Below are positions 1-35,190 of a stretch of 35,190 bases of DNA, piece after piece (position 1 is the stretch's first letter; every line of letters begins with the position of its first letter). A program made the translations under genes and the position numbers. The notes under the pieces were generated by a model. The model did not search any database. It worked only from the letters and a program-made list of their open reading frames with translations, and had not been told where the DNA came from. Location: positions 1-35,190 of the forward strand of contig JAISKM010000006.1 of the NCBI GenBank assembly GCA_031261285.1, given 5' to 3'. The stretch comes from Candidatus Symbiothrix sp. GTDB lineage: Bacteria > Bacteroidota > Bacteroidia > Bacteroidales > Azobacteroidaceae.

Positions 1-66
1 ATCGGGGTCGTACGTCAAGCGAGGTTGTGGTGTTTTCTATCAACATGCGACCCGTTGGGTCGAAAA
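1..66. repeat. Diverged copy of the CGACCCC palindromic repeat
   Basis: The first bases of the window resemble the palindromic element at 15759-15831. Both have GGGGTCGTA on the left, then a CTAT(C/A)AACAT stretch, then a CGACCC...GGGTCG self-complementary right arm (here 48-63). The copy is degenerate and its left end is cut by the window edge. It argues against the GTG at 27 as the start of the next gene, because that codon lies inside the repeat. The upstream gene cannot be identified. Confidence 0.6.
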
Positions 67-89
67 CGCACAAAATAAAAAAACAAAAA

Positions 90-1526
90 ATGAGCGAAAG
101 CAACAATATAGAAATAAACGAAAGTAACAACGAGAACATGAACGAAGAAGACAAAATAGCATTGCGCAGCGAGGAGTTTCAAGAAATTCTTGGCGGTGTT
201 CCGCCTTGGATTTTGCGGTGGGGGATCACGGTGCTGGCTGTTATTGTGCTAATTCTTATCATTGGGAGTGCCTTTTTCAAGTATCCGGACATTATTTCGT
301 CGAGTGTTGTTCTGACCGGTTCCACGCCACCGGCAGCGATTGTCGCCCATTCGTCCGGCAAGTTGAACGAATTGTATGTAGCAGATAATCAGGAAGTAAC
401 CGCAGGCGAGTATCTGGCAGTGATTGACAATCCCGCCCGAACACAAGATGTGTTGACGTTAAAGCATTATTTGCAAAGCAGTGTGCTCTCCCATTGTTTG
501 GATTCCCGCCTGCGCGGGAATGACACGTTGCCCTCGTTGCCGCCGCTGCCGGACAAAGATTTGAAACTCGGCAATCTGCAAAGCAGTTATTCCTCGTTTT
601 ATACCACCTTGTTTGAATACAGGGAGTACAAACGGCTGTTGTATTATCCGCAAAAACTAATGATGACCCGCGAGCGGATTGTGCAGTACGAACAGCAGTA
701 TCAAAATCTGCTTCGCCAACAACACATCACAGAAGAACAACACCTGCTTGTTCAAAATCAATTCCGGCGGGATTCCACGCTTCATGCCCAAGAGATGATT
801 TCGCACGAAGAATTGGAGAAATCCAAAAACGCCAGTTTACAAAGTGCCCTGTCGTGTGAAACGATGCGTTCTACACTCAACACTATGCAGATACAACTGG
901 CGCAACTGAAAGAATCGCTGTTAGATACAGGACATCAGGATATTGAGAAACTAAACGGACTGCAAACGCAACTTCAATCGCTTGTGTCTCAACTGAAAAC
1001 AGCCATTCAGGAATGGGAACAGAGCTATGTGTTAATCACTCCCATCACCGGCACAATCACGTTTACTAACTTTTGGACAACGAATCAGAATGTGAGTGCG
1101 GGCGAAGACGTGTTTACCGTCATTCCCGACCAACGGCGAACTGTCATTCCCGCGCAGGCGGGAACCCCAACAATGGGAGAGGATACAAAGATTGAACTAA
1201 TCGGCAAAGCGTCGCTCCCGATTGCGCGTTCGGGAAAAGTAAAACCGGGACAAACCGTCAATATCCGAATCGAGAATTTCCCGGAAAATGAATACGGCAT
1301 TTTGCGCGGAACGGTGCAACATATTTCTCTCGTTCCGGTCAAGTCGGGCGAACAGGTATATTATGCGGTAGAAATCACTCTTCCGGAGGGATTAATGACT
1401 ACTTATAAAAAAGACTTACCGTATCTGCCGAACATGCAAGGGCAAGCAGATATTATCACGGAAGACATCTCGTTGCTGGAACGACTGTTTTTACCCATCA
1501 AAAAAATACTGAAAGAGAATCTATAA
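90..1526 (+). CDS. HlyD-family secretion adaptor (bacteriocin/peptide exporter type)
   Basis: This is a membrane-fusion (periplasmic adaptor) protein that would link an inner-membrane ABC exporter to an outer-membrane channel. One transmembrane helix lies at about residues 36-60 (WILRWGITVLAVIVLILIIG), followed by a biotinyl-lipoyl-like half (GKLNELYVADNQEVTAGEYLAVI), a long coiled coil rich in Q/E/L (about 165-320), and a second lipoyl/beta-barrel half. The ATG at 90 is preferred because an in-frame GTG at 27 lies in a repeat. Two copies of a GTCATTCCCGCG-type palindrome are inserted in frame, at residues about 133-146 (read as DSRLRGND) and about 352-364 (read as VIPAQAGTP). The cognate ABC transporter is not visible and may lie upstream. 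The family call is firm, the substrate unknown. Confidence 0.88.
   Translation: MSESNNIEINESNNENMNEEDKIALRSEEFQEILGGVPPWILRWGITVLAVIVLILIIGSAFFKYPDIISSSVVLTGSTPPAAIVAHSSGKLNELYVADNQEVTAGEYLAVIDNPARTQDVLTLKHYLQSSVLSHCLDSRLRGNDTLPSLPPLPDKDLKLGNLQSSYSSFYTTLFEYREYKRLLYYPQKLMMTRERIVQYEQQYQNLLRQQHITEEQHLLVQNQFRRDSTLHAQEMISHEELEKSKNASLQSALSCETMRSTLNTMQIQLAQLKESLLDTGHQDIEKLNGLQTQLQSLVSQLKTAIQEWEQSYVLITPITGTITFTNFWTTNQNVSAGEDVFTVIPDQRRTVIPAQAGTPTMGEDTKIELIGKASLPIARSGKVKPGQTVNIRIENFPENEYGILRGTVQHISLVPVKSGEQVYYAVEITLPEGLMTTYKKDLPYLPNMQGQADIITEDISLLERLFLPIKKILKENL
486..525 (-). repeat. In-frame GTCATTCCCGCG palindrome, copy 1 (in hlyD)
   Basis: On the minus strand this reads GTCATTCCCGCGCAGGCGGG, then AATCC and an AACAATGGGAGAG tail. 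It is the same 40-base unit as at 1143-1180, in opposite orientation. The core is a hairpin (ATTCCCGC...GCGGGAAT). It is translated in the host gene as SHCLDSRLRGNDT. Confidence 0.9.
1143..1180 (+). repeat. In-frame GTCATTCCCGCG palindrome, copy 2 (in hlyD)
   Basis: This is the second copy inside the same gene, in forward orientation, with the same AACAATGGGAGAG tail as copy 1. It is translated as VIPAQAGTPTMGE between the last beta strands of the adaptor. The reading frame through it is open and the downstream protein is intact. Confidence 0.9.
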
Positions 1527-1564
1527 ACTCTATTCTTCCCCTCTGTTGAAAAATTTTTCAAAAA

Positions 1565-1596
1565 AATTCGTAATTCGTAATTCGTAATTCGTAATT
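1565..1596. repeat. Heptamer tandem array, unit TAATTCG
   Basis: About 4.5 units of TAATTCG lie just upstream of the tig promoter box. The same unit (as AATTCGT) recurs at 15833-15864 in front of fabD. Confidence 0.9.
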
Positions 1597-1602
1597 TATT
1601 TA

Positions 1603-1610
1603 TACCTTTG
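1603..1610 (+). promoter_or_regulatory. -7 box of the tig promoter (TACCTTTG)
   Basis: TACCTTTG matches the Bacteroidota -7 consensus TAnnTTTG and lies 40 bases before the tig ATG. No clear -33 TTTG is seen at the right distance; the heptamer array occupies that region. Confidence 0.65.
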
Positions 1611-1650
1611 CATCCTAATTAAAATGCGAAAAATAAAATAACATAAAATA

Positions 1651-2982
1651 ATGAACGTTACACAAAAAAACAGCGATCCTGTTAGCGCAACGCTGACCGT
1701 CACCGTTGAGAAAGCCGATTATCAACCGAAAGTGGAAAAAGCGCTGAAAAATATTCAGCAAAAAGCCGTGATAGACGGTTTCCGCAAGGGAATGGCTCCT
1801 AAAGGACGCATTCAGGCCATGTATGGAAAATCAGTGCTGGTTGACGAAATCAATTCATTGGTAGCCAATGCTTTAGGAGACTATATCGACAAAGAAAAAT
1901 TGCCTATTTTGGGCGAGCCGCTGCCTTCAAAGGACGAAGTGAATCCGCTGGATTTCGACAAACAGGAAGATTACACGTTTACGTTCGATATTGGTTTGGC
2001 ACCGGAAATCAAAGCCGCTTTGACGAAAAAAGATAAGCTCCCGTATTATACGATTCAGGTTGCCGAAGACATGATCGACAAGCAAATCAACAACTATAAA
2101 GCCAATTACGGCACCTACGCGCAAGTCGACCAAGTGCAAGACAAGGATTTGGTTAAAGGCACACTGACCGAAACGGACGGATTAACGGTTGAAAATGCGG
2201 TTCTAATGCCGTCATTCATCAAAGATGCGATCGAAAAAGCAAAATTTGACGGCGCAAAAGTAGGCGACACAATTACGTTTAACCCCTACAAAGCCTTTGA
2301 AGGACACGAAGCCGAATTAGCTTCTTTGCTGAAAATCAACAAGGAGGAGGTGAAAAATCACACGGGCGAAGCAACCCTCAAGATTGAAGAAATCACGCGC
2401 TACACCGAGGGCGAACTCAATCGGGAATTGTTCGATAAAATCTACGAACCGGGCACTGTGACCTCAGAAGCCCAATTGCGCGACAAAATCAAGGAAACAA
2501 TCGCGGCTCAATTAGCACCGGAAAGTGATTACCGGTTCTTGCTCGACGCGAAAAAAGCGTTGGAAAACAAGGCGAAAGACGCCAAATTCCCGGATGCGTT
2601 TCTGAAACGCTGGTTGGCGACCTCCAATCCCGAGCGCACGCCGGAATCCATCGACGCCGATTACGACAAAATCATTGCCGACTTGAAATTTCAGTTGATT
2701 AAAAGCGAAATCACGAAAGACAACAAGGTTGATATCACCAAAGAAGATGTAGAAAACGTGGCGAGAGATGCCGCACGCACTCAATTTGCGCAATACGGTA
2801 TGAACAATGTGCCCGGCAACTTGTTGGACAACTACGTGCAAGAGATGATGAAAAAACAGGAAACAGTGCGCAACCTCATAGACAAAGTCTACGAAAACAG
2901 ACTCATCGACGTCCTCAAAGAGCAAGCGACCCTGCAACCCAAAGACATCTCTCTCGAGGATTTTCAAAAATTATTTAATTAA
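1651..2982 (+). CDS. tig: Trigger factor, ribosome-associated chaperone / prolyl isomerase
   Basis: Trigger factor binds the ribosome exit tunnel and shields nascent chains. The 443-aa length is normal for the family. The N-terminal ribosome-binding domain contains a GFRKGMAP segment at about residues 39-46, the counterpart of the GFRxGxxP ribosome-docking signature. A poorly conserved FKBP-like domain follows (about 150-250), then a long helical C-terminal chaperone region. It stands first in the conserved tig-clpP-clpX order, which couples folding and degradation of new proteins. A promoter box lies 40 bases upstream. A perfect 30-bp inverted repeat directly follows the stop codon, so readthrough into clpP may be limited. 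Confidence 0.93.
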   Translation: MNVTQKNSDPVSATLTVTVEKADYQPKVEKALKNIQQKAVIDGFRKGMAPKGRIQAMYGKSVLVDEINSLVANALGDYIDKEKLPILGEPLPSKDEVNPLDFDKQEDYTFTFDIGLAPEIKAALTKKDKLPYYTIQVAEDMIDKQINNYKANYGTYAQVDQVQDKDLVKGTLTETDGLTVENAVLMPSFIKDAIEKAKFDGAKVGDTITFNPYKAFEGHEAELASLLKINKEEVKNHTGEATLKIEEITRYTEGELNRELFDKIYEPGTVTSEAQLRDKIKETIAAQLAPESDYRFLLDAKKALENKAKDAKFPDAFLKRWLATSNPERTPESIDADYDKIIADLKFQLIKSEITKDNKVDITKEDVENVARDAARTQFAQYGMNNVPGNLLDNYVQEMMKKQETVRNLIDKVYENRLIDVLKEQATLQPKDISLEDFQKLFN

Positions 2983-2983
2983 T

Positions 2984-3068
2984 TGTCATTGCGGGCTTGA
3001 CCCGCAATCCCCTCATTCAAAATGTTCCTCTTGTTTTCAGGGGATTGCGGGTCAAGCCCGCAATGACA
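2984..3068. repeat. Perfect 30-bp inverted repeat, GTCATTGCGGG family
   Basis: The left arm 2984-3013 and the right arm 3039-3068 are exact reverse complements, with a 25-base loop. Each arm also contains GCGGGCTTGACCCGC, itself a small palindrome. The element fills the tig-clpP gap and could act as a strong hairpin in the transcript. A half-copy lies at 32385-32412. Confidence 0.95.
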
Positions 3069-3083
3069 TAAAAATTCATAAAC

Positions 3084-3761
3084 ATGACAAACGATTTCAG
3101 AAATTACGCAACGAAGCACTTGGGCATCAATTCCAACGTGCTTGACAAATACGCGACCGTCACCGCGAGTATGACGCCTTATATTTTGGAGGAACGTCAA
3201 CTAAACGTGTCGCAAATGGACGTGTTTTCACGACTGATGATGGATCGCATCATCTTTCTGGGCACGCAAATCGACGAATACACCGCCAACGTGATTCAGG
3301 CACAGCTCCTGTACCTCGAATCGGCCGAAGCCGGTAAAAACATCATGCTTTACATCAATTCGCCGGGCGGGTCTGTGTATGCGTGCTACGGCATTTACGA
3401 CACGATGCAATACATAAGTAGCAAGGTATCAACGATTTGTACGGGAATGGCTGCCTCTGCGGCTGCGGTGCTGTTGGTTGCCGGCGAAAAAGGGTTGCGC
3501 TATGTGTTGCCGCACTCCCGCGTGATGATTCATCAACCGCTGGGAGGTGCTCAAGGACAGGCTTCCGACATCGAAATCACCGCTCGTGAAATCATCAAAA
3601 TTAAAAAGGAGATTTATACGATGATTTCCGATCATTCGGGTCAACCCTACGAAAAAGTGGTACAAGACGGCGATCGCGATTTCTGGATGAACGCCCAAGA
3701 AGCCCTTGAATACGGAATGGTGGATGAAATTTTGAGGAGTAAGAAACCACGCATTGAATGA
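3084..3761 (+). CDS. clpP: ATP-dependent Clp protease proteolytic subunit
   Basis: ClpP forms the tetradecameric serine-protease barrel that degrades proteins unfolded by ClpX. The catalytic triad is visible: Ser125 in GMAASAAA, His150 in MIHQP, and Asp197 in GDRDFW. The oligomer/handle region (ASDIEITAREI) is also present. At 225 aa it is slightly longer than the E. coli protein, with an N-terminal extension typical of Bacteroidota. Its stop overlaps the start of the next gene (ATGA at 3758), which indicates translational coupling. ClpX is encoded one gene downstream. Confidence 0.96.
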   Translation: MTNDFRNYATKHLGINSNVLDKYATVTASMTPYILEERQLNVSQMDVFSRLMMDRIIFLGTQIDEYTANVIQAQLLYLESAEAGKNIMLYINSPGGSVYACYGIYDTMQYISSKVSTICTGMAASAAAVLLVAGEKGLRYVLPHSRVMIHQPLGGAQGQASDIEITAREIIKIKKEIYTMISDHSGQPYEKVVQDGDRDFWMNAQEALEYGMVDEILRSKKPRIE

Positions 3762-4432
3762 TTCACGTACTAACAGTTGACGTAACGCCGCTGCTTGACG
3801 AAGATTTATTTAAGTCCAAACTAAGCCTTCTCTCGTCTGTAAGACAGGAGAAGGCTTTGGCTTATCGTTTTCCAAAGGGTAGGGCGTTGAGTCTGGGCGT
3901 GGGTTTACTGTGTGATGACTATTTGTCGCGGTTGAATTGCTGCGAAAAGGACAGCGGATTTTCTTACGATGAGTTCGGAAAACCTTATTTTGCCCGGTTG
4001 CCGCAAATTAAATTCAGTTTATCACACAGCAAGAATATGGCTGCTGCCGCTTTTTCGGATGCCGGCGAGGTGGGAGTGGATGTGGAGAAAATAAAACCGG
4101 TCACTTCTAAAGAACTCAATGTAGCAAAACGCTGCTTCTCCGAAGCCGAAAACAGTGCACTGCTTGCTCTCTCAGGCGCAGAGCAAGACTTATTGTTCTT
4201 TCGATTGTGGACAGAAAAAGAGAGCCTGTTTAAGTATAATTCAAGCCTCACCCCCAACCCCTTTCCGCAGGGCTTGCCCCGATATGTCGAAGGAGAGGGG
4301 AGTGTGTCTGTGTTTCACTTCTTTCATTTGGACGACTTTGCGCTGACTGTTTGTGCGGGTGAAAACGACATTGTAAATTTGGAAAGTATTGATTTTTTGT
4401 CTACTTTTGCACGAATAATAGAAATAAAATGA
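3758..4432 (+). CDS. Sfp-type 4'-phosphopantetheinyl transferase
   Basis: This enzyme would transfer 4'-phosphopantetheine from CoA to a serine of acyl- or peptidyl-carrier proteins. The two Mg-binding/catalytic motifs are present: VGVDVEKI at about residues 107-114 and LWTEKESLFKY (W-x-x-K-E-S-x-x-K) at about 150-160. An unusual segment at about 163-181 (LTPNPFPQGLPRYVEGEG) is encoded by a short repeat inserted in frame just after the second motif; it includes CCCCTTTCC...GGAGAGGGG arms. The gene sits between clpP and clpX with 4-base overlaps on both sides, so it is made from the same transcript. No polyketide or peptide synthase is in the window; an ACP of fatty-acid synthesis is a plausible target (inference). 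Confidence 0.85.
   Translation: MIHVLTVDVTPLLDEDLFKSKLSLLSSVRQEKALAYRFPKGRALSLGVGLLCDDYLSRLNCCEKDSGFSYDEFGKPYFARLPQIKFSLSHSKNMAAAAFSDAGEVGVDVEKIKPVTSKELNVAKRCFSEAENSALLALSGAEQDLLFFRLWTEKESLFKYNSSLTPNPFPQGLPRYVEGEGSVSVFHFFHLDDFALTVCAGENDIVNLESIDFLSTFARIIEIK
4245..4301 (+). repeat. In-frame CTCACCCCCAACCCC repeat within the PPTase gene
   Basis: The segment starts CCTCACCCCCAACCCC and ends GAAGGAGAGGGGAG. CCCCTTTCC and GGAGAGGGG can pair around a GCAGGGCTTGCCCC stretch. The arrangement resembles dispersed intergenic repeats seen in many bacteria. Here it is translated. Confidence 0.65.
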
Positions 4433-5709
4433 AAAAACCCATACAATACTGCGATTTTTGCGGACGCTCCGAACGGGAAGTCAGTTTCTTGCTCACAGGT
4501 GTGTCCGGAATGATTTGTGGCGATTGCGTCAAAAGTGCAGAAGCTATTTTGAAGGACGCCATCAAGAATGGCAAAGGACAAGACAAGTCTCAGGGCAAGT
4601 CTCAGGGCAACTCACAATCGAAGGATTCCCACCTTCGCGGGAATGACGGCGTGTTACCTTTTCCACGTGATATAAAGGCGTTTTTAGATCAGTATGTGAT
4701 TGGTCAAGACGATGCGAAACGTTATCTGTCGGTGGCTGTTTACAACCACTACAAGCGCCTGATGCAAGCGGATAGCGACGATGATGTGGAAATTGAAAAA
4801 TCCAATATCATCATGGTCGGTGCCACCGGAACGGGAAAAACATTACTCGCAAAAACCATCGCACGGATGCTGAAAGTGCCTTTTGCGATTGTGGATGCCA
4901 CTGTGCTGACGGAAGCCGGCTACGTGGGCGAAGACATTGAAAGCATTCTGACGCGCCTGCTGCAAGTGGCGGATTACAAAATCAAAGACGCCGAGCGCGG
5001 CATCGTGTTTATTGACGAAATCGACAAGATTGCCCGTAAATCGGACAATCCCTCTATCACGCGCGACGTAAGCGGCGAAGGCGTGCAACAGGGACTTCTG
5101 AAACTCCTCGAAGGCTCCATCATCAACGTGCCGCCCCAAGGTGGACGCAAGCATCCCGATCAGCCCATGATTGCTATTGACACGAAAAATATTTTGTTCG
5201 TATGCGGTGGCGCGTTTGACGGCATCGAGCGAAAAATTTCGCAACGACTTAATACCCAGGTGGTTGGATATACTTCGCCTGCTCATAACACTGCTATCGA
5301 CAAAAACAATATGCTGCAATATATCTCGCCGCAAGATTTGAAATCGTTTGGATTGATTCCCGAAATCATCGGTCGTATGCCGGTGCTGACCTACCTACAG
5401 CCCTTAGACAAAGCGGCTTTGCGTGCCATTCTCACGGAACCCAAAAATTCGATTATCAAACAGTACATTAAAATGTTTGAAATGGACGGTGTGAAACTGA
5501 CGTTCGACGAAGCGGCGTTGGAATTTGTGGTCGAAAAAGCGATTGAATTTAAGTTGGGCGCGCGCGGATTGCGTTCGATTACCGAGAATATGATGATCGA
5601 TGCCATGTTCGAAATACCCTCTACGGAGCAAAAAGAGCTGCATGTGACGTTGGATTATGCCAAAAATCACATTGAAAAAAATGCCCTGCAATATGCTGTA
5701 GCATCATAA
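4429..5709 (+). CDS. clpX: ClpX, ATP-dependent unfoldase with N-terminal zinc domain
   Basis: ClpX recognises, unfolds and feeds substrates to ClpP. The N-terminal zinc-binding domain has Cys8/Cys11 and Cys30/Cys33. The AAA+ module carries Walker A GATGTGKT (about 130-137), Walker B IVFIDEID, the pore-loop region and the sensor-2 GARGLR motif. The linker between zinc domain and AAA+ (about residues 52-74) is built of repeats: two 12-base direct repeats (KSQGKSQG) followed by a GTCATTCCCGCG-type palindrome read as DSHLRGND. Such a flexible linker tolerates insertions. It overlaps the PPTase stop by four bases and appears to end the operon. Confidence 0.96.
4584..4647 (+). repeat. Repeat-built linker of clpX: 12-bp direct repeats plus palindrome
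   Basis: CAAGTCTCAGGG occurs at 4584-4595 and 4596-4607, followed by a decayed third copy. Bases 4623-4647 are a GTCATTCCCGCG-type palindrome in minus orientation (GATTCCCACC...GCGGGAATGAC). The whole stretch stays in frame. Confidence 0.88.
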
Positions 5710-5751
5710 TCTAAAAAATAATGATTTTTTTCAAAAAAAACTGTTAATTTA

Positions 5752-5784
5752 TTTGGAATATATCAAAACAATAGTATATCTTTG
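5752..5784 (+). promoter_or_regulatory. recQ promoter (TTTG - 21 nt - TATCTTTG)
   Basis: TTTG at 5752-5755 and TATCTTTG at 5777-5784 fit the Bacteroidota -33/-7 pattern. The -7 box ends 20 bases before the recQ ATG. Confidence 0.75.
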
Positions 5785-5804
5785 TTATTGAATAAGAATT
5801 ACGA

Positions 5805-7994
5805 ATGACAGAGTTTAGCAAAAATTTTCTGACAGAGGCACTCAAAAAGCATTTTGGTTTTGACACGTTCAAAGGTAACCAAGAGGCTATTATCCGAAAC
5901 GTTTTGTCCGGAAAGGATACGTTTGTGTTGATGCCGACCGGCGGCGGTAAATCGCTCTGCTATCAGTTGCCGGCATTGTTGATGGCCGGAACGGCGATTA
6001 TTATCTCGCCATTGATTGCCCTGATGAAAAATCAAGTCGATGCGATGCGCAATTTCAGTGAGGAAGACGGCATCGCCCATTTCATCAATTCCTCCCTCAA
6101 CCGCTCAGCGATTGAGACGGTAAAGAATGACATCCTGGCAGGCAAAACGAAATTGCTCTACGTGGCTCCGGAATCGCTGACCAAAGATGAATACGTCGAA
6201 TTTTTGCGGGAAGTGCCTGTGTCTTTTTACGCGGTCGATGAGGCGCACTGTATTTCCGAATGGGGACACGATTTTCGTCCGGAATACCGTCGTATTCGTC
6301 CGATTGTCAATGAGATAGGCAATCGTCCGCTCATAGCGTTGACTGCGACCGCAACGCCCAAAGTGCAGCACGACATCCAAAAAAACTTAGTGATGACGGA
6401 CGCAACGGTGTTCAAATCGTCGTTTAACCGCCCGAACCTGTATTACGAAGTACGCCCGAAAACACAGGATATTGACAAAGAAATCGTCAAATACATCAAG
6501 GCAAACGAAGGCAAATCAGGCATTATTTATTGTCTGTCGCGCAAACGTGTGGAAGATTTTGCCGAAATTTTGCAGGCAAACGGCATCAAAGCATTAGCCT
6601 ATCACGCCGGGATGGATTCTTCGAAACGTTCCGAACATCAAGACAAGTTTTTGATGGAACAGGCGGATGTCATCGTGGCAACCATCGCTTTTGGGATGGG
6701 AATCGACAAGCCGGATGTGCGTTATGTGATTCATTATGACATTCCCAAGAGCCTCGAAGGCTATTATCAGGAAACGGGACGCGCGGGACGCGATGGCGGC
6801 GAAGGCAAGTGTATCGTTTTTTATGTCAACAAAGATTTACAGAAATTAGAGAAATTCATGCAGGGCAAACCGATTTCCGAACAGGAAATAGGTAAACAAC
6901 TGCTGGAAGAAACGCGCGCGTATGCCGAAACATCCGTTTGCCGGCGAAAAGTGCTCCTTCACTACTTTGGTGAGGAATACAACGAAGATAATTGTGGGAG
7001 TTGCGACAATTGTTTGAACCCCAAAAAGCAAATCGAAGCTAAAGATTTGCTGATTTCGGTGTTGGAAACCGTTGAAGTGCTGCGCGATAAGTTTAAGGGC
7101 GATCATGTCATCCATATTTTGCAAGGCAAAAAAACATCCGGCGTCCTCAGCTACGAGCACGACGAATTGGAAATGTTTGGTACGGGTAAAGACACCGGCG
7201 AGAAAACCTGGAACACCGTGATCCGCCAGGCACTTATAGCGGGTTATTTAAACAAAGATATCGAGAATTACGGTTTGCTCAAACTCACGCCCGAAGGACG
7301 CGAATACTTGAAAAATCCGACACCGTTCTTGATTACCAAAGAAACGGATTTTGACGATGACGATCGTGACGAAACGCCGATACGTGGCGGTGCATCGTGT
7401 GCCGTCGACCCTGTATTGTATTCTATTATGAAGGATTTGCGCAAAAAAATGTCCAAAAAATTAGACGTGCCGCCTTATGTGATTTTTCAAGACCCATCGC
7501 TGGAGGCTATGGCAACGACTTATCCCGTCACCATCGACGAATTGCAAAACATTCCCGGCGTGGGTTCGGGTAAGGCGAAACGCTACGGTCAGGAATTTAT
7601 TGAGCTGATTCAGCGTCACGTCATCGAAAATGAAATCGAACGTCCCGAGGATTTGCGTATTCGCACGGTTGCCAACAAATCAAAATTGAAAATTTTTATT
7701 GTGCAAAGTCTTGACCGCAAAGTGGCTCTGGACGATATTGCATTAACCAAAGGATTGGAATTTAACGAATTGTTAGATGAAATCGAAGCGATCGTCTATT
7801 CAGGCACGAAAATTAATATCGACTATTTTCTCAGCGAGGTGATGGACGAAGAACACATCGAAGACATCTGCTCCTATTTCCAAGAATCCGAAACCGACGG
7901 CATGGAAGAAGCCATCGAAGAACTCGGAAAAGAATACACCGAAGAAGAAATTCGCCTCGTCCGCATCAAATTCATCTCCGAACTCGCAAACTAA
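5805..7994 (+). CDS. recQ: RecQ-family ATP-dependent DNA helicase
   Basis: RecQ is a 3'-5' DNA helicase of recombination and repair. The helicase core shows Walker A MPTGGGKSLCYQLP (about residues 44-57), the DEAH box AVDEAHCISEWGHDFRP (Asp145 onward), and motif VI GYYQETGRAGRDG. The RQC zinc site follows (CRRKVLLHYFGE...CGSCDNC), then a winged helix, then an HRDC domain (about 535-605). A C-terminal helical extension (about 605-729) resembles the HTH-type tail seen in long Bacteroidota RecQ proteins. It has its own promoter. Its stop abuts a 40-bp inverted repeat that separates it from the convergent rpsA. Confidence 0.95.
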   Translation: MTEFSKNFLTEALKKHFGFDTFKGNQEAIIRNVLSGKDTFVLMPTGGGKSLCYQLPALLMAGTAIIISPLIALMKNQVDAMRNFSEEDGIAHFINSSLNRSAIETVKNDILAGKTKLLYVAPESLTKDEYVEFLREVPVSFYAVDEAHCISEWGHDFRPEYRRIRPIVNEIGNRPLIALTATATPKVQHDIQKNLVMTDATVFKSSFNRPNLYYEVRPKTQDIDKEIVKYIKANEGKSGIIYCLSRKRVEDFAEILQANGIKALAYHAGMDSSKRSEHQDKFLMEQADVIVATIAFGMGIDKPDVRYVIHYDIPKSLEGYYQETGRAGRDGGEGKCIVFYVNKDLQKLEKFMQGKPISEQEIGKQLLEETRAYAETSVCRRKVLLHYFGEEYNEDNCGSCDNCLNPKKQIEAKDLLISVLETVEVLRDKFKGDHVIHILQGKKTSGVLSYEHDELEMFGTGKDTGEKTWNTVIRQALIAGYLNKDIENYGLLKLTPEGREYLKNPTPFLITKETDFDDDDRDETPIRGGASCAVDPVLYSIMKDLRKKMSKKLDVPPYVIFQDPSLEAMATTYPVTIDELQNIPGVGSGKAKRYGQEFIELIQRHVIENEIERPEDLRIRTVANKSKLKIFIVQSLDRKVALDDIALTKGLEFNELLDEIEAIVYSGTKINIDYFLSEVMDEEHIEDICSYFQESETDGMEEAIEELGKEYTEEEIRLVRIKFISELAN

Positions 7995-8101
7995 AAAAAT
8001 AATGGTTAATGATAAATGGTTAATGGTTAATGATAAATGGGCATTTATTCGCCCACGCTAAATCATTAACCATTAACCATTTATCATTAACCATTATTTT
8101 T
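7995..8101. terminator. 40-bp perfect inverted repeat between convergent recQ and rpsA
   Basis: The arms 7995-8034 and 8062-8101 are exact reverse complements and begin/end in A/T runs, so the hairpin would read as a terminator from either strand. The left arm is itself an array of heptamers (AATGGTT, AATGATA and variants, 8001-8042). The loop has an extra TGGGC...GCCCA hairpin (8037-8054). The right arm overlaps the rpsA stop codon. Terminator function is inferred from structure and the convergent context. Confidence 0.75.
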
Positions 8102-9920
8102 ATTTGCCTTCCATCTTGGCTTTCAAATCAGCTAAGCCGCTGATGTCACCAAACGTGGTTTTTTCCATTGGAGCTTGAGAAGATGCTTCTTCTTTCTCTT
8201 TCTTTACACGTTTAGCGGCTTTCTTTTCTGATGCAGGAGCATCGGCAGAATCTTCCGTCAAAGGCACGTTTTTGCCTTCAGCACGCGCAGCATCCTCATG
8301 GATACGGCTGTGAGACAAGATGATTCGTTTAGAATCTTTATTGAACTCAATCACTTTGAAGTCCAATTTTTCGTCTGCCTTGCAAGAAGTTCCGTCTTCT
8401 TTCACCAAATGTTTCGGAGTTGCAAACCCTTCAACGCCGTAAGGCAATGAGATGACTGCACCCTTATCCATCAAGTCGATGATCGTTCCTTCGTGGATAG
8501 AACCTACTGTGAAGATGGTTTCAAACACATCCCAAGGATTTTCTTCCAACTGTTTGTGACCCAGGCTCAAACGACGGTTGTCGGAATCGATTTCCAACAC
8601 CAACACGTCGATGTCTGCACCAACACTTGTAAATTCGCTCGGATGTTTCACTTTTTTCGTCCATGAAAGGTCGGAAATGTGAATCAAGCCTTCAACGCCT
8701 TCTTCAATTTCCACGAACACGCCGAAGTTAGTGAAGTTACGCACTTTCGCGGTATGTTTGCTGCCGACAGGGAATTTCGCAGCGATGCCTTCCCATGGGT
8801 CTGACTTCAACTGTTTGATACCCAACGACATCTTGCGTTCTTCTTTGTCTAACGTCAAGATCACAGCTTCCACTTCGTCGCCCACTTTCATAAAGTCTTG
8901 CGCACTGCGTAAATGCTGTGTCCAGCTCATTTCAGACACGTGAATCAACCCTTCGACGCCCGGAGCTACTTCGATGAATGCACCGTAATCAGCCATCACC
9001 ACGACTTTACCTTTGATCACGTCACCCACTTTCAAGTCTTCTTGCAGTGCGTTCCAAGGATGCGGAGTCAACTGTTTCAGACCGAGGGCAATCCGTTTTT
9101 TCTCGTTGTCGAAATCCAGGATGACCACATTGATTTTAGAATCCAACTCAACGATTTCTTCCGGATGCGACACGCGACCCCAACTCAAATCAGTGATGTG
9201 AATCAAGCCGTCTACACCGCCCAAGTCGATAAATACGCCATAGCTGGTAATATTTTTAACGATCCCTTCCAGGATTTGACCTTTTTCAAGTCCGGCGATA
9301 ATCGTTTTCTTTTGTGCTTCTAACTCTTCTTCGATGAGTGCTTTGTGAGAAACAACCACATTTTTAAATTCCTGGTTGATTTTAACCACTTTAAATTCCA
9401 TGGTTTTGTCAACAAATACATCGTAATCGCGAATGGGCTTCACGTCGATTTGTGAACCCGGCAAGAAAGCTTCGATGCCGAATACGTCGACAATCATACC
9501 ACCCTTTGTGCGGCATTTCACATACCCTTTTACGATTTCTTGAGACTCTAAAGCCTCGTTCACACGGTCCCAAGAGCGGGTTGCGCGGGCTTTTTTGTGA
9601 GAAAGGATCAGTTGTCCTTTTTTGTCTTCCTGGCTTTCAATGTACACTTCCACTTCGTCGCCCACTTTCAAGTCGGGATTGTAACGAAATTCGTTCATTG
9701 AAACCACGCCATCGGATTTGTAGCCGATGTTTACCACGACTTCACGTTTGTTCATCGAGGTCACTGTGCCGTTCACAACCTCACGGTCGTTGACTTTGCT
9801 TAATGATTGATCGTAAGTTTCAGCCAATTGTTCTTTGCTGACACCACGATTTGTTTCACCTTTTTCGTACGATTCCCAATCAAACTCTGCGTTGGGAGTG
9901 TTCAATTTTTCTTCACTCAT
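8100..9920 (-). CDS. rpsA: 30S ribosomal protein S1
   Basis: S1 binds mRNA on the 30S subunit during initiation. The 606-aa protein contains successive S1 (OB-fold) RNA-binding domains. The best are marked by repeated VxNFTxFGVFVEI/GVEGLIHISDLSW signatures, at roughly residues 210-280, 295-368, 382-453 and 468-540, preceded by two more divergent domains at about 50-115 and 130-195. The C-terminus is a charged lysine/alanine-rich tail (about 555-606). The -7 box TACCTTTG lies 57 bases upstream on the minus strand. It is convergent with recQ. Confidence 0.95.
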   Translation of the reverse strand: MSEEKLNTPNAEFDWESYEKGETNRGVSKEQLAETYDQSLSKVNDREVVNGTVTSMNKREVVVNIGYKSDGVVSMNEFRYNPDLKVGDEVEVYIESQEDKKGQLILSHKKARATRSWDRVNEALESQEIVKGYVKCRTKGGMIVDVFGIEAFLPGSQIDVKPIRDYDVFVDKTMEFKVVKINQEFKNVVVSHKALIEEELEAQKKTIIAGLEKGQILEGIVKNITSYGVFIDLGGVDGLIHITDLSWGRVSHPEEIVELDSKINVVILDFDNEKKRIALGLKQLTPHPWNALQEDLKVGDVIKGKVVVMADYGAFIEVAPGVEGLIHVSEMSWTQHLRSAQDFMKVGDEVEAVILTLDKEERKMSLGIKQLKSDPWEGIAAKFPVGSKHTAKVRNFTNFGVFVEIEEGVEGLIHISDLSWTKKVKHPSEFTSVGADIDVLVLEIDSDNRRLSLGHKQLEENPWDVFETIFTVGSIHEGTIIDLMDKGAVISLPYGVEGFATPKHLVKEDGTSCKADEKLDFKVIEFNKDSKRIILSHSRIHEDAARAEGKNVPLTEDSADAPASEKKAAKRVKKEKEEASSQAPMEKTTFGDISGLADLKAKMEGK

Positions 9921-9977
9921 GTTTTTAATTCAAGTTTTTTACTAATCGTTAGACATTATATTGTATAAAATCGGCGA

Positions 9978-9985
9978 CAAAGGTA
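9978..9985 (-). promoter_or_regulatory. -7 box of the rpsA promoter (TACCTTTG on minus strand)
   Basis: Plus-strand CAAAGGTA reads TACCTTTG on the minus strand. It implies an untranslated leader of about 50 bases before the rpsA ATG. Confidence 0.65.
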
Positions 9986-9991
9986 ATAAAT

Positions 9992-10020
9992 AATTATGAA
10001 TTATGAATTATGAATTATGA
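9992..10020. repeat. Heptamer tandem array, unit AATTATG
   Basis: There are four exact units of AATTATG between the rpsA promoter and the hicA promoter. The unit is one base away from the GTTATGA array at 26061 when rotated. Confidence 0.95.
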
Positions 10021-10058
10021 GTTTTTTTCAAGATTTCACAAAAAATAGTGCTGAAAAA

Positions 10059-10090
10059 TTTGGATATATAACAAAAATGCTATATCTTTG
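10059..10090 (+). promoter_or_regulatory. hicAB promoter (TTTG - 20 nt - TATCTTTG)
   Basis: TTTG at 10059-10062 and TATCTTTG at 10083-10090 lie 25 bases before the hicA ATG. The -33 box sits in the context GCTGAAAAATTTG, which also occurs in the 84-bp repeats at 10825 and 11181. Confidence 0.75.
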
Positions 10091-10115
10091 CGAGGTAATT
10101 AAAAACAAATCCAAT

Positions 10116-10298
10116 ATGAAATGGTCAGAGTTAAGAAGAATTGCAGAGAGAAACGGTTGGCTGTTTCAAAGAAATGGTGGAAAACATGATATTTATGTAC
10201 ATCCGGACAAAGATTATAAAATTGAAATTGAGCGACATGGCTCTCAGGAAGTGAAGCCTGGATTGTACTACAAACTAAAAAAACAGATAGGGTTTTAA
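10116..10298 (+). CDS. hicA: HicA-type mRNA interferase toxin
   Basis: HicA toxins are small double-stranded-RNA-binding-fold RNases that cleave mRNA when freed from HicB. This 60-aa protein has the classic layout KWSELRRIAERNGW...QRNGGKHDIYVHP, with His24 in the GGKH motif as the likely catalytic residue. The ATG at 10116 is chosen, rather than an upstream in-frame ATG at 10017, because the promoter box lies between them and family members start with MKxxEL. The antitoxin gene follows 34 bases downstream. Confidence 0.92.
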   Translation: MKWSELRRIAERNGWLFQRNGGKHDIYVHPDKDYKIEIERHGSQEVKPGLYYKLKKQIGF

Positions 10299-10332
10299 GC
10301 CCTGTCTGCAAACAATAAAAAGCACGAACAAC

Positions 10333-10734
10333 ATGAAAACAAGAGCATTAATTGAACGAGGAAAAGACGGAACGTATGGTGTTTTTACGCCCGACATTAA
10401 TCACACAATTATTGGGGATGGAAATACTGTGGAGGAAGCAATAGCAGATTTTGAAAATTCAGTTAGAGAAATGAAATTGTCCTATACTGAAAACGGTCAA
10501 GAAATACACGATGAATTGAAAGATTTAGAGTTTGTGTATGAATACGACATTGCATCTATGTTTGATTATTACAATTGGATTAATGTCACACAATTTTCAA
10601 AAAAAGCGGGAATCAATCCTTCGTTGATGCGACAATATCGCATAGGTAAAACTTATATTTCAGATAATCAAAAGAGTAAGATTGAAAATACTTTACATGA
10701 ATTAGGTCAAGAATTAGCAGCAATCAAACTCTGA
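10333..10734 (+). CDS. hicB: HicB-type antitoxin
   Basis: HicB neutralises HicA and usually represses the pair. The N-terminal half is a partially degraded RNase-H-like HicB fold (residues 1-60: TRALIERGKDGTYGVFTP, then TVEEAIADFENSV). The C-terminal part (about 80-133: INVTQFSKKAGINPSLMRQYRIGKTYISDNQ) is a helix-turn-helix DNA-binding domain. It lies 34 bases after hicA and is followed by a strong terminator. Autoregulation at the upstream promoter is expected from the family; no operator could be defined. Confidence 0.92.
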   Translation: MKTRALIERGKDGTYGVFTPDINHTIIGDGNTVEEAIADFENSVREMKLSYTENGQEIHDELKDLEFVYEYDIASMFDYYNWINVTQFSKKAGINPSLMRQYRIGKTYISDNQKSKIENTLHELGQELAAIKL

Positions 10735-10779
10735 TTTGGTATTTACTTACAAAAATCCGGCAGAGCTGCTTTGTCGGTA

Positions 10780-10810
10780 AAAACCCCGCATCAAACCGAT
10801 GCGGGGTTTT
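10780..10810 (+). terminator. Intrinsic terminator of hicAB
   Basis: A 13-bp stem (AAAACCCCGCATC with GATGCGGGGTTTT) with loop AAACC ends in a T run, 46 bases after the hicB stop. Confidence 0.92.
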
Positions 10811-10824
10811 AATTTACTTAACTT

Positions 10825-10908
10825 ATATTTTCTGAAAAAACAAAAAATAGCAAGGCTAATCAAAATAATTTGCAAAAATATCGCTGAAAAATTTGAAAAT
10901 CAAAAATA
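10825..10908 (+). repeat. 84-bp direct repeat, copy 1
   Basis: This copy is identical to 11181-11263 except for one extra A. It is AT-rich and not palindromic, starting ATATTTTCTG and ending AAATCAAAAATA. Together the two copies bracket the PIN remnant. Confidence 0.97.
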
Positions 10909-10925
10909 GAAACTCAATTCGTCAA

Positions 10926-11150
10926 TCAATGATTAGCAAATTGCTTCCTTTTTTTTTCAAATGGAGTGTTAAAATAAGACAACAATTCGCTTGTATTCAT
11001 GCCTTTAATTTCAGCATAAATTTTTGCTTGAATGTCATTTTTCATCTGAACGCAATCAAATCGTTCAAACAACATATTCGTTGCGTTGGCAAATTCTTTG
11101 TCAAAATATCCGCCAACAACCGAAGTATCAATATATATTCTCTGCTTCAC
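10926..11150 (-). pseudogene. PIN-domain toxin remnant fused to a partner-like segment
   Basis: The first about 25 residues after a GTG at 11150 (KQRIYIDTSVVGGYFDKEF) are the start of a PIN-domain RNase toxin, including the first active-site Asp (YIDTS). A full PIN protein is about 130-160 aa with further acidic residues; those are absent. The reading frame instead runs into FDCVQMKNDIQAKIYAEIKGM and a charged tail, a segment that resembles small partner proteins found next to such PIN genes. The ORF is therefore best read as an internal deletion or fusion relic. A -7 box TATCTTTG lies just upstream (11169-11176, minus strand). The conserved start methionine appears to be GTG. An 84-bp repeat lies on each side. 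Confidence 0.65.
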
Positions 11151-11168
11151 AGCTTTTGTTTTTTTATG

Positions 11169-11176
11169 CAAAGATA
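11169..11176 (-). promoter_or_regulatory. -7 box upstream of the PIN remnant
   Basis: Plus-strand CAAAGATA reads TATCTTTG on the minus strand, 18 bases before the GTG. The remnant may still be transcribed. Confidence 0.55.
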
Positions 11177-11180
11177 CGAA

Positions 11181-11263
11181 ATATTTTCTGAAAAAACAAA
11201 AATAGCAAGGCTAATCAAAATAATTTGCAAAAATATCGCTGAAAAATTTGAAAATCAAAAATA
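11181..11263 (+). repeat. 84-bp direct repeat, copy 2
   Basis: This is the second copy, 272 bases after copy 1. Its TTTG at 11247-11250 serves as a -33 box for the promoter of the following leader; copy 1 lacks a downstream -7 box. Confidence 0.97.
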
Positions 11264-11277
11264 AACCTGTATCTTTG
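11247..11277 (+). promoter_or_regulatory. Promoter of the structured leader (TTTG - 19 nt - TATCTTTG)
   Basis: TTTG at 11247-11250 and TATCTTTG at 11270-11277 form one of the best -33/-7 pairs in the window. Transcription would begin near 11283, more than 300 bases before the next ORF. Confidence 0.75.
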
Positions 11278-11282
11278 TTGCA

Positions 11283-11604
11283 TAATTCTAACGATTCAAA
11301 GCGTTGATAGTTAGAAGGACATACGAAATAGAAGCGTTTATGACATTATTCCTGCGTTGAAAACTCGAAAATTTTAATAGGTAGGGGATAATAGGCAAAA
11401 ACGCTCATGTCATTTTTTATAGAGACTCATAGTATCTATATCGATTTGGCATGAGCTATTGTTTATTATCTATCTTGGGCTTTCGAGTGCCTCAATGCAG
11501 TAATATTCAATAGTACTCATGCCATTTTTGTGTTTAAATGGCTGGCACAAAAACAGGGTCGCTGAAAACTGAATAGAGTAGGCAAAAATAAAAATATTAT
11601 TGTT
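11283..11604 (+). ncRNA. Candidate structured RNA / long leader of unknown family
   Basis: No convincing ORF occupies this stretch, yet it contains several complementary segments. TTCTAAC (11286-11292) can pair with GTTAGAA (11310-11316). ATGACAT (11340-11346) can pair with ATGTCAT (11407-11413), enclosing GCGTT (11354-11358) with AACGC (11400-11404); AGCGTTT at 11333 could compete for the latter. GGCATGAG-CTATTG (11448-11461) pairs with CAATAG-TA-CTCATGCC (11508-11523), with an inner TTGGGC/GCCTCAA stem. GCCATTT/AAATGGC (11521-11542) competes with TTTTTGTG/CACAAAAA (11525-11553). The 3' end carries a 29-nt motif repeated before the HNH-like gene. I do not recognise a described RNA family. 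It could be a riboregulator of the downstream gene or a stand-alone RNA. Confidence 0.55.
11561..11589 (+). repeat. 29-nt direct repeat, copy 1 (before the 71-aa ORF)
   Basis: The motif begins GCTGAAAACTGAATAG and ends GTAGGCAAAAAT. It lies 15 bases before the ATG at 11605 and is identical to 13099-13127. The preceding bases (AGGGTC here, AGGGAA there) are also similar. Confidence 0.95.
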
Positions 11605-11820
11605 ATGAATAATTTAGATTTAAAAAAGCGGATTATTGCTCTTATTAATGAGGGTATTATTACAGACCCTGAAATATTAAATATACTAGAAGAATTTGAG
11701 ATTACAGGGGAAATTAATTTGCGCACAAAGATGAGTATTGATAATCAAAATACCATTAAAGAATTAGTGAAATATTTCAAAAATAATCCGGATACATCGT
11801 ATTTAGATTTTATGGCATAA
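11605..11820 (+). CDS. Small orphan protein, 71 aa
   Basis: I do not recognise this protein. It is acidic and helical in appearance (LDLKKRIIALINEGIITDPE...NILEEFEITGEI), has no cysteines, no signal peptide and no membrane segment. The ATG at 11605 follows the 29-nt motif. It ends 14 bases before the secreted GLUG/T9SS gene, so the two are probably co-transcribed from the promoter at 11247-11277. Its position directly behind the structured leader makes it a candidate component or regulatory target. The coding call rests on an open frame, good spacing and conserved-looking composition only. Confidence 0.6.
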   Translation: MNNLDLKKRIIALINEGIITDPEILNILEEFEITGEINLRTKMSIDNQNTIKELVKYFKNNPDTSYLDFMA

Positions 11821-11834
11821 AAAATAAACAAATC

Positions 11835-13061
11835 ATGAATAAGATTCTAATAACTTTTGTGTGCTTATGCTTAGTAGTGGGCACACTTTCCGCTCAAACA
11901 TACAGCGGTGGTTCGGGTACAGAACAAGACCCCTATTTGATTTCCTCTAAAGCAGATATGGAAACATTAGGTACATCCGTGAAGGAGGGGATAAGTTATG
12001 GCAAGTATTTTTTGTTGACAAACGACCTCACAGGCTCAAATTTGCTAACAACTTCTGTTGGCTATTCTGCTGGTCAGCCGTTTCGTGGAATATTCGATGG
12101 TGGTGGACATGAAATTGAAGTGAATAGTACTGACGGAGTGTTTGGATATTTATCTGGGGCAACTATTCAAAATTTAGGGGTAAAGGGAACAACAACTTCT
12201 GGTGGTATTTGTGAATTTGCTGAGAATTCAATAATAATTTATTGCTATAATTTGGCAACAGTTACAGATGGTCATTCTGCAGGAGGTATTTGTGGGAGAG
12301 CATCTTCGACTACAATTTCCAATTGCTATAACCTGGGTGATATTTCTTTTTCTTCTTCTTTTTCTTCCAATGTTTATACAGGTGGCATTTGTGGTTTGGT
12401 ATCTTCAGGCTCAATTTCTAATTGCTATAATACCGGCATAGTTTATGCTTATTCTTCTAATTCATATTCTTCTTATGCTTATGCCGGAGGAATTTGCGGC
12501 TACAACGACTCTAATTCTAAAATCAGCAACTGTTTTACTGCCAATACTACTATTACAGGAAAGTCGGCAGCAGGACGAATAGTTGGATACAACAATGGCG
12601 AGAACATTACAAATTGTTATGCTCTTTCCACGATTACCGTAAATGGAAGCACAATAGAGGGTGCGCCAGCTTCATCAAGTAAAGATGGGAAAAGTCAATC
12701 TCTTGCTTCTTTCCAATCCCAGTCGTGGATAGAAGAAATTTTGCAGTGGGATTTCAATTCTGTTTGGAAGATGTCGAGCAATGAATCTACAGCTAATGGA
12801 TTACCGATTTTCAAAAATCAGCAAGAAATTCCTAATAACATTGAAATTTTGATAGTAAATAAAACAGAGAAAATCAAAATTTATACTATCCCAAACGGTA
12901 TAGCAGTTGAAACCAAAGACACCGCATCCGTTTCTGTATTCAATATTTCAGGACAAAAAGTTTATCAATCCGTTATCAACGGCAGTGCTGAAATTCATTT
13001 GAATAAAGGCATTTATATTGTGAAAGCGAATAATGAAAGTCAAAAAATAATTATAAAGTAA
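11835..13061 (+). CDS. Secreted GLUG-repeat protein with T9SS C-terminal sorting domain
   Basis: The 408-aa protein starts with a signal peptide (MNKILITFVCLCLVVGTLSAQ). Its middle (about 90-270) contains repeated GGICG...ISNCYN(T/L)G units, the GLUG-type repeats that form a beta-helical surface domain. The last about 75 residues (VFNISGQKVYQS...LNKGIYIVKAN...KIIIK) match a type IX secretion type A sorting domain, so the product is expected to be exported across the outer membrane and anchored or released. The first residues after the signal (YSGGSGTEQDPYLISS) are typical of such repeat adhesin-like proteins. The ligand is unknown. A short hairpin (13059-13080) follows the stop. Confidence 0.85.
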   Translation: MNKILITFVCLCLVVGTLSAQTYSGGSGTEQDPYLISSKADMETLGTSVKEGISYGKYFLLTNDLTGSNLLTTSVGYSAGQPFRGIFDGGGHEIEVNSTDGVFGYLSGATIQNLGVKGTTTSGGICEFAENSIIIYCYNLATVTDGHSAGGICGRASSTTISNCYNLGDISFSSSFSSNVYTGGICGLVSSGSISNCYNTGIVYAYSSNSYSSYAYAGGICGYNDSNSKISNCFTANTTITGKSAAGRIVGYNNGENITNCYALSTITVNGSTIEGAPASSSKDGKSQSLASFQSQSWIEEILQWDFNSVWKMSSNESTANGLPIFKNQQEIPNNIEILIVNKTEKIKIYTIPNGIAVETKDTASVSVFNISGQKVYQSVINGSAEIHLNKGIYIVKANNESQKIIIK

Positions 13062-13080
13062 ACAACGGAAGTGTTGTTTG
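13059..13080 (+). terminator. Hairpin after the GLUG/T9SS gene
   Basis: AAACAAC and GTTGTTT form a 7-bp stem around GGAAGT right after the stop codon and are followed by a T-rich stretch. It is a weak terminator candidate. Confidence 0.5.
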
Positions 13081-13098
13081 TATATCTATATAAGGGAA

Positions 13099-13127
13099 GC
13101 TGAAAACTGAATAGAGTAGGCAAAAAT
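13099..13127 (+). repeat. 29-nt direct repeat, copy 2 (before the HNH-like gene)
   Basis: This is an exact copy of 11561-11589, placed 16 bases before the ATG at 13144. The rest of the structured leader is not repeated here. Confidence 0.95.
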
Positions 13128-13143
13128 TAAACACTAAAAAACA

Positions 13144-13371
13144 ATGGCAAGATGTAGTAGAAAAGTTAATTTAGAAATCCATCATAAAAGACGTGATGGT
13201 GGAAATGGTTTAGAAAATGCAGAAGTATTATGTGAAAAATGTCACATTAATACGAGTACTTATGGGGTGAAAGGAACTACGCCTCCAGCTTTTTCTCCAA
13301 AAGTTAAATTGGAAGCACTAAAAAGAGCTGGTAATAGGTGTGAATGTACTCGTGTAACTTGTGGTCATTAA
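13144..13371 (+). CDS. Tiny HNH-like zinc protein, apparently permuted (75 aa)
   Basis: Residues 11-36 (EIHHKRRDGGNGLENAEVLCEKCH) match the core of an HNH nuclease: His13/His14, Asn25, Cys30-x2-Cys33-His34. In ordinary HNH domains a CxxC pair precedes this core; here only Cys4 does, while a cysteine-rich element (RCECTRVTCGH) comes at the C-terminus. That suggests a circular permutation or domain swap of the zinc knuckle. The frame is intact and ends at a hairpin terminator. The 29-nt repeat lies 16 bases before the start. Nuclease activity is plausible but the protein is very small; a DNA- or RNA-binding role is an alternative. Confidence 0.72.
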   Translation: MARCSRKVNLEIHHKRRDGGNGLENAEVLCEKCHINTSTYGVKGTTPPAFSPKVKLEALKRAGNRCECTRVTCGH

Positions 13372-13379
13372 TTTTTTGC

Positions 13380-13417
13380 ATTGGACGGAATGAGCATTGT
13401 TTCGTCCAATGTTTTAT
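13380..13417 (+). terminator. Terminator of the HNH-like gene
   Basis: CATTGGACG (from 13380) and CGTCCAATG form a 9-bp stem, extended by GAA/TTT, around TGAGCATTG. A T-containing run follows. Confidence 0.75.
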
Positions 13418-13450
13418 GTGAAATTGATAGGTATAAAAAGTAAATAAACT

Positions 13451-14218
13451 ATGAAAGATAAATTACGAACAATAAGGATATTGTCTTTGATTGATAAATT
13501 TACTCCTGTGGTATTAGTTTTAATTTTCATACTAATTCTTTTCATCTGTAACTATGAATGTCTTAGTCGTTTTTTTACAAAGGATAATCCTAAAGGAGAA
13601 TTGTTCAAAGTATTTTTAACAGTTGCTGCCGGCATTGTCGCTTGTATTGCATTATATTATACTGCTAAACGTGTTACAGCGATAGAAAAAAGCAATGTGG
13701 ACACACGTTTTAACAATGCCATAGGTCATTTAGGCAATGACAACCCTGCTGTTGTTTTGGGCGGTATCCATGTCTTGCATCAGATAGCTATTGAACACGA
13801 AAATTACCGTCAGATAGTACACAACTTGTTTTGTAGCTATTTGCGTGAAAATTCGGCGACACTTTATAAGGGAACAGGAAAATCTAATCCCTCAATCAAA
13901 TGTCCTGTAATTATTCAAATGCTAATTGATTATTTGTTTAAACCCTATAATGAAGTAAAAAACATATATCACTTTGACTCTGATTTATCTGGAAGTGTTT
14001 TGAAAAATTGTAATTTTAATACTGCTACTATAACTAATTGTATATTTAATTCCGGCACATTAACTAATTGCATATTTAGGTTTGCCAAATTGACTAAGTG
14101 TAGCTTTGAATCCACCACATTAACCAAGTGTGGATTTGGTGGATCCATAGTCATCGAATGCAGTTTTGAAAAAGCCAAATTAATTGATTGTACACCGGAA
14201 AAATTGCAAAGGACCTAA
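13451..14218 (+). CDS. Membrane-anchored pentapeptide-repeat protein
   Basis: The 255-aa protein has two N-terminal transmembrane helices (about residues 17-35 and 54-73). A soluble region follows (TRFNNAIGHLGNDNPAVVLG, then GIHVLHQIA), a pattern that often accompanies pentapeptide-repeat proteins. The C-terminal about 80 residues form a pentapeptide-like beta-helix (LKNCNFNTATITNCIFNSGT and similar). The repeats predominantly place cysteine and phenylalanine inside. Its function is unknown; related proteins occur in accessory regions. The AT content matches the rest of the island. No promoter box was found close to the start. Confidence 0.75.
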   Translation: MKDKLRTIRILSLIDKFTPVVLVLIFILILFICNYECLSRFFTKDNPKGELFKVFLTVAAGIVACIALYYTAKRVTAIEKSNVDTRFNNAIGHLGNDNPAVVLGGIHVLHQIAIEHENYRQIVHNLFCSYLRENSATLYKGTGKSNPSIKCPVIIQMLIDYLFKPYNEVKNIYHFDSDLSGSVLKNCNFNTATITNCIFNSGTLTNCIFRFAKLTKCSFESTTLTKCGFGGSIVIECSFEKAKLIDCTPEKLQRT

Positions 14219-14274
14219 ATTTATTTCCATCTAAGAGACCATTTTTTTTCTTCATAGGATTTTCCAAGCTATTT

Positions 14275-14619
14275 TTATATGGATTTTATTTTTGAGTAGC
14301 CTTCTTTGAGCAAAATTTCGGAGATTTTGGCGCGGAAATCGCCTTGAATGATGATTTCGTTGTTTTTGGCGGTGCCGCCTACGCCGCACTTCGTTTTCAG
14401 GAGTTTGCCTAATGCTTGCAAGTCATCGTCCGAGCCGGCAAAGCCCGTTATCAGCGTGACTTTTTTGCCATTTCGATTACGCTTATCCAACTGAATTTTA
14501 AGCAGTTGCTTATCTTTTGGAAGCGTTTCCGGGGCTTCATTCGACTCGTGTTCATACGCAAAATTCGGATTGGTCGAATACACCACATTCAGCCGTTCTT
14601 TCCAATTATTTCCACTCAT
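14275..14619 (-). CDS. SUI1/eIF1-like translation factor (YciH family)
   Basis: The C-terminal about 75 residues carry the SUI1 fold: RNRNGKKVTLITGFAG, DLQALGKLLKTKCGVGGTAK and IIIQGDFRAKISEILLKEGY. Bacterial members bind the small ribosomal subunit and may affect start-codon choice. The 114-aa length, with a roughly 35-aa N-terminal extension, is normal for Bacteroidota. A -7 box TATCTTTG lies 30 bases upstream on the minus strand. It returns the map to core genes after the accessory island. Confidence 0.9.
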   Translation of the reverse strand: MSGNNWKERLNVVYSTNPNFAYEHESNEAPETLPKDKQLLKIQLDKRNRNGKKVTLITGFAGSDDDLQALGKLLKTKCGVGGTAKNNEIIIQGDFRAKISEILLKEGYSKIKSI

Positions 14620-14648
14620 AACAACACATTTTTATTTAAAGTAGGCGA

Positions 14649-14656
14649 CAAAGATA
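14649..14656 (-). promoter_or_regulatory. -7 box of the SUI1-like gene
   Basis: CAAAGATA on the plus strand reads TATCTTTG on the minus strand, 30 bases before the ATG. Confidence 0.7.
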
Positions 14657-14664
14657 CAAAAAAT

Positions 14665-14699
14665 AATGGTTAGTGGTCAATGATTAATGGTTAATTGTT
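14665..14699. repeat. Heptamer tandem array, AATGGTT family
   Basis: There are five heptamers (AATGGTT, AGTGGTC, AATGATT, AATGGTT, AATTGTT) between the divergent SUI1-like gene and mdh. The same family occurs at 8001 and 27014. Confidence 0.88.
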
Positions 14700-14748
14700 T
14701 AAATCTGCAAAATAGGGCAGGACGCTTGCTTTATTCGGAAAAATGTTG

Positions 14749-14756
14749 TAAATTTG
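14749..14756 (+). promoter_or_regulatory. -7 box of the mdh promoter (TAAATTTG)
   Basis: TAAATTTG fits TAnnTTTG and lies 43 bases before the mdh ATG. Confidence 0.65.
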
Positions 14757-14799
14757 CAGCCCAATTAAGCAATAACAAACATAAAATAATAAAGAAAAT

Positions 14800-15741
14800 A
14801 TGGCAAAAATTACCGTTGTAGGCGCAGGAAACGTAGGCGCTACGTGTGCAAATGTGTTGGCATTTCGTAAAATCGCTGACACTGTGGTCATGCTCGACGT
14901 GAAAGAAGGTGTGGCTGAAGGAAAAGCAATCGACATGATGCAAACCGCTCAAACACTGGGTTTTGAGACTAATGTAATTGGTGTGACGAACGATTATGCA
15001 GTCACTGCTAATTCGGATGTGTATATCGTGACTTCAGGTATTCCTCGCAAACCGGGGATGACGCGCGAAGAACTGATTGGTGTGAATGCCGGTATCGTTA
15101 AATCCGTGGTTTCCAGCTGTTTAAAGTATTCTCCTAACGCTATTTTTATCGTCATTTCCAACCCAATGGATACGATGACTTACTTGACATTGAAAGCAAC
15201 CGGCTTGCCTAAAAACCGCGTGATTGGTATGGGTGGCACATTGGATAGTTCTCGCTTCAAATATTACCTGTCAACCGCCTTGAAAGCCAACCCTGCGCAA
15301 GTAGAAGGCCTGGTAATCGGTGGACACGGTGACACCACAATGATTCCGTTGAAACGTTTGGCAACATTGAATGGTCGTCCGGTTTCCGAATTGCTTTCAG
15401 ACATCGAATTAGACAAAGTAGTGGCCGCAACGATGGTGGGTGGTGCCACTTTGACAGGCTTGTTGGGCACATCTGCCTGGTATGCTCCGGGTGCAGCAGG
15501 TGCGTATGTAGCCGAATCGATTGTTCGCGATTACAAACGTGTGATTCCCGCTTGCGTCTATTTGGAAGGCGAATACGGACAAAAAGACATCTGCATCGGT
15601 GCTCCGGCCGTAATCGGCAAAAATGGCGTAGAAAGCATCGTAGACCTGAAATTGAACGCGGAAGAACAAGCCCTCTTTGAAAAGAGTGCAGCGGCCGTTC
15701 GCGCCACTAACGATGTCCTAAAAGAAATCAAAGCATTGTAA
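14800..15741 (+). CDS. mdh: Malate dehydrogenase (NAD-dependent, LDH-like type)
   Basis: The enzyme interconverts malate and oxaloacetate with NAD in central carbon metabolism. The Rossmann motif GAGNVGA is at residues 7-13. The substrate loop RKPGMTREEL provides the arginines that bind malate. SNPMDTMTYL and the catalytic histidine in GGHGDTT (about residues 171-177) are intact. The 313-aa length is typical of the bacterial LDH-like malate dehydrogenases found in Bacteroidota. The gene has its own promoter and is followed by a large palindromic repeat. Confidence 0.95.
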   Translation: MAKITVVGAGNVGATCANVLAFRKIADTVVMLDVKEGVAEGKAIDMMQTAQTLGFETNVIGVTNDYAVTANSDVYIVTSGIPRKPGMTREELIGVNAGIVKSVVSSCLKYSPNAIFIVISNPMDTMTYLTLKATGLPKNRVIGMGGTLDSSRFKYYLSTALKANPAQVEGLVIGGHGDTTMIPLKRLATLNGRPVSELLSDIELDKVVAATMVGGATLTGLLGTSAWYAPGAAGAYVAESIVRDYKRVIPACVYLEGEYGQKDICIGAPAVIGKNGVESIVDLKLNAEEQALFEKSAAAVRATNDVLKEIKAL

Positions 15742-15758
15742 AAACAATTATAAATTAT

Positions 15759-15831
15759 GTTCGACCCCTACGGGGTCGTATATTTATAGTAAATACCAGC
15801 TATAAACATCCGACCCCGTAGGGGTCGAACA
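15759..15831. repeat. CGACCCC palindromic element
   Basis: The 21-base arms 15759-15779 and 15811-15831 are perfect reverse complements. Each arm is itself nearly palindromic (CGACCCCTACGGGGTCG), and an inner TTTATAG/CTATAAA stem extends the hairpin. It could end mdh transcription. A diverged copy lies at the window start. Confidence 0.93.
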
Positions 15832-15832
15832 C

Positions 15833-15864
15833 AATTCGTAATTCGTAATTTTTAATTCGTAATT
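15833..15864. repeat. Heptamer tandem array, unit AATTCGT
   Basis: There are four units, one degenerate (AATTTTT), ending just before the fabD ATG. The same family lies at 1565-1596. Confidence 0.88.
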
Positions 15865-15867
15865 AAT

Positions 15868-16773
15868 ATGAAAGCAGCCGTATTCCCGGGGCAGGGCGCG
15901 CAGTTCGCCGGCATGGGAAAAGATTTATATGACAGTTCTGCGCAGGCAAAAGAACTTTTTGAACAAGCAAACGACATTTTGGGATTTCGCATCACCGATT
16001 TGATGTTTGCGGGCACAGACGAAGATTTGCGCCAAACGAAAGTGACCCAACCCGCGGTTTTTTTACATTCCGTGATTTCTGCATTGACTGCTGTCATTCC
16101 CGCGCAGGCGGGAATCCCATCCAACGAAGTGACGTCTTACACTATGGCCGCCGGACACTCCTTAGGCGAATTTTCGGCATTGGTAGTAGCCGGTGCGTTG
16201 TCGTTTGAAGATGGTTTGAAATTGGTATACAAACGGGCACTCGCGATGCAAAAAGCATGTGAACTCACACCCGGCACGATGGCAGCGATTTTGGCGTTGC
16301 CGGATGCAACGATTGAGGATGTTTGCAACGCTATTGATGACATCGTAGTAGCAGCCAACTACAATTCGCCGGGTCAAGTCGTGATTTCAGGCACTAATTC
16401 GGGTGTAGATGCTGCTTGCGAAAAATTGTTGGCACTCGGTGCGAAACGGGCATTGAAGCTGGCTGTGGGTGGTGCATTTCACTCGCCGTTGATGGAGCCG
16501 GCACGCGAAGAATTAGCTGCTGCAATTGCTGCAACGCCTGTTTCTGCCCCGAAATGTCCTGTTTATCAAAACGTGACAGCAACAGGTGAAACGAATCCCG
16601 ACACCATCAAAGCTAATTTGATTGCCCAACTGACCGCTCCGGTCAAGTGGACGCAATCGGTGCAGGCGATGGTTGCCGACGGCGCGACCGAGTTCATCGA
16701 AATTGGTCCCGGCAATGTGTTGCAAGGTCTAATTAAAAAGATTAGTCCGGAAGCCGAAGTTAAACACGGATAA
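15868..16773 (+). CDS. fabD: Malonyl-CoA:ACP transacylase
   Basis: FabD loads malonyl groups onto ACP for fatty-acid elongation. The motifs are FPGQGAQFAGMG at the N-terminus, the nucleophile GHSLGEFSA (Ser98), and the histidine in GGAFHSPLM (about 205). The C-terminus (FIEIGPGNVLQGLIKKI) is normal. A GTCATTCCCGCG palindrome (16093-16118) is inserted in frame at residues about 76-84 (VIPAQAGIP), in the loop before the nucleophile, where other FabD proteins have a shorter segment. The gene is essential in most bacteria, so the insertion is presumably tolerated. Confidence 0.95.
   Translation: MKAAVFPGQGAQFAGMGKDLYDSSAQAKELFEQANDILGFRITDLMFAGTDEDLRQTKVTQPAVFLHSVISALTAVIPAQAGIPSNEVTSYTMAAGHSLGEFSALVVAGALSFEDGLKLVYKRALAMQKACELTPGTMAAILALPDATIEDVCNAIDDIVVAANYNSPGQVVISGTNSGVDAACEKLLALGAKRALKLAVGGAFHSPLMEPAREELAAAIAATPVSAPKCPVYQNVTATGETNPDTIKANLIAQLTAPVKWTQSVQAMVADGATEFIEIGPGNVLQGLIKKISPEAEVKHG
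16093..16118 (+). repeat. In-frame GTCATTCCCGCG palindrome in fabD
   Basis: The core matches the two hlyD copies base for base up to GGGAATCC, but the AACAATGGGAG tail is replaced. It is read as VIPAQAGIP, the same frame as hlyD copy 2. Confidence 0.9.
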
Positions 16774-16814
16774 TCATTCAAACGAATCCGTGTAGGTTGA
16801 AAGTTTTACATATC

Positions 16815-17750
16815 CTAACCCAACGGCAACGCCTTGGGTCTTGGGATAATATTGCGGATAAGCATTTTATTTATTAACGGGGCTTTCACGCCGGCTTCTA
16901 ATCTCAAATCGTTTGTTTCCACGCGAATTTCGTCGTACAATCCCGCATCAATAAAACTTTGTTGCAGGGTGGGACCGCCTTCTACGATAAGCGATTGGAT
17001 GCCTTGTTCGTAGAGTTCTTTTAGCCACTGTTTCAGGGGTTTAGTGCTATCTGCGATGAGTTTGATTGGGTCTTTGCCGTACCATTCGCGCACGTTCAGT
17101 TGTGGATTATCCAACTTTAATGTGCGTGTGCCTACCACGATGGCAGCCTCCTCTGCGCGCATTTTGTGCACTAATTGTTGTGTGAATCCGGTTGAAAAAC
17201 GAACAGCCGGTTGACCGTCGCCCACGGTGCGATTGCGGTCGACAAAACCGTCTGCCGATTGTGCCCATTTCAAAATAATGTAGGGTCGCTGTTGGGTCAC
17301 AAATGTCAGGAAACGCTTGTTGAGGGCTTCACACTCGGATTTTAGTACGCCAACGGTCACGTCCACGCCGGCTTTCTTGAGCATTTCGATGCCTTTCCCG
17401 GCTACTTTTGCAAAGGGGTCGATTTGTCCAATCACGACTTTTGGAATCTGCTGTTCGATAATCAATTCTGCGCATGGGGGCGTTTTGCCGTGGTGCGCAC
17501 ACGGTTCCAAATTGACGTACAGCGTTGATTTCTTTAATAAATCAGGTTCACGCACCGCATGAATGGCATTTACTTCGGCATGCGCTTCGCCAAATCTACG
17601 GTGGTAGCCTTCGCCGATAATTTTGCCATCGCACACAATCACTGCCCCCACCATCGGGTTGGGAGCCACGTAGCCTAATCCTTTGCGTGCCAGTTCCAAA
17701 CAGCGACGCATGTATTTTTCTTCCAAATTTTTCACTATCTTTGTAGCCAT
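16815..17750 (-). CDS. ribD: Riboflavin biosynthesis deaminase/reductase
   Basis: RibD deaminates the pyrimidine intermediate of riboflavin synthesis and then reduces its ribose side chain. The deaminase zinc site is complete: His57 and Glu59 in HAEVNAI, Cys84 and Cys93 in EPCAHHGKTPPC. The reductase half (about 150-311) has ILKWAQSADGFVD, VGTRTLKLDNPQLNVR and SLIVEGGPTLQQSFI. At 311 aa it is at the short end of the family. The annotated ATG overlaps the prmC start on the opposite strand (shared CATG). A possible TATCTTTG box for it lies inside prmC at 17874-17881 (minus strand). Confidence 0.93.
   Translation of the reverse strand: MATKIVKNLEEKYMRRCLELARKGLGYVAPNPMVGAVIVCDGKIIGEGYHRRFGEAHAEVNAIHAVREPDLLKKSTLYVNLEPCAHHGKTPPCAELIIEQQIPKVVIGQIDPFAKVAGKGIEMLKKAGVDVTVGVLKSECEALNKRFLTFVTQQRPYIILKWAQSADGFVDRNRTVGDGQPAVRFSTGFTQQLVHKMRAEEAAIVVGTRTLKLDNPQLNVREWYGKDPIKLIADSTKPLKQWLKELYEQGIQSLIVEGGPTLQQSFIDAGLYDEIRVETNDLRLEAGVKAPLINKMLIRNIIPRPKALPLG
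17736..17743 (+). promoter_or_regulatory. -7 box of prmC, almost touching the start codon
   Basis: TATCTTTG ends only five bases before the prmC ATG, so the transcript would have practically no leader. Confidence 0.55.
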
Positions 17751-18684
17751 GAAACAGTTATCAGTTATCAGTGACCGGTTACCAGCGTTTTACTCTGATA
17801 CGGAGAAAAAGGTGCTGTGCGATTTGATATTACAGTTTGTTTGCAAAAAGGACATACATGCCTTGTTGCGCGACAAAGATACGCAATTATCTGCAAACGA
17901 AGTGGCTGAAATTGAAAAGATTGTCGCCGAATTGAAAAAAAATCGTCCGATACACTATATATTAGGAGAAACGGAATTTTATGGATTGAAATTGGCGGTG
18001 AACGAAAACGTGCTTATTCCGCGTCCTGAAACGGAGGAATTGGTGGATTTAATACTTCGGGTGAAAGGTGAAGGGTGTGAGGTGAAGGGTGAAGGGTGTG
18101 AGGTAAAGGGTGCAGGGTACGGGGTGAAGGGTGAAGGGTGCAGGATTTTGGATATTGGGACGGGGTCGGGCTGTATCGCGATTGCTTTGGCTAAAAAACT
18201 GCCTGATGCAACCGTGTACGCGTTGGATATTTCCGAACAAGCATTGGAAGTTGCTCGTAAAAATGCGGACATGAATCACGTAAATGTGCATTTTTTTCAA
18301 CAAAATATTTTATCTTCTACACTCTACACTCTACACTCTACACTCTACACTCTACACTCTACACTCTACGATATAATTGTCAGCAATCCGCCCTATATTC
18401 CACCGTCGGAAAAGGTCGATATGTGCTCCAACGTGTTGGATTACGAACCGCACGAAGCCTTGTTTGTGCCTGAAAATGAGCCTCTTGTGTTTTATGAGCG
18501 GATTGCGGATATAGGGCGAAACCTGTTGCGCCCCTACGGGCAACTGTTTTTTGAAATTAATGCGCGTTTTGGTGCAGAAATTGTCCAACTATTGAACGAG
18601 AGAGGATATACTGACGTTCAAATCAGTCAAGATATTTCAGGTAAAGACCGTTTTATTTACGCCTTATGGAAAACGAAAAAATAA
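17749..18684 (+). CDS. prmC: Peptide chain release factor N5-glutamine methyltransferase
   Basis: PrmC methylates the GGQ glutamine of release factors RF1/RF2 using SAM. The helical N-terminal domain ends at LIPRPETEELVDLIL, the SAM motif is ILDIGTGSGCIAIAL, and the catalytic NPPY is at residues 213-216. Three heptamer arrays lie inside the gene: CAGTTAT-type units at residues 3-12, twelve GTGAAGG-type units at about 105-132 directly before the SAM motif, and seven CTACACT units at about 190-207 just before the NPPY strand. The frame stays open and the core motifs are intact. The start at 17749 is supported by the promoter box and the normal family start. Its 3' end overlaps recX. Confidence 0.93.
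   Translation: MKQLSVISDRLPAFYSDTEKKVLCDLILQFVCKKDIHALLRDKDTQLSANEVAEIEKIVAELKKNRPIHYILGETEFYGLKLAVNENVLIPRPETEELVDLILRVKGEGCEVKGEGCEVKGAGYGVKGEGCRILDIGTGSGCIAIALAKKLPDATVYALDISEQALEVARKNADMNHVNVHFFQQNILSSTLYTLHSTLYTLHSTLYDIIVSNPPYIPPSEKVDMCSNVLDYEPHEALFVPENEPLVFYERIADIGRNLLRPYGQLFFEINARFGAEIVQLLNERGYTDVQISQDISGKDRFIYALWKTKK
17755..17784 (+). repeat. Heptamer array at the prmC N-terminus (CAGTTAT/CGGTTAC)
   Basis: The units CAGTTAT, CAGTTAT, CAGTGAC, CGGTTAC and CAG start six bases after the ATG. They are the same family, in reverse complement, as the GGTAACT array in aroE. Confidence 0.8.
18061..18144 (+). repeat. Twelve-unit heptamer array in prmC (GTGAAGG family)
   Basis: There are exactly twelve consecutive heptamers (GTGAAGG with variants GTGTGAG, GTGCAGG, GTAAAGG, GTACGGG), 84 bases or 28 codons. 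Twelve units is a multiple of three, which preserves the frame. It is read as repeated VKGEGCE. Confidence 0.93.
18317..18369 (+). repeat. CTACACT heptamer array in prmC
   Basis: There are seven perfect units plus CTAC. It is read as STLYTLH repeats. The unit is the reverse complement of GAGTGTA found at 25041. Confidence 0.96.
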
Positions 18685-19160
18685 TAAAATCCAGTAAGGG
18701 CGTTGCACGCAACACTCCTACCTACGAACAGGCATTGCACCGTCTGGCGGCGCTTTGTAGTCGCAAGGAGCAGTGTGTGAGCGACATCCGCACAAAGATG
18801 GATGCTTGGGAATTAGTGCCGGCCGAGCAGGAAAAGTTGTTGCAACACCTGCAACAAGAGAAATTTTTGGATGAACAGCGTTTTTGTGCGGCGTTTGTGC
18901 ACGACAAATCGCTTTACAGCCACTGGGGCGTTCATAAAATCCGCTATGAATTGAAGAAAAAACAGTTGCCGGACAACCTGATTAGTGAAGCCCTCGGCAA
19001 ACTGAATCCCGAAGAAACAATTCACCGCTTGCGCCAACTGTTGACCGTCAAACGCAAAACAGTCAAGGGCAAAACGGACTACGAAATTCGCCTCAAATTG
19101 ATGCGCTATGCGTGCGGAAAAGGTTTTTCGCCGGAGGAAGTGGAGAAAGCGCTCGACTAA
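18666..19160 (+). CDS. recX: RecX regulatory protein
   Basis: RecX modulates RecA filament growth. The 164-aa protein has the three-helix repeat pattern of the family: ALHRLAALCSRKEQCVSDIRTKM, then the KFLDEQRFCAAFVHDKSLY signature with HWGVHKIRYELKKKQL, and a C-terminal KLMRYACGKGFSPEEVEKAL. The ATG lies within the last 19 bases of prmC in another frame, which suggests coupling. Confidence 0.9.
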   Translation: MENEKIIKSSKGVARNTPTYEQALHRLAALCSRKEQCVSDIRTKMDAWELVPAEQEKLLQHLQQEKFLDEQRFCAAFVHDKSLYSHWGVHKIRYELKKKQLPDNLISEALGKLNPEETIHRLRQLLTVKRKTVKGKTDYEIRLKLMRYACGKGFSPEEVEKALD

Positions 19161-19204
19161 AGCTATTTTTTTCAATAAATCATCAAAAAATAAAAAATAA
19201 TGTG

Positions 19205-19212
19205 TAAATTTG
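19205..19212 (+). promoter_or_regulatory. -7 box of the mreD-mrdA-rodA operon (TAAATTTG)
   Basis: TAAATTTG ends eight bases before the mreD ATG, implying a near-leaderless transcript. Confidence 0.6.
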
Positions 19213-19220
19213 CAGCCTAA

Positions 19221-19736
19221 ATGTCAATTTCGGGAATTAAACAAATATTGCTCTTTATCCTGCTCGTGTTTTTGCAAGTAGGACTGTTCAATAAGGTTCA
19301 CCTTTTTGGATATGCGACGCCTTTGGCTTATATCTACTTTATTATTAAGTTGCCGGGCGACATGAATCGCAATATGGTGTTGTTGCTTTCTGCACTTATC
19401 GGGTTGACTGTAGATATTTTTGAATATACGCTTGGAATCAATATGTTAGCGTGTGTTCTTATTGGTTTTTTGCGCTTTTATCTGCTGAAATTGTTTGCGC
19501 CTCGCGACATTTTTGAATCCTATACCCCTTCGTTCAACACGTTTGGACAGGCTTTGTTTTTGCGCTATGCCGGCGTGATGACGTTTGCGTTTACTATGAT
19601 CCTGTTTATCACGGAGGCGTTGTCGCTGTTTGATCCGTGGACTCTCTTTTGTCGCATTGTAGGCAGCTTTTTGCTGACGTTTTTGCTGATTTTCGCCTTT
19701 GAAAACATGAATAATGCAGGACTGTCACGCCGATGA
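19221..19736 (+). CDS. mreD: Rod shape-determining protein MreD
   Basis: MreD is an inner-membrane subunit of the elongasome. The 171-aa protein is almost entirely hydrophobic with about five transmembrane helices (ILLFILLVFLQVGLF, PLAYIYFIIKLPG, MVLLLSALIGLTVDIFEYTLG and so on) and has the typical N-terminal pattern and D-x-F motif of Bacteroidota MreD. Its stop overlaps the mrdA start (ATGA at 19733). mreB and mreC, usually directly upstream in this phylum, are absent; recX is there instead. Confidence 0.87.
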   Translation: MSISGIKQILLFILLVFLQVGLFNKVHLFGYATPLAYIYFIIKLPGDMNRNMVLLLSALIGLTVDIFEYTLGINMLACVLIGFLRFYLLKLFAPRDIFESYTPSFNTFGQALFLRYAGVMTFAFTMILFITEALSLFDPWTLFCRIVGSFLLTFLLIFAFENMNNAGLSRR

Positions 19737-21586
19737 GAACCAATGATTTTAATTCCAATTCACGGAAGACGGTTTTAGTGCTGATCATCTGTTCGGTGGT
19801 GGCGATATATGTCATTCAACTGTTTCGTTTACAGGTGCTTAGTTCCAACTATAAAGACCGTGCAGACAGCAATGCGTTTCTCAACCGGGTGCAATATCCG
19901 TCGCGCGGACTGATGCGTGACCGTAACGATAAACTGTTGGTTTACAATCAGCCGGCGTATGATGTGATGATTGTGATGCGTGAAACGGAAAAATTTGACA
20001 CGCTGGCATTTTGTCGTGCGGTCAACATTGATATTCAGTATTTTCGCAAACGTCTGTCGGACATCAAGAATAAAAATTTGAACCCCGGTTATTCGTCCTA
20101 CACGGCTCAAGTGCTTTTGCCACAACTTGGTAATAAGGAATACGGCATTTTGCAAGAATCGATTTACAAATTTCCCGGTTTTTACATCCAAAAACGTACG
20201 ATTCGGGAATACACATATCCTAATGCAGGGCATGTGTTTGGGTATATTGCCGAAGCGGACAAAAAAGACATTGAAAAGGACGAGTATTACAAACGAGGCG
20301 ATTACATCGGCAAAACAGGTCTTGAGAAGTCTTACGAACCGTATCTACGCGGGCAGAAAGGCATTGAAATCTTACTGCGTGATGCTCACGGACGCATTAA
20401 AGGTAAATTTGACGACGGCAAACAAGATGTTACTTCTACTTCTGGAAAAGATTTGACGCTGTCGATTGACATGGATTTGCAAATTTATGGCGAAACATTG
20501 ATGCAAAACAAGTTGGGTACCATTATTATGATTGAGCCGAAGACGGGCGAAATCCTTTGCATGGTGTCCTCTCCCGGCTATGACCCGGCCAGTCTGGTGG
20601 GGCGACAATTTGGTACCGCCTACACGGCTCTGGAAAGAGACCCTTATTTGCCGTTACTCAATAGGGCTTTGAATGGGGCCTATCCGCCCGGTTCTACGTT
20701 CAAAACAGCTCAAGCACTGACCTTTTTGCAGGAAGGTATCATCGAGCCGGAAACGAAATTTGCTTGCTACCACGGTTTCCCGTTGGGTGGTGGACATCCG
20801 GGATGCCATGGTCATGCATCTCCTTTAGCATTGGTCCCGGGAATTGGAAACAGTTGTAACTCCTATTTTGCGTGGGGACTTATGAACATGCTGAACAGCA
20901 AAAAATACAAGAATATTCAAGAATCGATGGACACTTGGCGTGACCACATGGTGGCACAAGGGTTTGGTTATCGACTGGGCGTGGATATGCCTGACGAAAA
21001 ACGAGGCTTGATACCTAATAGTGACTATTACAACAAAATATATAAGGGTCGTTGGAATCCATTCACGGTCATTTCAATCTCTATCGGACAAGGCGAAGTG
21101 CTCCTTTCACCCATTCAGATTTGTAATTTGGCAACTACTATTGCTAATCGTGGCTATTACTATGCGCCCCACGTAGTCAAACGGATACAGGATACCCCTT
21201 TAGATAGTATTTACACGCATCCGCATTATACGGGTATTGATCGTCAACATTATGAAACAGTGGCAGAAGGTATGCGATGGGCTGTTGCAGGTCCGGGAGG
21301 TACATGTCATCAAGCTAATATTCCGGATATTGAGGTCTGTGGTAAAACGGGAACGGCTCAAAATGCTGCCAAAGACCACTCTATTTTTATGGGTTTTGCA
21401 CCTATGAACGACCCCAAAGTGGCTGTTATGGTGTTTGTTGAAAATGGTGGTTTCGGAGCGACTTATGCTGTGCCGATGGGTCGACTGATGATTGAGAAAT
21501 ACCTCAAAGGGGACGTTCGAGATAAAAATGCTGAAACGTATTTGAGAAACGCTAAAATATTACGCAATGTCGTTCCGAAAGTCTAA
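19733..21586 (+). CDS. mrdA: Penicillin-binding protein 2 (elongasome transpeptidase)
   Basis: PBP2 cross-links peptidoglycan during side-wall growth. One N-terminal membrane anchor (VLVLIICSVVAIYVIQLFRL) is followed by the non-catalytic dimerisation domain with the R-G-x-x-x-D-R-N signature (SRGLMRDRNDKLL). The transpeptidase domain has STFK (Ser321-Lys324), SCNSYF for the SxN motif and KTGTAQ (Lys538). At 617 aa it is a normal length. Four-base overlap with mreD and 20-base overlap with rodA indicate one transcript; RodA is its glycosyltransferase partner. Confidence 0.95.
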   Translation: MRTNDFNSNSRKTVLVLIICSVVAIYVIQLFRLQVLSSNYKDRADSNAFLNRVQYPSRGLMRDRNDKLLVYNQPAYDVMIVMRETEKFDTLAFCRAVNIDIQYFRKRLSDIKNKNLNPGYSSYTAQVLLPQLGNKEYGILQESIYKFPGFYIQKRTIREYTYPNAGHVFGYIAEADKKDIEKDEYYKRGDYIGKTGLEKSYEPYLRGQKGIEILLRDAHGRIKGKFDDGKQDVTSTSGKDLTLSIDMDLQIYGETLMQNKLGTIIMIEPKTGEILCMVSSPGYDPASLVGRQFGTAYTALERDPYLPLLNRALNGAYPPGSTFKTAQALTFLQEGIIEPETKFACYHGFPLGGGHPGCHGHASPLALVPGIGNSCNSYFAWGLMNMLNSKKYKNIQESMDTWRDHMVAQGFGYRLGVDMPDEKRGLIPNSDYYNKIYKGRWNPFTVISISIGQGEVLLSPIQICNLATTIANRGYYYAPHVVKRIQDTPLDSIYTHPHYTGIDRQHYETVAEGMRWAVAGPGGTCHQANIPDIEVCGKTGTAQNAAKDHSIFMGFAPMNDPKVAVMVFVENGGFGATYAVPMGRLMIEKYLKGDVRDKNAETYLRNAKILRNVVPKV

Positions 21587-23027
21587 TATATGGGAAGAAT
21601 TGGATTGGTTCACCGTTACCCTCTACGGGATATTGGTGATTGCCGGTTGGTTTAGTGTCTATGCAGCCACTTACGACTTCGACCATGCAAGTATTTTTGA
21701 CTTGTCGGGGCGGTCGGGACAGCAGATGATTTGGATTATCACATCGGTCGTCATCGGTTTTTCGCTGCTGATGATTGAAAGCAGTTGGTTCGAAATATTT
21801 TCTTTCTGGATTTATTGTGCGATTATTGCGCTGCTGGTGGTAACCATATTTGTTGCGCCCGACATCAAAGGGTCGCGATCGTGGCTTGTGATGGGTCCGG
21901 TGCGTATTCAGCCGGCCGAATTTGCCAAATTTGCCACCGCTTTGGCGCTGGCAAAACTCATGAGCACCTACCGGTTTGATCTCACGCGCGGGAAAAGCAT
22001 GTTGAGTATTCTGATGCTCATTCTATTGCCCATGGTGCTGATTTTTTTGCAAAAAGAAACCGGATCGGCATTGGTCTTTTTGGCATTTTTCTTTGTGCTC
22101 TACCGCGAAGGTATGCCCGGAGCAGTGCTCTTTGCCGGAGGTGCGGCGATACTCTTTTTCATTTTGGTGATTCGGTATGCCACGGAAATAATACTTAATC
22201 CATTGACGCCGGCAGGTGAATTTATGGTGCTGTGCATCATTGTGGCGTTTATTGTGGTGCTACTGCTGATTTATGCCAAAAATTCGAAGTCAATTAAAAA
22301 TATCTTTTGGCTGGCGCTTGGAATTGGTGTGGTGACTGCTGTTGTCAATCGACTTTATCCGGTTAATTTGTGCTGGGCGGCTTGGGTACTGCTTGGCAGT
22401 AGTGTATTGTATCTTTTAGGGCTGTATATCAAAGAGCGAAAGGCGTGCTATACGTGGATTGCGTTGTTTGCTCTCGCTTCGGTGGGCTTTTTGTATTCGG
22501 TCGATTATGTGTTCGACGAGGTCATGGAACCGCACCAACAAACGCGTATCCAGGTGGCTTTGGGCGTGATTGACGACCCCAGTGGCGCGGGTTACAATGT
22601 TAATCAGTCAAAAATTGCTATCGGTTCGGGTGGCATTATAGGCAAAGGCTACCTCAATGGCACGCAAACCAAGTTGAAATACGTTCCCGAACAGGACACC
22701 GACTTTATTTTCTGCACGATTGGTGAAGAAAAGGGCTTTCTGGGCTCTGTGGCGATTCTTGTAGGCTTTCTGTTGCTGATTGTTCGGTTGATTTATTTGG
22801 CTGACCGGCAAAAATCGGCGTTTCATCGCGTCTATGGCTATTCTGTGGCGTGTATCATCTTCTTTCATGTCGCGGTCAATATCGGAATGGTCATTGGCAT
22901 TATGCCGGTGATTGGTATTCCGTTGCCCTTTTTTAGCTACGGTGGTTCGTCGTTGTGGGCGTTTACGATTCTTTTGTTTATCTTTTTAAGGCTGGATATT
23001 TCGCGAAGTGACCGGTCGAATGCGTAA
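21567..23027 (+). CDS. rodA: RodA, SEDS-family peptidoglycan glycosyltransferase
   Basis: RodA polymerises glycan strands together with PBP2. It has about ten transmembrane helices and the SEDS motifs KGSRSWL, QPAEFAKFATALALA, FLQKETGSALVFLAFF, IAIGSGGIIGKGYLNGTQTKLKYVPEQDTDFIFCTIGEEKGFLGS (in two parts) and GIPLPFFSYGGSSL. The 486-aa length, with extra helices in the centre, is typical of Bacteroidota RodA. The gene starts inside the last 20 bases of mrdA. Confidence 0.95.
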   Translation: MSFRKSNIWEELDWFTVTLYGILVIAGWFSVYAATYDFDHASIFDLSGRSGQQMIWIITSVVIGFSLLMIESSWFEIFSFWIYCAIIALLVVTIFVAPDIKGSRSWLVMGPVRIQPAEFAKFATALALAKLMSTYRFDLTRGKSMLSILMLILLPMVLIFLQKETGSALVFLAFFFVLYREGMPGAVLFAGGAAILFFILVIRYATEIILNPLTPAGEFMVLCIIVAFIVVLLLIYAKNSKSIKNIFWLALGIGVVTAVVNRLYPVNLCWAAWVLLGSSVLYLLGLYIKERKACYTWIALFALASVGFLYSVDYVFDEVMEPHQQTRIQVALGVIDDPSGAGYNVNQSKIAIGSGGIIGKGYLNGTQTKLKYVPEQDTDFIFCTIGEEKGFLGSVAILVGFLLLIVRLIYLADRQKSAFHRVYGYSVACIIFFHVAVNIGMVIGIMPVIGIPLPFFSYGGSSLWAFTILLFIFLRLDISRSDRSNA

Positions 23028-23110
23028 TTTTATGTTGGCTAATTGGCAGGGGATGTCTCCACTACGGTCGACAGGACGAGTTAGAGTATTAATTTTATCA
23101 TAGAAATAGT

Positions 23111-24154
23111 ATGAACACAGCAAATTTTGAAAAAATAGTAGATGGCAAACAAGTCCGTCTATACACGCTGAGCAATTCGACCGGCTCTAAAGTGGAAGTA
23201 ATTAATTGGGGTGGCAAGATTGTGTCTATCCAAGTGCCTGACAAAAACGGCAAGTTGGTGGATGTAGTGCTCGGAAAAAGCAACATTGACGACTACATGA
23301 ACGATCAGGAACCGTATTTCGGTGCGATTTGCGGACGTGTGGCGAATCGTATCGCGAACGGCAAATTCACGTTAGACGGCAAAGATTACACTTTGGCGGT
23401 TAATAACGGTCCGAATGCGTTGCATGGCGGTATCAAGGGTTTCAATTCCGTTGTTTGGGATGCTAAACAGATTGATAATCAGACACTTGAATTGACTTAT
23501 TTCGCCAAAGACGGAGAAGAAGGCTATCCGGGCAATCTGACTGTCACGGTCACGTATCATTTGACGGATACTAATGCCGTTGAGATTACGTATCGCGCCA
23601 CTACGGACAAAACGACGATTCTGAATCTCACCAATCATTCCTATTTCAATCTGTCGGGCGAGGGCGACCCTTATGTGGGCGATCACGAGTTGCAAATCAA
23701 TGCCGGCACGTATCTTCCGACAAATGATGTCGCTATCCCGTTGGGTAATCCTGAAAAAGTGGAGGGCACACCATTCGATTTTCGTTCGATTCACACGATT
23801 GGCGAACGCATAGATGATGACAATCAGCAATTGACGTGGGGCAACGGCTACGACCACACCTACATCGTGAACAAGGCAAAGGAAGGCGACACTGGTTTTG
23901 TAGCCAAGGCGCAATCGCCCAAAACAGGCATTACGCTGGAAGTATACTCCACAGAGCCGGGTATACAACTCTACACCGCTAATTGGTTAGACGGCAGCTT
24001 TGTGGGCAAAAACGGCCACACGTATCCCAAACGCTCAGCTTTTTGCTTGGAAACCCATCATTATCCCGACAGCATCCATCATCCGGAATATCCGACAACG
24101 GTTTTGAAGCCGGGCGAAGTATTTCTGTCAAAAACAGTGTTTGCGTTTAAATAG
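23111..24154 (+). CDS. galM: Aldose 1-epimerase (galactose mutarotase)
   Basis: GalM interconverts alpha and beta anomers of aldohexoses. The family motifs are NWGGKIVSIQVPD, CGRVANRIANGKFTLDG, NGPNALHGG, the His-containing NLTNHSYFNLSG, GYDHTYIVNK, and the C-terminal LETHHYPDSIHHPEYPTTVL with the catalytic Glu region. The 347-aa length is typical. No signal peptide is present, so the protein is cytoplasmic. It stands alone, convergent with aroE across a repeat element. No clear promoter box was found upstream. Confidence 0.93.
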   Translation: MNTANFEKIVDGKQVRLYTLSNSTGSKVEVINWGGKIVSIQVPDKNGKLVDVVLGKSNIDDYMNDQEPYFGAICGRVANRIANGKFTLDGKDYTLAVNNGPNALHGGIKGFNSVVWDAKQIDNQTLELTYFAKDGEEGYPGNLTVTVTYHLTDTNAVEITYRATTDKTTILNLTNHSYFNLSGEGDPYVGDHELQINAGTYLPTNDVAIPLGNPEKVEGTPFDFRSIHTIGERIDDDNQQLTWGNGYDHTYIVNKAKEGDTGFVAKAQSPKTGITLEVYSTEPGIQLYTANWLDGSFVGKNGHTYPKRSAFCLETHHYPDSIHHPEYPTTVLKPGEVFLSKTVFAFK

Positions 24155-24244
24155 TCTGAACTGTGATTAAAGTGATTAAATGACAGGCTATGATTTTTTT
24201 TGAATCATAGTTTATCACAAAATCATTTTAATCACAGTTCAGAC
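24154..24244. repeat. TCTGAACTGTGATT inverted-repeat element, copy 1
   Basis: The 18-base arms 24154-24171 and 24227-24244 are exact reverse complements (GTCTGAACTGTGATTAAA). An inner hairpin CTATGATT/AATCATAG lies at 24188-24210. A partial extra arm follows at 24249-24260. It separates convergent galM and aroE and may act as a terminator. A second copy is at 34181-34270. Confidence 0.93.
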
Positions 24245-24258
24245 ACGTTAATCACAGT

Positions 24259-25038
24259 TCAAGACCAAATTTCCCAGCCGGCAAATGCTTGGAGGAGGAG
24301 CATTTCTAAGCCGTTTTGGACGGTGGCGCCGCGCTCCAGGCCGCGTTTCATGAATTGTGTTTCGTTGGGATTGTAGAGCAAATCGTAGAGTAAATGTTTG
24401 TTTGTCAGCAAGTTGTAGGGGATGTTCGGACATTCGTCTACGTGGGGCCATAAGCCGACCGGCGTACAGTTGACAATCACAGTGTTTGTTGCCATGACCT
24501 CCGGCGTCAATTCCTGGTAACTGATAACCGGTAACTGATAACCGGTAACTGGTAACTGGTAACTGGTAACTGTTTTCGTGCGGGAAACAAACGTGGATGT
24601 GACACCTAACTGTTTTAATCCTTGAAAAACGGCTTTGGCTGCTCCGCCGGTGCCCAGAATGAGGGCGTTTTTATGATTTCCAGCTTCGATGGCTGCCGTG
24701 ATGGATTCTTTAAATCCGATGACATCCGAATTGTAACCAATCAGTTTGAGTTTGCCTTTCGAGCGGTCAAATTTAATGACGTTGATGGCACCAATCGCTT
24801 TCGCATCGCTGTCTAAATCGTCCAGAAACGGGATAATTTGCTCTTTATACGGAATTGTGACGTTCAGTCCTTTCAAGTTCGGATTGTTTTTAATCACCGA
24901 CTTAAAGTCCTGAATAGCAGGAATTTCAAAATTGACGTACTCGGCGTCAATTTTCTCATCCTTAAACTTATCGTTGAAATACCCCTTGGAAAAGGAGTGC
25001 TTCAACGGAAATCCAATCAATCCGTATAAATCCATCAT
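24259..25038 (-). CDS. aroE: Shikimate dehydrogenase
   Basis: AroE reduces 3-dehydroshikimate to shikimate with NADPH. The substrate-binding LIGFPLKHSFSKGYF, the catalytic Lys in NVTIPYKEQII, and the NADP loop ILGTGGAAKAVFQGL are present; the C-terminal domain (YDLLYNPNETQFM...GLEMLLLQAFAGWEIW) is normal. Eight heptamers (24516-24571) are inserted in frame at residues about 156-174, read as TSYQLPVTGYQLPVISYQ, directly after the NADP-binding strand VSRTKT. It is 34 bases downstream of purC and probably on the same transcript. Confidence 0.94.
   Translation of the reverse strand: MMDLYGLIGFPLKHSFSKGYFNDKFKDEKIDAEYVNFEIPAIQDFKSVIKNNPNLKGLNVTIPYKEQIIPFLDDLDSDAKAIGAINVIKFDRSKGKLKLIGYNSDVIGFKESITAAIEAGNHKNALILGTGGAAKAVFQGLKQLGVTSTFVSRTKTVTSYQLPVTGYQLPVISYQELTPEVMATNTVIVNCTPVGLWPHVDECPNIPYNLLTNKHLLYDLLYNPNETQFMKRGLERGATVQNGLEMLLLQAFAGWEIWS
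24516..24571 (-). repeat. Eight-unit heptamer array in aroE (GGTAACT/GATAACC)
   Basis: Six GGTAACT and two GATAACC units lie head to tail, 56 bases. The total is not a multiple of three, so the flanks must have adjusted to keep the frame. Confidence 0.95.
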
Positions 25039-25040
25039 TA

Positions 25041-25089
25041 GAGTGTAGTTATTAGAGTGTAGAGTTTAGTTATTAGAGTTTAGAGTTTA
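25041..25089 (-). repeat. Seven-unit mixed heptamer array at the purC 3' end
   Basis: The units GAGTGTA, GTTATTA, GAGTGTA, GAGTTTA, GTTATTA, GAGTTTA, GAGTTTA fill the purC-aroE gap and supply the last codons and the stop codon of purC. Confidence 0.93.
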
Positions 25090-26023
25090 GATACGCCTTT
25101 ATGTTTGTTTTGATGCGCTCGGCGACATTATTGGCGCCGGCTTTGATGAATTTTTCGCCGGTGATTTTTTCATACAATTCGATGTAGCGTTCCGATACGC
25201 TTTCGCAATAGGCGGGCGTCATCTCGGGCACTTTTTGTCCGGTTTGTCCTTGAAAACCGTTCTCCATCAACCATTTACGTACAAATTCCTTGGAGAGTTG
25301 CTTTTGTTCTTCGCCGTTTTCAAAGCGTTGTTGATAACCTTCGGAGTAAAAATAGCGTGACGAATCCGGCGTGTGAATTTCGTCAATCAGATAGATTTTG
25401 CCGTCTTTTTTGCCAAATTCATATTTAGTGTCCACGAGAATCAAGCCTTTTTGAGCAGCAATCTCGGTGCCCCGTTGGAATAATGCTTGCGTATATTTTT
25501 CTAATTGTTCGTAATCATCCTTGCTCACAAGTCCTTGGGCGATGATTTCTGCTTTGGAAATATTTTCATCGTGACCTTCATCCGCCTTGGTGGTGGGCGT
25601 GATGATGGGGTGGGGGAATCGCTCATTTTCGCGCATCCCATCGGGCAAAGCAATGCCACAGAGGGTGCGAGCGCCTGCTTTGTATTCGCGCCATGCACTG
25701 CCGGTCAGGTAACCGCGAATCACCATTTCCACTTTAAACGGCTCGCAACGAACACCTACCGTGACCATCGGGTCGGGAGTTGCCTGTTTCCAGTTCGGCA
25801 CAATATCCGCAGTGGCATCCAAAAATTTGGCAGCTATCTGGTTGAGTACCTGTCCTTTATATGGAATGCCTTGCGGCAAAATTACATCAAAAGCCGAAAT
25901 GCGATCCGTCGCAATCATGACCAATGTATCTTGACCGATGGAATACACATCTCTCACCTTGCCGTGATACACATTCGTTTGTCCCTGAAACTTGTAATCT
26001 GTTGTTGTAAGCGTATTTTTCAT
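25073..26023 (-). CDS. purC: Phosphoribosylaminoimidazole-succinocarboxamide synthase
   Basis: SAICAR synthase joins aspartate to CAIR in purine synthesis. The motifs are [13 protein letters not shown], the ATP-binding/family signature [28 protein letters not shown], and [30 protein letters not shown] (in parts). The ATG at 26023 ([15 protein letters not shown]) is chosen over 26056, since the -7 box TATCTTTG lies between them. Length 316 aa. The C-terminal LNSKL and stop codon are encoded by heptamer repeats. Likely co-transcribed with aroE. Confidence 0.94.
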
Positions 26024-26045
26024 ATATAACCTGTATTTTAGTTTG

Positions 26046-26053
26046 CAAAGATA
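26046..26053 (-). promoter_or_regulatory. -7 box of the purC promoter
   Basis: CAAAGATA on the plus strand reads TATCTTTG on the minus strand, 22 bases before the chosen start. Confidence 0.7.
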
Positions 26054-26060
26054 CAAAGAA

Positions 26061-26088
26061 GTTATGAGTTATGAGTTATGAGTTATGA
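26061..26088. repeat. Heptamer tandem array, unit GTTATGA
   Basis: Four exact units lie between the divergent promoters of purC and kduI. Confidence 0.95.
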
Positions 26089-26146
26089 GTTTTTTGCAAA
26101 AAAATTAAAAATAACTTTCAAAAAATAGAAATTCAAAAAAAATGCT

Positions 26147-26154
26147 TATCTTTG
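26147..26154 (+). promoter_or_regulatory. -7 box of the kdu operon (TATCTTTG)
   Basis: TATCTTTG lies 18 bases before the kduI ATG. Confidence 0.7.
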
Positions 26155-26172
26155 CAAAAATAAATTTAAAAT

Positions 26173-27015
26173 ATGAAAACAAGTATTGAAGAACGCTGGG
26201 GCACGCACCCCAATGATGTAAAAAAATACGATACCGCTCAGTTGCGGCACGAATTTTTAGTGGAAAAACTGTTTGAAGCAGATTCCGTATTAATGACTTA
26301 TACGCACAACGACCGTCTGATTATCGGTGGCGCTTGGCCTGTGAAAGAAGCTTTGAAATTGGAAACGGTCGATTTGATTCGTTCCGAGTATTTTTGCGAA
26401 CGACGCGAATTAGGCGTTATTTGCATTGAAAATGAAGGCATTGTGACGGTGGACGGCAAAGATTACGACTTGACTTACAAAGACGCAGTGTATGTGGGAC
26501 GCGGTTCCAAAGATGTGCAATTTAAGAGCAAAGACGCGAGCAAGCCGGCGAAATTTTATTTTGCCTCTTCTCCGGCTCACAAAGAATACCCAACGGCGAA
26601 AATCGATTCTACCAAGCGTCGTGTTAAAGAATTGGGCGTAAAGAATTTGTCTAACGAACGCACGTTGAATCAGATTATTTTGAGCGAAATCGTTCCCTGC
26701 AATCAGTTGCAAATGGGATTGACGGAAATTCACGAAGGCAGTGTTTGGAACACGATGCCACCGCATACACACTCCCGCCGCATGGAAGCCTATTTTTATT
26801 TTAAAGTGCCTCAGGAACAGTCTGTTTGCCATTTTATGGGAGAACCGCAGGAAACACGCCATATTTTTATAGATAATGAACAGGCAGTGATTTCGCCGTC
26901 ATGGTCGATTCATTCGGCCGCCGGAACGGCTAACTATACCTTTATTTGGGCCATGTGTGGTGAAAATTTGGATTATAACGATATGGACACTTTTTCAGCA
27001 GATAAACTTCGGTAA
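26173..27015 (+). CDS. kduI: 5-keto-4-deoxyuronate isomerase
   Basis: KduI converts 5-keto-4-deoxyuronate, released from pectin or similar uronates, into 2,5-diketo-3-deoxygluconate. The cupin zinc ligands are visible: His198 and His200 in [15 protein letters not shown], Glu205, and His247 in WSIHSAAG. The 280-aa length matches the family. It is first in a kduI-DUF4861-kduD cluster. The stop codon overlaps the first unit of a heptamer array. Confidence 0.95.
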
Positions 27016-27041
27016 TGGTTAATGGTTAATGATTAATGGTT
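27014..27041. repeat. Heptamer tandem array, AATGGTT family
   Basis: The units AATGGTT, AATGGTT, AATGATT, AATGGTT start in the kduI stop codon and end nine bases before the next ATG. Confidence 0.92.
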
Positions 27042-27049
27042 AATTGAAG

Positions 27050-28177
27050 ATGAACAGACTGAAATTTAAAGTATTAGGAGTGCTTTTGCTGACGTCAACG
27101 CTGGTGCAAGCTGCCGGTTTACAGATCGTTGTGCAAAATCCGAGCGAGTTTGACCGCTCTCACGAGTTGGTCGAACTCCCGCTCACAAAATTGGAAAATT
27201 GGATTCAATTGAAGGAAGGCGAAGTGTATGAAGTGCACAATCGCAAACAGGAAATTGTCCCCTCACAAGTCACATCCGATGGGTTGTTACTGTTTCAATC
27301 CGGATTGAGACAGAATGAAACAGCCACATTCACCGTTGTCAGCGGTGCTAAACAGGAATTTGCGCCCAAAACTTACGGCCGTTTTATTCAGGAGCGTAAA
27401 GACGATTTTGCCTGGGAAAACGACCGCGTGGCATTCCGTATCTATGGGCAGGCACTGATTCCGGTTGATGGTCCCAGCAATGGATTGGATGTCTGGTATA
27501 AGCGCACCAACGCCTTGGTTGTCGACAAATGGTACAAAAACGATTTGGAAAACCATATCCCGTATCACAACGATAATGGCGAAGGATTGGACGATTATAA
27601 GGTTGGCCGCACGTTGGGAGCCGGTGCTATGGCACCTTATCCACAGGATCAATTGGTGCTGAACGAAAATTTTGTCACCCCTCAAGTCATAGAGAATGGA
27701 CCGCTTCGTACCACGTTCAAATTGATTTACAAACCGGTTGTGGTGGACGGAAAAACGTATGCCGAAAGTCGCACGTTCTCGATTGATGCGGGTTCACAGT
27801 TGACAAAAGTGGTTCAGGAATACGGATTTGATACCCCTACGCCCGTTGCAGCAGGGATTGTCAAACGTGATACGCAAGATCGCCCCATCATCGCTTCCGA
27901 CAAAAGTTATATCCTTTATCAGGAGCCTGCCACAGACAAGGCGTCAGGCGTGACGATTGCCGTTTTGTATCCTGCCGGATTTGATAAAACGGTGGTGCAT
28001 TCGGATGGAACGTCGCACATATTGGGCGTCACCACTTATCAACCGAATATGCCTGTCACCTATTATACCGGCTATAATTGGTCGGAATTTGGATTTAAAA
28101 CGGTCGATGAATTTCAACATTATCTCGAAAAATTCAAAGCAAGATTAGCGAAACCGTTTATCGTAACAATAAAATAA
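27050..28177 (+). CDS. DUF4861 family exported protein
   Basis: A signal peptide (MNRLKFKVLGVLLLTSTLVQAAG) is followed by a single large domain matching the DUF4861 pattern (NPSEFDRSHELVELP, YGRFIQERKDDFAWENDRVAFRIYG, GLDVWYKRT and NGEGLDDYKVGRTLGAGAMAP). The family occurs in polysaccharide-utilisation clusters near kduI/kduD. Its biochemical role is not established to my knowledge; a periplasmic role in processing uronate-containing oligosaccharides is likely from context. The ATG at 27050 is used. It lies 34 bases after kduI and 10 bases before kduD. Confidence 0.85.
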   Translation: MNRLKFKVLGVLLLTSTLVQAAGLQIVVQNPSEFDRSHELVELPLTKLENWIQLKEGEVYEVHNRKQEIVPSQVTSDGLLLFQSGLRQNETATFTVVSGAKQEFAPKTYGRFIQERKDDFAWENDRVAFRIYGQALIPVDGPSNGLDVWYKRTNALVVDKWYKNDLENHIPYHNDNGEGLDDYKVGRTLGAGAMAPYPQDQLVLNENFVTPQVIENGPLRTTFKLIYKPVVVDGKTYAESRTFSIDAGSQLTKVVQEYGFDTPTPVAAGIVKRDTQDRPIIASDKSYILYQEPATDKASGVTIAVLYPAGFDKTVVHSDGTSHILGVTTYQPNMPVTYYTGYNWSEFGFKTVDEFQHYLEKFKARLAKPFIVTIK

Positions 28178-28187
28178 ATACAAAAAT

Positions 28188-28982
28188 ATGAACAATCAAT
28201 TTTCATTAGAAGGAAAAATCGCCTTAGTGACGGGTGCCTCTTACGGCATCGGGTTCGCTTTGGCTTCTGCCTTTGCAAAAGCAGGCGCAAAAATTGTATT
28301 CAACGACTTGAAACAAGAATTTGTGGATAAAGGTTTGGCTGCCTACAAAGTTGCCGGTATTGATGCCAAAGGCTATGTGTGCGATGTGACCAACGAAGAG
28401 CAAGTGAACGCGCTGGTCAAACAAATCGAAGCCGAAGTGGGTGTGATTGACATTTTGGTCAATAATGCGGGCATCATCAAACGCATTCCGATGGTTGAAA
28501 TGTCGGCTGCCGATTTTCGTCAGGTGATTGACGTGGATTTGAATGCGCCGTTTATCGTGGCTAAAGCCGTGATTCCAAGCATGATCAAAAAAGGCAGCGG
28601 CAAAATTATCAATATCTGTTCGATGATGAGCGAGTTAGGTCGCGAAACAGTGTCGGCGTATGCAGCTGCTAAAGGTGGTTTAAAAATGCTCACGCGCAAC
28701 ATTGCTTCCGAATACGGGGAATACAACATTCAATGTAATGGCATCGGACCGGGCTATATCGCTACGCCGCAAACGGCCCCCTTGCGTGAACGTCAAGCCG
28801 ATGGTTCCAGAAGTCCGTTTGACGCATTCATCATCTCTAAAACGCCTGCAGCCCGTTGGGGAGAGGCAGAAGATTTGGCAGGACCTGCGGTATTTCTTGC
28901 TTCCAATGCGTCGGATTTCGTAAATGGACATATTTTGTATGTCGACGGCGGTATTTTGGCTTACATTGGTAAGCAGCCTTAA
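28188..28982 (+). CDS. kduD: 2-deoxy-D-gluconate / 2,5-diketo-3-deoxygluconate dehydrogenase (KduD-type SDR)
   Basis: A short-chain dehydrogenase with the cofactor motif TGASYGIG (residues 15-22), NNAG, a serine in NICSMMSEL and the catalytic Tyr158/Lys162 pair (SAYAAAKGG). Its place in the operon after kduI and the close family resemblance support the KduD reaction, reduction of 2,5-diketo-3-deoxygluconate to 2-keto-3-deoxygluconate. The specific substrate is inferred from context. 264 aa, normal length. Confidence 0.9.
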   Translation: MNNQFSLEGKIALVTGASYGIGFALASAFAKAGAKIVFNDLKQEFVDKGLAAYKVAGIDAKGYVCDVTNEEQVNALVKQIEAEVGVIDILVNNAGIIKRIPMVEMSAADFRQVIDVDLNAPFIVAKAVIPSMIKKGSGKIINICSMMSELGRETVSAYAAAKGGLKMLTRNIASEYGEYNIQCNGIGPGYIATPQTAPLRERQADGSRSPFDAFIISKTPAARWGEAEDLAGPAVFLASNASDFVNGHILYVDGGILAYIGKQP

Positions 28983-29038
28983 AAAATGCTTGTTGTCAGG
29001 GGTGTCTCCGCTCGCCTGTGGCTCGGAGTAGAGGCATC

Positions 29039-29986
29039 TCAGGATTTAGGTTTATCCGCTTTTTCGTATGCTTCTACAATGCGCTGCACAAGTTTGTGGC
29101 GCACAATATCTTTTTTATCCAATTCGATTTGCGCGATTCCGGGTACTTTTTTCAGTAAATTAAGGGCGTGTTTCAAGCCCGATTGCACGGATGGCGGCAA
29201 GTCGATTTGCGTCACATCACCTGTGATAATCATTTTGGCGTTCATCCCCAAGCGCGTTAAAAACATCTTGATTTGTGGGATATTGGTGTTTTGCGCCTCG
29301 TCGAGGATGATGACCGCATCGTTGAGCGTACGTCCACGCATGAAAGCAAGCGGCGCAATTTGAATCACCTTATTTTCAAGGTGCTCCTTCAATTTGGCGG
29401 CCGGAATCATATCTTCCAAAGCGTCGTACAGCGGTTGCAGATACGGATCAATCTTTTCTTTCATATCGCCCGGCAGAAAACCTAATTTTTCGCCGGCTTC
29501 CACAGCGGGGCGACTTAAAATAATTTTACGGACTTCTTTATTCTTTAATGCTCTGACTGCCAGCGCAATAGCTGTATAGGTTTTTCCCGAACCGGCCGGT
29601 CCGATGGCGAACACCAAATCGTTTTTGTCGTATGCATCCACAATCTTTTGCTGGTTGGCGGTGCGTGCCACAATCGGCTTGCCGTTCATCCCGAAAATAA
29701 TCAGATTGTCGTGCTTGACGGGTTCTGCGCCCGAACGTCCCTTGACGATTTTCACGATGGCTTCTTCCGTCAACAAATTGTATTCGTGACAGAAGGCTTC
29801 CATTTCCTTGATTTTTTCTTCAAAAGCCGCCAATTCCAATTCGTCGCCGACAATTTTCATCGCGCTGCCTCGAGCCACGATCCTCAATTTAGGATACAGG
29901 GACTTAATTAACTGCAAATTAGCATTATTGATCCCCCAAAAAGTGGCTGGATCCGTACCGTCTAAAATTAACGTGCGTTCAATCAT
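29039..29986 (-). CDS. PhoH-like ATPase
   Basis: PhoH-like proteins are cytoplasmic P-loop ATPases thought to act on RNA. Walker A GPAGSGKT is at residues 129-136; the family signatures RPAVEAGEKLGFLPGDMKEKIDPYLQPLYDAL (in parts), AFMRGRTL and VIILDEAQNT (Walker B) follow. The N-terminal about 90 residues resemble a KH-like region (LRIVARGSAMKIVGDEL). Length 315 aa is normal. A TATCTTTG box on the minus strand ends about five bases before the ATG, so the transcript is nearly leaderless. Convergent with kduD. Confidence 0.93.
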   Translation of the reverse strand: MIERTLILDGTDPATFWGINNANLQLIKSLYPKLRIVARGSAMKIVGDELELAAFEEKIKEMEAFCHEYNLLTEEAIVKIVKGRSGAEPVKHDNLIIFGMNGKPIVARTANQQKIVDAYDKNDLVFAIGPAGSGKTYTAIALAVRALKNKEVRKIILSRPAVEAGEKLGFLPGDMKEKIDPYLQPLYDALEDMIPAAKLKEHLENKVIQIAPLAFMRGRTLNDAVIILDEAQNTNIPQIKMFLTRLGMNAKMIITGDVTQIDLPPSVQSGLKHALNLLKKVPGIAQIELDKKDIVRHKLVQRIVEAYEKADKPKS

Positions 29987-29990
29987 AGGA

Positions 29991-29998
29991 CAAAGATA
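29991..29998 (-). promoter_or_regulatory. -7 box of the PhoH-like gene
   Basis: CAAAGATA reads TATCTTTG on the minus strand and lies about five bases from the start codon. Confidence 0.6.
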
Positions 29999-30000
29999 TT

Positions 30001-30288
30001 AATAAATTATAAATCATGCAAAAATAAATTGCATTATTTTTTTGTCCCCAAAACCGGTGATAAACTGTTAAATAGTAAGTGTGAATTCTGTGCAGGCACA
30101 AGTGGCTATCGGTGGACGTGGGGATTGAAGCGTGTTATGTTTCACAAGATGCGAAAATAGCTGTGTGGGTATTTGAATAGCGATTGTTGAACTAATGATT
30201 ACCCCAGGCATCGCCTGGGGTCGTCACACAACTATTTTGAGGGCTGAAAGCCAGAGGCATATCATTTGTTTTGAACAAGAATCTCCAA
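30001..30288. other. Gene-free stretch between the PhoH-like gene and the GH2 gene
   Basis: No convincing gene is seen. It contains a palindrome ACCCCAGGCATCGCCTGGGGT at about 30203-30223, followed by GGGCTGAAAGCC, both resembling dispersed Bacteroidota repeats. A short open stretch at about 30090-30180 may be a relic of a gene, but matches nothing I recognise. Confidence 0.5.
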
Positions 30289-32382
30289 TCAAAGCCCAAT
30301 GTGCTCTTGCGTCTTTTCTTTCGGTTGCCCGCCGGAGATTATTTTTTTGTTGTCGGGCGAATAGTTCCACACGATAGCATCTTCGTAGGATTTGCCACCT
30401 TTTTCGGCAGTCACGCGCAACTGATTTTCTCCTAATTTGAGAGGGACATCATTGAAAATGTAGTGCACAGCGGTTGTGCCGTGTGTGAATGCCGTGATTT
30501 CTGTGCCGTTGACAAACAAGCGAGGCGTGCCGACATTGGAATAAACCGTCACGGGCGTCACTTGATTTTCACGTTCGGTAGCCCGTCGCTGTGTGAGGTA
30601 GAGTACCGGCTCTTTGCTCCAGTTGGCTTTGTACCAGTAGAAAGGGTCTTTTTTGAGTTTGCGATCAAACGTGACCAACCCTTTCATATTGCGTGCCTCT
30701 ACGCCGCCCTGTGTGGTGACTGGGGTCGCAAAATCGAATGTATTCCAGATGTACGATGCCAACAAATAGGGATGTTTGGCAATCACGCTCCACTGGATTT
30801 CATGAAATTTGGTGGCAAACGTTTCCGGATAAAACTGTGAGAAATAACGTCCCACTTCACCAATCACTTCTTCTTGTTGACTGACGTTTGCCTCTGCGCC
30901 ATATTCTGAAAAAATGACCTTGTAGTTGGGAAAATTGGTTTCCATACCTTCCACCCACTGATTGATGTCGCTGATTTTGCCGCCATACCAACCGAAATAG
31001 TGGTTGATGCCTTGCACGTCGGCATTGAGATTGGTCGCTTGATACACCGTGCTGTAGCCGCTCACCGAAGCCGTGTAGCGGTCGGGATCTTCCGTTTTCG
31101 CCAAATCGTCCAACGCTGCCGTCAGCGCGTTGGTGTAGTCGTGAGGCTTGTAAACTTCGTTGTGAAGTCCCCAAATGTAGATCGAAGGATGATTGTAATT
31201 CTGTCGAATCAATTCCACCAGTTGTTGCTTGGCGTTGTCAGCTTCCTCCGTAGTCACGCGGTTCACAAATGGAATCTCCGCCCACACGAGGAATCCGATG
31301 CTGTCGGACTTCGCATACATCCGTTCTGCTTGCTGATAGTGCGCCAAACGAATGGTGGTCGCCCCGATTTCCTTGATAATCGACAAGTCGGTGTCGTGCT
31401 GTTCGCCGGTCAATGCACTGCCCAAACCCCACCAGTCCTGATGGCGACACACGCCGTACATCGGTGTTTTTTTGCCGTTGAGATACATTCCATCGGCGGC
31501 TTTCAGTTCAAATTTTCGAACGCCCAACGGTTGCACCACCTCGTCAATGACTGTTCCGTCTGCAATCACTTGTGTCACCACCTTATATAAATAAGGATCG
31601 TCCAGACCCTGCCACAAATGCGGCGTGTAGACAACTAAATTTTGCGTAATTTGTTGTCGCCCTTGCGGCAAAACGTTCACCGACTGTTCAGACTTGGTTT
31701 TTATTTTGCCGTTTGCTTCGTAAATAGTGGTCAGCAGACGCACAGGCTTAGCCGTTTTGTCCTTATTTTCTAACTTGACTTTCAGGTCAATATAAGCCCC
31801 CATTTTAGTCACGTCCCGTTGACGAATGTAAACCCCGGGTGAGGCATAGTCCGTTACCGCGATGTTCACTTTTTCGGTCACAATCAGTTCGACAGGTCGA
31901 TAGATGCCGCCATACACGCCAAAAAGCGTGTTGTTAACCGGAATCACGTCCTTGCGCGGCGAATTGTTCACTTTAACACCGATTTCATTGGCTTCGCCGT
32001 ATTTCAGCGCTTTGGTGATTTCGACTGCAAACGCTGCATAACCGCCTTTATGATTGTCTACAAATTGTCCGTTGACGTACACATCCGCCACCGAAGCTAC
32101 GCCTTGAAAGCGCAGAAACACGCGTTTGTCAGCCAAAGCGGCATCAGGCGTATACGTTTTTTTATAAAAAGCCGTTCCCGCATAAAAACTATTCTTTTTA
32201 ATCTGCATGTCTTCCGCGTTCCACGTGTGCGGCACGTTCACTAATTGCCACGCATCTTCCACCGCTACCGACAAGCTGTCGGCTTTCTGAAACAGCCAGC
32301 CCTCGTTGAACGGCAAAGTTGAACGTCCCCAACTCGTGGAGACGCTCAATAATAATGTTAAAATAAAAATTATTTTTTTCAT
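30289..32382 (-). CDS. Exported glycoside hydrolase family 2 protein (beta-galactosidase-like)
   Basis: The ATG at 32382 gives a signal peptide (MKKIIFILTLLLSVSTSWG); an upstream in-frame ATG at 32430 only translates a repeat. The GH2 sugar-binding domain (LVNVPHTWNAEDM, FLRFQGVASVADVYVNGQFV, GGIYRPVEL), the Ig-like domain and the TIM barrel are in order. The acid/base Glu409 is in GLHNEVY and the nucleophile Glu493 in FSEYGAEA. A C-terminal beta-sandwich (about 590-680) follows. GH2 enzymes in Bacteroidota act on beta-galactosides, mannosides or glucuronides; the substrate cannot be read from the sequence. It follows the POT transporter by 37 bases. Confidence 0.9.
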   Translation of the reverse strand: MKKIIFILTLLLSVSTSWGRSTLPFNEGWLFQKADSLSVAVEDAWQLVNVPHTWNAEDMQIKKNSFYAGTAFYKKTYTPDAALADKRVFLRFQGVASVADVYVNGQFVDNHKGGYAAFAVEITKALKYGEANEIGVKVNNSPRKDVIPVNNTLFGVYGGIYRPVELIVTEKVNIAVTDYASPGVYIRQRDVTKMGAYIDLKVKLENKDKTAKPVRLLTTIYEANGKIKTKSEQSVNVLPQGRQQITQNLVVYTPHLWQGLDDPYLYKVVTQVIADGTVIDEVVQPLGVRKFELKAADGMYLNGKKTPMYGVCRHQDWWGLGSALTGEQHDTDLSIIKEIGATTIRLAHYQQAERMYAKSDSIGFLVWAEIPFVNRVTTEEADNAKQQLVELIRQNYNHPSIYIWGLHNEVYKPHDYTNALTAALDDLAKTEDPDRYTASVSGYSTVYQATNLNADVQGINHYFGWYGGKISDINQWVEGMETNFPNYKVIFSEYGAEANVSQQEEVIGEVGRYFSQFYPETFATKFHEIQWSVIAKHPYLLASYIWNTFDFATPVTTQGGVEARNMKGLVTFDRKLKKDPFYWYKANWSKEPVLYLTQRRATERENQVTPVTVYSNVGTPRLFVNGTEITAFTHGTTAVHYIFNDVPLKLGENQLRVTAEKGGKSYEDAIVWNYSPDNKKIISGGQPKEKTQEHIGL

Positions 32383-32384
32383 AC

Positions 32385-32412
32385 TGTCATTGCGGGCTTG
32401 TCCCGCAATCTC
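32385..32412. repeat. Half-copy of the GTCATTGCGGG repeat
   Basis: TGTCATTGCGGGCTTG, then TCCCGCAATC, matches one arm of the 2984-3068 element with one change. It fills most of the gap between the POT gene and the GH2 gene. Confidence 0.88.
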
Positions 32413-32419
32413 CTTAGTG

Positions 32420-34087
32420 TTATTTTGCAACTTTTTCGAGACGTTTCATGATGGCAAAGATGAATGCTGCCGAAAGCACACAGCATACGACTAATACACC
32501 CCATATTTGCCACAATTCCATACCGCTTGCCCAAAGCAGACCTATGATAGAAACGAGATAGTTGCCTACTCCTGTGGCTGCAAACCAACCACCCATCATC
32601 ATTCCCTTGTATTTGGGAGGTGCCACTTTCGTCACGAATGACATTCCCATGGGACTAAGCAATAATTCCGCAAAAGTCAGTGTAAGATAGGTGCTTATCA
32701 GCAAGTTTGGTGAAACAAGAATTGGACTTACTCCTTCATGCAAAACTGCGGGACTGGATAATCCAAGAGAACCTACGGATAAAATCACAAAACCAATCGC
32801 AGCAACCAACATCCCTACACCAATTTTACGGGGAGTGGAAGGCTCTTTTTTCTTGTTCGACAAATAACCAAACACTGCCAAAGAAACAGGAGTCAATGCC
32901 ACAACAAAGAACGGATTAAATTGTTGGAAAATAGAAGGAGTAATGTTGATTGTTTCGGGCAATAAACCGTACTGGTAAACCAATGTGCCCACAGCAGCCA
33001 ACAAAATACCTCCCGATATGATTTTGCCCTTACCCGTTTTCGATTGAAAAACACTAAACAGACTATAAATTGCCACAACTGCCAATGCTAAGTTAATGAC
33101 ATTGAAGCCGATACGCATAAAACCACCCATTGTTGGGGACGTATAATCCCGTGCAAAGAAAGTCATCGTCAATCCATTTTGGTGGAACGACATCCAGAAA
33201 AAGATTACTACGATAAACACTAATATCAACGCCCAAATGCGATCTTTTGTTTCTTTTGGACTTAATTCAGGTTCTGCAGTTTTGCCCTCAGCAGCATTTT
33301 TAGCAGCCAACTCTTTTGAATTATAATCGGCATGTTTATATGTATTCTTGAAGACAAGATAAATCAACATGGAAAAAACCAATGAAACACAAGCCACACC
33401 AAACCCATAATTATAACCTTCCGAAAGTTGGTTGATATACAAATGGCTGAATGCCGTTAAGTCGGTTGATCCATTTTGTTGTGCTGCTAAATCGGTCAAC
33501 GTAGAAGTTTGTTCCGGACTAATAGTCCCATTAAGAAACTTATGCGCTAATTCCGGAATTTGAGCATCGTATGTCAGATGTGCCTTTTTCAGCACATGCT
33601 CATACATTTTTTCCGCAGCCGTAGGAGCAAACATTGCGCCCACATTAATTGCCATGTAAAACAGGCTGAAAGCACTGTCGCGATTGCTTTGATACTTTGG
33701 ATCGTCATAAAGATTACCCACCATTACCTGTAAATTCCCCTTAAACAACCCCGTTCCAATCGCAATTAATGCCAATGCACCAAACATCGGAACCATGGCT
33801 TCCGAAGGAATAGCCATTAGCACATAACCAACAAACATAACAACGATACCGACGGTTACTGTTTTTCCATATCCCCACCATTTGTCAGCTATAATACCGC
33901 CCACAAGAGGCATAAAATAGACAGCAGCCAAAAATATACCGAAAATTTGACTGGTTGTGGCACCGGATAATCCAAACTTCGCTTGCAGAAACAGCGTAAA
34001 AATGGCAAGCATGGTGTAATAACCGAATCGCTCGCCTGTGTTTGCTAACGCTAAGGCATATAAGCCTTTAGGATGATTTTTAAACAT
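32420..34087 (-). CDS. POT/PTR-family peptide transporter
   Basis: Members are proton-coupled di/tripeptide symporters of the major facilitator superfamily. The N-terminus (MFKNHPKGLYALALANTGERFGYY) corresponds to the family's ExxERFxYY motif, but with Asn in place of the first Glu. FFAxDYTSP-like and GKTVTVGIVVMFVGYVLMA segments and about 14 hydrophobic helices fit the 555-aa length. The Glu-to-Asn change may be a subfamily trait. A promoter TAAGTTTG (34129-34136, minus strand) with a TTTG 20 bases further upstream serves this gene and probably the GH2 gene. Confidence 0.9.
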   Translation of the reverse strand: MFKNHPKGLYALALANTGERFGYYTMLAIFTLFLQAKFGLSGATTSQIFGIFLAAVYFMPLVGGIIADKWWGYGKTVTVGIVVMFVGYVLMAIPSEAMVPMFGALALIAIGTGLFKGNLQVMVGNLYDDPKYQSNRDSAFSLFYMAINVGAMFAPTAAEKMYEHVLKKAHLTYDAQIPELAHKFLNGTISPEQTSTLTDLAAQQNGSTDLTAFSHLYINQLSEGYNYGFGVACVSLVFSMLIYLVFKNTYKHADYNSKELAAKNAAEGKTAEPELSPKETKDRIWALILVFIVVIFFWMSFHQNGLTMTFFARDYTSPTMGGFMRIGFNVINLALAVVAIYSLFSVFQSKTGKGKIISGGILLAAVGTLVYQYGLLPETINITPSIFQQFNPFFVVALTPVSLAVFGYLSNKKKEPSTPRKIGVGMLVAAIGFVILSVGSLGLSSPAVLHEGVSPILVSPNLLISTYLTLTFAELLLSPMGMSFVTKVAPPKYKGMMMGGWFAATGVGNYLVSIIGLLWASGMELWQIWGVLVVCCVLSAAFIFAIMKRLEKVAK

Positions 34088-34128
34088 ATTTTCACTAGTA
34101 TTTTATTATTTATTAAAATTAACGTCTG

Positions 34129-34160
34129 CAAACTTACAACATTTATTTTATATTCACAAA
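34129..34160 (-). promoter_or_regulatory. Promoter of the POT-GH2 pair
   Basis: On the minus strand, TTTG (34157-34160) and TAAGTTTG (34129-34136) are 20 bases apart, about 40 bases before the ATG. Confidence 0.65.
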
Positions 34161-34180
34161 TTTTTGTGCAAAAAAAATTG

Positions 34181-34270
34181 TCTGAACTGTGATTTAGAGT
34201 GATTAAAAAATTTAACATGATTTTTTTTAATCATGCCAATCACAAAATCATCCTAAAATCACAGTTCAGA
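34181..34270. repeat. TCTGAACTGTGATT inverted-repeat element, copy 2
   Basis: The arms TCTGAACTGTGATTT (34181-34195) and its complement (34256-34270) bracket an inner CATGATT...AATCATG hairpin. The layout matches the copy at 24154-24244, with diverged middle parts. Bases 34271-34402 beyond it hold no gene with a start codon. Confidence 0.92.
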
Positions 34271-34402
34271 TTTATAAACTAAGCCGCTATCTCCAAGGTT
34301 ATCTCCCGAAATCCCATTAATGACAGACGCACTTAGTACACACGTAGTAGCAATATATACAGGCAGCGCGATTAATTTACAAAATGTTGTATATTGTTGT
34401 AA

Positions 34403-35190
34403 TCAATTCAATTTTGCGCGTACACACGCTACGCTGTACGATGCTGGGTCGGTTTTAGCAGTAGTCCCACCATAATTAGGACACCACGTTTCAAGACTAT
34501 AACCGTTAGCTACCTCGCTTACACCCCAAATACCATTTGATATATATATAGTAGGTTGGTAATAGTATGTATATTGCGACCATCTACCTTCATCACCGCA
34601 AATTGTTTTTGCGTTTGTGTCGACGCGTTGAGCGGCACCGGTCACCACATGTGTTCCGTTAGGTGCGTAGATTCCTAATTCATTCAATTTAGCGATTATG
34701 CCAGGAACGTCAGCCGCCGCTGGTAGCGTACCCAGATTTGAGGTGCAATGCGTTGCGGCGGCGGCTTTATTCATTTTATTCGTCGTAATATACGACACGC
34801 ATTTATTTTCATATTCGACCATGCAGTAGTCGAATACACCGGACACGGTACACACGCACTCCGCGTATATCGACGGATTATCCATCATCGCGACTTTAAT
34901 GATACATGTCCCGTTTTTATGCGGAAATATACTGCCGCCCGCCGTCACTGTTGCAATCGAATCGTTCGACGATGTCCACACCACGCTTTTATCGTTAGTA
35001 AGGCTTGGTTGGACAGTATACGACATCGCAGCCACAGGTATTTCGCTTGTAATTAGCTTTGTTGCCGGTAAACCGGTAATCGAGGTTGCTTTCTGGATGA
35101 TCACCACAGTCTGAGTACTTGGTACGGTCATGATCGTTTCTCCAAATCCATCCTTAGCTACCACGCTAATGGCACCCGGCGCGATAGTAG
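34403..35190 (-). CDS. Incomplete BIG2 (bacterial Ig-like) domain protein
   Basis: The reading frame is open to the window edge, so the true start lies beyond 35190. The visible part begins with an Ig-like BIG2 domain (about 80 residues: SYTVQPSLTNDKSVVWTSSN, ATVTAGGSIFPHKNGTCIIKV), typical of surface or phage-associated adhesion modules. A cysteine-containing C-terminal domain follows (VEYENKCVSYITTNKMNKAA to YSVACVRAKLN) that I cannot name. No sorting domain is evident at the end, unlike the T9SS protein at 11835. Probably an extracellular protein. Confidence 0.7.
   Translation of the reverse strand, partial: TIAPGAISVVAKDGFGETIMTVPSTQTVVIIQKATSITGLPATKLITSEIPVAAMSYTVQPSLTNDKSVVWTSSNDSIATVTAGGSIFPHKNGTCIIKVAMMDNPSIYAECVCTVSGVFDYCMVEYENKCVSYITTNKMNKAAAATHCTSNLGTLPAAADVPGIIAKLNELGIYAPNGTHVVTGAAQRVDTNAKTICGDEGRWSQYTYYYQPTIYISNGIWGVSEVANGYSLETWCPNYGGTTAKTDPASYSVACVRAKLN

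Follow-up and report, generated by a model that had tools for sequence, protein, structure and literature searches.

The leader described here, found in a 35,190-nt stretch of DNA from Candidatus Symbiothrix sp. (the whole of this stretch being the window referred to below), is one of many copies of a structured RNA that lies in cis before genes for secreted and surface proteins. It folds into a long rod, possesses a conserved alternative helix that competes with the tip of this rod, and belongs to a group of sequences enriched in promoter boxes at the 5' end and T-rich runs at the 3' end. Taken together, these features make it moderately probable that the leader is a cis-acting, attenuator-like element common to many surface-protein genes, and from the comparison of copies we infer both that it controls termination and that a signal sets it. 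A cis-acting, switch-like leader is a kind of element that is already known. The RNA class is absent from Rfam 15 and without a description in the open-licence literature searched, though a description in other papers is possible.

In the window, the leader is preceded by -33 and -7 boxes (Table 1) that fit the Bacteroidota sigma consensus, TTTG-N19-TAnnTTTG. No ORF of at least 60 aa lies wholly on the + strand in 11265-11604, and the MFE of 11280-11604 is -85.5 kcal/mol as opposed to -65.1 +/- 4.4 kcal/mol for shuffled sequences (z -4.64), with 0 of 100 shuffles as good. The first-pass annotation, which described a promoter-driven, structured leader of more than 300 bases without an ORF, was thus correct on each of these points. 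The 5' stem that it placed at 11286-11292/11310-11316 is also real and corresponds to hairpin P1, for which paralogues feature the variants TTCTAAC/GTTAGAA and TTCCGAA/TTCGGAA. Upstream of the leader are a HicA/HicB-like toxin-antitoxin pair (10017-10734) and then a strong terminator (10780-10810); toxin-antitoxin-like genes are also found upstream of leader copies L206, L199, and L201. A direct repeat of 73 nt (97% identical) occupies 10836-10908 and 11191-11263, 355 nt apart. The second copy of this repeat contains the -33 region of the leader promoter, and the first has no -7 box downstream.

Table 1. Positions of the leader, its parts, and the adjoining genes in the window.
Feature	Position	Strand	Remarks
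Promoter	11247-11277	+	-33 TTTG (11247-11250), 19 nt, -7 TATCTTTG (11270-11277); from sequence
Hairpin P1	11286-11316	+	Arms 11286-11292 and 11310-11316; compensatory variants in paralogues
Conserved 5' motif GGACAT	11317-11322	+	GACAT in many copies
Segment A (GAAGCGTTT)	11331-11339	+	Covariance-model match begins here
Match to covariance model R1 (rod, strand D, T-run)	11331-11534	+	53.7 bits, E 3.9e-8
P2, 5' strand	11352-11360	+	Pairs with 11492-11500; covarying helix
P3, 5' strand	11363-11370	+	Pairs with 11481-11488; covarying helix
Conserved inner-loop strand GGGATAATAGG	11385-11395	+	Consensus like AAGAATAAG
Strand B	11404-11411	+	Pairs with C; rod tip
Strand C, shared	11448-11461	+	Pairs with B (rod) or D
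P3, 3' strand	11481-11488	+	Covarying helix
P2, 3' strand	11492-11500	+	Covarying helix
Strand D	11508-11523	+	Complementary to C; largely repeats B
T-rich run after D, terminator-like end	11524-11532	+	
DUF805b-like element before start codon	11552-11584	+	RF02914 match
71-aa ORF, first gene past the leader	11605-11820	+	Sub-threshold DUF1493 match only
GLUG-motif surface protein, 408 aa	11835-13061	+	Weak T9SS sorting tail

Short paralogous matches to the leader were found with blastn in its own genome and elsewhere in the genus, and a side-by-side comparison of these homologues revealed a common plan consisting of P1, GGACAT, segment A, the long rod, strand D, and the T-run. Through one divergent relative, L016, additional copies were located in the own genome and in Bacteroidales of other families. 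Upstream of its leader (~2100-2480), this locus also features units like CGGTACTTTAAAACCC arrayed in tandem. Covariance model R1 was built from 13 training sequences from which the window copy and its close relatives were excluded, and it nonetheless finds the window leader (Table 1), with close relatives scoring 47-68 bits. The covariation score of the 13 training sequences is 0.514, compared to 0.167 for shuffled sequences and 0.07-0.10 with the partners slid. Across 77 diverse matches, in an alignment that was fitted to the model and hence favours structure, the score is 0.780 versus 0.204 shuffled, paired cells make up 92.9% versus 63.4% shuffled and 35-47% slid, and changes are seen on both sides in 23 of 24 pairs; the 13-sequence MAFFT alignment agrees.

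The copies differ mainly in helix sequence, and helix P2 displays all four Watson-Crick pair types at most positions. The covariation check that had been proposed for the stems therefore has a clear outcome, with the stem halves co-varying strongly in P2, P3, and C:D and with compensatory variants in P1. Other stems in the first proposal fared less well. The nested pair 11340-11346/11407-11413 and 11354-11358/11400-11404 could form in the window copy and is not the conserved fold, because its inner 5' arm falls within conserved P2. The two 3' stems drawn at 11521-11542 and 11525-11553 are, by eye, absent from the homologues, in which strand D and the T-run occupy their place.

The tip of the rod is hairpin B:C, and strand D, located 3' of the rod, shows complementarity to C and is for the most part a repeat of B. 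Among 53 copies of less than 70% identity, native C:D duplexes have a mean energy of -14.8 kcal/mol versus -10.9 kcal/mol for swapped partners (z -11.5), and none of 20,000 permutations was as good. The stem previously noted at 11448-11461/11508-11523 is real and is this key helix, which is both conserved and covarying. In many copies, segment A can pair with part of B, and it has a weak complementarity to D; both pairings (A:B, z -2.0; A:D, z -3.3) are weaker than C:D. Two mutually exclusive helices are thus conserved by covariation, namely C:D and the covarying rod tip formed by B and C, as in an attenuator. The earlier suggestion that competing stems point to a switch was sound with regard to the competition, and the competing pairs are different ones, B:C and C:D. 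The second helix is followed directly by a U-run: a T-rich run is present in 72 of 77 copies, compared to 55 of 303 stretches of background. No more than 100 nt upstream, 50 of the 77 diverse copies have a TAnnTTTG box, compared to 11 of 231 background stretches.

In having a strand, C, that is shared by antiterminator-like and terminator-like helices, a U-run after the second helix, and a position upstream of same-strand genes, the leader resembles attenuators and ON-type riboswitches with an intrinsic terminator. The logic of B:C and C:D likewise resembles that of the 2:3 and 3:4 helices of classical attenuators. It differs from these systems in that the long rod carries the shared strand at its far tip and not at its base, many unrelated surface genes are served by a single class, and no conserved leader peptide is seen. 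To our knowledge, a switch strand at the distal tip of a sensor rod is an arrangement not known from described riboswitches. A leader-peptide attenuator was considered and rejected, as no conserved short ORF is visible by eye in the 5' part. The conserved internal loops are at most suggestive of a riboswitch with a ligand.

As an attenuator-like element, the leader would function in the order in which its parts are transcribed. The transcript would start at its own promoter, P1 would be made, and the long rod P2-P3-P4-P5, tipped by B:C, would follow. Strand D would emerge last, right before the U-run, and could replace B as the partner of C. With the rod and B:C intact, C would be occupied, no terminator would form, and RNA polymerase would read into the surface-protein gene. 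If the rod were blocked or C freed, C:D would form before the U-run and transcription would stop. It is thus plausible that C:D is a transcription terminator and that B:C prevents termination, with a ligand, protein, or second RNA deciding between them. Nested folds in which C:D is forced are, on average, less stable than the rod with B:C by 13 kcal/mol, and the C:D loop is long. Because the rod is the more stable structure and is formed before D is transcribed, C:D would need help, and with the rod fold favoured to this extent, readthrough is probably the default state unless the rod is prevented from forming or is opened. In several plasmid copies from Bacteroides and Parabacteroides, D is kept and the T-run is absent. 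Termination therefore cannot be the function of every copy, and at least some members lacking the T-run must either operate in a different way or no longer possess the switch.

The retention of D in such copies is one of two observations that would suit a leader acting after transcription, in which the choice between B:C and C:D sets processing, stability, or translation start, together with a DUF805- or DUF805b-like element, and not termination. The other is the occurrence of these translation-linked elements after some copies. This alternative appears distinctly unlikely to us, given that a terminator requires a T-rich run such as the one found immediately past D in 72 of 77 copies and that the distance to the start codon varies widely. 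The resemblance to these elements comes from Rfam. At gathering score, there is no match in the whole window, and the rod (11280-11551) has no match in Rfam 15, either in the window or in ~40 homologous loci, at E limits of 0.5-2; the same is true of the rods in the named-host and plasmid records. At the E-value threshold, 11552-11584 alone matches DUF805b (RF02914), at 32.0 bits (gathering 35.6) and E 1.5e-5, over model positions 1-35 of 35. The claim that the leader matches no RNA family accordingly holds for the body of the rod and is not quite accurate at the 3' end, where the last 33 nt resemble DUF805b RNA. The corresponding element of the L016 copy scores 37.7 bits, and a DUF805-like element (RF03081) follows another leader copy, L197.

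DUF805b and DUF805 elements differ from the leader in being 35-68 nt in length, located just before start codons, and mostly without a rod. As a negative control, 79 named loci with the DUF805b core motif, nearly all of them from Bacteroidota, were searched for the rod at E 0.1, and it was found in none. A second DUF805b-like 3' motif lies at 13093-13131 in the window, directly before a 75-aa HNH-like ORF (13093-13371 region), and a relative of this ORF is located directly behind the leader copy in L149. The motif common to 11561-11583 and 13099-13121 had been considered as an integron or cassette boundary, a reading that was dropped, as the motif appears to be the DUF805b 5' UTR element. In L206, L198, and L209, a different conserved 5' UTR motif, GTTGCGCCCGACAC...AAGGGATT, precedes the start codon shortly past the T-run; it has no Rfam match.

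The position of the copies relative to genes is strongly biased. Of the nearest downstream ORFs of at least 100 aa in the own genome, 59 share the strand of the leader and 2 lie opposite; the spacing from the T-run to the downstream gene is short and consistent, with a median of 56-66 nt. Among first downstream ORFs, 68 of 83 in the own genome, where the downstream genes are partly paralogues, and 37 of 50 at other loci are signal-peptide-like, compared to 29 of 134 control ORFs taken from these loci (74-82% versus 22%, as called with a simple hydrophobicity rule). Pfam domains encoded downstream include TonB plug and CarboxypepD_reg (SusC-like), BspA LRR, the T9SS sorting domain (Por_Secre_tail), and SprB, along with BACON, Fib_succ_major, Big_2, GLUG, and outer-membrane barrels. 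A non-secreted minority comprises HNH, helicase, methyltransferase, and DUF4433 proteins. Many contigs of the own genome break off 80-500 nt past a copy, as would be expected if repetitive gene starts interrupted the assembly.

This arrangement bears on whether the RNA acts in cis or in trans. As a multicopy family of trans-acting sRNAs, the copies would each have their own promoter and terminator, C:D would be the sRNA terminator, exposed loops would pair with target mRNAs, and the position next to surface genes would result from shared duplication or be only partly functional. The promoter and T-rich end of the copies agree with such a family, as does the concentration of their differences in helix sequence. 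Multicopy sRNAs also have a precedent in the FopS family of Bacteroides, whose members feature a single-stranded 5' stretch and a terminator hairpin, act in trans, and are reported to have been deposited in Rfam (PMC11697453). The leader is similar to the FopS and GibS sRNAs in being a multicopy RNA family tied to surface-protein genes in Bacteroidales (PMC11697453). It is not a FopS member, having a different architecture and no FopS Rfam match. Against a trans-acting role stand the same-strand bias (59 versus 2), the short and consistent spacing past the T-run, and the presence of a like class of genes downstream across genera; these observations favour a role in cis, and we regard the trans-acting alternative as rather unlikely. 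The present class is possibly identical with a six-member sRNA family adjoining transposases and invertases that is mentioned in the same paper (PMC11697453). With 6S RNA the leader shares a long rod, internal loops, and a 3' terminator, which is putative in the leader; it differs in that ~107 copies lie upstream of genes as opposed to one or a few, and it has no Rfam match.

The class is abundant in its own genome and widely distributed beyond it. In the own genome (Candidatus Symbiothrix sp., 2.83 Mb, 171 contigs), there are 107 matches at E <=0.1, nearly all of them far below this value. The sequence in the window, which had been described as the leader of a 71-aa orphan gene, is thus not a single leader. 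Matches occur in 33 of 41 genomes of the genus, two of which have at least 70 candidates; the two smallest (1.0-1.2 Mb) have no covariance-model match. At the order level, 111 of 295 Bacteroidales genomes and 78 of 183 sampled genera contain matches, followed by 67 of 296 genomes at the class level and 44 of 394 Bacteroidota genomes at the phylum level, with per-genome counts at these three levels being lower bounds (at least 7-9 at the fullest). Named records with a match are a plasmid of Rhizosphaericola mali and, in the plasmid collection, records of Bacteroides finegoldii, Phocaeicola massiliensis, Parabacteroides distasonis, and Prevotella sp. oral taxon 299, where matches score 71-99 bits and have no annotated feature beneath them. 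Viral contigs scanned with the P1 pattern gave chance-like matches only, and blastn in phages found nothing.

How the surface proteins for display are chosen in Bacteroidota, a major gut and environmental phylum, is a largely open question. A phylum-wide RNA regulon, in which a class of switchable leaders responds to a common signal and thereby determines the set of secreted and surface proteins produced, is a tentative extension of the attenuator-like reading that we consider possible and somewhat doubtful. If true, it would provide the cell surface with one shared control point for TonB receptors, BspA, T9SS, and Fib_succ_major-type proteins. The RNA occurs in the human-gut species B. finegoldii, P. 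massiliensis, and P. distasonis, so direct testing is possible.

A further alternative is that the conserved unit is DNA rather than RNA. The imperfect palindrome could be a recombination or gene-conversion mark, or the boundary of a cassette in a mobile array, with the RNA fold being secondary. Such an origin would accommodate the serine recombinase just upstream of three copies, the toxin-antitoxin genes upstream of several, the near-identical downstream sequence that breaks the assembly, and the plasmid copies that follow mobilisation genes. We consider it highly improbable, since the recombinase is not adjacent in most copies, the genome has no integron integrase over cut-off, and a recombination site, unlike an RNA, would not be expected to have the promoter, T-run, strand bias, and C:D pairing. 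An integron attC array in particular was rejected, as no match in the genome exceeds the TIGR02249 cut-off and the copies are dispersed. The serine recombinase (~221 aa), or a C-terminal fragment of it, ends 26-45 bp before the leader RNA in L149 (G000 C143), L143 (G062), and L005 (G000 C65). In the Parabacteroides and Phocaeicola plasmid copies L380 and L381, the RNA sits between a relaxase-like 468-aa ORF, ~1.5 kb upstream, and the cargo genes, which in L380 encode a DUF4433 protein. Pairs of leaders ~1.3 kb apart on one strand are found on G000 C42, C169, C116, C35, and C145, and in these a short-type leader and its gene usually come first, with a long-type leader behind them.
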